From: Epibacterium ulvae
Lineage (GTDB): Bacteria; Pseudomonadota; Alphaproteobacteria; Rhodobacterales; Rhodobacteraceae
Direction: 5' to 3'
Assembly (NCBI RefSeq): GCF_900102795.1
Contig: NZ_FMWG01000002.1
Span: 372,001-436,000, forward strand
Length of the DNA stretch: 64,000 bases
Positions 1-64,000 of this stretch are shown piece after piece. The translations under genes and the position numbers were made by a program. Within the stretch, counting starts at the first letter, position 1. Every line of letters starts with the position of its first letter. The notes under the pieces are model-generated. The model did no database searches, was not told the DNA's origin, and saw only the letters and a list, made by a program, of their open reading frames with translations.

Positions 1-310
1 GATCCAGTGGAATGGTGACCCATCCAGGCTTACGGTCTGCATTCGATTTGAACAAAACGATCAGTGCCACCTGAATATTTGCCACAACGATATCGTAGAA
101 TACGACAAAGACATATTCGATGATCTTTAAGGGGGCCCGCACTTTGGGTTGTTGGGGCCAATAGGCTCTGGTCACAAATGGAATGAGCCATCCCATCAAA
201 AATCCAAACACCAATGAGTTCAATGACCAGCCATTTACCAGCAAAAGCCATGTCACCGTCAGCAGAAGTGTCAGGAAAGGATGAGGTAGAAGTTTGCGCA
301 GAAATGTCAT
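1..310 (-). CDS. mnhE: Na+/H+ antiporter subunit E (MnhE/MrpE), 3' end outside the window
   Basis: Partial gene: 103 codons are visible and the frame is open to the left edge. The translation begins MTFLRKLLPHPF and has two hydrophobic helices followed by WVTIPLD, the layout of MnhE/PhaE, a small membrane subunit of the Mrp-type multisubunit cation/proton antiporter. Its ATG overlaps the mnhD stop by 4 bases (ATGA), so the two are translationally coupled. Subunits F and G would be expected further left. A longer reading frame at 30-383 in another phase is a shadow. Confidence 0.88.
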   Translation of the reverse strand, partial: MTFLRKLLPHPFLTLLLTVTWLLLVNGWSLNSLVFGFLMGWLIPFVTRAYWPQQPKVRAPLKIIEYVFVVFYDIVVANIQVALIVLFKSNADRKPGWVTIPLD

Positions 311-1827
311 TTCGCAGCACCTCCCAGCACGGTTTCAAGATAAGCCGTAGGCGTGAACAATTGTTCTGCGGTTGCTTGCGCATATGAGCTCATAGGCCCA
401 GCAAAGAGTGTGAGTGCTACGAGCCCCGCAATCAGTGCGAATGTTGCGACAAAAGGCAATGCAGCGGGCCGGCCTGCCTCGTCTGTGGTGTCAGAAGGTT
501 TTGTATCAGCATCATAGGCTTTCCAGAAAATCAGAGTGCCAGCACGAGCAAGCCCCAGAATAGTTACGAGAGAGCCGCCAAGGATCACAGCCCATATGGT
601 CCAGACCATATCGTGATCACGTGCCGCATCCATCACCAAAAGTTTGCCTAAGAAACCTGACAGCGGAGGCATCCCTGCCAGCGCAATGGCAGCGACAAAA
701 AACATCGCCGAGATCAGCCCGTTTTGTGCCATGGGTGCTTTGGGGGATATTTCGACGCCGCGGCGCTCGATCACCAGATCAGAGATCAGGAACAACAAAG
801 CTGCGGCCAGCGTGGAATGCACCGTGTAGTATAGTGCTGCTGCTGCAGCTTCTGGCGTGAACAGGGCCACAGCTGTGAGCAGCGTGCCCATTGATGTGAT
901 TGCACCATAGGCGATGAGGCGGCCAATATCACGCGCACCTAAAACACCCACAGCCCCTGCGCCAAGGGTAAGGAGGGCCGCAGGCAGCAACCAGTCTCCA
1001 CCCAAACCTGCAGCGGCGTCCACCTCTGGACCAAAGACCAGAGTGTAAAACCGCAGGATGGCGTAGGCTCCGACTTTGGTCATGATGGCGAAAAGTGCAG
1101 CAACGGGCGCAGGCGCATAGGCATAAGAGGCGGGCAGCCAGAAATGCAAAGGCAGCAGTGCAGCTTTAATGGCGAACACCAGCAATAGCATGATGGCGCC
1201 GACCCGGATCAACGCGGTATTATCAGGTGATAGTTCCACAACCTTTACCGCAAGGTCTGCCATGTTCAACGTGCCTGTGACGGAGTAAATTGTACCCAAG
1301 GCAAAAAGAAACAGGGTAGATCCCAGAAGGTTATAAACCACGTATTGGACGCCAGCCTGAAAGCGCTTTGTGCCGCCGCCGTGGATCATCAGGCCATATG
1401 AGGCGATCAACAGGACTTCAAAGAAGACAAACAGATTGAAGGCATCGCCGGTTAAAAACGCGCCTTGAATGCCCATCAGCTGGAATTGGAATAAGGCATG
1501 GAAGTTTTTCCCACGCGCGTCCCAGCCCGATCCAATCGCATAAAGGTTTACAATCAGGCCCAGAACGGCTGTCAGCACAATCATCATCGCGGATAGGCGG
1601 TCCAGCACCAGAACGATTCCAAAGGGCGCTTGCCAGTCGCCCAATTCATATACCTGTACAGTGCCATCTGCAGCTTGCCAGCCTAAGGCGAGGGTGAAAA
1701 TCACCATCAACACAGACGCTGCAACAGAGAATACACGGGTCAGGTCCATATGGTGCCGGGTCACCATCGTGATAAAGGGCGCCGCCAGTGCGGGAAGCAC
1801 CACGGGCGCAATCAGCAGGTGGTTCAT
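307..1827 (-). CDS. mnhD: Na+/H+ antiporter subunit D (MnhD/MrpD)
   Basis: This 506-residue polytopic membrane protein belongs to the NuoN/NuoM-like proton-translocating family and is one of the two large ion-conducting subunits of the Mrp antiporter. The helix glutamate in FVFFEVLLIASYGL (about E137) and the helix lysine in FAIKAALLPLHFWLP (about K221) are the charged residues expected in this family. It overlaps mnhC upstream and mnhE downstream by 4 bases each, so the operon is tightly coupled. The complex exports Na+ (or K+) in exchange for protons at the inner membrane. Confidence 0.95.
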   Translation of the reverse strand: MNHLLIAPVVLPALAAPFITMVTRHHMDLTRVFSVAASVLMVIFTLALGWQAADGTVQVYELGDWQAPFGIVLVLDRLSAMMIVLTAVLGLIVNLYAIGSGWDARGKNFHALFQFQLMGIQGAFLTGDAFNLFVFFEVLLIASYGLMIHGGGTKRFQAGVQYVVYNLLGSTLFLFALGTIYSVTGTLNMADLAVKVVELSPDNTALIRVGAIMLLLVFAIKAALLPLHFWLPASYAYAPAPVAALFAIMTKVGAYAILRFYTLVFGPEVDAAAGLGGDWLLPAALLTLGAGAVGVLGARDIGRLIAYGAITSMGTLLTAVALFTPEAAAAALYYTVHSTLAAALLFLISDLVIERRGVEISPKAPMAQNGLISAMFFVAAIALAGMPPLSGFLGKLLVMDAARDHDMVWTIWAVILGGSLVTILGLARAGTLIFWKAYDADTKPSDTTDEAGRPAALPFVATFALIAGLVALTLFAGPMSSYAQATAEQLFTPTAYLETVLGGAAK

Positions 1828-2174
1828 GCGTCGTCTCCTGCTGTTTGCTCTTCAGTCATATTGATCTTATCCGTTTTGGACGAGAGGTAAGAGGCGAGCG
1901 CGATCATCACCACAACCGCAGTCATGCCAAAGGAAATCACAATCGCTGTCAGAACCAGCGCCTGGGGCAGCGGATCCGTATAGGCAACCTCTTTGTATTT
2001 ATTCAGAACCGGTGGTGCGCCAACAGCCAGACGACCAGTGGCGAACAGGAACACGTTTACCGCATAAGACAGCAGTGACAGTCCCAAAATAACCGGGAAG
2101 GTCCGCTGGCGTAGGATGAGATAGATACCTGCTGCGGTCAGGATGCCAACGGCAGATGCAACGAGAAGCTCCAT
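1824..2174 (-). CDS. mnhC: Na+/H+ antiporter subunit C (MnhC/MrpC)
   Basis: This 116-residue protein with three transmembrane segments is NuoK-like, the usual size and fold of MnhC. It starts MELLVASAVGILTAAGIYLIL and ends in a charged tail. A strong ribosome site (AGGAGG) lies inside the end of the preceding gene, 3 bases away. The TGA overlaps the mnhD start by 4 bases. Role: small core membrane subunit of the Mrp antiporter. Confidence 0.94.
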   Translation of the reverse strand: MELLVASAVGILTAAGIYLILRQRTFPVILGLSLLSYAVNVFLFATGRLAVGAPPVLNKYKEVAYTDPLPQALVLTAIVISFGMTAVVVMIALASYLSSKTDKINMTEEQTAGDDA

Positions 2175-2177
2175 CGA

Positions 2178-5036
2178 TCAGGCCTCCTTTGTGGGTTCAG
2201 CGGCGTCATCGCGCGCGGGGTTTATATCCATCGGGTGTTCACTGGTGATTCCCGGTTGCCAGGCAAAACGCGCAAGGCTTTCCAGCGCCAGCAAAACCGC
2301 GCCGACCACAGCAAGGAAGACACCAAGATCAAACAGGGCTGCCGTGGCCCATTCAAACTCTTCAAGTGGGGCCCAGTGGATATACCCAAAGGCTGAGGTG
2401 AGGAACGGTTTGTCATTAAACCAAGCCCCCATACCTGTCGCTGCAGCGATCAAAACGCCTGATCCGATAATGGCATGGTACTGAATTTTTTGACGTTCAG
2501 TCGCCCAACCAAAGCCAGACGCCATATATTGCATGATGATTGCAATGGCTGCGATCAGGCCCGCGATAAAGCCACCTCCGGGCAGGTTGTGACCGCGGAA
2601 GAAGATATAGGCTGCAACCAAAAGTGCCACAGGCATCATTACACGGGTTGCCACTACCATCATCAAAGGATGTGCGTCACCATCCTGTGGAAGATCTGGT
2701 TTGCGCGTCAAAAGATAGCCACGAATGCGCGACCTGCTCAATACGGCTTCGGTCAGGGCAAAGATTACCATGGCTGCAATGCCCAGAACGATGATTTCAC
2801 CAAAGGTGTCAAACCCGCGGAAATCGACCAAAATCACGTTTACCACATTGGTGCCGCCGCCGCCTTTGTACGAATTGGCGAGATGGAAGCCTGAAATGGT
2901 TTCCGCAGCGAAATCACGCGTCATGAGGGCATAGATCAACCCTCCGACACCCAGACCGGCGACGCTTGCGATGATACCATCGCGGATGCGTGTGCTTGCT
3001 GGGCTGTCTATTGGTGTGTCTTTTGGCATGAAGTTCAGTGACAGCAGCAACAGGATGATTGTCACCACTTCGACCGAGATTTGCGTAAGCGCCAGATCGG
3101 GTGCTGAGAAATAGTTGAAGCCGAGCGATACAATCAGACCCACAACGCCGATCAGGACCAGCGCAATCAGACGTTTGCGATGATGTTGCATGATAAAGAC
3201 AACAGCAACGACCAGCGCAATCCAGCCTAGAACTGGTAGGATACCAACTGATTGCACCGAACGGGTTGCTTCAGACAAAGTACCGGTTGCAAAGGCCATA
3301 TAGCTGATACCGACGGTAAACAGCACCATGATCAGCCCGTAACGGGTTATGGAACCGTTATGCAGGCCTGCTGTGATACGATCTGCGGTAACTGTTACGG
3401 CCGCGATTAGGCGATCGAACAGCACCTTGGCCTCAGGGCGGGGCAGAGCATTCCAGATTGCTTCAAGCTGACGATGGAAGGCCAAAAGGATCATCCCGCC
3501 GACCACTGCAATCATGGACATATACAATGCTGGGTTCAATCCATGCCACAATTTCAGATAGACTTTTGGATGGTCACCCGTCACTGCATCAGCGGCTGCC
3601 TGTACAACCGGGCCAACCAGTTTGCCCGAGAACAAACCGATCACGACCACCAGAATGACCAGAAACGCCGGTGCGGCCCACATGCCAAATCCAGGATCAT
3701 GAGGTTTTGCAGGATAATCATCCCGTTTTGCACCGAAAAACACATGCGCAATGTACCGGAACGAGTACGCAGCAGAGAACAAAGCTGCGAGGGTTGCGAG
3801 AACTGGGATCACATAGGGGCTGTTCAACCAATAGGTATGCGTGGTCTCTTCCAGCATCATTTCTTTTGAAATGAAGCCATTAAGAGGAGGAATCCCGGCC
3901 ATGGACAGTGATGCGACCAAGGCAATGGTAAAGGTCACAGGCATCAAATGACGTAAGCCGCCAAGACGTTTGATGTCGCGTGTGTGTGCCTCATGGTCAA
4001 CAATACCCGCTGACATAAAGAGCGCGGCTTTAAACGTGGCATGGTTGATGATGTGAAAGACAGCACCGACGGCCGCAGCCTTGGTGCCAAATCCCAAAAG
4101 CATCGTGATCAGACCCAGATGCGACACCGTGGAAAAGGCCAAAAGCGCTTTTAGATCATCTTTGAACAGGGCAATCACCGCACCAATGACCATAGTGACA
4201 AGGCCTGCGGTGGTGACGATGTAAAACCATTCTGGTGTCCCTGCCAAAACAGGCCACATGCGCGCCATCAGAAAAATGCCCGCTTTTACCATTGTGGCTG
4301 AGTGTAGATAGGCAGAAACCGGCGTCGGAGCTGCCATCGCATGGGGAAGCCAGAAGTGGAATGGGAACTGTGCAGATTTGGTAAAGCAGCCCAACAGGAT
4401 CAAAATAAGCGCGGGCAGATAAAGCGGTGAAGCTTGGATCAGCTCTTTATTCTGCAAGATGACTGTCAGATCATAAGAGCCTGCGATATTGCCAAGGATC
4501 AACATCCCCCCAATCATCGCCAGACCACCCATGCCTGTTACTGTCAGAGCCATACGAGCGCCTTGACGCCCGGCAGGCAGGTGTTTCCAATACCCAATCA
4601 GCAAGAAGGAGCTCAGCGAAGTGAGTTCCCAGAAAATCAATAGCAACAGGATATTGTCGGATGTGACGATGCCGACCATGGCACCTTGGAACAGCAATAG
4701 ATAGGTGTAGAACTGCCCCATAGGGTCTTGCCGTGACAAGTAAAACCGGGCGTAGAGGATGATCAAAAGACCGATGCCAAGGATCAAGGTGGCAAAAAGA
4801 AAGCCTAAGCCATCCAGAAAGAAATTGGCATTCAAACCAAGTCCCGGCAGCCAATCAAAGCGCGCTTGAATGGTTTCGCCGCGCAGAATGGCTGGGGCGT
4901 GCAACATAAGGCCAATGAAGGCCAACAACGTGGTGAACCCGGCTGCCGAAGAGGACGCATTGCGTCCAGCTCGGATCAAAAGGGCAGGGAAAACGGCACC
5001 CAAAAAGGGTAAAGCCGCGATCAGGAACAGCGACAC
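2178..5036 (-). CDS. mnhA: Fused Na+/H+ antiporter subunit A/B (PhaAB type)
   Basis: The protein has 952 residues. Residues from about 1 to 500 are NuoL-like: HFWLPHAMAAPTPVSAYLHSATMVKAG is the quinone/proton-channel signature, shown here only as the family pattern from about residue 229. A MnhA C-terminal membrane domain follows, and from about residue 790 an MnhB domain with the FRGHNLPGGGFIAGL motif. The A-B fusion is the arrangement known from alphaproteobacterial pha systems, where B is otherwise separate. The start is GTG at 5036, with AGGAGA about 10 bases upstream. It is the first gene of the operon; the promoter should lie in 5037-5295, shared with the divergent rhodanese gene. Confidence 0.94.
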   Translation of the reverse strand: MSLFLIAALPFLGAVFPALLIRAGRNASSSAAGFTTLLAFIGLMLHAPAILRGETIQARFDWLPGLGLNANFFLDGLGFLFATLILGIGLLIILYARFYLSRQDPMGQFYTYLLLFQGAMVGIVTSDNILLLLIFWELTSLSSFLLIGYWKHLPAGRQGARMALTVTGMGGLAMIGGMLILGNIAGSYDLTVILQNKELIQASPLYLPALILILLGCFTKSAQFPFHFWLPHAMAAPTPVSAYLHSATMVKAGIFLMARMWPVLAGTPEWFYIVTTAGLVTMVIGAVIALFKDDLKALLAFSTVSHLGLITMLLGFGTKAAAVGAVFHIINHATFKAALFMSAGIVDHEAHTRDIKRLGGLRHLMPVTFTIALVASLSMAGIPPLNGFISKEMMLEETTHTYWLNSPYVIPVLATLAALFSAAYSFRYIAHVFFGAKRDDYPAKPHDPGFGMWAAPAFLVILVVVIGLFSGKLVGPVVQAAADAVTGDHPKVYLKLWHGLNPALYMSMIAVVGGMILLAFHRQLEAIWNALPRPEAKVLFDRLIAAVTVTADRITAGLHNGSITRYGLIMVLFTVGISYMAFATGTLSEATRSVQSVGILPVLGWIALVVAVVFIMQHHRKRLIALVLIGVVGLIVSLGFNYFSAPDLALTQISVEVVTIILLLLSLNFMPKDTPIDSPASTRIRDGIIASVAGLGVGGLIYALMTRDFAAETISGFHLANSYKGGGGTNVVNVILVDFRGFDTFGEIIVLGIAAMVIFALTEAVLSRSRIRGYLLTRKPDLPQDGDAHPLMMVVATRVMMPVALLVAAYIFFRGHNLPGGGFIAGLIAAIAIIMQYMASGFGWATERQKIQYHAIIGSGVLIAAATGMGAWFNDKPFLTSAFGYIHWAPLEEFEWATAALFDLGVFLAVVGAVLLALESLARFAWQPGITSEHPMDINPARDDAAEPTKEA

Positions 5037-5295
5037 TTGCGGACATCTCCTGGTTGGCTAGTAAAATTTACAGATAACTAGTCTTTTTTCACAGCCTGTG
5101 CCAGTGTTTCAGATCTGCCAGAAAATAAAATTACCGTTTGATGCGCTGATTTGCCACGATATGAAAAACGAGCCTTGCTGCCTGACGGAAGTTAACGAGA
5201 ACTTGATCAACCTAGAGCCTGAAACAGGCTGGCATAAGATGATCCATCGCACCAAATTGGCTACATGTAATCTGTTACATTTGTTGGAGCCAAAT

Positions 5296-5763
5296 ATGAG
5301 CACCTCTACTTTGCGCCGTCCTCATTTAAACAGACGTCGTTTACTGTTGGTCGGGCTTGGTATCGGCGGAGCCGTGGCGGTGGGGCGATGGCGGTATTTA
5401 ACCGCGCCAGAGCACCTCAATGCTAAGCTTTCCGTTCAAGAAACCCATACGCGCCAAAAAACCGGTGAAATCACATTGGTTGATATACGAACACCCCGTG
5501 AATGGGCGGCGACAGGCATCGCAGAAGGGGCGCATCCGATCGATATGCGGCGCGATGATTTCGTTGAAGCGCTTCAGGGTGTTGTTGGTGAAAATCGCTC
5601 TGCACCGATTGCGCTTATTTGTGCACGCGGTGTCCGCTCTGCGCGTATGACGATACGTCTCTCTGAGGCAGGATTTAACAATATTATTGATGTGCCCGAA
5701 GGCATGTTGGGATCAAAGGCAGGACCAGGATGGATCAATTCAAATTTGCCAGTGGTGCGTTAA
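5296..5763 (+). CDS. Rhodanese-domain protein with N-terminal membrane anchor or signal
   Basis: The protein has 155 residues. The start was placed at the ATG at 5296 because GGAG lies 7 bases upstream; an open frame reaches back to 5098 but has no support. The N-terminus NRRRLLLVGLGIGGAVAVG is an arginine-rich patch plus one hydrophobic helix, either a Tat-like signal or an anchor. A rhodanese domain follows, with VDIRTPREW and the active-site loop CARGVRS (Cys109). This predicts a periplasm-facing sulfur-transfer or cysteine-based enzyme. The last 34 bases overlap the start of the next gene in another frame, so the pair is probably co-transcribed. The substrate is unknown. Confidence 0.85.
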   Translation: MSTSTLRRPHLNRRRLLLVGLGIGGAVAVGRWRYLTAPEHLNAKLSVQETHTRQKTGEITLVDIRTPREWAATGIAEGAHPIDMRRDDFVEALQGVVGENRSAPIALICARGVRSARMTIRLSEAGFNNIIDVPEGMLGSKAGPGWINSNLPVVR

Positions 5764-6587
5764 CGTTCACCTCTGTTTTAGGGTTTTCAATTGCGTTCGG
5801 GGGGACTGCAGCTGATGCAGCCTGTGATGACGCAGGTATATGCACATTTGAGGATGGAGGAAGCTACCACATACGTACACCAGATACTGCAGAAGGTGAG
5901 ACGATTCCCGCAGTGGTCTTTTTGCATGGATTTGGCAGTTCAGGCGAGGGCACCTTAAGAATGAGAGGGACCGTAAAAGCACTGCAAGACCGTGGTTATG
6001 CCGTGATTGCACCTGATGGAGCCCGCCGCGCAGATGGACGTCGCAGCTGGAACTTTTTCCCCGGGTGGGACGGGCGTGATGAGACCGCGTTTTTGCAATC
6101 TGTTGTTGATGATGCCAAAGAACGCTTTGATGTTGATCCAGAGCGTGTTGTTTTAGCTGGGTTTTCCGCAGGTGGCTTTATGGTCAATTATCTTGCCTGT
6201 GAAACACCGGATATGTTCGCGGCTTATGCCCCTGTGGCGGGTGGTTTTTGGCGGCCTCAGCCAAGTGAATGTAATGGACCGATTCGCCTGCATCATACAC
6301 ATGGTTGGAGCGATACCGTTGTCCCCCTAGAAGGACGCTACCTGCGCAATGGTACCTTTCAGCAAGGTGATATCTATGCAGGACTAGAAGTATGGCGTGA
6401 CGCATTAGGATGCGAAACCCATGCGCCTTCTCGCGTGTGGTCTGAAGATAAAGATCATGTACGTCAATGGAGCTGCGGCGACAATTCAGAGATCCGGTTC
6501 ACTCTGCATCCAGGTGGTCATGCAATTCCGCAGGGTTGGGCAGATAAAATGGTGGATTGGTTTGAATACGCGCAGCCATCACAATAG
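5730..6587 (+). CDS. Secreted PHB-depolymerase-like esterase (LpqC/COG3509 family)
   Basis: This 285-residue protein has a signal peptide ending near TAADA-AC. The alpha/beta-hydrolase core shows the oxyanion segment VVFLHGFGSSG, the nucleophile elbow GFSAGG (Ser146), Asp195 in HGWSDTVVP and His264 in GGHAIP, a full catalytic triad. Such proteins are annotated as polyhydroxybutyrate depolymerases or feruloyl-esterase-like enzymes; the actual ester substrate cannot be read from sequence. It overlaps the rhodanese gene by 34 bases. Confidence 0.85.
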   Translation: MDQFKFASGALTFTSVLGFSIAFGGTAADAACDDAGICTFEDGGSYHIRTPDTAEGETIPAVVFLHGFGSSGEGTLRMRGTVKALQDRGYAVIAPDGARRADGRRSWNFFPGWDGRDETAFLQSVVDDAKERFDVDPERVVLAGFSAGGFMVNYLACETPDMFAAYAPVAGGFWRPQPSECNGPIRLHHTHGWSDTVVPLEGRYLRNGTFQQGDIYAGLEVWRDALGCETHAPSRVWSEDKDHVRQWSCGDNSEIRFTLHPGGHAIPQGWADKMVDWFEYAQPSQ

Positions 6588-6608
6588 CTGCGCTCTCTTG
6601 ATCTTGTC

Positions 6609-8489
6609 TTATTCAGCCGGTGTCTGAGCTTTTCCTTCCAGATACCGGCGCATCTGAAGGCGATAACTGCGGGCAGCCTGTGTGATCTGAGGCTCAACAA
6701 AGTGATCATGCGTGCCCATCCAGCGGTGAATACGATCGCGAATTGTCATACCGGATAGCGCAGAGAGTGGAACTGCAAGTAAGAGCGATACGGCAATTGG
6801 CACCAGCCAGATGGAAATTACGCCAGCGATAATTCCGACCCAAAGTGCAGCGCCGCTAAGTGTTTCCAAAATATGGACCTGTAAAATCGTGCGCAGGCTA
6901 TAAGATCCACCATCGCGAGCCTGAGGAGACCATCCTTTTTGCAGTCCAAGCAAAGTCCGTAGCACGGCAATCATCTGTTGAACCATTAAGATGGGCGCAT
7001 AGAGCACCGCGAGAATGACCTCTGACAGCATGGAAACTAGAAATTGCCCTGCGCCCCCGTATTCGCGGAACTGCCGTCCTGTCAGCGGAAGCGCCAGAAC
7101 TGATAGCATTTTGGGTGCCAGAAGCATTGCATAAATCAGTAAGATAACCAGCACATGACGTGGTTCTGTCATGTCAGGCCAAGAGGGCATTGTCGGGTTT
7201 TTCTCTGAGAAATAGGTCAAGACAGAGGCGTCTTCACCGCGACCGATCAGGGCCCAGATCACCAAGAGTGCAAACCAGATCGGAGCCATCAGATAGCCAA
7301 TTGCTCCATGGAGTAGATGAAAGCGAGAGATCGCACGAAAACCACGGGCATTTAGCAGCTTGATGTGTTGCAGGTTCCCCTGACACCAGCGACGATCCCT
7401 TTGGATGTGATCAATAAGCGTTTGCGGTGTCTCTTCATAAGACCCTTTGATCCGCGGCAGAAAACGCACGCTCCACCCAGCGCGACGCAACAGGCCCGCT
7501 TCGACGAAATCATGGCTCATGATCACTTGTTTCTTGCCGCGTAGATCGCGCAAATGTGGCAGGCCAGCACATGCGGCAAAAGCACGTGTGCGCATGATCG
7601 CATTGTGCCCCCAATAGTTCCCTTCATGGCCGGCCCATCTGGCCAGACCTTCGGCCAGTGCCAGACCATAAACAGTATTGGCGAATTGCTGCATGCGACC
7701 AAAAACAGACTGTGCACCGATAAGTTGCGGATAACTTTGGATTAGTCCCGCGGCAGGATCGCGTGCCAGTGCATCAGCTAGGCGGCCAATGGCCTGACCG
7801 GTCATCAAACTGTCTGCATCAAGGACCAGCATCGCATCGTATGCGCCCCCCCAGCGTGTGACCCAATCATGAATATTGCCAACCTTACGGTCAGTATTTT
7901 CAACGCGGCGGCGATAGTAGAGCGCGCTGCCCGCTGGCAACATCGCGCGCAAAGCGATTACGCTTTGTTCTTCTTGTACCGCAAGCTCTTCGTCACGGGT
8001 ATCCGAGAGGATAAACATGTCGTAGCTATGCGCGCATTCGCGAGAGCTGAGCTCTTCTAGCATAGACTGCGCATTGCCAAGCACATACCAGGGCACTTCG
8101 TTATAAACGGGAACCAAAAGCGCCACGCGCATTGGCGCGCCTTCAATTTCGCCTGTGGTTTGTTCACGTCGTGATAGCGAATAAAGGCCTAGAAGCACGG
8201 TTGAAACGCTGAAGCAAATCCAAAAGAAATTGAAAATGATCAAGGCAAGCAGCACAGTCTCTAGCCAAGTTACCCCACCATCTGCAAACCATCCCTGCAT
8301 AACCCAGCCCAAAGCGGCGGTTGCCAGCATTGCTGGAGAAAAGGTCACAATTCGCCAAAGCGCGGCATGGCGCGCTTCTTTGGTTTTGGGTGCGTCTTCG
8401 TCTTCAAAGGGCCGTGCAAAATCCTGTGCAGGCATGTCCAACGGAAACTGTGACGGCATCAAGGGAGATGGCTTGGCAACAGAGGTCAT
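6609..8489 (-). CDS. opgH: Glucans biosynthesis glucosyltransferase OpgH (MdoH)
   Basis: The protein has 626 residues when started at ATG 8489, which overlaps the opgG stop as ATGA; an in-frame ATG at 8510 is possible but would overlap more. It is a family 2 glycosyltransferase with membrane helices on both sides: LVLDADSLMTG carries the DxD-type motif and IQRDRRWCQGN the QxxRW motif. OpgH builds the beta-1,2-glucan backbone of osmoregulated periplasmic glucans from UDP-glucose at the inner membrane. It is shorter than the E. coli protein (about 850 residues), mostly through shorter termini. Confidence 0.93.
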   Translation of the reverse strand: MTSVAKPSPLMPSQFPLDMPAQDFARPFEDEDAPKTKEARHAALWRIVTFSPAMLATAALGWVMQGWFADGGVTWLETVLLALIIFNFFWICFSVSTVLLGLYSLSRREQTTGEIEGAPMRVALLVPVYNEVPWYVLGNAQSMLEELSSRECAHSYDMFILSDTRDEELAVQEEQSVIALRAMLPAGSALYYRRRVENTDRKVGNIHDWVTRWGGAYDAMLVLDADSLMTGQAIGRLADALARDPAAGLIQSYPQLIGAQSVFGRMQQFANTVYGLALAEGLARWAGHEGNYWGHNAIMRTRAFAACAGLPHLRDLRGKKQVIMSHDFVEAGLLRRAGWSVRFLPRIKGSYEETPQTLIDHIQRDRRWCQGNLQHIKLLNARGFRAISRFHLLHGAIGYLMAPIWFALLVIWALIGRGEDASVLTYFSEKNPTMPSWPDMTEPRHVLVILLIYAMLLAPKMLSVLALPLTGRQFREYGGAGQFLVSMLSEVILAVLYAPILMVQQMIAVLRTLLGLQKGWSPQARDGGSYSLRTILQVHILETLSGAALWVGIIAGVISIWLVPIAVSLLLAVPLSALSGMTIRDRIHRWMGTHDHFVEPQITQAARSYRLQMRRYLEGKAQTPAE

Positions 8490-10024
8490 GTCGTCCACCG
8501 ATACAACCAAACCTCTGATGCGGCGGCACCATCTTTGCGCAGCTGTGCACGCAATTCGATATGATCCTGTTCACCAGGATCAAATGAGAAGGCAAGACGC
8601 AAACCACCCGTTTCTGGGTTGCGCTGTAACACGCCATCCGTGGTTTCCACATGTGGAGAGGAGATATGGATATCGAGAATACCCTCTCCTTCTTCACCGT
8701 CGACGAAATCAGCAAAGAGCGGGCTTGCCTCAAAGTCGACAATCATTAAGCGCCCGGGATCACCGAAAATCTTTTCACCAGAGGCAGTGTTGAGCACCCG
8801 TGGCAGCACCATGTCTGGCTCTTCACCCCACGTCAGACGATAAGACAATTTGATTTCGCTTCCTGCTGCAAAAGGCTCTCGAGGACGCCAGTAGGCTACG
8901 ATATTATCGTAGATTTCTTTGTCAGCGGGGATTTCTACCAATGTTACGGCACCTTTGCCCCAATCACCTAACGGTTCAACCCACAGGCTGGGGCGCCGGT
9001 GGTAATGGGCTTCAAGGTCTGCAAAGTCTGACAGATCGCGCGAGCGCTGCATGAGGCCAAACCCTTGTGGGTTTTCATCTACAAAAGATGATATTTGCAG
9101 ATGTTTTGGATTTGCCAGAGGACGCCAGAGAATTTCACCATTGCCGTTTTTAACCAATAGCCCTTCGCTGTCGTGAACGGCAGGGCGGAAATCATCAAAA
9201 AGGTGGCGGTTGGTATCATCATAAAGGAACATGGATGTCAGCGGACCCAGCCCAACATGCGGCAATTCGGTACGGGCAAAAAGCGTGGCCTCCACATCCA
9301 TTACACAGTTCGTTCCAGGGGTGATGTTAAATCTGTAAGCACCTGATAAGGAGGGAGAATCCATCAATGCATGGACTACCATGTTTTTCTGGTCGGGGGC
9401 CGGGGCTTCTAGCCAGAAATCCGTGAATTCTGGGAACTCCTCGCCTTCGGCGTCCCCTGTTTTGAGGGCAAGACCACGTGCTGACAAACCGTAAGCATGC
9501 TCTGCGCCGATTGCACGGAAATAGCTCGCGCCTTGAAAGACACAGAATTCGTTCTTTTTGTCTGGCGCGTTGAACTGTGTTCTGAGACGAATGCCGGAAT
9601 AGCCCAGATTGCCCTCTGTGCTCAGATCTGGTGCCCGTTTGTGCGCTTCAAACAGGTTGATGTTAAAGGGCTGATGTTCAATGTGGCCATCCGTTACGCT
9701 GTAGACTTGAACTGCGCGTGGGAAGTAAAGGCCCGGCAAAAAGAAATCGATGTTGTAGCTACGGTCCGTATCGGCCCACAATGCGTCTGTTGTGCGGAAC
9801 CAACGCGCCTTGTAATCATCATACGATTGATTCAGCCAATCTTCAGGTACGCTGGGACGATGTGAGAATGTTTTTGTGGCCAGGATGCGTGCACGCTCGA
9901 TCACATCCGCATGGCGAAATGGTGTTGTCGAGGGGGCATTGGTAGACGCAGAGACGGGCAGCGCAATCAAGCTTGTCGTACCAAGCGCCATTGAGAGGAA
10001 AGAGCGGCGAGTGAGACGGCTCAT
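8486..10024 (-). CDS. opgG: Periplasmic glucan biosynthesis protein OpgG/OpgD family, Tat-exported
   Basis: The protein has 512 residues, started at ATG 10024, where it overlaps the opgC stop by 4 bases. The open frame continues upstream to 10243 inside opgC but is not coding. The N-terminus LTRRSFLSMALGTTSLIALPVSA is a twin-arginine signal (only the core RRSFL matters) with an AxA-type cleavage site. The rest is the MdoG domain that processes or branches periplasmic glucans. E. coli OpgG uses Sec while OpgD uses Tat, so this single paralogue resembles OpgD in export route. Gene order C-G-H is shared with other Rhodobacterales. Confidence 0.92.
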   Translation of the reverse strand: MSRLTRRSFLSMALGTTSLIALPVSASTNAPSTTPFRHADVIERARILATKTFSHRPSVPEDWLNQSYDDYKARWFRTTDALWADTDRSYNIDFFLPGLYFPRAVQVYSVTDGHIEHQPFNINLFEAHKRAPDLSTEGNLGYSGIRLRTQFNAPDKKNEFCVFQGASYFRAIGAEHAYGLSARGLALKTGDAEGEEFPEFTDFWLEAPAPDQKNMVVHALMDSPSLSGAYRFNITPGTNCVMDVEATLFARTELPHVGLGPLTSMFLYDDTNRHLFDDFRPAVHDSEGLLVKNGNGEILWRPLANPKHLQISSFVDENPQGFGLMQRSRDLSDFADLEAHYHRRPSLWVEPLGDWGKGAVTLVEIPADKEIYDNIVAYWRPREPFAAGSEIKLSYRLTWGEEPDMVLPRVLNTASGEKIFGDPGRLMIVDFEASPLFADFVDGEEGEGILDIHISSPHVETTDGVLQRNPETGGLRLAFSFDPGEQDHIELRAQLRKDGAAASEVWLYRWTT

Positions 10025-11277
10025 TTCTTGCTTCTCCAAGGTTGGGATTTGAACCAGCCAGCGCCATAAGCGCAAGCAATAATCAGGGCAAAGCCCACAA
10101 GGTTTGCAAAAGCAACCGTCAGCACTGCGCGATCTGTGTGATCCAGTGCAAAACCGATCAGACGTGCTAAGGCCATAGAGAACACAAAGACCGCCAGAGA
10201 CTGTTGGCCCACCTTTGTAAGGATCGCGAGAAGAACACCCCATATCCGCGCCAGGACGCCGGTTCCGTTGGCAATCAGGCGTTTTCCCCCTTCACCCGCG
10301 ACAACCCAACCCAGATAGGCAAGTGCAAGGAAGTGAACATATCGCAACAAGCCAAAGTCTGTTTTCTCACGCCATTGAGATGTCATCTCGTAGGTCGGGC
10401 GAATGATCTCACCCAGATCCGGACTCGCAGCTTTGACCCAAAGGTAGACTTTCCACGATCCAAAGGGGGCGCCGATCACCAGGAATGCGACAGAGGCGGC
10501 GATCAACAGTTTTGAAACCGGAGGTTTGGGCAGCCAGCCTTTCATAAAGGCAAATCCGGTAAAGAAGAGCAGCTGCCAGCCGAAGGGGTTAAAGAACCAC
10601 TCACGCTCTGACCAAGGTTCGGCGCCCAGGCTCACACCGTTTGGACCAAGGCCTATGATGTAAGGGTTCGCACTGAGCCAAACCGCAATCGAGAAAGCAC
10701 CGACAGCCCAAAGGTTAATTTTCTCTAGTCCCATCATGATGGGCATCAGCGCGAGGACGACCAGATACATCGGCAAGATGTCGAAGTAATTCGGCACATA
10801 GCTAAGCGTGAACAGACCAACAAGTTGAGGAGCGGGATCGTTGAAGAAAGGTAGTAAGTTCAGCGAGCCGATATAGCTTTTTTCAAAGTTCCCATAGGTG
10901 TCCAATGCAGCCATGCAGACTGCGATAAACACAAAAAGACCGATATGTGCCCAGAAGACCTGCCAGCATCTAAATGCAACCCGTGCAGTGCCTAGCCACC
11001 AACCACGCCGGGCAAAAGAGCCACCAAATGCAATCGCAGAGGCCATGCCTGAGCAGAAAACAAAGATCTCAGTTGCGTCTGAAAATCCGAAACGTGCAGG
11101 AATCCAACCCGTCCAGCGATTGCCAGGAATATGGGCGATCAGGATGATGAACATCGCGATGCCACGGTAGAAATCCAGACGTGGGTCGCGCGGACGCGGT
11201 GTTGGCGCAGCCTGTTGGTTTGCAGGCTCGCTTGCATCAGGGGTGCGCGCAGTCGTAAGGGGCGTAATGGTTGCCAT
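10021..11277 (-). CDS. opgC: OpgC family membrane acyl/succinyltransferase
   Basis: This 418-residue protein has about ten hydrophobic segments and an N-terminal motif RDPRLDFYRGIAMFIILIAH, typical of the OpgC branch of acyltransferase-3-like proteins. OpgC adds succinyl groups to osmoregulated periplasmic glucans. The proline-rich first 30 residues are cytoplasmic and poorly conserved. It is the first gene of the opgC-opgG-opgH unit, with ATGA overlaps at both junctions, which supports a single transcript. Confidence 0.9.
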   Translation of the reverse strand: MATITPLTTARTPDASEPANQQAAPTPRPRDPRLDFYRGIAMFIILIAHIPGNRWTGWIPARFGFSDATEIFVFCSGMASAIAFGGSFARRGWWLGTARVAFRCWQVFWAHIGLFVFIAVCMAALDTYGNFEKSYIGSLNLLPFFNDPAPQLVGLFTLSYVPNYFDILPMYLVVLALMPIMMGLEKINLWAVGAFSIAVWLSANPYIIGLGPNGVSLGAEPWSEREWFFNPFGWQLLFFTGFAFMKGWLPKPPVSKLLIAASVAFLVIGAPFGSWKVYLWVKAASPDLGEIIRPTYEMTSQWREKTDFGLLRYVHFLALAYLGWVVAGEGGKRLIANGTGVLARIWGVLLAILTKVGQQSLAVFVFSMALARLIGFALDHTDRAVLTVAFANLVGFALIIACAYGAGWFKSQPWRSKK

Positions 11278-11309
11278 CGGTCGGTGTCAGTCTTCCTGTG
11301 TCGTCTTTA

Positions 11310-12674
11310 TTATTCAGCTGGAACGCTTTGACCGTTCTCTGGATTGCGGGCTTCTGCGATCAGAGCGCGACGTGCAAGTGCATAATTGTCTTCACCGCCG
11401 TCACGTTTGGCGCGACGATCGTCCAAAATGGTTTCAACAGTGTCAAAATCACCAGCCCGAAGACCTGCATCGATTGTCATTCTTTCAAAAACATCGCGTT
11501 GGGCATGGCTGCCCCCTGCCAGCTGCATTGAACTGCGTGCGGCGTGCAGGCGTGAGAAAGCAGTCGCGTAATCACCATCACCAAAAGCTTCAAGGCCAAG
11601 CGCGGCATCACAACCTGGCGTGGCCATGCGATCGTGCGCTTCGTTTGACCGGTTTTTTGCATCTTGTTGAATGCGTGAAATCATTCGCTTTGTTGCGGTT
11701 TTCTGATCACGCCCTGCAAGCGCAAGAAGATAGTGCAAATCAGCAAAGATCAGGCAGCCATCTTCAGTACGATTGGCGCAAAGCTCTGACAATTCTTCCC
11801 AACGATTGCCAACCGATACACCTTCAAGTTCCAGACGCATCAAAAGAGAAGTTGCGTTTGAAATGTCGCGGTAATCATCTGTTTTATCTTTACGAACCTC
11901 GGTGTCATACAGTTCCATCACTTGATCAATTTGACCAAGATCCAGATGCATCAGGGCTTTGTGCCACCATACGTGATAACGGAAGTTGTTACAGTGCGCC
12001 CAAGCTTCCTCTCGCCCAGTCAACCATTCCAATCCGCCTTTGGCATTGCCTGTCATATCATGAACATGAGCAATCGCATGAAGGCCCCATGCATCGTTCG
12101 GCGCCATCCAGAGGGCCTGTTTTCCCGCGATTTCCGCCTTGTCATAGGATCCGGTTTCTTCCAGTGCAAAGGCATGGCAGCCTAAGAGATAGCCGCGTCC
12201 TGCATGATCCGGAGCATAGGCGGGCATTACGCGTTCAACAGAGGCACGCATACCGTGAGCATCCCCCATGATAAAGCGGATACCGTGGCTGAGTTTCATT
12301 GCCAGTGTATCGCAAGGGTCCACTGCAAGGATCTGCTCCATATGCATGATGGCCTCTGAGGGGCGCCCCTGCATCCATGATTCCAGCGCGTCCACATATT
12401 TACGTTCGCGTGGCAACGCAGCTTGATAGCCTGCTTTCGCAGCTTTTAACGCGTCTTGTGCCATGGGGAGCAACTCAGAGCGGCCCAACATTAAAAGTGA
12501 CAGACCTTTAATGGCTTGTGCGTGGGCAAAATCTGGGGCTGCGGTCAGCACTGCTCCTAAGTGTTCTGCTGCACTTGCACCATGGGCGAGTACCGCCATC
12601 TGGACCGCGTTCCAGTCCGTCACGACGGAGGCAGACGTGAGGCTGGTTTCTTGTCCAAAGATGTCTTGGGTCAT
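11310..12674 (-). CDS. Tetratricopeptide-repeat protein of the TTC38-like family
   Basis: The protein has 454 residues and is alpha-helical throughout, with repeated TPR-like pairs, for example around HAQAIKGLSLLMLGR, YDKAEIAGKQALWMAPND and WWHKALMHLDLGQIDQVMELYD. The last phrase, with WHLAL-like spacing, is typical of the TTC38/YcgR-unrelated family found next to metabolic genes. There is no signal peptide and no enzymatic motif. It lies 250 bases downstream of the CoA-transferase gene on the same strand. Function unknown; it probably acts as a protein-binding scaffold. Confidence 0.75.
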   Translation of the reverse strand: MTQDIFGQETSLTSASVVTDWNAVQMAVLAHGASAAEHLGAVLTAAPDFAHAQAIKGLSLLMLGRSELLPMAQDALKAAKAGYQAALPRERKYVDALESWMQGRPSEAIMHMEQILAVDPCDTLAMKLSHGIRFIMGDAHGMRASVERVMPAYAPDHAGRGYLLGCHAFALEETGSYDKAEIAGKQALWMAPNDAWGLHAIAHVHDMTGNAKGGLEWLTGREEAWAHCNNFRYHVWWHKALMHLDLGQIDQVMELYDTEVRKDKTDDYRDISNATSLLMRLELEGVSVGNRWEELSELCANRTEDGCLIFADLHYLLALAGRDQKTATKRMISRIQQDAKNRSNEAHDRMATPGCDAALGLEAFGDGDYATAFSRLHAARSSMQLAGGSHAQRDVFERMTIDAGLRAGDFDTVETILDDRRAKRDGGEDNYALARRALIAEARNPENGQSVPAE

Positions 12675-12925
12675 GTCGTGAAAATCCTTGCAGTCTGAAA
12701 CATCAGTTACGTTCTATACCAGATTAGAGGAAGCCGGTTCATCGGGCGACGCCTGCTCTCGCTTTGGTGATGGCATGTGTGTGTTTTGGAGCCTATGTTG
12801 CCGAAAGGGTCAACCAAGCAGGTGTAAAAGTGCGAATTTGTACCGTTTTTTGCCTGATTTTCGTTCTAATCCAGCATCATCTAGCTTTTTTTGTAACAAT
12901 GGTGGAATGGTGCTTAACGCCAAGT

Positions 12926-14131
12926 TTAAAATTTTGGCGTTTTTGTGCGCAATCGTTCAAGTATCTGAGCGGTATCCTGCCCGAAGTGTGGAGGTGCGCT
13001 ACGATAAGTCACTGGTGTTCTGGAGAATTTCAACGGATTGCCAATGAGCTCTACAGCACCTGCTTTGCTGTCCATACTGATTTTCATCTCTCTGGCTTGC
13101 GCCTGATCTGAGCCAAAGACCTGATCCAAGGTTTGTACAGGGCCTGCGGGCACTTTGCGGGCTTCCAAGCCTGCGATTACATCCGCTGTTTGAAATCCTT
13201 TAACAACTGGAATCAAAATATCATCTAGCGCTGTGCGATGTTCCAGTCGGGCAGGGTTTGTCGCAAAACGTGGATCTTGTGCAAGACCTGTAAGCCCCAC
13301 AAATTCTAAGAAACGCTGGAATTGGCTGTCATTCCCAACCGCAAGAATGACGTGGCCATCTGCAGTTTCATAGACACCATATGGCATGATATTGGGATGA
13401 CCGTTGCCGCGTCGTGTTGGCAGAGTTTTTGAGGTAAGGTAATTGACACCTTCATTGATCAACCATGCGATTTGGCTGTCAACAAGTGCAAGTTCCACCC
13501 ACTGGCCTTCACCAGTTTCATGACGATGATTTAGGGCGGCGAGAATCCCAACGCAGGCATACATGCCGCACATGACATCAGCGATGCCGACGCCCACCTT
13601 CATCGGTGCACCCTCAGGCTCGCCGGTCAGGGACATGATCCCGCCATAACCTTGCGCCATCAGATCATAGCCTGGTTTTGCCGCATTCGGGCCTGTTTGG
13701 CCGTATCCTGAAATCGAACAGTAAATCAGGGCAGGGGCGTCAGATTTAAGGCTTTCATAATCCAGACCATATTTAGCCAGACCACCGGGTTTGAAGTTTT
13801 CGATCAACACATCTGCCTGTGCAGCCAGGGCTTTGATCTGGGCTTGGCCCTCTTCGGTTGCAATATCGATGGCCACGGACAGCTTGTTGCGATTTGCACA
13901 CATGAAATACGCGCTCAGATCGGTTGGGTTGCCATCTGCATCCGTCACATAAGGAGGCCCCCATTGGCGCGTGTCGTCACCGCCGGACTTTGGGTTTTCA
14001 ATCTTGATGACTTCTGCGCCCAAATCACCAAGCAATTGCGTACAGGTCGGACCTGCGAGTATGCGTGAAAGATCAAGAACTTTGAGACCGGTGAGCGCGC
14101 CTTTTGGGAAAAGATTAGATGCGACCATCAT
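12926..14131 (-). CDS. CaiB/BaiF family III CoA-transferase
   Basis: The protein has 401 residues. The N-terminal GLKVLDLSRILAGPTCTQLLGDLGAEVIKIE stretch is the family hallmark (only part of it is needed), and the catalytic aspartate is in PGYDLMAQG (Asp156). Enzymes of this family move CoA between carboxylic acids through a glutamyl-like aspartyl anhydride. The donor and acceptor cannot be told; formyl-CoA:oxalate, carnitine and succinyl-CoA dependent types all look alike. Its start overlaps the end of the ThDP enzyme gene by 17 bases, implying a common pathway. Confidence 0.9.
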   Translation of the reverse strand: MMVASNLFPKGALTGLKVLDLSRILAGPTCTQLLGDLGAEVIKIENPKSGGDDTRQWGPPYVTDADGNPTDLSAYFMCANRNKLSVAIDIATEEGQAQIKALAAQADVLIENFKPGGLAKYGLDYESLKSDAPALIYCSISGYGQTGPNAAKPGYDLMAQGYGGIMSLTGEPEGAPMKVGVGIADVMCGMYACVGILAALNHRHETGEGQWVELALVDSQIAWLINEGVNYLTSKTLPTRRGNGHPNIMPYGVYETADGHVILAVGNDSQFQRFLEFVGLTGLAQDPRFATNPARLEHRTALDDILIPVVKGFQTADVIAGLEARKVPAGPVQTLDQVFGSDQAQAREMKISMDSKAGAVELIGNPLKFSRTPVTYRSAPPHFGQDTAQILERLRTKTPKF

Positions 14132-15728
14132 AGCCCCCGCGTTCGATTTCAGCGGCGATGACTGTGAACCTGTCCGAGGCTTGTGCCTCTTCCAATGCTA
14201 CGCGTAACTCTGCGCGGTTTTTTACGGTGAAGCCATTCCCACCAAAAGCGCGTCCCATGGCCGCAAAATCATGATGAGCAAAGTCAACACCAGCATTCGT
14301 TAATTGGCGTTGGCGTTGTTTGAGTTCGATCAATGCAAGCGAGGCATCGACAAAGACAAGAAAGATTGGTGCAATTTCAAGTTCGCGTGCAGTGGCAAGC
14401 TCACCTGCAACCATCAAAAAACCTGCATCGCCGGAAAAGCTTATCACCTGGCGATCAGGCTGCGCAAGTTTGCGCCCCATCGCCAGTGGGACAGCGCAGC
14501 CCATCGTGCACAGGCCTGAGGATTGGATCAATGCGCGCGGCTCTGAGCAAGACCACATCTGTGACAATAAAATGCGATGTGCACCGCTGTCTGCGCTCGC
14601 CAGTGTGGTCTCAGGCAACACGGCCCGTGCTTCGGCAATAACACCCGCAGGTCCCCATTCATCCGTGTCGGGGAAGGCCAGCTTCAGGGCGCTTTTTGTC
14701 TTTGCAATTTCGCCACCAGCCCATGTATCGCCTGCGGTTTGGTCTTCGCTGAGCGCTGTGAGACTGTGAGAAAGTGACGCAATAATATTGATACCTGCCT
14801 GATGCATGTAGTGCGTGTTGGCTTCAGGGGAGATGTCAATCACCCGCTGTTGTGTCACGTCCCATGCGTTGCGCCAACCTGTGCGCATTTCAATGGGATC
14901 ATAGCCTAATGTCAAAATGAGATCCGAAGCTTCGATGAGAGGCAAAAGGTGACGATCAGCCAGAGGGGATAATCCTGCGCCACCAAGGCAAAGAGGATGG
15001 TCTTCTGGCAAAATTCCCTTGGCTTTGTAGGTTGTAACAAAGGGAATTTGAAAGGTTTCAAGAAAGCACGTTAACGCAGGGCCGGTGTTTTCCTGCAAAG
15101 CATCGAGACCGACCACGGCGATGGGGCGTTTGGATTCGGATAACCACAAACGCGCCTGCGCCAAAGCCTCGCCTGCAGGGGCTGTCGCACTTGCAGGCGC
15201 GCGGCGGATGTTGCGTTCTGTTGCAGGTGTCTCTGCTACCGAGATCGGTACGTCAATGTGAACGGGGCCCTGTCGCGCTTCGGATGCGATGGATACTGCT
15301 TTGTCCGCGATTACCTCTGCCGCACCGGCATCCAGCCTAAAGGACGCTTTGGTGATGGGCCGAAAGACCGCTTGTTGGTCCAAAACCTGATGCGTGTATG
15401 TCTCTGCTTCATCCGCATCAACACAGCCTGTAAGCACCAGCATTGGTACGCGATCTTGATGTGCATTGGCGACAACGTTGACACCATTCAATGCACCGGG
15501 CCCGAGTGTTGCGACAAGAATAGCTGGCGCGCCATCTGCGTGGTAAACGCCTTCACCCATGAAGCCTGCGCAGTTTTCGTGCTTGGCCAAATGGAATGTG
15601 ATGCCTGCTTTTTCCAATGCATCGACAAGCGTTAGCACCTCCCCTCCAGGCATCCCAAAAGCGTGGCGACATCCTGCATCAAATAGGCGACGTGCCAAAA
15701 CATCAGCGGCGCGTAGGGAAGTTGTCAT
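14115..15728 (-). CDS. Thiamine diphosphate-dependent enzyme, acetolactate synthase-like
   Basis: The protein has 537 residues with the three-domain layout of the IlvB family. The N-terminal pyrimidine domain carries the proton-relay glutamate in AKHENCAGF (Glu51), and the C-terminal domain the Mg/ThDP motif starting GDAGFLM. Several members of this superfamily exist (acetolactate synthase, oxalyl-CoA decarboxylase, sulfoacetaldehyde acetyltransferase, benzoylformate decarboxylase); none is clearly indicated. The overlap with a CoA-transferase could suggest an oxalate-type pair, but the N-terminus FGMPGGEVLTLVDAL is more IlvB-like, so the substrate is left open. Confidence 0.82.
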   Translation of the reverse strand: MTTSLRAADVLARRLFDAGCRHAFGMPGGEVLTLVDALEKAGITFHLAKHENCAGFMGEGVYHADGAPAILVATLGPGALNGVNVVANAHQDRVPMLVLTGCVDADEAETYTHQVLDQQAVFRPITKASFRLDAGAAEVIADKAVSIASEARQGPVHIDVPISVAETPATERNIRRAPASATAPAGEALAQARLWLSESKRPIAVVGLDALQENTGPALTCFLETFQIPFVTTYKAKGILPEDHPLCLGGAGLSPLADRHLLPLIEASDLILTLGYDPIEMRTGWRNAWDVTQQRVIDISPEANTHYMHQAGINIIASLSHSLTALSEDQTAGDTWAGGEIAKTKSALKLAFPDTDEWGPAGVIAEARAVLPETTLASADSGAHRILLSQMWSCSEPRALIQSSGLCTMGCAVPLAMGRKLAQPDRQVISFSGDAGFLMVAGELATARELEIAPIFLVFVDASLALIELKQRQRQLTNAGVDFAHHDFAAMGRAFGGNGFTVKNRAELRVALEEAQASDRFTVIAAEIERGGYDGRI

Positions 15729-15859
15729 GGGAAGGATCCATTCTGATAGTGAACTATGTGTTGCAGATTGCGCGCTGTCGCGCGCGACGCAAGAGGGGTC
15801 ACACCTCTGTGAAAAGCATTACTGGCACAGGGAACTAAGTGAAGTACATTGAATGAAAC

Positions 15860-16345
15860 TTAGTTCAAGCTCTCTGAAGCAATTGCGTCAAAGATTTGAT
15901 CAAGTTCTGCAGCAATTTCCTGCAAGACCTCTCCCCCCTGACCAAAATAGGGCCCGAAAACATGGCTTGGTTGTTTGTAAGAGAGTGATGCTGTGCCATC
16001 TTTGTTTTCTGTGACGTAAAATCGAATGGGGGCCTCAATCATAGCTGCAGTTGATGTGTAAAGCACGCGTACAGCGAAGTCATTGTTAAATACACCAATT
16101 ACACGATTGCCTGGAATAGTAATGCCGCGCGCAGCAGCTGCTTGGGTTGGGCCTGCCTGCGTCACAACGATCAGGCCATTTGATTTTACGGCCTTTTTTA
16201 GATCGTCAAGAAGCGCCTCATAGCTTTTTACCGTTCCATGACTGCGCCATCCTTCCCGCGCGGAGAGCGTATGATCAGCCTGTGCAAGGGGCGGCAATGA
16301 GAAGAACGTTAAAGAAGAGAGGAGTAGAATGACGAAACAGCGCAT
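15860..16345 (-). CDS. DUF302 domain protein with signal peptide
   Basis: The protein has 161 residues with a signal peptide (hydrophobic run then PLAQA-DH). The body matches the DUF302 pattern: SYEALLDDLKKAVKSNGLIVV near residue 43, then VIGVFNN and the beta-strand segment APIRFYVTE. DUF302 proteins are small soluble periplasmic or cytoplasmic proteins of unknown biochemical role. The gene stands alone, divergent from clpP and 132 bases from the ThDP enzyme gene. Confidence 0.8.
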   Translation of the reverse strand: MRCFVILLLSSLTFFSLPPLAQADHTLSAREGWRSHGTVKSYEALLDDLKKAVKSNGLIVVTQAGPTQAAAARGITIPGNRVIGVFNNDFAVRVLYTSTAAMIEAPIRFYVTENKDGTASLSYKQPSHVFGPYFGQGGEVLQEIAAELDQIFDAIASESLN

Positions 16346-16567
16346 GAGATTTACCTTTGATGATACGCATCTTTTAGCGGCATCGGTTTGTAATTAATGT
16401 CACGTTGTTGTGGGGGCGAGCGTAAAATTGCATTTTACGTGTATTTCTGAACGCGGATTGCGCAAAAACAATCTCCACCTCTTGCAGCTCATTTTACCCG
16501 ACACTAAGACTTGAGTAACTCTCACGCGTCTATACTGGCGATTACAAGTGATAAAAGGCAGGTCCAA

Positions 16568-17194
16568 ATGATTGATCCCCGCGAAACCTATATGAACACC
16601 CTGGTGCCAATGGTTGTTGAGCAGACCAGCCGGGGCGAACGGGCTTATGATATCTTCTCGCGCTTGCTGAAAGAGCGCATCGTCTTTGTGAACGGGCCGA
16701 TTCACAGTGGCATGAGCCAATTGGTCGTCGCACAGCTTTTGCATCTTGAAGCGGAAAACCCGACCAAAGAGATCAGCATGTATGTGAACTCACCCGGTGG
16801 TGAGGTGACGGCGGGTCTGTCGATCTACGATACAATGCAATATATCAAACCCAAAGTCTCCACGCTGATTTGCGGTATGGCGGCGTCGATGGGGTCAGTG
16901 ATTGCCATCGGTGGCGAAAAGGGGATGCGTTTCTCGCTACCCAATTCTGAAGTCATGGTGCATCAGCCTTCTGGTGGAGCGCAAGGCATGGCTGCTGATA
17001 TGTTGATTTCGGCGCGCCACATCGAACGCACACGCGAACGTATGTATCAGCTTTACATGCAGCATTCCGGGCAGGATTATGAAACGGTTCAAAAGGCGAT
17101 GGATCGTGACACCTGGATGACCCCCGAAGAAGCAAAAGAATGGGGACATCTGGATGAGATTGTTGAAAACCGTGCAAAAGACGATGAAGAATAA
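16568..17194 (+). CDS. clpP: ATP-dependent Clp protease proteolytic subunit ClpP
   Basis: The protein has 208 residues. ATG 16568 ([14 protein letters not shown]) was chosen over the longer frame from 16511 because it has an AGG-type ribosome site 7 to 10 bases upstream and matches ClpP N-termini. The catalytic triad is Ser107 (MAASMGS), His132 (VHQPSGG) and Asp181 (MDRDTWM). ClpP forms the double-heptamer peptidase chamber that works with ClpX, encoded next. A hairpin terminator at 17220-17251 separates the two genes, so clpX may also have its own promoter. Confidence 0.97.
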
Positions 17195-17219
17195 AGCATA
17201 ACTTTAAGTTTTGCTTCCG

Positions 17220-17251
17220 GTGTGTGCTGGCGGGTACAGCACACACTTTTG
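17220..17251 (+). terminator. Hairpin terminator after clpP
   Basis: A perfect 10-base stem, GTGTGTGCTG with CAGCACACAC, and a 7-base loop are followed by TTTT. It lies 25 bases after the clpP stop and 88 bases before clpX, so it probably reduces read-through and lets ClpP be made in excess of ClpX. Confidence 0.8.
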
Positions 17252-17339
17252 AGATTGTGGCGGCTGGCACACTGGCCTAAGCTGTTTTGAAGACCAAACG
17301 TCGTTTGACGTTTTGACTGTGTGGACTGAAAGGTAGACC

Positions 17340-18608
17340 ATGGCATCGAATTCAGGTGGTGACAGCAAAAACACCCTCTATTGCAGCTTTTGCGGCAAGA
17401 GCCAGCATGAGGTGCGCAAGCTGATTGCTGGTCCAACCGTGTTCATCTGTGACGAATGCGTTGAACTGTGTATGGATATCATCCGGGAAGAGACGAAGGC
17501 CTCTGGTCTGAAATCCACGGATGGGGTTCCAACACCAAAAGACATTTGCGAAGTGCTGGATGACTATGTCATCGGTCAGGCAACCGCAAAACGTGTTTTG
17601 TCAGTTGCGGTCCACAATCACTACAAACGTCTTGATCACGCGCAAAAAGCAGGGACAGAGCTGGAGTTGGCTAAATCCAATATCCTGCTCATTGGCCCAA
17701 CGGGTTGCGGTAAAACACTGCTTGCCCAGACACTTGCACGTATTCTGGATGTGCCATTTACCATGGCAGATGCAACGACGCTGACCGAAGCAGGTTATGT
17801 GGGCGAGGACGTTGAAAACATTATCCTCAAACTTCTACAGGCCTCTGAATATAACGTTGAACGGGCACAGCGCGGTATCGTTTATATCGACGAAGTTGAT
17901 AAAATAACCCGGAAATCTGAAAACCCATCCATCACCCGCGATGTGTCGGGCGAAGGCGTGCAACAGGCGCTTTTGAAATTGATGGAGGGCACTGTAGCCT
18001 CGGTTCCTCCCCAAGGTGGTCGCAAGCATCCGCAGCAGGAATTCCTGCAGGTAGATACAACCAATATCTTGTTTATCTGTGGCGGCGCATTTGCCGGTCT
18101 CGATAAGATCATTGCACAACGTGGCAAAGGATCCGCGATGGGCTTTGGTGCAGATGTGCGCAACAATGATGACCGTGGCGTTGGTGATCTGTTTAAAGAG
18201 CTTGAACCTGAAGATCTGTTGAAGTTCGGTTTGATCCCGGAATTTGTTGGCCGTCTGCCTGTTTTGGCGACATTGGAAGATCTGGATGAAGATGCGCTGG
18301 TTATCATCCTGACACAACCAAAGAACGCGTTGATCAAACAATACCAACGCTTGTTTGAACTGGAAGACACCGAGCTGGATTTCACCCCTGAGGCCTTGCT
18401 GGCAATCGCCCAAAAAGCGATTGAACGCAAAACCGGTGCGCGTGGTCTACGCTCTATTCTTGAAGACATCCTGCTGGATACGATGTTTGATCTTCCAGGA
18501 ATGGATAGCGTAACCAAAGTGGTGGTAAACGAGGAAGCCGTGAACTCTGACGCGCAGCCTTTGATGATCCATGCTGATGCGGAAAAAGAACCTGCCTCTG
18601 CGGGGTAA
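17340..18608 (+). CDS. clpX: ATP-dependent Clp protease ATP-binding subunit ClpX
   Basis: This 422-residue AAA+ unfoldase has an N-terminal zinc-binding domain with Cys15, Cys18, Cys37 and Cys40 (CSFCGK and ICDEC), Walker A GPTGCGKT at 119-126, and Walker B with YIDEVDKI. It unfolds tagged substrates and feeds them to ClpP, encoded just upstream. Length and motifs are normal for the family. The start ATG 17340 follows AAAGGTAGACC. A strong terminator follows at 18628-18664. Confidence 0.98.
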
Positions 18609-18627
18609 AATCTGAAAACTGGATTTT

Positions 18628-18664
18628 AAAAGGCCAAGGGAGTAAAATCTCTTGGCCTTTTTTG
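18628..18664 (+). terminator. Rho-independent terminator of clpX
   Basis: The stem AAAAGGCCAAG pairs with CTTGGCCTTTT around a short loop and runs into TTTTTTG. It lies 20 bases after the clpX stop. Confidence 0.92.
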
Positions 18665-18717
18665 TATTCTCAATGCAGATTGAAAGGTGCACCCTAATTA
18701 TTTGAGAAAGCTAAGGT

Positions 18718-19074
18718 ATGACAATCAAGCGAATTAAGTCAGGGGGCGAATTCGAAGGGAAAATCGGGTATTGTCGTGCGGTCATTGCTGGTGGCTTTGT
18801 CCATGTCGCAGGCACGGTTGGGCAGGGGGACGATGTTGTGAGCCAATGTCGATCTGCGTTGGAGACCATTACAAGCGCATTGATCAAGGCTGGCAGTGAC
18901 ATGTCAAAAGTGGTTCGCGTGAATTACTATTTGCCGGATGCAACTGAATTTGAAGCTTGCTGGCCTATCCTGTCGGAAACCTTTGGGGCTAACCCTCCGG
19001 CTGCGACCATGATTGAATGTGGTTTGATCGATCCTAAGTATCGGATCGAGATCGAAGTCACCGCACTGGCTTAA
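18718..19074 (+). CDS. RidA family (YjgF/YER057c) enamine/imine deaminase-like protein
   Basis: The protein has 118 residues with the RidA fold signature: FVHVAGTVGQ, then QCRSALETITSALIKAG and the C-terminal YRIEIEVTALA, whose arginine is the residue that binds the substrate carboxylate in active RidA. This member probably hydrolyses reactive 2-aminoacrylate or related imines, or is a paralogue of unknown substrate. It stands alone after the clpX terminator. Its stop overlaps the convergent DUF4760 gene by 4 bases. Confidence 0.88.
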   Translation: MTIKRIKSGGEFEGKIGYCRAVIAGGFVHVAGTVGQGDDVVSQCRSALETITSALIKAGSDMSKVVRVNYYLPDATEFEACWPILSETFGANPPAATMIECGLIDPKYRIEIEVTALA

Positions 19075-19790
19075 CTAATGGATGAAGGGATGGGGCGCTC
19101 AGTTTCTACGCCATTGTGATTTACGGCTCCATCTTGACGCCACCGCTCGTACAGGCGCACAAGATGTTCCAGCGTTTTGGGGTCATTCTGACGTAGTTGT
19201 GAAATCATAATACGCGCATCATCCACTAGATTGCACATGATCCCCCGGATTGATGCCTTCAACAGTTCTTCGTCCAAATCACCTTGGGCGATTCCAACAG
19301 CCAGGAATTCGTAGTAGTTCAAAAGTTGTTGTAAGGCGTCCGCACCAGTGTTCAGGATTTCTGCCCTTTCCGATGTCTCGGAAGATGCGATACGGGCGGC
19401 TTGCCATTGGTCTAGAGTAATGTCTTGATCAACGGGAAAGGCTATTTTTCGCGCTTTATTGGTCGTCTGGAAATATTCTGACAGCCGTGTTTCAAACAAG
19501 ATTGTGATTGTGTGCTGTTTTTGCTGGGCTCGCCGATTTGCACGGTTGCTGAAGTAGAATGTAGCAATCGCTACAACCACGGCGAAGGCCGAAATTACTG
19601 TGCCAAACAAAGTAACTAGAATTTTGTAATCTTCGCTTGGCGCGTCGGGGATATGCTGCAATAGCGCCTGATATTCCCCTGTAATCACATGCAGGCTGAG
19701 AGCTGCAAATATTAGAATCACAAAAAGTGCCAGAAAAATACCAGCACCATACAGTGTTAAAATGAGTGTGTTTTCAAGAAATCTTTTCAA
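19071..19790 (-). CDS. DUF4760-like membrane protein
   Basis: The protein has 239 residues. Two hydrophobic helices lie at about residues 10-36 and 58-82 (FGTVISAFAVVVAIATFYFS), followed by a soluble helical domain with RLSEYFQTTNKARKIAF and LLNYYEFLAVGIAQGDLDEEL. This two-helix plus cytoplasmic helical layout fits the DUF4760 family, whose role is unknown. The C-terminal tail is acidic and serine-rich. It has no operon partner. Confidence 0.6.
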   Translation of the reverse strand: MKRFLENTLILTLYGAGIFLALFVILIFAALSLHVITGEYQALLQHIPDAPSEDYKILVTLFGTVISAFAVVVAIATFYFSNRANRRAQQKQHTITILFETRLSEYFQTTNKARKIAFPVDQDITLDQWQAARIASSETSERAEILNTGADALQQLLNYYEFLAVGIAQGDLDEELLKASIRGIMCNLVDDARIMISQLRQNDPKTLEHLVRLYERWRQDGAVNHNGVETERPIPSSIS

Positions 19791-20065
19791 AACAGTTGGG
19801 TAGAGCCAAAATTATAATAGTTAGCCGTTTCCAAAACCTTCGAGTGCCATGCGAGAGATCTCCTTTTGTGTTGGAAGAAACCTACATCAGTTTTTCAGCT
19901 GTGGCAAATTTCTTCCTTCTGCTGTGCAGTTTGCTCTGCTGTTGTTAAGATGGGATTAAGCAACAGAACTGCAAGGTTTTGCTGGAATACAGGTCATATC
20001 ATTTCTGTGTCTGGACCTTGCCGCAGAATTGGGTCATATCAAACATGAAATTTTCGGAGGAACCG

Positions 20066-20452
20066 ATGGGCATCCTGAACACTCTTCTGCGCGCCGTGAC
20101 TTGGTGGAACGGCTCAACCTTGAACACTGCTATCTTTACGTCTCGTCATGGCGAAAAAGTTGGTGAAGATGATCAGGGCAACCAGTTCTATCGCACTGCG
20201 GATGATAAAAAACGCTGGGTCATTTTTAACGGTGAAGCTGAGGCAAGCCGTGTGGGCCCTGAATGGCACGGCTGGTTACATCGGACTTTCGATGAACTGC
20301 CAACTGAAGCACCGCTCAAGCGCAAGGATTGGGAAAAGCCACATCAGGAAAACCTGACCGGTACAGCAATGGCCTATGCGCCTGCTGGCTCAATTCGCAG
20401 TGGTGGTGAACCCAAGGCACGCAGCGATTACGAAGCGTGGATGCCTGAATAA
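20066..20452 (+). CDS. NDUFA12-family NADH:ubiquinone oxidoreductase accessory subunit
   Basis: The protein has 128 residues. ATG 20066 was chosen because GGAGGA sits 5 bases upstream; an ATG at 20045 has no ribosome site. The sequence [24 protein letters not shown] and the central [15 protein letters not shown] are typical of the B17.2/NDUFA12 family, a supernumerary complex I subunit shared by alphaproteobacteria and mitochondria. It is followed by mlaD 24 bases on, an arrangement conserved in the Rhodobacterales. Confidence 0.9.
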
Positions 20453-20476
20453 TCCCAACCTTTATTGGCGGTAGAG

Positions 20477-20926
20477 ATGTCTGAAAACACCACAGAAGTT
20501 CTTGTTGGTGGGGTTGTCCTTGCGGCAGCCCTTGGGTTTGCAATTTTTGCAGGGCAGGCTGCAGGCCTCTCTGGCAGCGGTGCAGACTATGATCTGAATG
20601 CATCCTTTCGCTCTATCGAAGGCATTGGTGTCGGTACTGATGTACGTTTGGCAGGTGTGAAAGTCGGTACTGTTTCGGAGGTTTCGCTCAACGCTGAAAC
20701 GTTTAGAGCAGATGTTGAATTAAGCATGCAAAACGGGATCGAGATCCCTGACGACAGCGCGGCTGTGATCGCCTCCGAAGGCCTGTTGGGTGGAAATTTT
20801 GTTGAAATCGTCCCTGGGGGATCCCCTTACGCGCTGGCTGCTGGGGATGAGCTGCTGGATACACAAGGATCTGTAAGTCTGATCTCGTTGTTGCTGAAAT
20901 TTGTCTCCGGTGGAGACGACGGGTGA
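20477..20926 (+). CDS. mlaD: Outer-membrane lipid asymmetry protein MlaD
   Basis: The protein has 149 residues: an N-terminal membrane helix (VLVGGVVLAAALGFAIFAG) followed by one MCE domain (RSIEGIGVGTDVRLAGVKVGTV and LLGGNFVEIVPGG). MlaD is the periplasm-facing, inner-membrane hexameric ring of the Mla phospholipid transport system; the other mla genes are not in this window. ATG 20477 is taken as the start; a TTG at 20465 is in frame. Its stop overlaps the next gene by 4 bases. Confidence 0.9.
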   Translation: MSENTTEVLVGGVVLAAALGFAIFAGQAAGLSGSGADYDLNASFRSIEGIGVGTDVRLAGVKVGTVSEVSLNAETFRADVELSMQNGIEIPDDSAAVIASEGLLGGNFVEIVPGGSPYALAAGDELLDTQGSVSLISLLLKFVSGGDDG

Positions 20927-21303
20927 TCAAACGCAAGGTTTTAAGTTTTGCAGCAGCTTTGATTTCCAGTACGGTTTTCACCTCTTTTGCCACTGCACAA
21001 GAGAATGCGGCTCAGGGAAGCGCAGCTGTTTTGCGCGCATTAGATAAAGTCAGTGGCCGTGTAACGGACCTAGAGCTGCCTATTGGGGCCAGCGCACCGG
21101 TTTTAGGATTGCTGGTTACATTGGGAGATTGCCGCTATCCGGCAGATAACCCAACGGGCAATGCCTACGCTTATTTGGATATTCGCGATCCACAGGATGG
21201 GATACGGTATTTCGAAGGCTGGATGATTGCTACAAGTCCGGCACTGAATGCGCTCGATCACAACCGCTATGATATCTGGGTTCTGCGCTGTAGAACGTCC
21301 TGA
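20923..21303 (+). CDS. DUF2155 secreted protein
   Basis: The protein has 126 residues, starting with GTG in the overlap GTGA with mlaD. The signal peptide runs to about FATA-QE. The mature part contains DKVSGRVTDLELPIGA, CRYPADNPTGNAYAYLDI and a C-terminal cysteine-bearing strand, the DUF2155 pattern. The two cysteines (GDCRYP and LRCRTS) could pair in the periplasm. Function unknown; genomic linkage to mlaD and NDUFA12 suggests envelope biology. The last 37 bases overlap convergent aat. Confidence 0.85.
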   Translation: MIKRKVLSFAAALISSTVFTSFATAQENAAQGSAAVLRALDKVSGRVTDLELPIGASAPVLGLLVTLGDCRYPADNPTGNAYAYLDIRDPQDGIRYFEGWMIATSPALNALDHNRYDIWVLRCRTS

Positions 21304-21899
21304 GCGCGTGCCAGAGGTGGAGCGGTAAAGTCCGCCTGTCGTGAAAGTGCTTTACGTAACATATTCTTGTATTCGGCACGTGGGATTTCAACGCCTCCAA
21401 GACTTGCAAGATGTGTTGTGAGAAATTGTGTGTCGCACAAAAGAAAACCAGCACGATTGAGACGATCGATAAGATAGGCGAGCGCAATTTTTGAGGCGTT
21501 GCTGCGGCGCGAGAACATGCTTTCTCCAAAGAAGGCGCCGCCAAGTGACACCCCATATACACCGCCAATCAGCTGTTCATTATCCCAAACTTCAACAGAG
21601 TGGGCATAGCCAAGCTGAAAAAGATCATGATAGCGTGCGGTGATTTCCGCATTGATCCAAGTCTCGTCTCGGTCTGAGCAGCCCGCCACAACGCCAAGAA
21701 AATCCTGATTGATTGTGATTTGATAAGTCTCTTTGCGGATGATGCGCGCTAAGGATTTAGAGATGTGAAAACCATCCAGAGGCAAGATGCCCCGCAGTTT
21801 GGGATCAACCCAAAAAATTTCGGGATCATCACGACCTTCGGCCATTGGAAAAGCACCAATGGAATAAGCATGTAAAAGAAGGTCAGGCGTAAGCTGCAT
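21267..21899 (-). CDS. aat: Leucyl/phenylalanyl-tRNA--protein transferase
   Basis: The protein has 210 residues. The signatures YSIGAFPMAEGRDD, WVDPKLRGILPLDGFHISKSL and GGVYGVSLGGAFFGESMFSR are those of the Aat family. The enzyme adds Leu or Phe from tRNA to N-terminal Arg/Lys, marking proteins for ClpS/ClpAP degradation. It sits downstream of accC behind a strong terminator, so it needs read-through or its own promoter. It overlaps the convergent DUF2155 gene by 37 bases. Confidence 0.96.
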   Translation of the reverse strand: MQLTPDLLLHAYSIGAFPMAEGRDDPEIFWVDPKLRGILPLDGFHISKSLARIIRKETYQITINQDFLGVVAGCSDRDETWINAEITARYHDLFQLGYAHSVEVWDNEQLIGGVYGVSLGGAFFGESMFSRRSNASKIALAYLIDRLNRAGFLLCDTQFLTTHLASLGGVEIPRAEYKNMLRKALSRQADFTAPPLARAQDVLQRRTQIS

Positions 21900-21915
21900 C
21901 TATGTCATCCAGCCA

Positions 21916-21946
21916 AAGAAAAGGCGCGCCTAGGCCAGGCGCGCCT
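21916..21946 (-). terminator. Terminator after accC
   Basis: Read on the minus strand, a 9-base GC-rich stem (AGGCGCGCC with GGCGCGCCT) is followed by TTTTCTTT. It lies 23 bases after the accC stop and ends the accBC transcript. Confidence 0.85.
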
Positions 21947-21968
21947 CGGTCTATGCAGACTAACAGGT

Positions 21969-23312
21969 CTACATATTCTTTTCTAGCCAGCGCTCCAGCC
22001 AATGAATGTTGTAGTTACCAGAGTGAATATCAGGCTCTTGTAGCAGCGCGTCAAACAACGGCAGTGTCGTATCGATCCCATCCACGATCAACTCACCTAG
22101 GGCGCGATGCAGGCGCGAAAGCGCTTCTTTACGGTCGCGGCCGTGCACGATCAATTTACCGATCAGACTGTCATAGTACGGCGGGATCGAATAGCCATCA
22201 TACAATGCAGAATCCATACGAACACCCAGACCACCTGGCGCATGGAAGGCAGTTACCTTTCCGGGGCAGGGGGCAAAGTTTGGCAGGCGCTCTGCATTGA
22301 TACGGACTTCAATCGAATGTCCATTGATCTCTAACTCGTCTTGGGTAAAGGAGAGCGGCAAGCCTTCGGCCACGCGGATCTGCTCACGCACCAGATCAAC
22401 ACCAAAGATAGACTCTGTGACTGGATGCTCCACCTGCAGGCGGGTGTTCATTTCGATGAAATAGAATTCACCGTCTTCGTAGAGGAATTCGATTGTGCCT
22501 GCTCCGGCATACCCCATTTCCCCGATAGCATCGGCACAAATCTTACCGATTTTGGCACGTTCTTCAGGTGTGATGCAGGGGCCGGGAGCCTCTTCAAACA
22601 CTTTTTGGTGGCGGCGTTGAAGCGAGCAATCGCGTTCACCCAGGTGCACGCCATTGCCTTGACCATCACCAAAAACCTGAATTTCGATATGACGGGGCTT
22701 CTGGAGGTATTTCTCCATATAGACTTCGTCATTGCCAAAAGCAGCTTTTGCTTCAGAGCGGGCAGTTGAAAAGGCAACTTCCAGATCGGCTTCGGTTTCG
22801 GCAACTTTCATGCCGCGACCACCGCCGCCAGCGGTCGCCTTGATGATCACGGGATAGCCCATGTCAGCGGCAACCTTCTTGGCCTCAGCAACAGTAGGAA
22901 CGCCACCAGCCGAACCGGGCACGCAGGGAATGCCAAGTGCTTGAGCCGTGTCTTTTGCCGTGATCTTATCGCCCATCTGACTGATGTGCTTGGCGGAGGG
23001 GCCGATAAATTTTAGGCCGTGGTCTTCGACGATCTGAACGAATTTGGCATTTTCCGACAGAAAACCATATCCGGGGTGGATCGCTTGCGCACCAGTGATT
23101 TCACAGGCGGAAATAATCGCTGGGATCGACAGGTAACTTTGCGCACCAGAGGGAGGGCCAATGCAAATAGATTCATCCGCCATACGCACATGCATTGCGT
23201 CAGAATCAGCTGTTGAATGGACCGCAACCGATTTGATGCCCATCTCGCGGCAGGCCCGGATCACGCGCAGCGCGATCTCTCCCCGGTTGGCGATCAGAAT
23301 TTTATCAAACAT
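21969..23312 (-). CDS. accC: Acetyl-CoA carboxylase, biotin carboxylase subunit
   Basis: The protein has 447 residues. The N-terminal [20 protein letters not shown] start, the ATP-grasp glycine loop GGGGRGMKV (about residue 163) and [14 protein letters not shown] (about 287) are all intact. AccC carboxylates biotin on AccB using ATP and bicarbonate, the first half-reaction of malonyl-CoA synthesis. It is 9 bases downstream of accB, forming the usual accBC operon. Confidence 0.97.
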
Positions 23313-23321
23313 GCGTCAGCC

Positions 23322-23822
23322 TTACTCGATGATGGCCAGAGGCGACCCGAATTCCACAGCTGCACCGTCTTCAACGAGGATACGTTTTACGGTTCCTGCC
23401 TTTGGCGCTGGGATGTGGTTCATGGTCTTCATAGCTTCGACAATGAGAAGGGTATCGCCTTCGGATACCTTGTCACCCACTTTGATAAAGGCAGGTGAGC
23501 CGGGTTCGGCCTGCAGATACACAGTGCCGACCATTGGTGATGTGACAGCGCCGGGATGGTTGGCAGGATCATCAGACACAGCACTTGCGGCAGGTGCTTC
23601 AACAGAAGGCGCAGCCGCTGCAACAGGTGCAGGCGCGGCAGTGACGGCAGGAACCTGAACGGGAGCGGCTGCAATAGCCATTTGGCGGGAGACACGTACA
23701 TTCAGCGCATCATCTTCGCCATATTCGCGATTTACTTCTAGCTCTGTCAGGTCGTTTTCGCGCAGCAGTTCAGCCAGCGCTTTGATAAATGCCACGTCTG
23801 CGTCGTGATTTTTGTTCGACAT
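23322..23822 (-). CDS. accB: Acetyl-CoA carboxylase biotin carboxyl carrier protein
   Basis: The protein has 166 residues. The C-terminal biotinyl domain has the attachment site EAMKTMN (Lys132). An alanine- and proline-rich linker (about residues 50-85) joins it to the N-terminal AccB segment, the usual layout. It carries the biotin that AccC carboxylates. It is first in the accBC operon; the 220-base gap to the LuxR gene should contain the promoter. Confidence 0.96.
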
Positions 23823-24042
23823 TTTTATTCCCAGCGGTTCACGAGAAAGCCCGCAACACCAGCGGGCAAAAGATTAGATGCGCTTATAAGGTAAGGGCGC
23901 GCGCAAGAAAAGCGCTATCCCAGTCATTTCCGGCGCGAGATGTGGGAATATAAAAGATGACAGAGCGGTTAGAACAAGGGGGAATTCTAAAGCTTTTGCG
24001 CGTTTTGGTGGATTTTCTGTGAAGAGTTTGGGCTTGAGCGCG

Positions 24043-24579
24043 CTACAATGGCATTCCTGTAAGTTTGGCGACCAGTTCGGGTAATTTTCTTGCTTCGAAC
24101 TTTACCAAAAGATTGGCGCGATGCGTTTCGACCGTTCTGTAAGACAGTCCCAACTCTTTACCAATTTCTTTTGCAGACAACCCACGACAGGTTAAAATTG
24201 CCACTTCACGCTCTCGTGGGGAAAGTGAGACAATAGGCCGATCTTCTGAGATATCTGCAAAGGACCAAACCCCGGTTGCAAAGGGAACGTCCGAACTGGT
24301 GGAACGACCGCGCACGCGACACCAAAACAGATCCCCCGTGAGCCTGCGCATGATACGTTCATCGTTATAGGTACCATGGCGCACATCGTCTTGCTGCAAG
24401 CGTTCGCCGATTTTCTGAAAATCTTCCTGACTGGGATACAGGATGGCAATAGAGTGCCCTAGAAAATCAGCCGGTGTGCCGCCAAAAGTTTCCGCAAATT
24501 GAAAATTGCAGCGTGTGATGATGCGGGCGTCCAAAACGGCAAGGCCGACAGGCGCGTGGTCAAAAGCAGGTTCAGTCAT
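24043..24579 (-). CDS. PAS-LuxR family transcriptional regulator
   Basis: The protein has 178 residues. The N-terminal half is a PAS domain (DHAPVGLAVLDARI, LGHSIAILYPSQEDF, RRLTGDLFWCRVRGR). The C-terminal half is a LuxR/GerE helix-turn-helix (LSPREREVAILTCRGLSAKEIGKELGLSYRTVETHRANL region, about residues 118-152). There is no phosphoacceptor receiver domain, so the PAS domain is the sensor. It lies 112 bases beyond livF on the same strand, separated by a strong terminator, and may regulate nearby genes; its ligand is unknown. Confidence 0.85.
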   Translation of the reverse strand: MTEPAFDHAPVGLAVLDARIITRCNFQFAETFGGTPADFLGHSIAILYPSQEDFQKIGERLQQDDVRHGTYNDERIMRRLTGDLFWCRVRGRSTSSDVPFATGVWSFADISEDRPIVSLSPREREVAILTCRGLSAKEIGKELGLSYRTVETHRANLLVKFEARKLPELVAKLTGMPL

Positions 24580-24619
24580 GATGTTTTATGGCAGAGAACG
24601 TGATCAGGAGGCCAGACAG

Positions 24620-24661
24620 AAAGCGCGCCGCCGGGAGAAGGACCGTATGGCGGCGCGCTTT
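24620..24661 (-). terminator. Terminator of the liv-type ABC operon
   Basis: A perfect 13-base stem (AAAGCGCGCCGCC with GGCGGCGCGCTTT) lies 30 bases beyond the livF stop. It separates the transporter operon from the PAS-LuxR gene on the same strand. The U-rich tail is short and lies mostly within the stem. Confidence 0.8.
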
Positions 24662-24691
24662 GCCTTTGGAGGGAGGGGGCTCTCGGGCAGG

Positions 24692-25444
24692 TCAAATAGC
24701 CAGATACTCCTCGCGAAGGGCATCATTTTGCAAAACCTCCTCGGCGGTGCCGTCAAAAACAATGCCGCCCGTATCCAAGATGACAGCGCGATCCGCCAAT
24801 TTCAGCGCGCGCAAAGCGTTCTGTTCAACGATGATAGTGGTGATCCCTTGTTCCTTGATCAGCGAAAGGGTCTTTTCTATTTCGTCGACAATCACTGGTG
24901 CCAAGCCCTCATAGGGTTCATCCAACAACAGAACTTTGATGTCGCGCGCTAGTGCGCGCGCAATCGCCAGCATTTGCTGTTCTCCGCCAGACAACGTGAT
25001 ACCTTCTTGTTTGCGCCGTTCGCCCAAACGTGGAAATAGATCGTAGAGGCGGTCAATCGACCAGCCGATGGGAGGCGCGATCTGCGCGAGTTGCAGGTTT
25101 TCTTCAACGGTCAATCCGGGGATGATGCGTCGGTCTTCGGGGACAAGGCCAAGACCTGCAGCGGCCGCCTCATAAGATGACATTTTGTGCAAAGGTTGAT
25201 GGTCAAGCCAGATTTCCCCCTGAGTGACCATAGGCGAGCCGGTGCGGGCAATAGAGCGCAAGGTTGAGGTTTTCCCCGCACCATTGCGCCCTAACAATGC
25301 AAGGATCTCTCCTTCGTGCACGTTAAATGACAAGCCTTGGACAATGTAGCTTTCGCCGTAATAGGCATGCATATCCCAGACAGATAAAAACGCAGGCGTG
25401 GAGCGGGGTTTATGATCGCGTAGGATCTCTGATTGTACATTCAT
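24692..25444 (-). CDS. livF: ABC transporter ATP-binding protein, LivF type
   Basis: The protein has 250 residues: Walker A GRNGAGKTS, signature LSGGEQQMLAIARAL, Walker B VLLLDEPYEGLAP. The N-terminal 20 residues before FLSVWDMHAYYG are longer than usual. It is one of two ATPases of a branched-chain amino acid/amide (HAAT family) importer and the last gene of the operon. It starts 14 bases after livG. Confidence 0.93.
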   Translation of the reverse strand: MNVQSEILRDHKPRSTPAFLSVWDMHAYYGESYIVQGLSFNVHEGEILALLGRNGAGKTSTLRSIARTGSPMVTQGEIWLDHQPLHKMSSYEAAAAGLGLVPEDRRIIPGLTVEENLQLAQIAPPIGWSIDRLYDLFPRLGERRKQEGITLSGGEQQMLAIARALARDIKVLLLDEPYEGLAPVIVDEIEKTLSLIKEQGITTIIVEQNALRALKLADRAVILDTGGIVFDGTAEEVLQNDALREEYLAI

Positions 25445-25458
25445 ATAAGGGCGCTCCT

Positions 25459-26214
25459 TTAGGCCGTTTCACCAAGATAAGCTTCGCGTACCTTGGGATT
25501 GCCGCGAATATTTTCAGGATCATCTTCGACAAGGGGCGTGCCTTGCGCGAGGACAGTGATCCGATTGGCCAGCGAGAACACCACATGCATGTCATGTTCA
25601 ATGATAGCGATGGTAATATCACGCTGATCAGAGATCTCTTTCAGGAGATCGATGGTGTTATTGGTGTCTGCGCGGGCCATGCCGGCGGTTGGTTCATCCA
25701 GCAACAACAGGCGGGGATCCTGACTGAGGCACATGCCAATTTCCAAACGGCGCTTGTCCCCGCGGGATAGGGCAGCTGCATGCATATGTCGCTTATCTGA
25801 CATGCGCATCTCTTCAAGCATCTGTTCCGCTTTTTGTAGAATATCCTTTTGCTTTTGAACGCCTGGCAAAGCGTTCAGCGTAAAGGCGCCATCCCGTTTT
25901 GCAAAACACGGGATCATCATGTTTTCTAGCACCGTGAGATCTCCGAATATTTCCGGTGTTTGAAAGACGCGGCTGATGCCCATTTGATTGATTTCATAGG
26001 GCGCACGTCCAAGTACGGATTGCCCGTCAAACATCACAGATCCGCTGTCTGGCATTAATTTGCCCACCAGACAGTTCAGGAGCGTGGATTTTCCTGCGCC
26101 ATTAGGCCCGATAATGGCGTGGACGGTGTTTTCTTTGACACTTAGGTTCACTTTGCTGAGGGCTTGCAGTCCACCAAAGCGCTTGCCGACATTTTTGACT
26201 TCAAGAATGCTCAT
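25459..26214 (-). CDS. livG: ABC transporter ATP-binding protein, LivG type
   Basis: The protein has 251 residues from ATG 26214 (MSILEVKNVGKRF), supported by GGAGCG upstream; the open frame to 26286 overlaps livM and is not needed. Walker A is GPNGAGKST. The usual LSGG signature reads LSRGDKRRLEIGM, a variant serine-arginine form common in the LivG/UrtD branch. Walker B is LLLLDEPTAGM. It pairs with LivF to energise the HAAT transporter. Confidence 0.93.
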   Translation of the reverse strand: MSILEVKNVGKRFGGLQALSKVNLSVKENTVHAIIGPNGAGKSTLLNCLVGKLMPDSGSVMFDGQSVLGRAPYEINQMGISRVFQTPEIFGDLTVLENMMIPCFAKRDGAFTLNALPGVQKQKDILQKAEQMLEEMRMSDKRHMHAAALSRGDKRRLEIGMCLSQDPRLLLLDEPTAGMARADTNNTIDLLKEISDQRDITIAIIEHDMHVVFSLANRITVLAQGTPLVEDDPENIRGNPKVREAYLGETA

Positions 26215-26225
26215 CTTAAGCGCTC

Positions 26226-27425
26226 CTATTCTGCGGGTTCGGTTTTGGCGGAAGGGGTGTCTTTGGCTTTGCGGCGATGCAACCATTTTCCAAGACGCTG
26301 GCCACCTTCAACAAGGCCACCGGGCAAGAAGATCACAACCAGCATAAACAGAATGCCGAGAGTCAGATGCCAGCCTTTGCCTATGAATGGATGGATCAGG
26401 AAGACCACAAAGTCTTCGAGCCCATCCGGCAAGAAAGCGAACCAGCTGTGCAGTACATGGTCATTGATCTTTGAGAAGATGTTTTCAAAGTACTTGATGA
26501 ATCCGGCCCCCAAAACTGGGCCGATCAATGTGCCAGCACCGCCCAAAATGGTCATCAAAACCACTTCACCTGATGCGGTCCACTGCATCCGTTCCGCTCC
26601 GGCAAGCGGATCCACAGCCGAAAGCAGCCCACCTGCAAGACCGGCATACATGCCGGAGATCACAAAAGCGGCCAGCGTATAGGGGCGGGTGTTGAGGCCG
26701 GTATAGTTCATGCGCTGCTGGTTGGATTTGACCGCCCGCAACATCAACCCAAAGGGAGAGCGAAAAATACGGATGGCGAGATAAAAGCAAACCAGCATCA
26801 TCAGAGCGCACAGATAATAGCCCGCATTCAGTTGGAATTCCCATGCGCCGATTTCGAGCTTATGGGTCGCGCGCATCGACAGGCCAAACAGATGTGGCAG
26901 GTCCGGCAGGCTATCGCGGTGAAACCATTGGGGATCATTGGCATAAACCTGCAAGCCGGTTTCACCGTTGGTCAGATTGAATTTCGGGTTTGAGAGTACC
27001 GAGTAAGCCAATGCAAAGCTCATCTGTGCAAAGGCCAGTGTCAGGATCGAAAAGTAGATCCCAGAGCGGCGCAAGCTGACAAAACCAATGGCCAACGCAA
27101 AAATACCTGAGATAATCACCGATAGAACAATGCCGGGAATGACGTTGTAGCCAAGCAGTTTAAACATCCATACGCAGGAATATGATCCAATGCCCAGAAA
27201 AGCTGCATGGCCAAAGGATAGGTACCCGGTAAGGCCGAACAGGATGTTGAAACCTATTGCGAAAATGCCAAAGATGACGAATTTCTGCATCAGGTCCGGA
27301 TAACCTGCATTAAATTGCGCCATCGCTGAAGCTGCCGGAAACGGGTTCAGGATAAAGGGCGCCACGACCACCAGAAAGGCGACGATAAACAGGGATTTGG
27401 TGTCTTTTGTATTCAGTCCGAACAT
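26226..27425 (-). CDS. livM: ABC transporter permease, LivM type
   Basis: This 399-residue inner-membrane protein has about nine hydrophobic segments. The LivM signatures [19 protein letters not shown] and [15 protein letters not shown] are present. A hydrophilic insert near residues 160-190 (the [17 protein letters not shown] region) and a charged C-terminal tail rich in Lys/Glu are seen. It follows livH by 4 bases. Confidence 0.92.
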
Positions 27426-27429
27426 GACT

Positions 27430-28452
27430 TTAGTCCTCCATCACACCTTTTAGCCCCATCAGACCGCGTGGACGGGTCAGCAGAACAACAATGGCGACGA
27501 CGTAGATGATGATTTGATTGATGCCGGGGAGTGTGGTGGTCGCCCAGGTGGTTGAGGCAAAGCTTTCCAGAACTCCAAGTAGGAAGCCTGCTAAAACTGC
27601 GCCGGGTAAAGACCCCATGCCGCCAACAACGACCACGACAAAGCTCAGCACCAGAAAATCCATGCCCATATGGTAGTTGGGTGGATTGATTGGGGTGTAC
27701 ATTACACCAGCCAGTCCCGCGACGGCGGCCGCAATGCCAAACATGATGGTAAAGCGACGGTCAATGTTGATGCCTAACAGACCAACCGTTTCACGATCCG
27801 CCATGCCAGCACGGACTACCATTCCAAAAGTGGTGAACTGAAGGAACGCAAAGATAGCGGCGATAATAAGAACGGAGAAGCAGAAATAAACGATGCGCCA
27901 AACGGGATAAACGATATCCATTCCGATGATTGCGCCCAGGTTGGCTATTCCATTTAGCGCGTCAGGGGCAGGCGTCTGGATGGGGTTTGCACCGTAGAAA
28001 TATTTGACAACTTCTTGTAGCACGATGGCTAGCCCAAAGGTGACAAGGATTTGATCGGCATGGGGGCGCTTGTAGAAATGCTTGATCAGCCCACGCTCCA
28101 TCACAAAGCCGATTGCGATCATGATTGGGATTGCAAACAGAATGGCGAGAGGCACGGACCAGTCTATGATCGCGCCACCGAGGTCTGGCCCAAACCAGCT
28201 TTCGATATAGGGTGTTTTTACTTTGAGCGGATTGCCCAAGAAATCTTTCTGGCTTGGGTCAATCGTTTCAAAGCTGAGGTTCAGCAAACGCTGTAGGGTT
28301 ACCGCGCAAAAGGCACCGATCATAAACAATGCACCATGGGCAAAGTTCACCACGCCCAGCGTGCCAAAGATCAACGTGAGCCCAAGCGCAATCAGCGCAT
28401 AAGCGGACCCTTTGTCGAGCCCATTTAGAATTTGAAGTAGAAATGCGTCCAT
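27430..28452 (-). CDS. livH: ABC transporter permease, LivH type
   Basis: This 340-residue inner-membrane permease has [31 protein letters not shown] at its N-terminus and [17 protein letters not shown] near the end, the LivH hallmarks. An insert at about residues 60-90 ([20 protein letters not shown] region) lengthens a periplasmic loop compared with E. coli LivH. A hairpin between this gene and the upstream binding-protein gene probably lowers its expression relative to that gene. Confidence 0.92.
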
Positions 28453-28512
28453 AGTCCCCCCACCTTGGGTTGTCTGCGCGCGAAATTTTCAGGAAGAACC
28501 TGCCGTGAGCAG

Positions 28513-28548
28513 GAAAAGACGGGCCGTCTGTTACAGAAGGCCCGTCGA
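28513..28548 (-). terminator. Intercistronic attenuator hairpin between binding protein and permease genes
   Basis: On the minus strand, ACGGGCC pairs with GGCCCGT around a 13-base loop and is followed by CTTTT. It sits 10 bases after the binding-protein stop and 60 bases before livH. Hairpins here commonly cause partial termination, giving excess binding protein. Confidence 0.75.
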
Positions 28549-28557
28549 TCGGCGAAG

Positions 28558-29904
28558 TTAAGCGCCTGAATTACACGCGCCCAGATCGCCGCCCGCAAAC
28601 ATCGGGTGATCCGGCGCGTAAGAGACTTGGGCCGCAGGGGTCACTTCAACCACTTCGAGCAGGTCAAATTCGCTGGTTGGGTTTTCTTTACCACGCACCA
28701 CCAGAACGTCTTTGAAACATTGATGGTCTTCAGCGCGATACAATGTTGGACCATTGCCCAGACCATCAAATTCATAACCTTCCAGCGCTTCTACTACGGC
28801 GCAGGGGTTGAACGATCCTGCGCGTGCCACAGCATCTGCATAAAGCAGTGTCTGACAATAGACTGTGTGGGCAGCCTGACTGGGCGGGAAGCCGTATTTG
28901 GTGCCAAACGAGCGTACAAAGGCTTTTGAACCCTCATCCTGTAGCGTCCAGTGCCAGTTGGTTGACCCATGAATGCCCTTCACGTTCGCTCCGGCACCTT
29001 TTGCCATCAGACGAGAATAAAGCGGAACGACAATTTCAAAGTTTTTGCCGTTTACGACCTTGTCTCGCAGGCCAAATTGTACCGCATTGGTGAGAGAGTT
29101 CACCATGTTGCCACCGTAGTGGTTCAAAACCAAAACATCCGCACCAGAGTTCAGCACCGGAGCAATGTAGCTTGAGAAATCAGTCGCTGCGAGCGGTGTG
29201 CGAACTTTGTTGGTGGTCTGCCAACCCAGCGACTCTGTTGCGGCTGCAATGGATTCTTCTTGTGTCCAACCCCACGTGTAGTCCGCAGTCAGGTGGTAGG
29301 CCGTGCGATCGGTACCATACAGGTTTTTCAAAACTGGCGCGAGGGCAGCCCCTGACATGTAACCATTAAAGAAATGACGGAAGCCATTGGCTTTTTTGTC
29401 TTTCCCGGTCGTGTCGTTGGAGTGCGTGAGCCCGGCCATAAAGATAACGCCTGCTTCCTGACACAGGCCTTGGACCGCAATGGCAACACCAGAAGATGAC
29501 CCGCCTGTGATCATTACAGCGCCATCCTTTTCGATCATCGATTTGGCGGAGGCACGCGCAGCGTCAGATTTGGTTTGAGTGTCGCCAGTGACAAATTCAA
29601 TTTTCTTACCCAAGATACCGTTGCCCTGCAGGACCTTGGATGAAAACGTGTTCAGCATGCCGCCGTCGCCACCACCGTTTAGGTGCTCAACAGCAAGCTG
29701 ATATGCGCGCAATTCATCTGCGCCTTCATCGGCATATGGTCCGGTCTGTGGTACATTGAAACCCAGGGTGACGGTGCCGCCGGTTGGTTCATTGGTAAAG
29801 GCAGCTGCAGAGGACGCGGTGAAAATCGTTGGCAGAGCCAATCCAGCTGTACCCGCTGCGCCGGATTTCAGGACGCGACGGCGTGAAACTTCGCTTTTAG
29901 ACAT
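28558..29904 (-). CDS. ABC transporter substrate-binding protein, branched-chain amino acid/amide type, Tat-exported
   Basis: The protein has 448 residues from ATG 29904, which has GGGAG 10 bases upstream; an open frame to 29961 is unsupported. The N-terminus SEVSRRRVLKSGAAG is a twin-arginine signal, with cleavage near SSAAA-FT. A type I periplasmic binding fold (Peripla_BP_5/6) follows: LGFNVPQTGPYADEGADELR, VITGGSSSGVAIAV. It may bind amides, amino acids or short-chain acyl compounds; the ligand cannot be assigned. It is the first gene of the transporter operon, divergent from the ScfR-type regulator. Confidence 0.9.
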   Translation of the reverse strand: MSKSEVSRRRVLKSGAAGTAGLALPTIFTASSAAAFTNEPTGGTVTLGFNVPQTGPYADEGADELRAYQLAVEHLNGGGDGGMLNTFSSKVLQGNGILGKKIEFVTGDTQTKSDAARASAKSMIEKDGAVMITGGSSSGVAIAVQGLCQEAGVIFMAGLTHSNDTTGKDKKANGFRHFFNGYMSGAALAPVLKNLYGTDRTAYHLTADYTWGWTQEESIAAATESLGWQTTNKVRTPLAATDFSSYIAPVLNSGADVLVLNHYGGNMVNSLTNAVQFGLRDKVVNGKNFEIVVPLYSRLMAKGAGANVKGIHGSTNWHWTLQDEGSKAFVRSFGTKYGFPPSQAAHTVYCQTLLYADAVARAGSFNPCAVVEALEGYEFDGLGNGPTLYRAEDHQCFKDVLVVRGKENPTSEFDLLEVVEVTPAAQVSYAPDHPMFAGGDLGACNSGA

Positions 29905-30133
29905 TGAAAACTCCCTATTTTCAGGTTGTTCCGGGCTCCTCACTTCCCTGGAACACAGCACTTCTCGTGCAAGTCAATTATGCGCGAGGCCTGTAAAATT
30001 CTGCAATAAAACGCTTGCTATAAAGGATTATTCTGTAAACAACTGAACTGACTTCTGCGATTGGCTGTAAATTTTGTGATACTGCGTCGCAGAAAATACT
30101 TGGTAATTTTGCTTATGAATGGGGCGGCGCGCG

Positions 30134-31435
30134 ATGGCACGACAGATGTTAACCGGCAGTCGAATCCGGGAACGGCGAATGATGCTTGGTTTGCGCCAAA
30201 GCGACCTTGCACAGCGCGTAAGTATTTCACCTTCTTACTTGAATCTGATCGAACACAACCGGCGCAAAATCGGCGGAAAGCTTTTGGTAGACATCGCTGA
30301 GGTTCTCGGTGTTGAGCCGTCGTTGCTGACTGAAGGGGCTGAAGCGACGCTTTTGTCCAGCCTGCGCGAAGCGGGTGCTGATCAGTCCAATCCGATTGCG
30401 GAACTGGATCGAGTGGAAGAATTCGCAGGCCGATTTCCCGGATGGGCCGAAGTTTTGATGCGCAATCATGCCCGTATTGTGACGTTAGAGCGGCATGTGC
30501 AGACCCTCAGCGATCGTGTCACGCATGATCCACAACTCGCCTCTTCTCTGCATGAGATGTTGTCGACCGCGGCGGCCATTCGTTCCACTGCGGATATTTT
30601 GGTCGACAATAAGGATCTGGATGAAAGCTGGCTGGACCGGTTTCATCGGAACCTCAATGAAGATGCGCAGCGGCTGGCGGAAAGCAGCCGCGAACTGGTG
30701 TCTTTTCTGGATGAAAACAATGCGCAGGCAGGCGGCCCAGGTTTACCTGCAGATGAGGTGGACCGCTTTCTGAGCGACAATGGGTATCATTTCGCTACGC
30801 TTGAAACGGATGAGGAAACCGTTCTCGAAGTCATTGAAAACGCGCCCCAATTGCAGAGCCAGGCCGCACGCCAAATGGCGCAGCGTTTGCTTGTTCAATA
30901 TGTGAATGATGCCAGATTTATGCCTCTTGAAGAGATGTTGGCAGCAGTTGCAGAGTTTGGGGTCCAACCAGATCGTATTCAGGCCCGTTTTGGAGGGCGT
31001 ATCCAGCAAGTGCTGCGCCGCTTGGCCTGGTTGCCAGAAGATCGTTTGGGGCAAGAGGTTGGCCTGCTGATGTGTGATGCGTCAGGGGCGATTTTGCTGC
31101 ACAAACCTATTGGCGGATTTTCTGCGCCCAAATTTGGAGCAGCCTGTCCCTTGTGGCCAGTCTATCAGGCACTTGGTCAGCCACATGTCCCGCTCCATCA
31201 TGTGTTTCGGCAACATCACGGCCGTGGCGACGCTACGCTCGAAAGTTTTTCATACGCGTGGCAAGCTGGAGAAGCAGGCTTCGAACGGGATCCGCAGTTG
31301 CGCGCGGCGATGGTTTTGGTTGCAGCCCCAGAAACTACAAAAGCGCCAATAGATTTGGGCGTAACCTGCCGTTTATGCGATGCTGAACGCTGTACCGCGC
31401 GTCGTGAGCCATCGATTTTACGGGAAGGGTTTTGA
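30134..31435 (+). CDS. Short-chain fatty acyl-type XRE regulator (ScfR/RamB-like)
   Basis: The protein has 433 residues from ATG 30134 (MARQMLTGSRIRERR); ATG 30119 is an alternative. The N-terminal helix-turn-helix is LRQSDLAQRVSISPSYLNLIEHNRR (about 20-45). The rest is the C-terminal domain of the short-chain acyl regulator family, ending in a cysteine cluster TCRLCDAERCTARR that may bind metal or a thioester-type ligand. Known relatives control glyoxylate, propionate or acetate metabolism. It is divergent from the Tat-exported binding-protein gene, 230 bases apart, and may control that transporter. Confidence 0.88.
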   Translation: MARQMLTGSRIRERRMMLGLRQSDLAQRVSISPSYLNLIEHNRRKIGGKLLVDIAEVLGVEPSLLTEGAEATLLSSLREAGADQSNPIAELDRVEEFAGRFPGWAEVLMRNHARIVTLERHVQTLSDRVTHDPQLASSLHEMLSTAAAIRSTADILVDNKDLDESWLDRFHRNLNEDAQRLAESSRELVSFLDENNAQAGGPGLPADEVDRFLSDNGYHFATLETDEETVLEVIENAPQLQSQAARQMAQRLLVQYVNDARFMPLEEMLAAVAEFGVQPDRIQARFGGRIQQVLRRLAWLPEDRLGQEVGLLMCDASGAILLHKPIGGFSAPKFGAACPLWPVYQALGQPHVPLHHVFRQHHGRGDATLESFSYAWQAGEAGFERDPQLRAAMVLVAAPETTKAPIDLGVTCRLCDAERCTARREPSILREGF

Positions 31436-31525
31436 CAGAAGCTAAACCCGTGTCATAGGTTCATCCTTGTTGCCTTTGGGGAGAAGGCGGCCATGTGGGA
31501 ACAATTCAGGGAGGGATTGTCACCG

Positions 31526-31918
31526 ATGAGCAGACATGTGGTGTTGGTTGAAGACGAACCCAATATTACTGAGGCGATCCGCTTTTTGCTAACGCGAGAC
31601 GGCTGGGAGGTAGACACACACGCTGATGGCGCATCCGCAACGGCAGTGATCCAATCGGCGCAGCCAGATCTGGTCATACTGGATTTGATGTTGCCGGGCA
31701 AAGATGGTCTCGAAATCGTCCGGGAATTACGAGATTGCGAAACCATGCAGGCACTGCCGATTCTGATGCTGACTGCGCGTGGTCAGATGAAAGATCGTGA
31801 ACGAGCAGAAAAGGCAGGGGTCACGCGGTTTATGACAAAACCGTTCTCAAATCGAGAGGTTTTGACAGCTGTGCGTGATCTTCATGCGCAGGCCAATCAA
31901 ATAGAGGCCAATCGATGA
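31526..31918 (+). CDS. Single-domain response regulator (CheY-like)
   Basis: The protein has 130 residues: one receiver domain with the acidic pair in VEDEP, the phosphoacceptor Asp53 in ILDLMLPGKDG, the Thr/Ala switch in LMLTARG and Lys in FMTKPFSN. There is no output domain. ATG 31526 follows an AGGGAGGG ribosome site; the frame from 31493 is not needed. It overlaps the next gene by 4 bases, and the cognate kinase is probably the transporter-domain histidine kinase encoded two genes on. Confidence 0.9.
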   Translation: MSRHVVLVEDEPNITEAIRFLLTRDGWEVDTHADGASATAVIQSAQPDLVILDLMLPGKDGLEIVRELRDCETMQALPILMLTARGQMKDRERAEKAGVTRFMTKPFSNREVLTAVRDLHAQANQIEANR

Positions 31919-32259
31919 CGGCCCCGGACAGTGATCTGATTCATGCTGAGGGTCGCATTGGGCCGTCTTTTGTCAATCAGCGTACCTATCGGCGGCGGCG
32001 GTTGATGGATATGGCACGGCTTTTGCCACTGTTGGGGATCGTGCTATTGATGATCCCGCTCTTGTGGTCTGCTGCAGACGATGCGGATCCAGTAAATATG
32101 TCTGACGCTTTTGTTTATATCTACGTTGTGTGGGGCGGGCTGATCGCCCTGAGCCTGTTGTTCACATGGGCCATTCGGCGTTGGGCCCAGCATTGGACAA
32201 CCGAGCCAACTGGCAAGCCGGAAACGCCATCCGTGCCGCACCATCCGTCAGAGCTCTAA
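31915..32259 (+). CDS. Small membrane protein between response regulator and kinase
   Basis: The protein has 114 residues with two transmembrane helices (LLPLLGIVLLMIPLLWSAA at about residue 38 and YIYVVWGGLIALSLLFTWAI at about 67) between charged ends. Family not recognised. It overlaps the receiver gene by 4 bases (ATGA) and the kinase gene by 1 base (TAATG), so it is translated with the two-component pair. A similar small protein sits before SSS-type kinases in other bacteria, suggesting a role in the same signalling or transport unit. Confidence 0.75.
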   Translation: MTAPDSDLIHAEGRIGPSFVNQRTYRRRRLMDMARLLPLLGIVLLMIPLLWSAADDADPVNMSDAFVYIYVVWGGLIALSLLFTWAIRRWAQHWTTEPTGKPETPSVPHHPSEL

Positions 32260-34931
32260 TGGCGTCTTTAAATGCGTTGATCTTGGTGTGCCTGCTTTAT
32301 GTCGCACTGCTGTTCGGTGTTGCTTTTCTTGCGGATCGCGCAGCGCTTCAAGGTCGCAGCGGAAAGTGGATGAAATCACCACTGATCTATACGCTGTCCT
32401 TGTCGATCTATTGCACGGGCTGGACATTTTATGGCGCCGTTGGATATGCGGCACGTTCTGGTCTGGAGTTTGCGACGATCTATCTTGGCCCGACGCTGAT
32501 CATGATCAGTTGGTGGTGGGGGCTGCGAAAGCTTGTGCGCGTTGGCCGCAGTCAACGCATCACCTCAATCGCAGATCTGCTTTCGGCGCGGTACGGTAAG
32601 TCAAATGCGCTTGCGATCTGTATTACGCTGCTCGCGGTGGTATCCACGACGCCATATATCGCGTTACAACTTCAGTCGATTACGCTCTCGTTTGAAATTT
32701 TTGCGGATGCGGATCCGACAAGCGGTTTTAGCGAACAAAATACTGTATTCTGGGTTGCCTGCGGTCTTGCTGCTTTTGCTATTCTGTTTGGGACGCGAAA
32801 CTTAAACGCCAATGAACGCCACCATGGAGTGGTGACTGCGGTGGCACTAGAAGCTGTGGTAAAACTGGTCGCGCTTCTTGCCGTTGGTATTTTTGTGGTT
32901 TGGGGGATCGCAGGCGGGGTTGAGGCGACGCTTGCGCAGATAGATGCCTCTGCGATTGGCGCATGGCAGGTTATGCCGGGCCGATGGACCACAACTCTCT
33001 TTCTCGCAGCGGCAGCTTTTATTTGTTTGCCGCGTATGTTTCAGGTGATGGTGGTGGAGAATGTAGATGAGCGGCACCTGAAACTCGCCTCATGGGCGTT
33101 TCCGCTATATCTCTTGTTGATATCTCTCTTTGTGGTGCCGATAGCTGCGGTTGGCCTTCATGTGCTGCCCGATGGGGCCAATCCTGATCTTTTTGTCTTG
33201 GCTATCCCGATGCATCAGGGGCAAGACGCGCTGGCAATGCTTGTCTTTTTGGGCGGGTTCTCTTCAGCGACATCTATGGTGATCGTGGCTGCAATGGCGC
33301 TTTCTACGATGATGTCGAACCATATCGTTATGCCTTACTGGCTGCGCTATCGTAGCAGTCGTGTGTCCGTCTCAGGAGACGTGCGTAACGTTGTCTTGAT
33401 CGCGCGACGTCTCTCTATCGCGGCTATCATGGGGCTTGGTTATCTTTATTATGTTCTGTCTGGTGGAGGAACTGCGCTTGCGACAATTGGGCTTGTGGCG
33501 TTTGCAGGTGTTTCGCAGCTTTTGCCAGCATTGGTCGGCGGTTTGTTCTGGCGGGGAGCGACACGCAATGGGGCGCTTGCTGGGATCACAATTGGCTTTG
33601 TGATTTGGGTTTACAGCCTCTTGCTCCCGGCTCTTGGTGACGGGTTGTTGCCTGCGGATGTGATGGAGCAGGGGCCTTGGGGCGTGGGGTGGCTGCGCCC
33701 GCAAGCACTGTTTGGGCTGCATAGCTTGGATCCGATCGTACATGCCGCATTTTGGTCGCTTGGTAGCAATACGCTTATTTTTTGCCTTGTGTCGCTGATG
33801 AGCTTTCCAAGCCCGATAGAGCGTTTACAAGGCGCGCAGTTTGTACATGTGTTTGAGCATTCGACTGGTCCAAGGGGCTGGACGGGATCGGTTGCGCAGG
33901 CGGAAGATTTAATGGTGATGTCTCAACGGATCTTGGGCGCCAGCGAAGCACAGGCGTTCTTTGATGATGAGCGGAACCGCCAAGGGGTCCGCGGAGGCTT
34001 GCCCGAACCTACGCCCGGGTTTTTAGAACGGCTTGAACGGGAACTGAGTGCTTCGATAGGAGCTGCAGCCGCGCACGCGATGATCGGGCAGATTGTCGGA
34101 GGTTCATCTGTATCGGTTGAAGATCTGATGGCTGTTGCAGATGAAACGGCCCAGATTTTGGAATATTCAAGTAAATTGGAAACACAGTCTACGGAACTTG
34201 CCGATACTGCGCGGCAATTGCGTGACAGCAATGAAAAGCTCACACAGATTTCTGCGCAGAAAGATGCGTTTCTGAGCCAGGTCAGTCATGAATTACGCAC
34301 TCCGATGACCTCTATTCGCGCGTTTTCTGAAATTCTGCGTGACGTGGAGCAGATGCAAGAGGCGGATCAGAAACGTTACGCAGCAATCATTCACGATGAA
34401 AGCCTGCGGCTGACCCGACTTCTAGATGACATATTGGATCTAAGTGTTCTCGAACATGGGCAAGTACAGCTTAATCTACGGTCAGTGGTACTGGCGGACG
34501 TTCTGACACGGGCGCAGGCAACTGCCTTGACTGGAATTGCTCAACCAATCGACGTAAAACGCGATGGCGATCGGGAAGAGATCAAGCTTTTCACTGATGC
34601 CGACCGACTGGCGCAGGTCTTTATAAACATAATTACCAACGCCCAAAAATACTGCGATGCAGAAAAGCCAGTGCTCAAGATTTCAGTGATGCATACAACA
34701 GATTGGATTCACATTGATTTCATTGACAACGGTAAGGGCATCGATAAAGAGCAGAGCCAGTTGGTTTTTGAAAAATTCTCACGTATTCGACCTGAAAATG
34801 CAGGCGGCGCAGGGCTGGGACTTGCGATCTGTCGCGAGGTTATGCAGCGTTTAAACGGTGAGATTGAGTATTTTGCTCATACAACAGGCAGTTGTTTCCG
34901 AGTATCTGTGCCAATACATCAAGAAATATGA
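32259..34931 (+). CDS. Sodium:solute symporter-domain sensor histidine kinase
   Basis: The protein has 890 residues from ATG 32259 in the TAATG overlap; the longer frame from 32130 overlaps the previous gene. Residues up to about 540 are a sodium:solute symporter (SLC5/PutP-like) domain with about 13 helices, including FASVSQLLPALVGGLFWRGATRNG-type sequence near 410. A linker and coiled coil follow, then DHp with SHELRTPM (His677) and an HATPase domain with FIDNGKGI and GAGLGLAICREV. It is CbrA/CrbS-like. The phosphoryl partner is likely the single-domain receiver upstream. Confidence 0.92.
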   Translation: MASLNALILVCLLYVALLFGVAFLADRAALQGRSGKWMKSPLIYTLSLSIYCTGWTFYGAVGYAARSGLEFATIYLGPTLIMISWWWGLRKLVRVGRSQRITSIADLLSARYGKSNALAICITLLAVVSTTPYIALQLQSITLSFEIFADADPTSGFSEQNTVFWVACGLAAFAILFGTRNLNANERHHGVVTAVALEAVVKLVALLAVGIFVVWGIAGGVEATLAQIDASAIGAWQVMPGRWTTTLFLAAAAFICLPRMFQVMVVENVDERHLKLASWAFPLYLLLISLFVVPIAAVGLHVLPDGANPDLFVLAIPMHQGQDALAMLVFLGGFSSATSMVIVAAMALSTMMSNHIVMPYWLRYRSSRVSVSGDVRNVVLIARRLSIAAIMGLGYLYYVLSGGGTALATIGLVAFAGVSQLLPALVGGLFWRGATRNGALAGITIGFVIWVYSLLLPALGDGLLPADVMEQGPWGVGWLRPQALFGLHSLDPIVHAAFWSLGSNTLIFCLVSLMSFPSPIERLQGAQFVHVFEHSTGPRGWTGSVAQAEDLMVMSQRILGASEAQAFFDDERNRQGVRGGLPEPTPGFLERLERELSASIGAAAAHAMIGQIVGGSSVSVEDLMAVADETAQILEYSSKLETQSTELADTARQLRDSNEKLTQISAQKDAFLSQVSHELRTPMTSIRAFSEILRDVEQMQEADQKRYAAIIHDESLRLTRLLDDILDLSVLEHGQVQLNLRSVVLADVLTRAQATALTGIAQPIDVKRDGDREEIKLFTDADRLAQVFINIITNAQKYCDAEKPVLKISVMHTTDWIHIDFIDNGKGIDKEQSQLVFEKFSRIRPENAGGAGLGLAICREVMQRLNGEIEYFAHTTGSCFRVSVPIHQEI

Positions 34932-35017
34932 TTTCCGCACGGGTCGTAAAGATCTTGGTAACCACCTCAGTTTAAAACGAATTCCGAAGGGGCACGAACA
35001 GGTGCAGGCTGGAATCT

Positions 35018-36250
35018 ATGGCAGAAACTGATAAGGCAGATGAAACGGGTGGTGCAGGCAATGTACTGGCACGTAAACTGGCTGCCACAAAGGATGGTAC
35101 TGGTGGCCTCAGCGGATCGCTGATGCTACGCGCATTGCGCAGGTCTTTGGCCCGTGCGGCCACAGACCTATGTGAGTTGCCGCTTGGGGTCATTGCTGCA
35201 CGCCAGTGTCAAAGCATACCGGAAGATCTGCCAGATCATCTTGATGACTCGCACTTGCTTATCTTGCTTGACGGTCCGGATAACAGCATTGGTGCTGCGT
35301 CACTGGATGCGGCTCTTGTGACGGCGCTTATTCAGCAGCAGACCATGGGGCAGGTGCTCAGCTCTGGTTCGCAAGAACGCAATTACACACAAACGGACGC
35401 CGCTATGATGGCGGAATTTTTGGAAACGAGCCTTTCAAAAGTCACAACCGTTTTACAAGATGAGCCCGAGCGCAAGATCTTTGATGGCTACAAGTTTGGC
35501 GCACAGATCGAAGAAGTGCGAAAACTGGTTTTGACGCTTGAAGCCGAAGATTATCGCATTATCCGCGTCAATGTAGATCTGGCTGGTGGTCAGATGCAGG
35601 GCGAATTGGTGCTGATCTTGCCTGAGCCGCAACCCGATAGTGACGATGCGCTGAGCGGCGAGGGATTGTCGCTGGCGGCGAGCATGGGATCAATGCGTGC
35701 AGAATTGAGCGCGGTTCTCTGTAAAATGCGTGTTCCACTGAATGAGCTCTCAGCCTTGAATGTTGGTGATATGCTGCCTTTGGATCAGGCATTTCTGTAT
35801 GAAACTGATATGCAGACCATTTCAGGGCAATCAATTGTACAAGGTCGTTTAGGGCAGATGAATGGGGCACGTGCTGTACGTATGAATGTCCCCAAAACCA
35901 AACTGGTTTCTGATTTGGACGATACATCGGCCTTTGGAGATGGTATCGGTGTAGGGGCTGCATTACCCGCGGATGAGCCACCGACATTGGATTTGGAGAT
36001 TGCAGCACAAGGTTTGCAGGATCCAATGGAGATGGGCGGTGATCTTGCTGGTGGTCTGGATGCGCTAGGCGGTGATCTTGCGAGTGAAATCACTGATGAT
36101 CTCTCTGGTGGCCTTGACGGGCTCGCAGATGATTTGATGGCCGACCTTGGTGATTTGCCGCCGTTGGAAGGGGGGCTTGGTGATCTTTCCACGGATGAGG
36201 CCGCTCTTGAGATCACCGAACTGGCTGGACTGGACAGTCTCGAAACCTAA
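35018..36250 (+). CDS. FliM/FliN family motor-switch-like protein with acidic repeat tail
   Basis: The protein has 410 residues. Residues of about 30-220 resemble the FliM middle domain, and about 225-310 form a SpoA/FliN-type domain (LCKMRVPLNELSALNVGDMLPL, GRLGQMNGARAVRM). The C-terminal 80 residues are a low-complexity acidic tail built on repeated GGDLAGGLD/GLADDLMADLGDL units. No other flagellar gene is nearby, and the CheY-binding N-terminal peptide of normal FliM is not evident. It is on the same strand as the CheY-like and kinase genes. Confidence 0.78.
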   Translation: MAETDKADETGGAGNVLARKLAATKDGTGGLSGSLMLRALRRSLARAATDLCELPLGVIAARQCQSIPEDLPDHLDDSHLLILLDGPDNSIGAASLDAALVTALIQQQTMGQVLSSGSQERNYTQTDAAMMAEFLETSLSKVTTVLQDEPERKIFDGYKFGAQIEEVRKLVLTLEAEDYRIIRVNVDLAGGQMQGELVLILPEPQPDSDDALSGEGLSLAASMGSMRAELSAVLCKMRVPLNELSALNVGDMLPLDQAFLYETDMQTISGQSIVQGRLGQMNGARAVRMNVPKTKLVSDLDDTSAFGDGIGVGAALPADEPPTLDLEIAAQGLQDPMEMGGDLAGGLDALGGDLASEITDDLSGGLDGLADDLMADLGDLPPLEGGLGDLSTDEAALEITELAGLDSLET

Positions 36251-36264
36251 TGGCCTGCCACATC

Positions 36265-36306
36265 AAAACTCGGACAGAAGGCTGGTAAAACGTCGCCTTG
36301 TCCGAG
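36265..36306 (-). terminator. Hairpin terminator between the FliM-like and TIGR01244 genes
   Basis: The stem CTCGGAC/GTCCGAG is extended by AAGGC/GCCTT after a small bulge. On the minus strand it is followed by TTTTG, so it best serves the TIGR01244 gene; it may also stop transcription from the FliM-like gene. Confidence 0.65.
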
Positions 36307-36312
36307 GTGAAG

Positions 36313-36741
36313 TTATCTTTGGCTGGCTAAATTTTGAAGCGTTGGGCGCAGCCCTTCCAGATCATACCCGGCCTCAGACGTTGTAGCGAGAATCTCATCC
36401 GCACTTAGGGTTTCAGCTTCAGCGAGCGCCCAAACAACAGAGCAACGGGTCCCAGACGCGCAGTATGCCAGAACCGGGCCAGGGCAGTTTTCATAAAGCG
36501 CACGTTGCTGCGCAACATTGACAGCATTCATGGTTTGATGGGTCAGCGCAAGCTCTTCAAATTGTAGGCCTGCTGCTTCTACCGCTGCACGCAACGAGGC
36601 CGCCTGATGACTTGGAGGAACCTCTACATCCGGGCGGTTACATATAACCGTTTTGTATCCAGCCGCTACAATCGCGGGCACATCGTCAACCGAAATTTGC
36701 GGAGAGACTGAGTAGCGGGGGGTAAGTGTACGTGCATCCAT
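36313..36741 (-). CDS. TIGR01244/DUF442 sulfur transferase or phosphatase-like protein
   Basis: The protein has 142 residues from ATG 36741 (an ATG at 36747 is equally possible; neither has a strong ribosome site). The fold is that of cysteine phosphatases and rhodanese-like proteins: VICNRPDVEVP, then the active-site loop CASGTRC (Cys94, Cys100). Related domains are fused to Blh-type beta-lactamase-like hydrolases in sulfide-handling proteins. No neighbour explains the substrate. Confidence 0.82.
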   Translation of the reverse strand: MDARTLTPRYSVSPQISVDDVPAIVAAGYKTVICNRPDVEVPPSHQAASLRAAVEAAGLQFEELALTHQTMNAVNVAQQRALYENCPGPVLAYCASGTRCSVVWALAEAETLSADEILATTSEAGYDLEGLRPTLQNLASQR

Positions 36742-37102
36742 GAGCATCTGTTTACGCGTTTGTTGAAAGGGGGTCCAGTTGCAACAGACACAGTATGCGA
36801 GAACATGTCATTCTCGCACTGAAAGTGCGAAATCACATTCAAACATCGATGAAATTCTTTGCAGTTGAGACGTTGAATTGTGCAATTTTCGCTGTCTTTG
36901 AACAATTGGAACGAACTGGCTCAAAATTCAGCAAAACGTCCAATAAAACATAGGGTAAGGCGAAAATCTTACTTGTTCTTCTCTGTGCTTTCCATGTTGA
37001 ATAGGTGCAATCGCTCAGTTCATTTGCAATGAGCATAATGCAGCACAGTTGCTTTACATTAAATGAGTGATCGGCCTGAAAAAGAGTGGAGGGAGGACAC
37101 TT
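36742..37102. other. Intergenic gap of about 360 bases without a recognised gene
   Basis: The stretch is AT-richer than its neighbours. Short open frames on the minus strand look like non-coding shadows. It should hold the promoters of the two flanking genes, which diverge. No clear hairpin, repeat or RNA gene was recognised. Confidence 0.5.
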
Positions 37103-37318
37103 ATGACCACCAATGAACTACTCACCGCAGCTGAGACGCTGGAACGCAAGATCCTGTCCGTGACCGAAGATGGACGACTTGGATTTCATACCGAGTATCA
37201 GGATATTTTGCGACGCATTCGCGCAGGCGGCGCAAGCGTCCCTCAGCGTCTACGCAGGTTGGAACAAAATCTTGCGGAACAAGCCGCAGAGCAGATGTTT
37301 GATAACATGCCAATCTGA
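37103..37318 (+). CDS. Small conserved-looking protein of unknown function
   Basis: The protein has 71 residues. ATG 37103 is preceded by a very strong ribosome site (GGAGGGAGG, 8 bases away), which supports real coding. The sequence is soluble and helical, with an N-terminal LLTAAETLERKILSVTEDGR and a C-terminal LRRLEQNLAEQAAEQMFDN coiled-coil-like part. No family recognised. It lacks a signal or membrane helix. Confidence 0.65.
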   Translation: MTTNELLTAAETLERKILSVTEDGRLGFHTEYQDILRRIRAGGASVPQRLRRLEQNLAEQAAEQMFDNMPI

Positions 37319-37379
37319 GAATTGACTGCTCATCCGCTCTACGCCTCAGGGCGAACAACCGTGTAAGATGTTTTCTAGT

Positions 37380-37598
37380 TTATGTCAGAAATAGACCTAG
37401 CATCACTAAGATAAGACCAAAAACAGATAGAAATAGCGTTCCTAGATTGTAGGGAATAAGAGCTTGAACCTCAGTGCGCAAATCGTCGTCGCTGAGGTTC
37501 TTACGTTTCGCTTGAGCGACTTTGAAAATGCACCAGAACAGGCCTAGCATTCCGGCCAACGTCATAGCGGTTCCGATCCAGACCAGACTTTGCAGCAT
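37380..37598 (-). CDS. Small two-helix membrane protein
   Basis: The protein has 72 residues from ATG 37598, with AAGGAA 9 bases upstream; the frame upstream to 37658 is not supported. Helix 1 is SLVWIGTAMTLAGMLGLFWC and helix 2 is GTLFLSVFGLILVMLGLFL, joined by a charged cytoplasmic loop with KRKNLSDDDLR. This looks like a conserved Roseobacter small membrane protein; no function is known. It is convergent with the preceding 71-residue gene. Confidence 0.7.
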   Translation of the reverse strand: MLQSLVWIGTAMTLAGMLGLFWCIFKVAQAKRKNLSDDDLRTEVQALIPYNLGTLFLSVFGLILVMLGLFLT

Positions 37599-37759
37599 AA
37601 GTGCGTTCCTTCGTGTAAATCTTAGCCCTGCGTTACGCGGTCTGAGCACACATCGCAAGCAATTTAGATTCCGCGTTCATCGGCTATTGCGATGGTCGGG
37701 AGCCACCTGTATCTGCGAAGCTGGAATTTTCACTGAGCAGTGTGTGAACGGAGCCGAAG

Positions 37760-38026
37760 ATGGACATCACCGAAGACGAAAAAAGCGAAAACTATCGTGT
37801 GACCGCAGGCGAACTGCGCCAGTTCGTTGAACGGTTTGAACGTTTGGACGAAGAGAAAAAAGCAATTGCTGAACAGCAGAAAGAGGTCATGAGTGAGGCC
37901 AAGGGCCGTGGGTATGACACCAAGGTGATCCGCAAGCTGATTGCGCTGCGCAAGCGGGACGAGAATGACATCGCTGAAGAAGAAGCTGTACTTGAAATGT
38001 ACAAAGAGGCACTTGGCATGTCCTGA
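37760..38026 (+). CDS. gapR: GapR family DNA-binding protein (DUF2312)
   Basis: The protein has 88 residues, almost all coiled-coil: TAGELRQFVERFERLDEEKKAIAEQQKEV and the conserved AKGRGYDTKVIRKLIALRKRDEND (about residues 51-74). GapR of Caulobacter binds overtwisted AT-rich DNA ahead of replication forks and transcription. Length and motif match the alphaproteobacterial family. ATG 37760 was used. A strong terminator follows. Confidence 0.93.
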   Translation: MDITEDEKSENYRVTAGELRQFVERFERLDEEKKAIAEQQKEVMSEAKGRGYDTKVIRKLIALRKRDENDIAEEEAVLEMYKEALGMS

Positions 38027-38049
38027 CCCTAAAGTTCTGGGTAAATCTT

Positions 38050-38085
38050 AAAACCACAGTTGCTGAGCCAGCTGTGGTTTTTTTG
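38050..38085 (+). terminator. Rho-independent terminator after gapR
   Basis: AAAACCACAG pairs with CTGTGGTTTT around a 12-base loop and continues into a run of T. It lies 24 bases after the gapR stop. Confidence 0.92.
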
Positions 38086-38255
38086 TATTTTGCCTTTGGA
38101 GCATTTGATTTTGAGCCATCTGCATAAATTTCTTGCGAATTATGCGCGCGGTTTTTTGGGCGCAATAGGGGAATATTTCGCGAATATTTAAAAGCAACAG
38201 AGAGTTACGCTGGTTTTGTGATCCTGATGCAAAGAATTAAGGCGTTCAGAAAAAA

Positions 38256-38273
38256 TTTTACCAGTTGATAAAA
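38256..38273. promoter_or_regulatory. Degenerate RutR-type operator upstream of preT
   Basis: The 18-base element TTTTACCAGTTGATAAAA matches 15 of 18 positions of the perfect palindrome at 41846-41863, with the same central GT. It is itself a near-palindrome with one mismatched pair. It lies 52 bases before the preT start. The RutR-like repressor encoded nearby probably binds it, more weakly than the perfect copy; this is inferred from similarity and position. Confidence 0.6.
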
Positions 38274-38324
38274 AAATTAATCGTGGCACTCTATGGGCAG
38301 AAAAACAGTTCAGGGAGACACCCA

Positions 38325-39659
38325 ATGGCACAAGGCCATCAGGCATCTGGCATTCAGGCGGGACGACTGGCCGCGTCTGATATTGCTGAGAACTTTGCCG
38401 ATCTGCATCCAGCTTACGAAACTCATGAAGCAATGGTGGCTGCTGATCGCTGCTACTTCTGTCATGATGCTCCATGTATGACAGCATGCCCCACATCCAT
38501 TGATATTCCGCAGTTCATTCGCGAAATTCAGGGTGGGCATCCTGAAAGTGCTGCGCGTACCATTCTGGATCAGAATATTTTGGGCGGCATGTGCGCTCGC
38601 GTTTGCCCAACTGAAACCCTGTGTGAACAGGTCTGTGTGCGTGAGGTTGCAGAAGGCAAACCCGTCGAAATCGGGCGGTTACAGCGGTATGCGACGGATG
38701 CGCTTATGGCGTGCGGTGTACATCCCTTTGATCGCGCAGAACCAACCGGTAAACGCATCGCCGTTGTTGGGGCGGGTCCTGCGGGCTTGTCTGCGGCACA
38801 TCGCCTTGCGATGCTTGGGCATGATGTCGAACTGTTTGAAGGTCAGCCCAAAGCGGGCGGCTTGAATGAATTTGGTATCGCGGCCTATAAATCGACCAAT
38901 GATTTCGCCGCAGCTGAAGTCGACTGGCTGTTGCAGATCGGTGGGATCACTGTGACCTATGGCAAGACACTGGGCGGGGATCTTAACCTCGAACAGTTGA
39001 AGAGTGATTATGATGCTGTTTTCCTATCAATTGGTCTTGGGGGCGTGAATGCTTTGCGGGCTGAGGGGGAAGACCTTGCCGGTGTTGCTGATGCGGTCGA
39101 TTTCATTGCAAAATTGCGCCAGTCTGATGATCTGAGCACATTGCCTGTCGGCCGTGATGTTGTGGTTATTGGTGGAGGCATGACGGCGGTTGATGCGGCA
39201 GTGCAGTCAAAGCTGCTGGGGGCTGAAAATGTCACCATTGCATATCGTCGTGATCAAAGCGCCATGGGGGCAAGCCGGTTTGAACAAGACCTGGCTGCAA
39301 CCAAAGGCGTGAAACTGATGTTCAATGTGATGCCTAAGGCGGTTCTAGGGACAAATAGCGCTGAAGAGGTTGAGCTTGAACGGACCGAGATCAAAGAAGG
39401 TCGTGTTACCGGAACCGGTGAGACACTACGTCTTAAGGCAGATCAAGTGTTTAAAGCCATTGGTCAGACCCTTGAAGGTCAACCAGAGGCGGTTGAATTG
39501 AGCGGCGGCAAAATCAAGGTTGATGCACAGGGCAAAACCTCTGTGTCCGGTGTTTGGGCAGGAGGCGATTGTGCATCTGGTGGAGAAGATCTGACTGTGA
39601 CCGCAGTTGCCGAAGGGCGCGATGCCGCCATGGATATTCATCAAAGCCTGATGGGCTAA
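38325..39659 (+). CDS. preT: NAD-dependent dihydropyrimidine dehydrogenase subunit PreT
   Basis: The protein has 444 residues from ATG 38325, with AGGGAG 9 bases upstream (the frame opens at 38265). The N-terminal ferredoxin-like domain has cysteine motifs in CYFCHDAPCMTACP and CARVCPTETLCEQVC. Two nucleotide-binding folds follow: VVGAGPAGLSAA (FAD) and VVIGGGMTAVDAA (NAD). PreT passes electrons between NADH and PreA in the reduction of uracil and thymine. It is followed by preA at 53 bases. Confidence 0.93.
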   Translation: MAQGHQASGIQAGRLAASDIAENFADLHPAYETHEAMVAADRCYFCHDAPCMTACPTSIDIPQFIREIQGGHPESAARTILDQNILGGMCARVCPTETLCEQVCVREVAEGKPVEIGRLQRYATDALMACGVHPFDRAEPTGKRIAVVGAGPAGLSAAHRLAMLGHDVELFEGQPKAGGLNEFGIAAYKSTNDFAAAEVDWLLQIGGITVTYGKTLGGDLNLEQLKSDYDAVFLSIGLGGVNALRAEGEDLAGVADAVDFIAKLRQSDDLSTLPVGRDVVVIGGGMTAVDAAVQSKLLGAENVTIAYRRDQSAMGASRFEQDLAATKGVKLMFNVMPKAVLGTNSAEEVELERTEIKEGRVTGTGETLRLKADQVFKAIGQTLEGQPEAVELSGGKIKVDAQGKTSVSGVWAGGDCASGGEDLTVTAVAEGRDAAMDIHQSLMG

Positions 39660-39712
39660 GCCAATCCAAGGTGTGATTTCACGCCTGGACCAGCATGAGA
39701 AGGAGCTTATAG

Positions 39713-41017
39713 ATGGCTGACCTTACAACAGAATTTCTGGGAATTAAGTCTCCCAACCCCTTTTGGCTGGCTTCAGCACCGCCAACTGACAAAGAGTACA
39801 ATGTTCGCCGCGCCTTTGAGGCCGGCTGGGGCGGTGTCGTCTGGAAAACACTTGGCTCTGAAGGCCCGCCAGTCGTCAACGTAAACGGCCCCCGCTACGG
39901 AGCAATCTGGGGTGCCGATCGGCGTTTGTTGGGGCTGAACAATATTGAGCTGATCACAGATCGCTCGCTTGAAACCAATCTCGAAGAAATCACGCGCGTC
40001 AAAAAGGATTACCCTGACCGGGCTGTGATTGTGTCAATCATGGTGCCCTGCGAAGAGCAGGCCTGGAAAGACATCCTGCCACGGGTTGAGGCCACTGGCG
40101 CTGATGGGATCGAGCTGAACTTTGGCTGTCCGCATGGGATGGCTGAACGTGGGATGGGTTCTGCTGTTGGTCAAGTCCCTGAATATATTCAGATGGTTAC
40201 AGAGTGGTGCAAACAGTATTACTCCAAGCCTGTGATTGTGAAGCTCACGCCCAATATCACAGATATCCGTTATCCTGCGCGGGCTGCCAAAACTGGTGGT
40301 GCTGATGCGGTGAGCCTGATTAACACCATCAATTCAATCACGTCAGTGAACCTAGATTCCATGGCACCCGAGCCCACCATTGGCGGCAAAGGCACCCATG
40401 GCGGATATTGTGGCCCTGCGGTGAAACCGATTGCGTTGAATATGGTTGCGGAAATTGCGCGCTGTCCACAAACCCATGGCATGCCAATATCGGCAATCGG
40501 TGGCGTAACCACCTGGAAAGATGCAGCCGAATTTATCGCAATGGGCGCAGGCAATGTTCAGGTCTGTACTGCGGCGATGACTTATGGGTTTAAAGTGGTT
40601 CAGGAAATGATCACGGGTCTGTCTGCATGGATGGATGAAAAAGGTCACAGCTCGATCCAAGATTTCATGGGATCTGCAGTGCCAAATGTCACGGACTGGC
40701 AATATCTTGATCTGAACTACGTGACGAAAGCTAAGATCAGCCAGGATGACTGCATCAAATGCGGTCGTTGCTTTGCTGCTTGTGAAGACACTTCTCACCA
40801 AGCGATTGAGATGAGCGAAGATCGTGTCTTTACCGTCAAAGATGATGAATGCGTTGCCTGTAATCTGTGCGTTAACGTCTGCCCCATCGAAGGCTGTATC
40901 ACCATGGAGGAAGTCCCAGCAGGTGAGATTGATTTACGGACCGGCGAAGTTGTTTCCGCAGATCATGGGGATTGGACAACACACCCCAATAACCCTTCGG
41001 TTACAGCTGCAGAGTGA
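39713..41017 (+). CDS. preA: NAD-dependent dihydropyrimidine dehydrogenase subunit PreA
   Basis: The protein has 434 residues. The N-terminal FMN beta/alpha-barrel of the dihydroorotate dehydrogenase family carries the active-site cysteine in ELNFGCPHG (Cys139). The C-terminal domain has two [4Fe-4S] motifs, CIKCGRCFAACED and CVACNLCVNVCP. With PreT it reduces uracil/thymine to the dihydropyrimidine, the first step of the reductive pathway; the later enzymes are encoded downstream at 41988-44779. Confidence 0.95.
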   Translation: MADLTTEFLGIKSPNPFWLASAPPTDKEYNVRRAFEAGWGGVVWKTLGSEGPPVVNVNGPRYGAIWGADRRLLGLNNIELITDRSLETNLEEITRVKKDYPDRAVIVSIMVPCEEQAWKDILPRVEATGADGIELNFGCPHGMAERGMGSAVGQVPEYIQMVTEWCKQYYSKPVIVKLTPNITDIRYPARAAKTGGADAVSLINTINSITSVNLDSMAPEPTIGGKGTHGGYCGPAVKPIALNMVAEIARCPQTHGMPISAIGGVTTWKDAAEFIAMGAGNVQVCTAAMTYGFKVVQEMITGLSAWMDEKGHSSIQDFMGSAVPNVTDWQYLDLNYVTKAKISQDDCIKCGRCFAACEDTSHQAIEMSEDRVFTVKDDECVACNLCVNVCPIEGCITMEEVPAGEIDLRTGEVVSADHGDWTTHPNNPSVTAAE

Positions 41018-41042
41018 TCATTACACAACTTTAAAGTAACGA

Positions 41043-41071
41043 GAAAAGCCCGCCATAATGGTGGGCTTTTT
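41043..41071. terminator. Bidirectional terminator between preA and the tetR gene
   Basis: AAAAGCCCGCCA pairs with TGGTGGGCTTTT (one G-T pair) around TAA, flanked by A and T runs on both sides. It lies between the convergent preA and TetR-family genes and slightly overlaps the TetR stop. Confidence 0.88.
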
Positions 41072-41699
41072 AGCTTGGTTGAAGCAAGCGCCTGAAAATG
41101 GTTTCAAGATGATGTGGGGCTGCATCATAGGGATCTTCGGCCCCCATGAGCGTTCGCACCTGTATATCAAAATCCGCATAGTGCTGCGTCAGGGCCCAGA
41201 TCGAAAACATCAAATGTTTAGGGTGGCTTTGATTGAGCTGTCCTGCATCCATCCAGCCTTGAATAACAAGCGCTTTTTCTTCAACGAGGTCTTTCAATTC
41301 AGTTGCTAGCGTTTCCAACATGCGTGGAGCGCCTTGAACGATTTCATTTGCGAAAAGACGGCTTTCTCTGGGAAATTCGCGGCTCATTTGCAGTTTGCGA
41401 TCAACATATGACAGGATTTCGGTCATCGGATCACCATCGGATTGCATTTCGCGCAATGGGTCCAGCCAGGTGTCCATCAGATTGGACATCAACGCCGTAA
41501 ACATCTCTTCTTTGGAGGGGTAATAATACAGTAAATTGGGTTTGCTCAGTCCTGAGGCTTTGGCAATTTGATCAACAGTTGAGCCCCTGAAGCCATGCGC
41601 TGAAAACACATCCAGTGCAGCGTCCAGTATTGCGGCGCGATTTTTTTTCTGAATTCGGGTCTCTTTACGTCCCTTGGTGGGGGAATTTGCCTGCGGCAT
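41070..41699 (-). CDS. TetR-family regulator, RutR-like
   Basis: The protein has 209 residues. The N-terminal TetR helix-turn-helix is FRGSTVDQIAKASGLSKPNLLYYYPSKEE (about residues 36-65), and the C-terminal part follows the YcdC/RutR pattern (FANEIVQGAPRMLETL, WMDAGQLNQSHPKHLMFSIWALTQHYADF). RutR of E. coli binds uracil and thymine and represses or activates pyrimidine genes. It is divergent from the amidase gene, with a perfect RutR-type palindrome between them, so regulation of this locus by pyrimidines is likely. Confidence 0.9.
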   Translation of the reverse strand: MPQANSPTKGRKETRIQKKNRAAILDAALDVFSAHGFRGSTVDQIAKASGLSKPNLLYYYPSKEEMFTALMSNLMDTWLDPLREMQSDGDPMTEILSYVDRKLQMSREFPRESRLFANEIVQGAPRMLETLATELKDLVEEKALVIQGWMDAGQLNQSHPKHLMFSIWALTQHYADFDIQVRTLMGAEDPYDAAPHHLETIFRRLLQPS

Positions 41700-41845
41700 A
41701 ATACGAAATCTGCTCCGTTTCTGTGCGTTTTGAGCAATTTGCGCTCTAGACGCCCGATTTTATGACATAGCGCCGGAAGGTGAGATAAAACCAGCTATCT
41801 TTTGCTTCATTTTCTTGACTGGTTGCCCTCTCGTGATAGCTTGAG

Positions 41846-41863
41846 TTTGACCAGTTGGTCAAA
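41846..41863. promoter_or_regulatory. RutR-type operator palindrome
   Basis: TTTGACCAGTTGGTCAAA is a perfect inverted repeat (8-base arms, 2-base centre). It contains the RutR consensus TTGACCA-nn-TGGTCAA known from E. coli. It lies between the divergent RutR-like gene and the beta-ureidopropionase-type gene, 147 bases from the former start and 125 bases from the latter. It predicts auto-regulation and pyrimidine-responsive control of the operon. Confidence 0.88.
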
Positions 41864-41987
41864 TCCGTGAAAACAACGGAAACCAACGACCGGGGTGATC
41901 TTTCATCCCTATAAGATAGCCAGCTAACACAGGTCATGCCAGATCATCCGTAAGAGATGGCGCATGATCTCCGGGAGGACGCTCGCG

Positions 41988-43238
41988 ATGACAGCGCTTG
42001 GACAGAATTTAAAAATCGATGCGGATCGGCTGTGGGACAGCCTGATGGAAATGGCCAAGGTGGGGCCTGGTGTTGCAGGTGGCAACAATCGCCAGACTTT
42101 GACTGACGAAGACGCAGAAGGGCGGGCGCTGTTCCAATCTTGGTGTGAGGCTGCAGGCTGTAGCATGGGCCTTGATCAGATGGGCAATATGTTCGCGCGC
42201 CGCGAAGGAACCGACCCTGACGCCTTGCCCGTATATGTCGGATCTCACCTTGATACCCAGCCAACAGGTGGGAAATATGATGGGGTGCTGGGGGTCCTGT
42301 CTGGATTGGAATTGATCCGATCGTTGAACGATATGGATGTCAAAACAAAGCATCCGATTGTGGTGACCAACTTTACCAACGAAGAAGGGACACGTTTTGC
42401 GCCAGCCATGCTGTCGTCTGGGGTGTTCGCTGGAATTCACACGCAGGATTGGGCCTACGCGCGCGAAGATGCCGAGGGCAAAACATTTGGGGATGAGCTA
42501 AAACGCATTGGGTGGTGCGGAGACGAAGAGGTTGGCGCGCGTAAGATGCACGCTTTCTTTGAATTCCATATTGAACAAGGCCCCATTCTAGAAGCTGAAG
42601 GCAAAGACATTGGTGTCGTGACCCATGGTCAGGGACTAAGCTGGACTGAAATCACCATCACTGGCAAAGACGCACATACCGGATCAACACCAATGCCGAT
42701 GCGCCGCAACGCCGGTCTGGCAATGGCGCGCGTGCTTGAGGCGGTTGATGAAATTGCATTAAGTCATGCGCCCCATGCCGTTGGGGCAGCGGGTCATATC
42801 GATGTTTATCCAAACTCGCGCAATGTGATACCCGGTAAGGTGGTGTTCACGGTGGATTTCCGCAGCCCGGATTTGGATGTTATTACAGATATGGAGGCTC
42901 GGCTACGGGTTGCAGCTGATAAGATTGCGGCAGAGATGGGGGTTGATATCGCATATGAAAAGGTTGGTGGTTTTGATCCGGTGGCCTTTGATGAGGGCTG
43001 CGTAACAGCTGTGCGTGATGCCGCCGAACGGCTGGGTTTCTCGCATCGGGATATCATTTCAGGCGCAGGTCATGATGCCTGCTGGATCAACCGGGTTGCA
43101 CCAACAGCAATGGTCATGTGCCCCTGTGTGGACGGATTGAGCCACAATGAAGCAGAAGAAATCAGCAAAGAATGGGCTGCTGCGGGTACCAATGTGCTGT
43201 TGCATGCGGTTGTCGAAACAGCGGGTATCGTAGCCTAG
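41988..43238 (+). CDS. Zn-dependent amidase of the beta-ureidopropionase/carbamoylase family
   Basis: The protein has 416 residues from ATG 41988, with GGGAGGA upstream. It is an M20/HyuC-type amidohydrolase with metal ligands in VGSHLDTQPTGGKYDG (His, Asp), NFTNEEGTRF (Glu) and HIEQGP (His/Glu). In this locus it should hydrolyse N-carbamoyl-beta-alanine or the beta-aminoisobutyrate derivative, step three of the reductive pathway, PydC-like. The longer frame from 41964 is not needed. The gene is under the RutR-type operator. Confidence 0.9.
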   Translation: MTALGQNLKIDADRLWDSLMEMAKVGPGVAGGNNRQTLTDEDAEGRALFQSWCEAAGCSMGLDQMGNMFARREGTDPDALPVYVGSHLDTQPTGGKYDGVLGVLSGLELIRSLNDMDVKTKHPIVVTNFTNEEGTRFAPAMLSSGVFAGIHTQDWAYAREDAEGKTFGDELKRIGWCGDEEVGARKMHAFFEFHIEQGPILEAEGKDIGVVTHGQGLSWTEITITGKDAHTGSTPMPMRRNAGLAMARVLEAVDEIALSHAPHAVGAAGHIDVYPNSRNVIPGKVVFTVDFRSPDLDVITDMEARLRVAADKIAAEMGVDIAYEKVGGFDPVAFDEGCVTAVRDAAERLGFSHRDIISGAGHDACWINRVAPTAMVMCPCVDGLSHNEAEEISKEWAAAGTNVLLHAVVETAGIVA

Positions 43239-43324
43239 TCCGCGATAGATATGTCCTTACTAAAGCGTGATAAAACGCAAAAAGGACAACGCATATTAAA
43301 TGCGGCGAAACAGGGAGTTTGAAG

Positions 43325-44779
43325 ATGAGCAAGGTCATCAAGAACGGCACAATCGTGACCGCCGACTTAACCTACAAGGCAGATGTGCTGATCGACGGCG
43401 GGCAGATTATTGAGATCGGCGCCAACTTGAACGGCGACGAGGAGCTGGATGCGACTGGGTGCTATGTGATGCCAGGCGGGATTGATCCGCACACCCACCT
43501 GGAAATGCCATTTATGGGCACTTATTCCTCGGATGATTTTGAAAGTGGCACGCGTGCGGCATTGGCCGGTGGCACCACGATGGTCGTGGACTTCGCGCTT
43601 CCTAATCCGGGCGAGAGCCTGCTTGATGCGCTTAAACGATGGGACAATAAATCCACACGTGCGAATTGTGATTATTCCTTCCATATGGCTGTGACCTGGT
43701 GGGGGGAACAGGTCTTTGAAGACATGAAAACAGTCATTGAAACACGCGGCATCAACACGTTTAAGCATTTCATGGCTTATAAAGGCGCGTTGATGGTCAA
43801 TGATGATGAGCTGTACGCTTCGTTCCAGCGCCTGTCAGAGCTTGGCGGCATTGCGATGGTCCATGCTGAAAATGGGGATGTCGTCGCAGAGCTTTCTGCG
43901 AAACTGTTGGCTGAGGGCAATACTGGCCCAGAAGCACATGCCTATTCCCGTCCTCCGCAGGTGGAAGGAGAGGCCACCAATCGCGCTATCATGATCGCAG
44001 ATATGGCGGGTGTTCCGCTCTATGTCGTTCACACCTCGTGTGAAGAGGCGCATGAGGCTATTCGCCGTGCGCGCATGCAGGGCAAGCGTGTCTGGGGTGA
44101 GCCACTAATCCAACACCTTACTTTGGACGAAAGCGAATACTTCAATTCAGATTGGGATCACGCGGCGCGTCGGGTAATGTCACCGCCGTTTCGTAACAAA
44201 CAGCATCAAGATAGCCTGTGGGCTGGGCTGCAATCTGGCTCTCTTTCGGTGGTGGCCACGGATCATTGCGCCTTTACAACGGAACAAAAACGTTCAGGCG
44301 TTGGCGATTTTACCAAGATCCCAAATGGCACGGGCGGTCTGGAAGACCGGATGCCGATGCTGTGGACGCATGGGGTTGAAACAGGCCGATTGACGCCAAA
44401 TGAATTTGTGGCTGTAACCTCAACCAACATTGCTAAAATTCTGAATTGTTACCCGAAAAAGGGAGCTGTTCTGGCCGGCGCGGATGCGGATTTGGTGGTT
44501 TGGGACCCGAATAAAACCAAGACACTTTCGGCCAGCAGCCAACAATCCGCCATCGACTATAATGTGTTTGAAGGTCATGCGGTCAAAGGTTTGCCGCGCT
44601 ATACACTGACCCGTGGTCACGTTGCCGTTGAAGATGGCACGATGAGCTGTCAGGAAGGACACGGAAAGTTTGTGGAGCGCGAAGCGAACTCTACTTTGAA
44701 TAAAGCGCTGAGCACTTGGAAAGAGCTGACTGCGCCGCGCCCTGTTGAACGCAGCGGTATCCCGGCGACAGGCGTGTGA
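43325..44779 (+). CDS. hydA: Dihydropyrimidinase
   Basis: The protein has 484 residues. ATG 43325 was chosen over TTG 43319 because GGGAG lies 8 bases before it. Metal ligands and active-site residues: HTH in GIDPHTHLEMPF, the carboxylated lysine in MAYKGAL, His in VHAEN and VVHTSCEE, and Asp in VATDHCAF. It opens the dihydropyrimidine ring produced by PreTA. It follows the amidase gene by 86 bases. Confidence 0.94.
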   Translation: MSKVIKNGTIVTADLTYKADVLIDGGQIIEIGANLNGDEELDATGCYVMPGGIDPHTHLEMPFMGTYSSDDFESGTRAALAGGTTMVVDFALPNPGESLLDALKRWDNKSTRANCDYSFHMAVTWWGEQVFEDMKTVIETRGINTFKHFMAYKGALMVNDDELYASFQRLSELGGIAMVHAENGDVVAELSAKLLAEGNTGPEAHAYSRPPQVEGEATNRAIMIADMAGVPLYVVHTSCEEAHEAIRRARMQGKRVWGEPLIQHLTLDESEYFNSDWDHAARRVMSPPFRNKQHQDSLWAGLQSGSLSVVATDHCAFTTEQKRSGVGDFTKIPNGTGGLEDRMPMLWTHGVETGRLTPNEFVAVTSTNIAKILNCYPKKGAVLAGADADLVVWDPNKTKTLSASSQQSAIDYNVFEGHAVKGLPRYTLTRGHVAVEDGTMSCQEGHGKFVEREANSTLNKALSTWKELTAPRPVERSGIPATGV

Positions 44780-44787
44780 TCGAACAG

Positions 44788-44816
44788 TGGGGCGGACCAA
44801 TGGTCTGCCCCATTTT
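44788..44816 (+). terminator. Intercistronic hairpin between dihydropyrimidinase and ABC genes
   Basis: TGGGGCGGACC pairs with GGTCTGCCCCA (one G-T) around AAT and is followed by TTTTG. It lies 9 bases after hydA and 18 bases before the ABC ATPase gene, so it looks like a partial terminator or processing site that sets transporter expression relative to the enzymes. Confidence 0.75.
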
Positions 44817-44833
44817 GCGACGAAGGAACGAAC

Positions 44834-45658
44834 ATGAATATGCAAACCTCTCCAGAGACTGCATCTGACGGCACTGCCTCGATGTCACCGGTCATTGCAG
44901 CGAGAGATCTGGACCTGACCTTTCAAACAAACGATGGTCCCGTCCATGCGTTAAAAGGGGTAAGCCTTGATATCAATAAAGGTGATTTTGTCTCGTTTAT
45001 TGGCCCTTCGGGCTGTGGCAAGACCACTTTTTTACGCTGTATCGCGGCGCTAGAGACTCCGACTGCAGGTCAGTTGACTGTCAATAATATGTCTCCGGAT
45101 GAGGCGCGGCGCAATCGGGCCTATGGGTATGTTTTTCAAGCTGCAGGTCTATATCCTTGGCGCACAATTGCCAAGAATATCAAACTTCCCCTTGAAATCA
45201 TGGGGTATTCCAAAGCTGAGCAAGATCGACGCGTGGAAGAGGCTCTGGAGCTGGTTGAGCTTTCTGGATTTGGTGGAAAATTTCCATGGCAATTGTCGGG
45301 GGGCATGCAACAGCGTGCCAGTATTGCCCGTGCGCTTAGTTTTGATGCCGATATCCTGCTGATGGATGAACCTTTTGGCGCGCTGGATGAAATCGTGCGT
45401 GACCATTTGAATGAACAGCTGCTGCAGCTGTGGGCCCGCACCGAAAAAACCATTGGCTTTGTGACCCATTCGATTCCCGAAGCCGTGTACCTGTCGACCA
45501 AGATTGTGGTGATGTCGCCACGTCCGGGACGGATTACCGATGTGATTGACAGTCCTCTGCCAAAAGAACGCCCTTTGGATATTCGCGATTCACCTGAATT
45601 CATTGAAATTGCGCATCGTGTGCGCGAAGGTCTACGTGCAGGGCATGAGCATGATTGA
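44834..45658 (+). CDS. ABC transporter ATP-binding protein (NMT1/THI5-type transporter)
   Basis: The protein has 274 residues: Walker A GPSGCGKTT, Q-loop in YVFQAAGLYPWRT, signature LSGGMQQRASIARAL, Walker B ILLMDEPFGALDE. This is the nitrate/taurine/thiamine-precursor subfamily of importers. It shares the operon with a pyrimidine-catabolic enzyme and a NMT1-like binding protein, so the likely substrate is a pyrimidine or a reduced or ureido derivative of one. GGAACG precedes the ATG. Confidence 0.92.
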   Translation: MNMQTSPETASDGTASMSPVIAARDLDLTFQTNDGPVHALKGVSLDINKGDFVSFIGPSGCGKTTFLRCIAALETPTAGQLTVNNMSPDEARRNRAYGYVFQAAGLYPWRTIAKNIKLPLEIMGYSKAEQDRRVEEALELVELSGFGGKFPWQLSGGMQQRASIARALSFDADILLMDEPFGALDEIVRDHLNEQLLQLWARTEKTIGFVTHSIPEAVYLSTKIVVMSPRPGRITDVIDSPLPKERPLDIRDSPEFIEIAHRVREGLRAGHEHD

Positions 45659-45682
45659 TCGCGCATTTAAGAGGGCAGAGCG

Positions 45683-46594
45683 ATGAAGTCACTTCTTGCG
45701 GTGTTGACTGTGCTTAGCGTTATCATTGGTCTTTGGTACGCAGCCTGTGTGCCAATGAATATCAAAGGGGTACTGGATCAGGCCGAACGCGGTGGTGAGG
45801 TCGTTGAACCCGCCACGCCAAAGGCACGTCGGGACGCTTCTGCTATTGGTTTGATCGTCAAAAATACCTTTGTGATATCGCGCAGCTGGTCCGTGGAACG
45901 CCCACGCTTGCCTGCACCGCATCAGGTGCTGGATGAATTGTGGGGCACAACGGTTGAAAAGAAAATCACCTCAAAGCGCTCGCTCATCTATCATGGGCAA
46001 GTGACGCTCAGCGCAACCCTTCTTGGGTTTGCCATTGGCACTGGCCTAGGGATCTTGTTGGCTGTGGGGATTGTTCATTCAAAGGTGATGGATATGTCGG
46101 TGATGCCTTGGGCGATTGTCAGCCAAACCATCCCGATTATCGCACTCGCACCGATGATTATTGTCGTGCTTTATTCCATTGGTGTGCAAGGCATTTTGCC
46201 AAAAGCTATTATCGCCGCATACTTAAGCTTTTTCCCAGTGGTCGTTGGCATGGTGAAAGGGTTGCGTAGCCCGGATGGCATGCAACTGGATCTGTTGCGC
46301 ACCTATCACGCCAGCACAAACCAGGGATTTTGGAAACTCCGCTTACCGTCATCCCTGCCATACCTGTTTGCCTCGCTCAAGATTGCGATTGCGGCCTCTT
46401 TGGTTGGTGCAATTGTTGGCGAATTGCCCACTGGCGCGGTCGCCGGGTTTGGCGCGCGCTTGCTGGCAGGCAGCTATTATGGCCAGACCGTACAGATCTG
46501 GTCAGCGCTTTTTGCCGCCGCAATTCTGGCCGCCCTCTTGGTGTTTATTCTTGGGCTGTTGGAACGTCTCATTCTGAAACGCATGGGGGTATAA
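45683..46594 (+). CDS. ABC transporter permease, first of a pair
   Basis: The protein has 303 residues: an N-terminal helix (LLAVLTVLSVIIGLWYAACV), an unusual periplasmic segment to about residue 85, then a BPD-type permease core (LIYHGQVTLSATLLGFAIG) and the EAA-like loop near YHASTNQGFWKLRLPSSLPYLFASL. It probably forms a heterodimer with the next gene product. The stop overlaps the next start by 1 base (TAATG). Confidence 0.9.
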   Translation: MKSLLAVLTVLSVIIGLWYAACVPMNIKGVLDQAERGGEVVEPATPKARRDASAIGLIVKNTFVISRSWSVERPRLPAPHQVLDELWGTTVEKKITSKRSLIYHGQVTLSATLLGFAIGTGLGILLAVGIVHSKVMDMSVMPWAIVSQTIPIIALAPMIIVVLYSIGVQGILPKAIIAAYLSFFPVVVGMVKGLRSPDGMQLDLLRTYHASTNQGFWKLRLPSSLPYLFASLKIAIAASLVGAIVGELPTGAVAGFGARLLAGSYYGQTVQIWSALFAAAILAALLVFILGLLERLILKRMGV

Positions 46595-47439
46595 TGATGC
46601 TTGTTATATGTGCTGTCATTGTCTGGGCTGCGGGCTGGTGGATGAATGTGCGTCTGGCCAATGGTCGTTATGCGAACCAACGTTGGGTTCAGCTTTTGGT
46701 GCCTGCAATATTTGGTGCGACGTTGCTGCTGATCTGGGAGCTTTTGGTGCGAGGACTTCAGGTGCCGCTTGTGATCTTGCCTGCACCGTCTCTGATTGCG
46801 GCACGGTTTGGAGAGAGCCTTGATCTGTTATGGGCTGATTTTGTGCAAACGATCCTGAAAGGGGCCTTGGGAGGGTATCTTATCGGGTGTGGAGCGGCGT
46901 TTGTGATGGCGATTTTGGTAGATCGCAGCGACTTCCTGCGGCGCGGGCTTTTGCCTGTCGGGAATTTTGTCGCGGCACTGCCGATTGTTGGAACCGCCCC
47001 TATTCTGGTGATGTGGTTTGGCTTTGACTGGCAGTCGAAAGCGGCTGTGGTGGTTGTGATGGTATTTTTCCCAATGCTTGTGAACACGGTTGCAGGCCTG
47101 CGTGAAACCTCTGTTTTGCAACGAGACCTGATGCAGACTTATGCGGCATCATATGGGCAGAGCTTTCTCAAATTGCGGTTGCCTGCGGCGCTCCCTTTCA
47201 TCTTTAACGGGTTGAAAATCTCCACAACACTCGCCTTAATCGGCGCAATTGTTGCTGAGTTTTTTGGCTCGCCAACGGTGGGAATGGGGTTTCGGATCTC
47301 GACCAGCGTCGGTCAGCTTGCCTTGGATATGGTCTGGGCTGAAATCGTCGTCGCGGCTTTGGCTGGATCACTGTTCTATGGGCTGGTTGCTTTGATAGAA
47401 AAGCGATCCACCTTTTGGCATCCCTCTCAGCGAGGGTAG
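46594..47439 (+). CDS. ABC transporter permease, second of a pair
   Basis: The protein has 281 residues, beginning MMLVICAVIVWAAGWWM at ATG 46594 in the TAATG overlap, with GGGGG upstream. A longer frame from 46330 lies inside the first permease gene. The core includes FVQTILKGALGGYLIG and the EAA-like loop in YAASYGQSFLKLRLPAALPFIFNGL, similar to its neighbour. Two distinct permeases instead of one are a feature of this cluster type. The C-terminus is a positively charged tail. Confidence 0.9.
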   Translation: MMLVICAVIVWAAGWWMNVRLANGRYANQRWVQLLVPAIFGATLLLIWELLVRGLQVPLVILPAPSLIAARFGESLDLLWADFVQTILKGALGGYLIGCGAAFVMAILVDRSDFLRRGLLPVGNFVAALPIVGTAPILVMWFGFDWQSKAAVVVVMVFFPMLVNTVAGLRETSVLQRDLMQTYAASYGQSFLKLRLPAALPFIFNGLKISTTLALIGAIVAEFFGSPTVGMGFRISTSVGQLALDMVWAEIVVAALAGSLFYGLVALIEKRSTFWHPSQRG

Positions 47440-47450
47440 AAATTGAATAT

Positions 47451-47472
47451 GCGCCTTTCCTCAAAAGGGCGC
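47451..47472 (+). terminator. Possible hairpin between permease and binding-protein genes
   Basis: GCGCCTTT pairs imperfectly with AAAGGGCGC (one unpaired base). There is no U tract. It may be an mRNA processing or stability element within the operon. Confidence 0.4.
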
Positions 47473-47571
47473 GTGTTTAGTCGGTTCTGTCTTTTGTGAC
47501 TGGCAGCAAATAGCTGGCGCAAAAAGGGAACAAGAAATGTGTTTTGATCAACTCAACAGGGAGTTACGACC

Positions 47572-48558
47572 ATGAAAACGATTATTGCAGCCGCTGGCGC
47601 AGCAATGACTCTTGCAGGTGCGGGCTATGCCTCGGATGAGGTCACGCTGCAGCTTAAATGGGTCACGCAATCGCAATTTGCGGGCTACTATGTGGCGCTG
47701 GATCAGGGGTTCTACGAAGAAGAAGATCTTGATGTGACCATTCTGCCAGGTGGTCCAGATATTGCCCCAACACAGGTGATTGCAGGCGGCGGCGCGGATG
47801 TCACAGTTGAATGGATGCCTGCGGCACTTGCTGCGCGTGAAAAGGGCTTGCCACTTGTGAATATTGCGCAGCCGTTTAAATCCTCGGGCATGATGCTGAC
47901 CTGCTGGAAAGACACGGGCATTGCTGCTCCTGCGGATCTGGCAGATCGCACGCTTGGTGTCTGGTTCTTTGGCAATGAGTTCCCCTTCATGAGCTGGATG
48001 AGCAAGCTGGGCATCTCGGTTGATGGCAAAGGCGACGCGGGCGTGGAAGTTCTGAAACAGGGCTTTAATGTTGATCCACTCTTGCAGCGTCAGGCAGATT
48101 GTATCTCCACGATGACTTACAATGAGTACTGGCAGGTGATTGATGCCGGTGTTGGTGCGGATGAGCTGGTGACTTTCAAATACGAAGACCAAGGCGTTGC
48201 GACGCTTGAAGATGGTCTTTACGTGCTGGAAGCGAACTTGGATAACCCTGAATTCGTCGGCAAGATGGAGCGCTTTGTGCGTGCGTCTATGAAGGGTTGG
48301 AAATGGGCGGAAGAAAACCCAGATGATGCGGCTGAGATCGTATTGGACAATGACGCATCCGGCGCGCAGACCGAAAGCCACCAGAAACGCATGATGGGTG
48401 AAATTGCCAAGCTCACTGCGGGCAGCAACGGCGCACTGGATGTCGCCGACTACGAGCGCACAGTCACAACCCTTCTGGGCGGTGGTTCTGATCCTGTGAT
48501 CACAAAAGCACCAGAAGGTGCTTGGACCCACGCAATCACAGATGCTGCATTGAAGTAA
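47572..48558 (+). CDS. NMT1/THI5-like substrate-binding protein
   Basis: The protein has 328 residues with a signal peptide ending near GAGYA-SD. The N-terminal VTLQLKWVTQSQFAGYYVALDQGFYEEE is the ThiY/NMT1 fold signature, in which an aromatic and a histidine or tyrosine bind a pyrimidine ring in homologues. A strong GGGAG site precedes the ATG. Together with its operon partners, the predicted ligand is a pyrimidine catabolite or pyrimidine base. This is inference; binding residues were not modelled. Confidence 0.88.
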   Translation: MKTIIAAAGAAMTLAGAGYASDEVTLQLKWVTQSQFAGYYVALDQGFYEEEDLDVTILPGGPDIAPTQVIAGGGADVTVEWMPAALAAREKGLPLVNIAQPFKSSGMMLTCWKDTGIAAPADLADRTLGVWFFGNEFPFMSWMSKLGISVDGKGDAGVEVLKQGFNVDPLLQRQADCISTMTYNEYWQVIDAGVGADELVTFKYEDQGVATLEDGLYVLEANLDNPEFVGKMERFVRASMKGWKWAEENPDDAAEIVLDNDASGAQTESHQKRMMGEIAKLTAGSNGALDVADYERTVTTLLGGGSDPVITKAPEGAWTHAITDAALK

Positions 48559-48594
48559 CTTCAAGCGTCTGTGGGATAAACCTTCAGAGAGAAT

Positions 48595-48626
48595 GGCCAC
48601 CGGATAATCTCTGGTGGTCTTTTTTG
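48595..48626 (+). terminator. Terminator of the pyrimidine-catabolic/transport operon
   Basis: GGCCACCGG pairs with CTGGTGGTC (two G-T pairs) around a 7-base loop and is followed by TTTTTT. It lies 37 bases after the binding-protein stop. Confidence 0.88.
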
Positions 48627-48640
48627 TGCAAGTTGATCTT

Positions 48641-49102
48641 CTATCGCTTAGTTTCTTGCAGTAGTGGCGGAAGACGTAAGGGAACCGGGCTCGATTTTAC
48701 AATTGAGGTATGTGTTGTGGCGATACGACCGAAGGGTTCAAGGAACGGGTCCAACTCTGTGATACTTTTTAACAGCACACGGGCAATGAAGCCGTCTTCG
48801 CCAGTGACTTTATCACATTGCACAATTTGGTCTGATTGCTGAATTTTCTGTTCGAGTATGTGACGTTTGCCCGGTAATGGACGAAACCGGACCAGAGCTT
48901 CAAGTGTGTAGCCAAGAGCTGCCGGTGAAATCTGTACCGTGAAACAGTCGATTACACCGCGATCCTGCAACCGGCGTACGCGTTCGCGAATAGTTGGTGG
49001 AGAAACGTTCAATGTTGTCGCTAGATCTGACCAACTTACTCTTGCGTCCTGGGCCAGCGCGTTAAGAAGTGCATAATCAATTTCATCAAAGAGTGTTTTC
49101 AT
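48641..49102 (-). CDS. Lrp/AsnC family transcriptional regulator
   Basis: The protein has 153 residues: an N-terminal helix-turn-helix (DYALLNALAQDARVSWSDLATTLNVSPPTIRERVRRLQDRG region) and a C-terminal ligand-binding RAM domain. It is divergent from a LysE-family exporter gene (129 bases between starts), a common arrangement in which the Lrp-type protein senses an amino acid and controls the exporter. It is convergent with the pyrimidine transporter operon. Confidence 0.9.
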   Translation of the reverse strand: MKTLFDEIDYALLNALAQDARVSWSDLATTLNVSPPTIRERVRRLQDRGVIDCFTVQISPAALGYTLEALVRFRPLPGKRHILEQKIQQSDQIVQCDKVTGEDGFIARVLLKSITELDPFLEPFGRIATTHTSIVKSSPVPLRLPPLLQETKR

Positions 49103-49231
49103 TTGAAAGCTACTTCCAGAGCTATGTTTAGTTTTCGTCGCAAATGCAGTTTAAAGCTTTTATTTGAGAAAGGACGCTGATGCAGTGGTCCTTTAATGTC
49201 TAGCCAACTCTGATATGACAAAGGGCAGGCA

Positions 49232-49849
49232 ATGACATTAAGTTTGTGGATCTATTTTACCGCGGTTTCTGTTGTAAACATTATCACACCAGGGCCTGCC
49301 AATCTGAATACTGTTCAGCGCGCGCTACAGTTGGGGGCAGCGCGCGTTTTTCCTACTATTTTGGGGAATACGGTGGGGTTGGCAATTGGGGGGTGCTTTT
49401 GCGCAAGTGGAGCCGCCGCTGTTCTTCTTACGACAGATGGGTATTTTGCATTGTGGTCGTACCTCGGAATTGCTTATTTGGTGTGGCTTGCAGTTAAGCT
49501 CCTACTTTCGTGCGAGAGTATCGTTTTAGACCGGCAATCATTTGAAGTTGTCTCTGCAAAATCTTTGTTCATAGAAGCGATAGTGCTTGCAGTTTCGAAC
49601 CCAAAAGCATTGCTGTTCTATATAGCTCTATTTCCACAAGTCTTAAATTTCGACAAGCCAATCTGGCCACAGGCCAGCATCCTTATTGTGACCTATTGTT
49701 TGCTGTCTATCCTATCTTTGAGTAGTTATGCGGGTCTTGCAGACCGGATGCGGATTTATTTCGCCGACCCAATTCGTTACACGCGTTTTAGGCAGCTATC
49801 GGGAACTATTCTGTTGGTTTTTTGTATCACGCTTGCGTTGGAGTTGTAG
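49232..49849 (+). CDS. LysE/RhtB-family amino acid exporter
   Basis: The protein has 205 residues with six hydrophobic segments. The N-terminal family motif NIITPGPANLNTVQRALQLG and the central SNPKALLFYIALFPQ are characteristic. It predicts export of amino acids or their derivatives across the inner membrane, regulated by the divergent Lrp-type protein. AGGGCAGG precedes the ATG. Codon use is AT-richer than its neighbours. Confidence 0.88.
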   Translation: MTLSLWIYFTAVSVVNIITPGPANLNTVQRALQLGAARVFPTILGNTVGLAIGGCFCASGAAAVLLTTDGYFALWSYLGIAYLVWLAVKLLLSCESIVLDRQSFEVVSAKSLFIEAIVLAVSNPKALLFYIALFPQVLNFDKPIWPQASILIVTYCLLSILSLSSYAGLADRMRIYFADPIRYTRFRQLSGTILLVFCITLALEL

Positions 49850-49858
49850 CCGAGAGTG

Positions 49859-49892
49859 AGGAAGAGCAAACCGATGTGATTTGCCCTTCCTT
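49859..49892. terminator. Hairpin between convergent lysE and acs genes
   Basis: AGGAAGAGCAAA pairs with TTTGCCCTTCCT (one mismatch) around a 9-base loop. It lies 10 bases after lysE and just beyond the acs stop on the other strand, so it may act in both directions; the T runs are weak. Confidence 0.6.
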
Positions 49893-49902
49893 AAAATCAA
49901 TA

Positions 49903-51858
49903 TTATGTCTCTGCGCGGTTAGCGATTAGGTCGTCGACCACCGATGGATCTGCGAGGGTTGAGGTATCGCCCAATGCGCCATAGTCGTTTTCTGCTATTT
50001 TACGCAGGATGCGGCGCATGATTTTCCCGGATCGAGTTTTGGGAAGGCCCGGTGCCCATTGGATCACATCTGGCGATGCAATCGGGCCAATTTCAGACCG
50101 CACCCATGTGCGCAGTTCTTTACGCAGCTCTTCTGATGGGGTTTCGCCATTCATCAAAGTCACATAGCAGTAGATGCCCTGTCCTTTGATATCATGTGGG
50201 TATCCCACCACGGCAGCTTCAGCCACGGTGGCATGGGCGACCAGAGCGCTTTCGACTTCGGCCGTGCCCATACGGTGGCCTGAGACGTTGATCACATCAT
50301 CCACACGTCCCGTGATCCAGTAATCCCCATCCGCGTCACGTCGGCAGCCGTCACCGGTAAAGTAGTAGCCTTTGTAATCGGAAAAGTAGGTTTTCTCAAA
50401 CCGATCATGATCTCCCCAGACTGTACGCATCTGACCAGGCCAGCTGTCTTTAATGCACAAGACACCTTCAACGTCATTACCCGTGATTTCATCTCCGCTG
50501 GCGGGGTCTAACACCACTGGCTCTATCCCAAAGAAAGGTTTCATCGCCGATCCGGGTTTTGTGGCATGTGCGCCGGGCAGGGGGGTCATCAGATGGCCAC
50601 CGGTTTCCGTCTGCCACCATGTGTCCACGATGGGGCAGCGTCCGCCGCCGACAATGTCATTGTACCAGGTCCAGGCTTCGGGATTGATCGGCTCTCCAAC
50701 CGTACCCAGCAAACGCAAAGAGGACAGATCACATTTTTCTACAAATTCATTACCCTGTCCCATAAGAGCGCGAATTGCAGTGGGGGCGGTGTAGAATTGA
50801 TTCACTTTGTGTTTTTCACAGACCTGCCAGAACCGGCTGGCATCCGGGTAGGTGGGCACCCCTTCAAACATCACGGTTGTCGCGCCATTGGCTAAGGGGC
50901 CATAGACGATATAGCTGTGGCCCGTAACCCATCCTACATCAGCAGTACACCAGTAGACGTCGCCGTCGTGATAATCGAAGGTCACTTCTTGTGTCAGGCT
51001 CGCATAGACCAGATAGCCGCCCGTGGTATGCACAACCCCTTTGGGTTGACCGGTTGATCCAGAGGTGTAGAGGATAAACAACGGATCTTCTGCGTTCATT
51101 TCAGCAGGCGTATGGGTGAGGTTCGCGCCTTCAGACAGTTTTGAGTAATCGCGATCCCGTGCGTCATTCCATGGAACATCGCCACCAGTGCGACGCACGA
51201 CCAGACATTGCACGGCGTCCGCGCATTGTGAGAGCGCCGCGTCTGCATTTGTTTTGAGTGGCGTTTTTTTGCCTCCGCGCGGTGCCTCATCTGCAGTGAT
51301 TACCAGTTTGGCGTCGCAGCCGTTGATCCGAGCGGCAAGTGCATCGGGCGAAAAGCCTGCAAAAACGATTGAATGTATCGCGCCCACACGCGCGCAGGCG
51401 AGCATCGCATAGGCGGCCTCGGGGATCATAGGCATATAGATAACCACCCGATCGCCTTTTGAAACGCCAAGTGTTTCCAGAACATTTGCCATTTTGCAGA
51501 CTGACGTGTGCAGATCCTTGTAGGTGATGTGTTGGGCTGGATCTTTGGGATCATCTGGCTCCCAAATAATCGCGGTTTGATCACCGCGTTTTGCGAGATG
51601 ACGATCAACGCAATTGGCTGCGACGTTCAGCGTGCCGTCTGCATACCATTTGATACCCACATTGCCAAAATCATATGAGACGTCTTTGACTTGTGTGAAA
51701 GGCTTGATCCAATCAACGCGCTTGCCTTGTTCGCGCCAGAAGCCTTCTGGATCCTCTATGGAAGCTGCATAAAGCACGTCGTATTTTGCGGCATCTACAT
51801 GGGCATTTTGAACGAAATCTTCAGTGGGTGTATAGGTGCTTGGCGGTGTTGGCGTCAT
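49903..51858 (-). CDS. acs: Acetate--CoA ligase (acetyl-CoA synthetase)
   Basis: The protein has 651 residues, full length for Acs. Motifs: the P-loop [22 protein letters not shown], the hinge [15 protein letters not shown], and the C-terminal [13 protein letters not shown] whose lysine is the known acetylation site that switches the enzyme off. It activates acetate to acetyl-CoA through acetyl-AMP. It has a strong ribosome site (GGGAGGA) and no operon partner. Confidence 0.97.
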
Positions 51859-52047
51859 GGTGTCCTCCCAGATCCGGCCGTGCTTTCCAGATCAAAGCCT
51901 ATTGGGCGATCTGGATAACGAAATCCTTCTATGGGGATCATAGAGGGCTTGGAGCGGATGTGAATAAGCTTCTGAAAAATATGATTTTGTCTGTGAAGGA
52001 ATTTCACATCGCTTGAGAGGTCTGTAAAGGATTTTACGGATTGCCAG

Positions 52048-52785
52048 TTAGGTGTGGTTACGTGTCAATTTCTGACAGCCTTTGTCCACGACTACATGCA
52101 AAATCAAGGTAAACACTGCCAATACGATGAGCGCGGCAAACATCAAATCTATCTTGGCACGCCCATTTGCCAAAAGCATCAGATATCCAAGCCCTTTGGA
52201 GGCACCGACCCATTCGCCAATGATCGCGCCGATTGGGGCATAGACGGCCGCCAAGCGTAACCCGGAGGCAAAGCCGGGCAGCGCAGCTGGAATGCGGATC
52301 AACCACATCACGCGCCAATAGCTGCCCCCCATGACGCGTGCTTGTTCCATCCATCCTGCAGGGGTGCGCATCAAGGCGTCAAAAAAGGCTGACGTTACCG
52401 GAAAGAAGATAATCAGCAAAGCCATCGCGACTTTTGACAGCAGCCCATAGCCGAGCCAGAGCGTCAGCAGTGGAGCCAGTGCAAATACTGGGATTGTCTG
52501 ACTGAACACCAGCAGTGGCCGGACAAAGTGACGTGCAAGCTGCGAGGCCGTGAGCCAGACCGCAGTCACCGCCCCGATAGAAGCCCCAAGCACCAGCCCT
52601 AGCAAGACTTCAAGCCCCGTTACTATCGCATGTTCTGCTAAAAGGGCACGACTGTGCCATAGGGTTTGTGCGACTTTTGAGGGAGGTGGCAGTAGGAACG
52701 CAGGTAGATCTCCGAATGTGACGAGGCTTTGCCACAAGATCAGAAACATTAGGATGAGCGCAGTGATATGTTTGAGCCGGTTCAT
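52048..52785 (-). CDS. thiX: HMP/thiamine-precursor ABC transporter permease ThiX
   Basis: The protein has 245 residues, a BPD-type permease with about six helices and the EAA-type loop in ARVMGGSYWRVMWLIRIPAALPGFASGL. By position after thiZ and with ThiY, it is the membrane component of the ThiXYZ importer for hydroxymethylpyrimidine precursors. It overlaps thiZ by 4 bases and is the last gene of the thi operon. Confidence 0.88.
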   Translation of the reverse strand: MNRLKHITALILMFLILWQSLVTFGDLPAFLLPPPSKVAQTLWHSRALLAEHAIVTGLEVLLGLVLGASIGAVTAVWLTASQLARHFVRPLLVFSQTIPVFALAPLLTLWLGYGLLSKVAMALLIIFFPVTSAFFDALMRTPAGWMEQARVMGGSYWRVMWLIRIPAALPGFASGLRLAAVYAPIGAIIGEWVGASKGLGYLMLLANGRAKIDLMFAALIVLAVFTLILHVVVDKGCQKLTRNHT

Positions 52786-53507
52786 CTGCGCTCCATCAGC
52801 AAGCGGTGCAACTGCCCCTGAAGATCCAGCGTTTCTGTACTGTCATACATGCGCGGTATCGATGTGGCCGGAGCTGGAATATCAGTGATGCCGGTTTCTG
52901 TCATGACAAGGATTTGATGCCCGAGGCGTGCAGCCTCGCCGGGATCATGTGTGACATGTAAAACGGTGCGCCCTGCCAGCGTTTCTGCGGCAAGATCCTG
53001 CATCTCGGCGCGGGTGCGTGCATCAAGCGCGGAAAAAGGTTCGTCTAATAAGACAACTGGCCGGTCCTCCATCAGGGTCCGTGCCAGAGCAACGCGTTGA
53101 CGTTGCCCACCGGACAATTCTGAAGGACGTTTGTGAATATGCGCCTCTAAACCGACACGCGCCAAGAGCGTTTCAGCTTTTGCAAAATCGGGGCGCGTGC
53201 CCCGGATACGCGCGCCCAGGGTCACGTTCTGTCTAAGATCCAGCCAAGGCATCAAAAGATCTTCCTGAGCCATCAGCGCAACGCAATTTGATAAGGATGT
53301 ACCGTCCTTACCGCCAAACGTTCCGTCTAGGGTGACGGCCTCTCCCAATCCGGCAAACAGCCGCAAGAGCGTGCTTTTCCCCACACCAGATGGCCCAAGG
53401 AGGCAGGTCCATTGCCCCGGCAAGGCCTCAAAGATGACAGGGCCAAAGATCAGTGTTTCGCCAATTTTTGCCGTGCCTGAAAGATATAGGCCGGGCGGCG
53501 CGCTCAA
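52782..53507 (-). CDS. thiZ: HMP/thiamine-precursor ABC transporter ATPase ThiZ
   Basis: The protein has 241 residues from a TTG at 53507, 8 bases after the tenA stop. The open frame reaches ATG 53642, but that would overlap tenA by 128 bases. The TTG start gives a sensible N-terminus (LSAPPGLYLSGTAKIG). Motifs: Walker A GPSGVGKST, signature ELSGGQRQRVALART, Walker B VVLLDEPFSALDA. No good ribosome site is visible, so translation may depend on coupling from tenA. The start is the least certain part. Confidence 0.85.
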   Translation of the reverse strand: MSAPPGLYLSGTAKIGETLIFGPVIFEALPGQWTCLLGPSGVGKSTLLRLFAGLGEAVTLDGTFGGKDGTSLSNCVALMAQEDLLMPWLDLRQNVTLGARIRGTRPDFAKAETLLARVGLEAHIHKRPSELSGGQRQRVALARTLMEDRPVVLLDEPFSALDARTRAEMQDLAAETLAGRTVLHVTHDPGEAARLGHQILVMTETGITDIPAPATSIPRMYDSTETLDLQGQLHRLLMERR

Positions 53508-53514
53508 TCCAGCA

Positions 53515-54192
53515 TCATGGGGCGAGGCCCATGTCCCAAAACCCAACCTCAAGGCGGGTTGCAGTGGTGAACCGTGCACAAAGCGCGTCCCAACGCGGGC
53601 TGTTTTCAGGGTGATCTCCCAATCGGAGTCTGACGGCGGCATCTAAAAGATCCGCAACCGCATGGCAGGCGGATTGGTACTCTGCGCCAGCATAGGTGGC
53701 GATCCAATCGGCATAGGGTGTTTCACCTGCTTCCGCCTGAAGGCGCATCCCGATTTCACCATATCCCATCACACATGGGGCGAGGGCGGCCAGAAGGTCC
53801 AGAAAGTCGCCCGAGTGACCTGCATCCAACACATAGCGCGTATAGGCCAAGTTCTCAGTGCGTTCTTCGGCGCGGGCCAGCTCTTCTTCGGAAATGCCAG
53901 CCTCGGCACAGATGCCGATATGCAGTTTGATCTCTTCATCAATCAAGGCATTGACGGTGGCGGCACAGAGCCGCATTTCCTCGATTGTTTCAGCCTTGGT
54001 CACGGCCAGTGCCCAAGCGCGGGAGAAATGGATCAGAAAGATATAATCCTGCACGAGATAGTGTAGAAAAGCTGCGCGCGGCAATGTGCCGTCGCGCATT
54101 CCTTGTACAAAGGCGTGATGGGTGTAGGCGGTCCAGGTCTCCCCAGCCGCCGCGCGCCATCTGCTGAATGTCGCTCCGTAGTCTGGCATCAT
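53515..54192 (-). CDS. tenA: Thiaminase II / aminopyrimidine aminohydrolase TenA
   Basis: The protein has 225 residues (ATG 54192 or 54189; the latter overlaps the thiY stop by 4 bases). It matches the all-helical TenA family: FLHYLVQDYIFLIHFSRAWA and LAPCVMGYGEIGMRL, the latter holding the active-site cysteine. It converts the amino-pyrimidine breakdown product of thiamine to HMP, feeding ThiD. Its place between thiY and thiZ supports a salvage role. Confidence 0.92.
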   Translation of the reverse strand: MMPDYGATFSRWRAAAGETWTAYTHHAFVQGMRDGTLPRAAFLHYLVQDYIFLIHFSRAWALAVTKAETIEEMRLCAATVNALIDEEIKLHIGICAEAGISEEELARAEERTENLAYTRYVLDAGHSGDFLDLLAALAPCVMGYGEIGMRLQAEAGETPYADWIATYAGAEYQSACHAVADLLDAAVRLRLGDHPENSPRWDALCARFTTATRLEVGFWDMGLAP

Positions 54193-55124
54193 TCGGCCAG
54201 ATCCACAGCCAGATCAGAGACCGCTTTGATCTCATCAATCAGGCCAGAGTCGTGTAGGAAGGCTTCAAAACGTTGGTAGCGCCCTTCATCCAAGGCTTCC
54301 GGGCGCAGGGCAAAACGCGGTAATGTATCTGCCCATGCCATTTCATTCAGCTGATCTTGTAGCTCAGGTGAGGTGCCTGAAAAGATCTCCCAGCTTTTTT
54401 GCGGATGGTTTACAATATACTGGGTGGCTTTTTCTGTTGCAGCCATGAAGCGGCGCAGCATGTCTGTGTCCATGGTTTCAGGGTTAGCGACATAGATCAG
54501 TTCGTCATAAGACGGCAGGCCTTCTTCTTCGATATAGAAGCACTTGCCGCCGACACCTTCGATTTCCATCTGGTTCAGTTCAAAGTTGCGGAACGCCCCG
54601 ATCACAGCATCCACTTGGCCAGACATCAATGATGGTGAGAGAGACCAGTTCACGTTGACCAGTTCGATGTCGTCCATAGACACACCATGGGTGCCCAGAA
54701 CGGATCCCAGCAGCGCCTCTTCGACGCCAGCGACGGAAAAGCCGATCTTTTTACCTTTCAGGTCGGAAATATTCTGAATGGGGCCATCTTCCAGAACCAA
54801 AAGGCAGTTCAGCGGGGTGGCAACCAGTGTCCCGACGCGTTTTAGCGGTAGACCTTCGGCAACTTGCAAATGCAGTTGGGGTTGGTAGGAAATCGCCAGA
54901 TCTGCGCGACCAGCAGCAGCCATTTTGGGTGGGTCCGCGGGGTCCGCGGGCGCAATCACTTCAACCTCAAGATCCTGCTCGGCGAAATAGCCGTTTTCCT
55001 GCGCGATAATGATCGGGCCATGGTCCGGGTTGACAAACCAATCCAGAATAAGGGTCATTTCATCCGCCGCAAAAGCGGGCGTTGCTGCCATCAGCGTAGC
55101 AGCTGTGATGAGAGATTTGGTCAT
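54189..55124 (-). CDS. thiY: HMP/thiamine-precursor binding protein ThiY
   Basis: The protein has 311 residues from ATG 55124, which overlaps the thiF stop as ATGA; the frame to 55241 is not needed. The signal peptide ends near TPAFA-AD. The NMT1-like fold starts MTLILDWFVNPDHGPIIIAQ, typical of ThiY, which binds the formylaminopyrimidine salvaged from degraded thiamine. It is a paralogue in fold of the binding protein at 47572-48558. Confidence 0.9.
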   Translation of the reverse strand: MTKSLITAATLMAATPAFAADEMTLILDWFVNPDHGPIIIAQENGYFAEQDLEVEVIAPADPADPPKMAAAGRADLAISYQPQLHLQVAEGLPLKRVGTLVATPLNCLLVLEDGPIQNISDLKGKKIGFSVAGVEEALLGSVLGTHGVSMDDIELVNVNWSLSPSLMSGQVDAVIGAFRNFELNQMEIEGVGGKCFYIEEEGLPSYDELIYVANPETMDTDMLRRFMAATEKATQYIVNHPQKSWEIFSGTSPELQDQLNEMAWADTLPRFALRPEALDEGRYQRFEAFLHDSGLIDEIKAVSDLAVDLAE

Positions 55125-56113
55125 GAGTGTTCTCCGTGTTGGTCGCTTTGATCGCCGAGCGCCACAAGAGCGACCGGGCCTGCGTGTTGTTGTGAAAGAT
55201 GCTCTGCCGCTGCCCAAGCCCGTAGACCGGACCTGCAACACAGCACAATGCGCGTTTTCGCGTCTGCTTTTGGGGGATTTTCCGCAATGTCTTCAACTGT
55301 GCGTCGCTGAGCCGTTACATGGGCTAAAGGCCCTTCTTCCGGGCGGCGCAGATCAATGATCAGATCCGTGTCATCTATGGTTTGGGCACTGATAAAGCTT
55401 GGTCGGTATTCGGGTTCAGGAGCGGTATCAAATCTAAACCCGCCAAACCGAAAGCCGGTTCCTTCAAAGGTGATCAATTGGCCAAGCGGCGAAGGAGACT
55501 GCCCCGTAAGCACGCTGATTGCCATCTGCGCCTGCAAGGTTGCGATGATGCCGACAATGGGGCCCAAAACGCCTAAGGTCGCACATGTGCCAGATGCGCG
55601 GGGTAGGTCAGGGAACACAGCCCGTAACGAGGGGGCACCTGCACAAAACCCGCCGACATAGCCGCCCATCTCAACAACAGATGCGCTGATCAGCGGTATG
55701 TTGCGTTTGCCGCAAATATCGGATGCGATGTAACTTGCTGCAAAACTGTCGGCGCAATCGAGTACCAAATCTATGTCGTTGCAAAGATCATGGGCTGTGT
55801 CGGGATCAAAGGGCGCGACATGGGTCTCGATAAGGCACTCAGGATTGCGGGCGGAAAGATGTTTGGCCGCGCTTGTCGCTTTAGAAAGGCCGATGTCGTC
55901 CATAGTGAATAACGTCTGGCGGTGCAGATTGCTAAGATCGACGATATCTGGGTCAGCCAGTTTTATCGTTCCCACGCCTGCAGCTGCAAGATAAGGCAGC
56001 ACTGGTGCCGCCAGACCGCCAGCGCCAATAACCAATAGGCGCGCGTGTCGCAGGGCCTCCTGGCCGTGTGGACCAAATTCTGACACCGCAATTTGACGCG
56101 CGTACCGGCTCAT
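55121..56113 (-). CDS. thiF: ThiF/MoeB-type adenylyltransferase with C-terminal rhodanese domain
   Basis: The protein has 330 residues, started at ATG 56113 in an ATGA overlap with thiE. The N-terminal E1-like domain has the nucleotide loop VIGAGGLAAPVLPYLAAAGVG and the NLHRQTLF segment. The C-terminal rhodanese-like domain has a cysteine loop VLCCRSGLRA. The expected role is adenylation of the ThiS C-terminus and sulfur transfer to form ThiS-thiocarboxylate. Zinc-binding cysteines of the MoeB type are not obvious; only scattered cysteines are seen. Confidence 0.88.
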   Translation of the reverse strand: MSRYARQIAVSEFGPHGQEALRHARLLVIGAGGLAAPVLPYLAAAGVGTIKLADPDIVDLSNLHRQTLFTMDDIGLSKATSAAKHLSARNPECLIETHVAPFDPDTAHDLCNDIDLVLDCADSFAASYIASDICGKRNIPLISASVVEMGGYVGGFCAGAPSLRAVFPDLPRASGTCATLGVLGPIVGIIATLQAQMAISVLTGQSPSPLGQLITFEGTGFRFGGFRFDTAPEPEYRPSFISAQTIDDTDLIIDLRRPEEGPLAHVTAQRRTVEDIAENPPKADAKTRIVLCCRSGLRAWAAAEHLSQQHAGPVALVALGDQSDQHGEHS

Positions 56114-56709
56114 CCGCAGATCTCCAGCCATTCGCGGACCCGCGCTTCGGGATCAGGGTTCAGGGTGATGTCGGTTACCGCAGCCACACAATCTGCCTTG
56201 GCGTTAAAAGCGCCGGGGGCACGCTCGACGCTCATGCCGCCAATCGCAACGAGCGGTGTGTTTGGCGCGTGATCTTTCCATTGTGTGAGTTTTTCTATGC
56301 CTTGTTGATGCCATTTCATCTTTTTCAAAATGGTTGGATAGACCGGGCCAAGGGCAATGTAATCTGGCTTGCAAGAGAGGGCGCGATCCAGCTCTGCCTC
56401 GTCATGCGTCGAAAGCCCCAGTTTTAGACCGGCAGCCCGGATGGTTTCCAAATCAGCCGTGTCCAGATCTTCTTGGCCAAGATGCACCCAATCACACCCC
56501 AGATCGATCGCCGTTTTCCAATAGTCGTTCACCACAAGAATTGCACCGTGCTCAAAGCAAATGTCGCGCCCTGCCTTCAGCTGTGCGCGCACCTCTACTT
56601 CGGGGGTATCCTTGATGCGGAGCTGTACAAGTTTGATACCAAGTGGGACCAACCGTTCCAGCCAGTCTACGTGATCAAAGATTGGGTAAAATCGGGGCAG
56701 GGTGGTCAC
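56110..56709 (-). CDS. thiE: Thiamine phosphate synthase
   Basis: The protein has 199 residues, a TIM barrel. The family phosphate- and pyrimidine-binding segments are recognisable: [33 protein letters not shown], and [13 protein letters not shown], then VAIGGMS. It joins HMP-PP and thiazole phosphate to form thiamine phosphate. It lies between thiG (4-base overlap) and thiF (4-base overlap). Confidence 0.93.
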
Positions 56710-57479
56710 GATAAAAAGGCCTTTCCGATGACAGGGGTGGAGGGTGCGGCCATATCGCGAGGTTCCATTGGGTCGGCTTCAAAAGCCAGCCGTCCGGCTT
56801 GAACCGCGCCTGCAAATCCTTCGGCCATCGCAGCTGGATCCCCTGCTTTGGCGACGGCCGTGTTCAGCAAGACAGCGTCAAAGCCAAGTTCCATTGCGTG
56901 GGCGGCTTGGCTTGGTAAGCCAAGCCCGGCATCAACCACCATGGGCACATCGGGAAACTGCGCGCGCAGCGTGCGCAGGCCGTAGATGTTTGAAAGGCCA
57001 AGCCCAGATCCAATCGGGGCGCCCCACGGCATGAGAACTTCACAGCCGGCATCCAGCAGTTTATCGGCAAGGATCAGGTCTTCGGTGGTGTAGGGGAAAA
57101 CTTTGAACCCATCGGCGCAAAGCGCCTTTGCAGCCTCGACCAATGCAAAGGGATCGGGCTGCAATGTATCTGTATGACCAATCACCTCAAGCTTGATCCA
57201 ATCCGTGTCAAACAATTCACGGGCCATTTGGGCGGTTGTGATTGCTTCGCGCGCGCTGTGGCATCCTGCAGTATTGGGCAGGATTGCAACGCCCAATTCT
57301 TTGATCAGGGCCCAGAAATCTGCCCCTGCTTGATCGCTTCCTGCTTCGCGGCGCACCGAGACTGTGGCAATCCCAGCTTTTGATCGTTGAAAAGCATCGG
57401 CCAAGATCGCAGGTGACGGATATTGCGCAGTGCCAAGCATCAGCCGCGAGGACACCGCTGTACCGTAGAATTCTACCAT
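56706..57479 (-). CDS. thiG: Thiazole synthase
   Basis: The protein has 257 residues. The Schiff-base lysine is in [10 protein letters not shown], and the phosphate-binding segments [14 protein letters not shown] and [23 protein letters not shown] are intact. It condenses dehydroglycine (from ThiO), DXP and sulfur from ThiS-thiocarboxylate to make the thiazole phosphate. It follows thiS by 1 base. Confidence 0.95.
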
Positions 57480-57480
57480 T

Positions 57481-57678
57481 TTATCCTCCCTGACGTGGGG
57501 CTACGATTTCCAGACGGTCGCCCTCTTGCACTGGGGTAGTTGTGCGTTGGCCTGCAGGCACAAAAGCTTCGTTGATTGCTGTTGCAACCTTGGCCGCGCC
57601 ATAACCCAGCTCGTCGAGCACTGCGCTTAGCCTCTCTGAAGTGACCTCGTGTGGATCACCATTCACTGAGATTTTCAT
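57481..57678 (-). CDS. thiS: Sulfur carrier protein ThiS
   Basis: The protein has 65 residues, a ubiquitin-like fold ending in the required Gly-Gly (RQGG). ATG 57678 lies inside the end of thiO, overlapping it by 23 bases. ThiF adenylates its terminal glycine for thiocarboxylation, supplying sulfur to ThiG. Length and terminus are normal. Confidence 0.93.
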
Positions 57679-58645
57679 CCATCACCTCTGGTTTTATGTC
57701 ATCACATATAAATTCGGCCACCTGTCTGGCCATTGCGGGTGCAAGCAAAAAACCGTGTCGAAACAGTCCATTAACGTAGATTCGCTGACCTCTTTGACGA
57801 ATGCGGGGCAGGTTGTCGTTAAAGGCCGGGCGCGCATCGGTGCCAATCTCCAAGAGTTCGGCTTCACCAAAGGCCGGATGTAAGGCGTAGGCGGCGCTCA
57901 ACAACTCCAGGATCGAACGCACCGTTGGCCGTGTGCGTTCGCCGCTTTCAATCTGCGTTGCACCCAACATGAAAACACCATCACCGCGTGGGACCACATA
58001 TAAGGGAAAGCGAGGATGCAAAAGGCGGACCGGACGGTGCAGGGACACATCCGGGCAGCGCAGAACAACCATTTCCCCTTTGACACCGCGCAGATCTTTT
58101 AAATCATCTTGGGCTGCCAACCCTCTGCAGTCGATGATGCGCCCAGAAACAGGCGTGGCGGAGGCAAATTGTACTCCGCGCGATTGCAGGTTCTGCCACA
58201 GTGTTTTCAACGCAGCGCGCGGGGTGATATGGGCTTCTTCTTGAAAATGCAGCGCTTTTGAAAAGCGGCCTTCAAGAGTAGGTTCCATCTGTGCAAGCTG
58301 TTCCGCATCAAGTGTGCGATGCCCCGCAGTCCGGCGCGCAAAGCGGGTCAGTTCATTGCGATCCCGGCCCAGAGCAACCACAAGAGATCCATTGCGTACC
58401 ACTGGTACCCCCTGCGCCTCCCACCAATCGGCAGCTTCTTGACCAAGCCGAACAACGGGTTCCTCGGCGGTTTCGCCTTCACAAAACGGCGCAAGCATTC
58501 CGCCGGCCCACCAGGAACAGGCTTGCGTGCCGGGCTCTGGCGCTTTTTCGCAAATCTGAACGCGTTGACCACGCGCGGTCAATTCAGTTGCGACACAGAG
58601 CCCAACGACACCGGCCCCTAAAATGGTGATAGCGGTGTCGGTCAT
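57656..58645 (-). CDS. thiO: Glycine oxidase ThiO
   Basis: The protein has 329 residues: an FAD-binding N-terminus (ITILGAGVVGLCVATEL) and DAO-family segments CSWWAGGMLAPFCEGE and FRHGFLLAPAMARQVAEF. It oxidises glycine to dehydroglycine for ThiG, the aerobic route. It overlaps thiD by 4 bases and thiS by 23. The presence of ThiO rather than ThiH fits an aerobic bacterium. Confidence 0.92.
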   Translation of the reverse strand: MTDTAITILGAGVVGLCVATELTARGQRVQICEKAPEPGTQACSWWAGGMLAPFCEGETAEEPVVRLGQEAADWWEAQGVPVVRNGSLVVALGRDRNELTRFARRTAGHRTLDAEQLAQMEPTLEGRFSKALHFQEEAHITPRAALKTLWQNLQSRGVQFASATPVSGRIIDCRGLAAQDDLKDLRGVKGEMVVLRCPDVSLHRPVRLLHPRFPLYVVPRGDGVFMLGATQIESGERTRPTVRSILELLSAAYALHPAFGEAELLEIGTDARPAFNDNLPRIRQRGQRIYVNGLFRHGFLLAPAMARQVAEFICDDIKPEVMDENLSEW

Positions 58646-59460
58646 TTCCAGATCTCATGAAAATGGTGCACCGGGCCGTGGCCTTTGCCAATGTTGATAA
58701 GATCACTGGCCCGGATGGCCTCATGCAACCAACCATGGCATCGTTCCATCGCGTCTGAAAGCAGGGTGCCTTTTGCCAGCTCAGCTGTCAGAGCTGAGGA
58801 CAGGGTGCAGCCTGTGCCATGTGTATTTCGGGTTTTCAGACGTGGAGCTTCATAGGCTGTGACGGTTTCGGCTGTGATGAGGTAATCACGACAGCTTTCA
58901 CCACGTCCGTGCCCACCTTTCATCACAACCGCTTTAGGGCCAAGCTCTAACAACGCAAAGCCTTGAGCGATCACATGATCTTCGGTGGCAGCGGTGTCTT
59001 CGCCTAACAGGCGTGCTGCTTCTGGCAGGTTTGGTGTGAGTACAGTAGCACGTGGTAAAAGTGCGGTTTTAAGCGTTTCAACGGCATCGTCTGCAAGCAA
59101 AGGATCGCCAGAGGTTGCGATCATAACTGGATCCAAAACGATGGGGGATGAAAGCCCTTCTACTGCTTCTGTGACTTCAAGGATCAAATCTGAAGTTGCA
59201 AGCATCCCGATTTTTATGGCGTTAATTGCAATGTCATCAATCACAGCAGAAATTTGCGCGGCAGCCATTCCCGGCTCTACCGCCTGAACCCGGGTCACGC
59301 CTTGGGTATTCTGTGCCGTAAGAGCGGTGATCGCAGATGTGCCAAAAACGCCCAAAGCGGAAAAGGTTTTGAGATCTGCCTGAATGCCTGCACCGCCGCC
59401 GCTGTCAGACCCCGCGATGGTCAGCGCGGCAGGATGCTGCGACCTGGATTTATCTGACAT
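58642..59460 (-). CDS. thiD: Hydroxymethylpyrimidine/phosphomethylpyrimidine kinase
   Basis: The protein has 272 residues from ATG 59460 (MSDKSRS), with GGGGGA 6 bases upstream; the frame to 59478 is not needed. Motifs: LTIAGSDSGGGAGIQADLKTF, and THGTGCTLSSALTAEL, the anion hole and catalytic region of the ribokinase fold. It phosphorylates HMP twice to HMP-PP. As first gene of the operon it directly follows the TPP riboswitch. Confidence 0.94.
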   Translation of the reverse strand: MSDKSRSQHPAALTIAGSDSGGGAGIQADLKTFSALGVFGTSAITALTAQNTQGVTRVQAVEPGMAAAQISAVIDDIAINAIKIGMLATSDLILEVTEAVEGLSSPIVLDPVMIATSGDPLLADDAVETLKTALLPRATVLTPNLPEAARLLGEDTAATEDHVIAQGFALLELGPKAVVMKGGHGRGESCRDYLITAETVTAYEAPRLKTRNTHGTGCTLSSALTAELAKGTLLSDAMERCHGWLHEAIRASDLINIGKGHGPVHHFHEIWK

Positions 59461-59540
59461 GTTTTCCCCCATTGTCATGTTCCAGACAGTGCTAAGCGAG
59501 GGGAGGGATGAACATGCGGCCGATCACCATGTGTTCAGTT

Positions 59541-59626
59541 CCGTTCCCTACGCCGGTATTGCCCGGATCAGGTTCGATGGGTTAGCACAGTGCCTCTCAG
59601 CCCTTGTAAAAGGGCACCCCAACGGA
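59541..59626 (-). promoter_or_regulatory. TPP riboswitch (THI element) upstream of the thi operon
   Basis: On the minus strand the conserved blocks are all present in order: GGGGTGCC, GGCTGAGA, CGAACCTGATCCGGG and GTAGGGAA. The thiD start is 81 bases downstream. Thiamine diphosphate binding should repress the thi operon, at the level of translation or transcription. In the 80 bases to thiD no strong terminator hairpin with a U tract is evident, which favours control of ribosome access. Confidence 0.95.
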
Positions 59627-59640
59627 TCAAAGCGAACTTA

Positions 59641-60184
59641 AACGCGAAAGGGGGGCGTTAGCAAGTGAAATTTAAGATCTGATATAACACATTAAAAACA
59701 GTATCTTAGGTTTTATTTTGCGAGTTCTGTGAGCGGCAAATTGTGCAGTGCGTTTAAGCGTGGCTCCTATGATGGATGGGGGCGACGCTTTCTGAAACCC
59801 CTTATTTTATTCGGACAATGTGGCGCTGTTAAATTTTGTAGCACTGATTTGTAGCACGGGGCCGCTTATGTGGAACCTGTTTAGTGCAGATTAGCAACCA
59901 ATCCGCAGGAATTTATTGCCTGATTGAGTTGTTAAACTTCACGTGCGAATTGACACCGATCTGCTGACCCGGCTTTTTACTAAAATCTACACTAAGATTC
60001 CCCGTGTTGCGAGCGGTATCCCGCCGTCTGCGGTGCCGCCGAGCAGCCAAATAAAACCGTCGATTGGGAACTGGAAGAACCCACGTTTGATTTGCATTAA
60101 CAACCGCCTAAATCCTAGGAATTCTTGCCGAATGTTGATTTTTGATCTCAAAGCTTTCGTCGAAACACGTTCAATTTGCAATTT
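59641..60184. other. Non-coding junction between thi operon and accessory island
   Basis: About 540 bases without a convincing gene, turning clearly AT-richer. Short frames (plus 59943-60224, minus 59987-60181) overlap each other and have no recognised family; the minus one (MQIERVSTKALRSKINIRQEF) may be a remnant. A tandem 10-base repeat lies at 59835-59857. The thi operon promoter should be close to 59640-59750. Confidence 0.5.
59835..59857 (+). repeat. Tandem 10-base direct repeat near the island edge
   Basis: TTTGTAGCAC occurs twice, 13 bases apart (59835-59844 and 59848-59857), separated by TGA. Short direct repeats at an island boundary are reminiscent of integrase arm-type sites, but no integrase gene is in the window. 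No flanking duplication was found. Confidence 0.5.
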
Positions 60185-60302
60185 ATGGTTGAATATACTT
60201 TTAGGTAGCGATACGTTGCTTTGAACGAGACTCTGCCTCGCACAACGCGTTGTCGTAACTGCGACGTGAGATTAAAAGTTATACTATATCAGCCAAACCA
60301 TG
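60185..60302 (+). ncRNA. Candidate retron msr-msd RNA
   Basis: Upstream of the reverse transcriptase, ATGGTT (60185-60190) pairs with AACCAT (60296-60301) and ACTTTTA (60197-60203) pairs with TAAAAGT (60273-60279), a two-part long-range stem like the a1/a2 repeats of retrons. Just after the first arm is TAGC (60206-60209), like the conserved AGC with the priming guanosine. Inside are a CGTT/AACG hairpin (60214-60227) and a longer stem with CTC/GAG and TCGCA/TGCGA (60231-60270), a possible msd. The enclosed part, about 70 bases, is short for an msr-msd, so the boundaries are uncertain. Confidence 0.45.
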
Positions 60303-60340
60303 GTGATTTGACACTTCATGGCGAAAGGAGGCGGTGTCTC

Positions 60341-61921
60341 GTGCCAACTGCCATTTCTGTAGCGTTTGGGAAAACGCCGACGCCCCCGGTAGAATTTTCC
60401 AGTATGGCCGCACTGAAAACTCACCTCAAGATTTCGGATAAGGAACTTTTGGTAATTCGGAAGCATCGTTCCAAGATGTATTCCCATTTCATCATTCCCA
60501 AAAAGTCGGGAGGGGTTCGGTTTATTGACGCGCCGAAGCCTCGCCTTTTGTATCTGCAAAGGCGTTTGCTCGAAGTTTTAGTGAAAATGCACAAGCCCAG
60601 AAATCCAGTTCACGGTTTTGTGCGGAAACGGTCGGCAATTACGAACGCCGAGGAGCATCTCAACCGAAAACATGTAATGAACATCGATTTAAAGGACTTC
60701 TTTCCTACTATTACACAAGACCGGGTTTCCAGTTTACTTCGCATTCTTGGTATACCCAGTGATGTTCGAGCAGCCATTTTGTCGATATGCTGCGCAAATG
60801 GTCGATTGCCTCAAGGAGCGCCCACGAGCCCCGTTTTCTCAAATATGATATGCCTCCGCATGGATCGACAGTTGATGGGATTTTGCAAGACGCGCCGCAT
60901 CAAGTACTCACGCTACGCTGATGATTTGACATTCTCTTTGTACACTGCCCCACATCAACTTTTTTCGGAGAGTGTTCCAAGCCCCGGAAAGCTGGCATCA
61001 AGCCAAATTTCACGAGAACTTAAGTCGATAATTTTGGATAATGGATTTGTTCTGAACGAAGATAAGCTCAGGTATTTTGGCCCTTCGTCGAGAAAAGAAG
61101 TTACTGGTCTGATAGTCTCAGATTTTGTCAACGTACCGCGCAAGTTTGTCAGGAATATTAGAGCCACCATTTTCGACATCGAGAAAAATGGGTTTCCTGC
61201 TGCTCAGATTAAATTCAGCACGCTATATCGGAAGACAAATCCCCTATCTGAACACCTGCGTGGAAAGATTGTATAGATCTCCCAGGTGAAGGGCTTAAAT
61301 GATGCTGTCTACTTGGGCCTCGCGCGCCGCTATAACAACCTTTTCCCTGATAAATCATTGGAAATTGGATATAGTAAAGGGGAGATCAGAGATCTTGCAA
61401 ACTGGATTCTCGAAAAAGATGCGGACACTCCAGAAACTTCCGATCAAGGCAGCGCGTTCTTTCTCAAAAATATTGGTCTTGTAACGGCCTTCCACTGTAT
61501 TAAAGGGGCAAAAAGAATTGAAGTTTTCCATCCTCATGAACCTGAAAAACGATTTACAGTTTCGGTCAGGAAGAGTTGCGAGCATAGGGATTTGGCGATA
61601 CTCGACCACGCTGTTCCTGAGAGTAAGTACCTGAGCCTCGAAATGATAGACAGGCGCATGCGGACAGGTGATGCTGTTCAAATTGTAGGATATCCCTCTT
61701 TTGGACCGGGCAGCAGTCTCCAAGTGCGCGAAGCTAAAATTGTTTCCCAATAAACCAAATCGGCGGTAAAACAACTGTTCGTTGAAGGGGAAATTAACCA
61801 AGGCAACTCAGGTGGTCCTCTTGTTGACCAATTGGATCGGGTTGTGGGTATCGCCCATAAAGGTGGACCGAATGAAGCAATTGATGTTGCAATTTCTATT
61901 CAAGAAATCACCACTCTATAA
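60341..61921 (+). pseudogene. Retron reverse transcriptase fused in frame to a trypsin-like protease, interrupted by two stop codons
   Basis: GTG 60341 follows AAAGGAGG by 9 bases. The frame runs 526 codons to TAA 61919 but contains TAG at 61274 (codon 312) and TAA at 61751 (codon 471). Retron RT hallmarks: NAEEH (102-106), NIDLKDFF (114-121), LPQGAPTSP (156-164), YADD (192-195), VTG (254-256). The RT C-terminal end, LRGKIV-stop-ISQVKGLND, is split by the amber codon. The protease part has His385 (TAFHC), Asp417 (HRDLAIL) and Ser490 (GNSGGPL), the serine lying after the second stop. RT-trypsin fusions are a described retron architecture; this copy looks inactivated unless the stops are read through or are sequencing errors. 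Confidence 0.85.
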
Positions 61922-62163
61922 TTTAAAAAATCAATTAAGGTATAGTTGATCCCTTTCCGCCGGCAGTCTATCTTCCGACCCCCGCTTAGAGATAATTGTG
62001 TTTCACAGTATGAAACAACGTCTTCAATCGGCAACCGGTGCCTAAACTCTCGAATTTCATCACATCCGAATTGAGGCAAGTTGGGGGTGTAGCGGCATGA
62101 CAAAAAGATGTTGATCGGGCCTATCTTTTTTGAGCCGTGCACAAATAAGGACCAGCAATCCAT
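61900..62163 (-). CDS. Uncertain small ORF beyond the retron
   Basis: 87 codons, convergent with and overlapping the end of the protease frame by 22 bases. No family recognised; the translation (KIGPINIFLSCRYTPNLPQFG in its first third) is not low complexity, so it could be a remnant of a larger gene. There is no clear ribosome site. Coding status doubtful. Confidence 0.25.
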   Translation of the reverse strand: MDCWSLFVHGSKKIGPINIFLSCRYTPNLPQFGCDEIREFRHRLPIEDVVSYCETQLSLSGGRKIDCRRKGINYTLIDFLNYRVVIS

Positions 62164-62262
62164 TGCTTTTTATGTTTTGGTTCTTGATGAATAAACGATC
62201 ATACCTTGAACACGCTGCGAATGAGGAAAATTAACCTCTTTGTTCGATCAAAAGCAGTTTTC

Positions 62263-62522
62263 TCATTCAGACGTAAATTCTTTCAATCTGGCAACTGCTG
62301 CAACACGTTGCTGCTCAATATACAGTGCCAACTGAGGCAACGCTACATTGCTTCTTCGCATTGATTTCTTTTGATCGTTAAAGAAGTCAAGTTTGATCTT
62401 TCCTTTCTTGATTTTTGGTCGAGAGCCTCCGGTTCAAGCCCGAAATATTCTCGTGCCATCTGAGCGAATGGGATCTCTTCGCTACCATCACGACGTGCCA
62501 ACAGCAGCATCAGTGTTGTCAT
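62263..62522 (-). pseudogene. Second PrtN-like pyocin activator gene, frameshifted
   Basis: ATG 62522 starts 7 bases after the stop of the intact PrtN-like gene. The first 38 or so codons (MTTLMLLLARRDGSEEIPFA, then REYFGLEPEALDQK) parallel the PrtN N-terminus. Near 62403-62410 the matching frame jumps by one base: the continuation KGKIKLDFFNDQKKS and ALPQLALYIEQQRVAAVARL is in another frame, ending at TGA 62263. In its own frame the ORF ends soon with a foreign tail. A single-base indel explains this; sequencing error is the alternative. Confidence 0.65.
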
Positions 62523-62529
62523 GATTTTT

Positions 62530-62787
62530 TCAATGCCCCATCAGCTTCAATTCTTTTTCAGCAGCATGTCGGGCATCAATGTAATCTGCGAAGTCAATCA
62601 GATGGATACCCTTGGCGCATTTTTGGCTTTCTTCCTCTATGAGAACGAGTGGAAGCTTAATTTGCCCAGCTCGGATTTTCTCATGGAACTTCCCAACAGA
62701 AAGTTCGAACCAATCCTGCGCGACCTTTTCTGAATCGATGATTGCCTGTGCGTTGTACATTGCCATCATCATAATTGCTGTGTTCAT
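62530..62787 (-). CDS. Pyocin activator protein PrtN family regulator
   Basis: The protein has 85 residues from ATG 62787, with AGGAAA upstream. The sequence fits the PrtN family: an N-terminal MNTAIMMMAMYNAQAIIDSE, then WFELSVGKFHEKIRAGQIKLP, and the conserved end SQKCAKGIHLIDFADYIDAR with a lysine-rich helix. PrtN of Pseudomonas activates pyocin genes by binding P-boxes; homologues in islands and prophages control mobile genes. The target here is not visible. A second, frameshifted copy follows at once. Confidence 0.82.
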   Translation of the reverse strand: MNTAIMMMAMYNAQAIIDSEKVAQDWFELSVGKFHEKIRAGQIKLPLVLIEEESQKCAKGIHLIDFADYIDARHAAEKELKLMGH

Positions 62788-62838
62788 TGGATTTCCTCGT
62801 ATTTGACGGCCTGTTTTTTTGGGGGCCGCCTGGGTTTG

Positions 62839-62867
62839 AAAAACCGCCACCCAAGGCGACGGTTTTG
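62839..62867 (-). terminator. Terminator upstream of the prtN pair
   Basis: On the minus strand AAAACCG pairs with CGGTTTT (with CGCC/GGCG alternatives inside) followed by T's. It lies about 100 bases beyond the stop of the gene at 62965-63378 and 50 bases before prtN, so it likely ends the former transcript. Confidence 0.6.
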
Positions 62868-62964
62868 AGGAAATGGTGCGAAGCCGTATTTTCGGAAGAA
62901 AGTTTGTTAGTAGGTTTGAATCCTATCTTGGCTGCGACTGTATTCGTCGCTGTCAAGACTATGT

Positions 62965-63378
62965 TCATACTTCCGCCAACAGTCTTTCAGTCTCTCTGAT
63001 CGCGGCAAGCTTGTCGTCGAGCGCTCTTTTGGCTTTTCGGACTTGGCGCCAGCACCAGGCCAGGTTCACCAAGTCGATCCCTTTAACATCGCAAAAGTGC
63101 TCGGTATCGACATCTCTGACCAATGCCTGGTCGCCCAGGCCGCTTCTGTAGTCGTTTGTGAAATGCCTGATCTGCTCGCCTATTATCCCGATGCGCTCAT
63201 CATCAATGTCTTCGAGGCCGCTCCGTTCGCAGAGGCTGTTGAGAAGCGACAGGACGAAGGGGCGAGTAATGCCTTGCGGCACAAGGCCAACTTCACGCCA
63301 TTCTTGCGCCTAAAGTCGCCCCTGAGAAATCACAGCCAAAACCAGTTCATGCGTTTCGTGTTCGATTTTTTCATCCAT
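62965..63378 (-). pseudogene. Island gene with in-frame amber codon near its start
   Basis: ATG 63378 follows the strong ribosome site GGAGGA by 6 bases. The frame MDEKIEHETHELVLAVISQG is cut by TAG at 63310-63312 (codon 23) and then continues in the same frame for 115 codons to the stop at 62965 (VPQGITRPFVLSLLNSL, LVNLAWCWRQVRKAKRALDD). The second part could be restarted at GTG 63282. No family recognised; the C-terminus is helical and contains cysteines (EHFCDV, LAWCW). It looks like a gene broken by one substitution. Confidence 0.6.
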
Positions 63379-63397
63379 TTTTGTTCCTCCAATGGGT

Positions 63398-63418
63398 GAG
63401 GCCACGATGCGTGGCCTC
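63398..63418. terminator. Perfect hairpin between two minus-strand island genes
   Basis: GAGGCCACG pairs with CGTGGCCTC around ATG, a 9-base perfect stem. There is no T tract on either strand. It lies between the remnant at 63460 and the ribosome site of the next gene, so it may terminate or separate transcripts. Confidence 0.5.
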
Positions 63419-63459
63419 TCAAGGCGCCGGTGGAAGGAGTTACCCACCGACGGTTGCGC

Positions 63460-63687
63460 TCAGGCGGCGCGCGGGAAGTCCAGGCGATCAGCGGTTCGGA
63501 GTAGAACATCTTGGAAGGCATTAGCCAGTAGACAGAGGTCTTCGACATAAGGTGCTGCTGGATCGAGATCTGCAAAATGAGCCGACTCTGGTCGGCTGAA
63601 GTCGTGCACATGCTCAAGGGTGAGCAGCTCGTGCAGGCGTACCAAGCCTTGGCTAAGGAAGGGTTCGATTGGGTCTGGTGCGAACAT
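63460..63687 (-). pseudogene. C-terminal remnant of an unrecognised minus-strand gene
   Basis: The last 45 or so codons (ESAHFADLDPAAPYVEDL, then LLANAFQDVLLRTADRLDFP) look like genuine protein. The first part, right of about 63600, overlaps sequence that codes on the other strand for a helicase and is therefore probably foreign. This suggests a junction near 63585-63610 that removed the original start. Family unknown. Confidence 0.45.
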
Positions 63688-64000
63688 GCGCTGACCATCG
63701 GTTATCGCCCTTCTCTAACCGAAATTGTGCAAATCATTGGCCGCGCAACACGAGACGCCCCCGGCAAGCTAGGGGCGGTTTTTACAAATCTTGTTGCGGA
63801 GCCGGGTGTCGAGACTGGTTGGTCGTAGCAGATGCCGTCAACGACATGTTCAAGGCGATCTCGGGCTCGCTGCTGATGGAGCAGGTGCTGGCCCTCAATT
63901 TCAAATTCTACCGCCGTGAAGATGGCGATATCCGAGAACCTGTCGAAACCGACGGTCAGGGCAATGTGATGATCGGTATCAAGGGTCTTGTAGAGCCGCC
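63577..64000 (+). pseudogene. Truncated, frameshifted DEAD/DEAH-type helicase fragment running off the right edge
   Basis: The frame from 63577 encodes VQAYQALAKEGFDWVWCEHA, then LTEIVQIIGRATRDAPGK, a superfamily 2 helicase motif VI, and FTNLVAEPGVETGW before TAG at 63826. A matching continuation (VVADAVNDMFKAISGSLLMEQVLAL and beyond) lies in another frame from about 63817 to the window end, so one T was probably lost near 63814-63818. The N-terminal helicase domains are absent, replaced by the unrelated remnant to the left. Confidence 0.7.

Follow-up and report, generated by a model that had tools for sequence, protein, structure and literature searches.

A type XI retron of Epibacterium ulvae, very probably inactivated recently, on a decaying island between thiD and dus

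An interrupted reverse transcriptase-protease frame and its relatives

The window, by which we mean the whole 64,000-nucleotide stretch of DNA analysed, contains a single forward-strand frame at 60341-61921 that starts with GTG and comprises 526 codons and a terminal TAA (527 codons in total). The frame is interrupted by TAG at codon 312 and TAA at codon 471 and has no other internal stops; the remaining two frames over the same interval contain 24 and 32. An earlier note on this DNA, made from the letters alone, had described a frame of this length and with these stops that links a retron reverse transcriptase (RT) to a trypsin-like protease. Splitting the frame at its stops and searching the three pieces separately (codons 1-311, 313-470, and 472-526) bore out this description, as the PADLOC RT-Protease_XI model (PDLC02960) matched all three pieces in register (Table 1). 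The RT piece contains NAEEH at codon 102, YADD at codon 192, and VTG at codon 254, which correspond to the retron RT motifs NAxxH, YADD, and VTG named in that note. The frame also encodes His385, Asp417, and Ser490, so that all the motifs and the complete protease triad named in the note were located, including those beyond the stops.

The middle piece additionally gave weak matches to the PADLOC models for LmuA (3.9e-07), HamA (0.0004), and Avs1b (0.023). Two NCBIfam models for unrelated proteins scored on the RT piece, but their 16 bits fall far below the cut-offs of 175 and 199.5, no stretch passed, and we regard both as chance matches. Promoter and terminator scans were at or below chance.

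To place the first stop in the protein, we used an AlphaFold2 model of an intact relative from genome G236 (locus L070; mean pLDDT 81.4, pTM 0.47). In this model W313, which corresponds to window codon 312, lies within a helix (303-318), and two further helices (323-335 and 347-354) come between this helix and the first protease strand. The predicted structure therefore agrees with the note that the TAG cuts the C-terminal part of the RT. That the second stop removes the nucleophile serine was also correct, as the TAA at codon 471 precedes Ser490.

The locus shares with type XI retrons, a name that reportedly goes back to Mestre et al. in 2020, a single gene for a retron RT followed by a trypsin-like protease. 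When profiled together, the relatives gave matches to solved retron RTs, the best with an E-value of 4.2e-57, and a structured noncoding RNA (ncRNA) with a1/a2 repeats, a feature of type XI, lies next to the gene. The match to RT-Protease_XI upholds the earlier assignment to a described type of RT-trypsin fusion. However, type XI retrons have an uninterrupted gene, while here two premature stops interrupt the frame that encodes the RT and the C-terminal protease with its His, Asp, and Ser, and no fused protein would be made by ordinary translation. Judged from its sequence, the locus is a pseudogene of the type XI family rather than a working member.

We searched for relatives at several levels. 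The source genome (G000; 3.99 Mb, a draft assembly of 30 contigs) and 17 further genomes of the genus contained no second DNA-level copy of the frame. A search of 394 genomes of the family, with up to three candidates scored per genome, gave matches in 45 genomes at an E-value of 1e-40, most of them other retron RTs. Among the matches listed, internal stops occurred in 2 of 52, both in the source genome, and those near whole-model length were from G382, G206, G236, G185, G304, and G000. A first scan of genome contigs gave no match. From a second scan (alignment A1) we took the best 80 of 405 confirmed candidate loci and examined 23 of them in one pass and, in another, the 32 whose match extends past query residue 485. 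None of these 32 has an in-frame stop in the matched stretch, although strongly broken copies may be under-represented in a selection of the best 80 of 405 loci. This result refutes the alternative, raised in the note, that homologues end at codon 312.

Alignment of 15 alphaproteobacterial relatives (A4, which excludes L087 and more distant sequences) revealed sense codons at both stop sites in all 15: the equivalent of codon 312 encodes W, F, or Y, and that of codon 471 encodes Thr or Pro. The start lies at the same site in the relatives as in the window and is GTG (TTG in L076; the GTG of L079 was missed by the search pattern and placed by hand). Four relatives share the architecture, start, and similar length of the window frame and are 46-48% identical to it in the RT part: L070 (46%), L084 from Flavimaricola marinus, L074 from Litorivita pollutaquae, and L073 from a Haematobacter massiliensis plasmid. 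Unlike the window frame, all four are uninterrupted, and the L070 gene (8035-9615), at 526 aa, is identical to it in length. A relative close enough to date the lesions was not found in viral contigs, nor at 60% or more protein identity in plasmids or phages, nor, at an E-value of 1e-60, in 385 genomes of the class other than the source genome itself; records very near the source genome may be absent from these collections.

Table 1. Positions of the features in and around the interrupted retron (window coordinates unless a locus or contig is named)
Feature	Position	Strand	Evidence
TPP riboswitch just upstream of thi operon	59528-59631	-	RF00059, 81.7 bits
Left boundary candidate: two TGTAGCAC motifs (59837, 59850)	59837..59857	+	recurs near dus 5' end
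Putative msr-msd ncRNA, ~120 nt	60224..60343	+	covariance model, fold, covariation
a1 arm	60225-60239	+	closes ncRNA with a2
a2 arm	60328-60342	+	closes ncRNA with a1
Shine-Dalgarno-like GGAGG and GTG start, overlapping a2 arm	60327..60343	+	sequence, fold, relatives' start site
RT part (codons 1-311), TAG at end	60341..61276	+	PDLC02960 3.1e-105; PF00078 (RVT_1) 3.9e-19
Premature TAG, codon 312	61274..61276	+	W, F or Y in 15/15 relatives
Rest of RT C-terminal part and first protease half (codons 313-470), TAA at end	61277..61753	+	PF13365 4e-07; PDLC02960 3.3e-35
His385 codon (61493), Asp417 codon (61589)	inside 61277..61753	+	codon positions
Premature TAA, codon 471	61751..61753	+	T or P in 15/15 relatives
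Protease end (codons 472-526) with nucleophile Ser490 (61808), terminal TAA	61754..61921	+	PF00089 1.7e-05; PDLC02960 6.5e-11
PrtN/excisionase-like gene of island	62530..62850	-	PF11112 2.1e-16; phrog_1300 excisionase 2.4e-19
DEAD/DEAH helicase remnant, truncated and frameshifted	63649..64000, on to L023 8506	+	relative comparison
TGTAGCAC motif, both orientations, near dus 5' end just outside window	L023 8846-8883		motif search
Second type XI RT-protease retron	G000 C20:489767-491112 (L022 5765-7146)		PADLOC type, DNA comparison with G185

The island between thiD and dus

The retron lies in a stretch of ~5.4 kb between thiD, which has a TPP riboswitch, and dus; both gene names were assigned from the sequences. 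The matched parts of these two genes are separated by ~425 bp in G015, ~3.3 kb in G003, and ~7.5 kb in G001. Since spacing and content differ among these genomes, the site is a variable insertion site in the genus. The site spans window positions 59479-64000, and the insertions in G003 and G001 are larger and of different content, with that of G001 containing a tyrosine integrase and an excisionase-like gene.

The helicase remnant of the island corresponds to residues 353-647 of a 701-aa helicase from Kozakia and is divided between two frames that meet at L023 7820/7823; its best plasmid relatives are from Kozakia (67.6% identity) and Gluconobacter (62.3%). The excisionase-like gene is 32.5% identical over 83 aa to that of G001, while the G001 tyrosine integrase, used as a single probe, had no match in the window.

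The motif TGTAGCAC occurs five times in the 19.9-kb stretch L023, always at 59837-59857 or at the dus 5' end. G001 and G014 likewise have it next to dus, whereas it was not found in the examined stretches of G015 and G003. Among direct repeats of at least 14 bases in the island, none formed a convincing pair of boundaries. According to the part of the source on which we draw, dus-associated genomic islands carry an integrase at the dus 5' end and semiconserved 21-bp att repeats (PMC4482086). The island in the window has repeated TGTAGCAC motifs at both ends and an excisionase-like gene, but no match to the one integrase probe, that of G001. The TGTAGCAC repeats may be attachment remnants.

An upstream RNA that overlaps the translation start

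Directly upstream of the frame lies a structured RNA, putatively the retron msr-msd from its position and form. A long stem closes its predicted fold, which also contains a conserved hairpin and additional stems (MFE -40.5 kcal/mol, z -3.17); 2 of 200 shuffled sequences folded as well. A covariance model (R1) built from 12 relatives, with the window left out, found the window RNA at 53.1 bits (E-value 1.8e-10, as rough as such values are). The underlying alignment (A3) excludes the window, L078, L084, and L086. Over 15 distinct rows, window included, covariation was 0.232 compared to 0.145 for shuffled alignments, none of 500 of which scored as high; as the rows are related sequences, this count is not a probability. 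In the same rows 94.0% of pairing cells can pair, and both sides have changed in 11 of 28 pairs.

R1 matched 2 of 13 sources tested, the window and L086, with no match at the second retron of the source genome, G185, G304, or eight more distant relatives, so our claim for this ncRNA is limited to one clade. Within that clade the same ncRNA is carried by L070, L074, L084, and L085 (another H. massiliensis record). In the source genome R1 had one significant match, that in the window. Of known RNA families, the window contains, besides the TPP riboswitch, two matches that are both below gathering scores. PADLOC includes models for msr-msd RNAs, as stated in the part of its description on which we draw (PMC9252829).

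The a2 arm of the closing stem overlaps the GGAGG and extends over the first two nucleotides of the GTG codon. Start and 3' arm coincide in the window and the aligned relatives (L070, L074-L085, and L088) except L086, in which the matched RNA extends past the start codon. Such an arrangement, with the Shine-Dalgarno sequence inside the closing stem and the stem reaching the start codon, suggests translational control in this clade: when paired, the a2 arm would hide the start site and could thereby control translation of the RT-protease. In the literature searched we found no paper linking retron msr-msd inverted repeats to a ribosome binding site.

Timing of the presumed loss and alternative readings

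Since the TAG comes before the protease and the TAA before Ser490, ordinary translation would yield no active protease, even after re-initiation. By analogy with other retron types, the RT of a working relative would copy the ~120-nt ncRNA into msDNA. The fused HtrA-like protease would be held in check by the complex of RT, ncRNA, and msDNA until interference by a phage sets it free to kill or arrest the cell. In the window, translation would halt at the TAG within the RT C-terminal helices, and any product re-initiated behind it would end at the TAA before the nucleophile serine. The 311 codons ahead of the TAG encode an almost complete RT, which might retain activity. The function of the system in the cell has presumably been lost.

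To ask how eroded the frame is, we counted how many of the columns that are invariant in all other representatives it keeps, leaving out L078 and L084 as near-duplicates. The window keeps 66 of 72 such columns in the RT, 18 of 25 in the middle piece, and 8 of 11 at the end; L086, the most divergent intact relative, keeps 66 of 76, 18 of 28, and 8 of 12. For the protease part this amounts to 26 of 36 in the window and 26 of 40 in L086. The mean identities to the other representatives in the three parts are 0.453, 0.400, and 0.423 for the window and 0.425, 0.356, and 0.346 for L086. By these measures the frame is no more eroded than one somewhat more divergent intact relative. As the stretches behind the stops are no worse kept than in L086, the stops are probably late events. 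Among the remaining twelve representatives, which resemble one another more closely, almost no invariant columns have been lost (26 of 26 to 28 are kept in the protease part). Since L086 is therefore the one sequence that carries the comparison, some relaxed constraint in the protease part may have preceded the stops.

A frame no more eroded than that of L086, together with a ~120-nt ncRNA whose covarying pairs are kept, makes the inactivation look recent. Both appear still to bear the constraint of a working system, which would place the loss late in the history of the gene. We thus consider it very probable that the locus is a recently inactivated RT-protease fusion retron of type XI, carried by the decaying island that separates thiD from dus. 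The earlier note had named three readings: recent inactivation, which is well supported, and read-through by suppression and two sequencing errors, both of which our results disfavor.

That the retron is intact and both stops arose as errors of base calling or assembly would fit the draft state of the assembly and the intact remainder of the frame. However, turning any Thr or Pro codon, the kinds found at position 471 in all 15 aligned relatives, into TAA takes at least two base changes (the ancestral residue of the window may differ), and both the island helicase and the other type XI retron of this genome are broken as well, the former by truncation and frameshift and the latter by a deletion. 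Open reading frames of at least 100 aa cover 90% of the window, with three gaps of more than 350 bp ahead of 59478, and this coverage argues against errors throughout. The second retron belongs to another subclade. It is close to the intact retron of G185 (DNA identity 87% across 958 bp and 82% across another 655 bp), whose RT part is 37% identical to that of the window. Although of the same PADLOC type as the window copy, it differs in its lesions: compared with the G185 gene, it has a deletion of ~290 bp, with a frameshift, that takes in the YADD region. Two retrons of different subclades with different lesions in one genome favor biology over base-calling, and we hold errors to be a very improbable explanation. 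That ribosomes pass the two stops of the frame by read-through or suppression, perhaps in a regulated way, is less credible still. Its conservation past each stop would be expected, but the search for suppressor tRNAs proposed in the note, run over the whole genome, found 46 tRNA genes, none with a CTA, TTA, or TCA anticodon. Moreover, two different stops in series would allow very little product, and all 15 aligned relatives have sense codons at both positions. The 60 open reading frames of the window, which include two pieces of the retron, end in TGA (27), TAA (23), or TAG (10). With no suppressor tRNA and a second stop that removes the nucleophile serine, read-through is unlikely. An alternative genetic code was rejected, as all three stop codons terminate reading frames in the window.

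The locus could also have shed its protease, such that the truncated RT and the intact ncRNA still make msDNA, with or without a role. The complete RT motifs, the retention of the ncRNA with pair-preserving changes, and the length of 311 aa, which compares with 310-330 aa for several stand-alone retron RTs of solved structure, are in line with this idea. Nevertheless, the stop falls inside the predicted helix 303-318 of the L070 model, the island is decaying, and preservation of the RT relative to the protease is not clearly better than in L086, as differential constraint would predict. We therefore think a protease-free remnant scarcely likely. The same holds for a broader proposal, in which the stem occludes the start throughout the clade so that its folding controls translation of the fused toxin, and the ncRNA and truncated RT of the window form a protease-free retron that makes msDNA.

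Under recent inactivation, the window copy is unexceptional as a dead member of a known retron type, and its RNA partner is unusually well kept. With the turnover of anti-phage islands, pseudogenized defense systems are expected, and the authors of PADLOC, in the part of their description on which we draw, state that many putative defense genes are annotated as pseudogenes (PMC9252829). The source genome provides a clean example, with two type XI retrons of different subclades both dead, the window copy apparently for so short a time that its ncRNA can still fold. Of more use is the ncRNA of an alphaproteobacterial type XI clade, which has covariation support and a stem overlapping the translation start. 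While the pseudogene itself is ordinary, this overlap deserves follow-up in the intact relatives.

Trypsin-like domains are also fused to defense enzymes in the trypsin-MBL nuclease modules of Hachiman, AVAST, Lamassu, and DRT systems, according to the part of the source on which we draw (PMC12799240). In the modules described there, the protease is N-terminal and has as its partner an MBL nuclease gene located upstream, whereas the window protease is C-terminal; we noticed no MBL nuclease gene in the lists of open reading frames around the window, L068, or L070. The literature searched contained no paper on the type XI retron protease or on serine-protease retrons with RT-DNA.

The second retron lies near serine recombinase and RepB/ParB genes and what we take to be an IS3-like transposase. 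Unlike the window copy, the intact relatives in G382, in G236, and on the Haematobacter plasmid do not lie between thiD and dus. In G382 and G236 the retron is divergently paired with a pAgo system consisting of a REase-PNTD partner and pAgo_I (L068 9120-11917 and L070 9928-11474), and the pAgo frame of G236 ends after about the first 70 profile positions. In Haematobacter massiliensis, plasmid pOT1-2 carries its intact type XI retron next to a Gabija GajA gene (L073 4642-6882).
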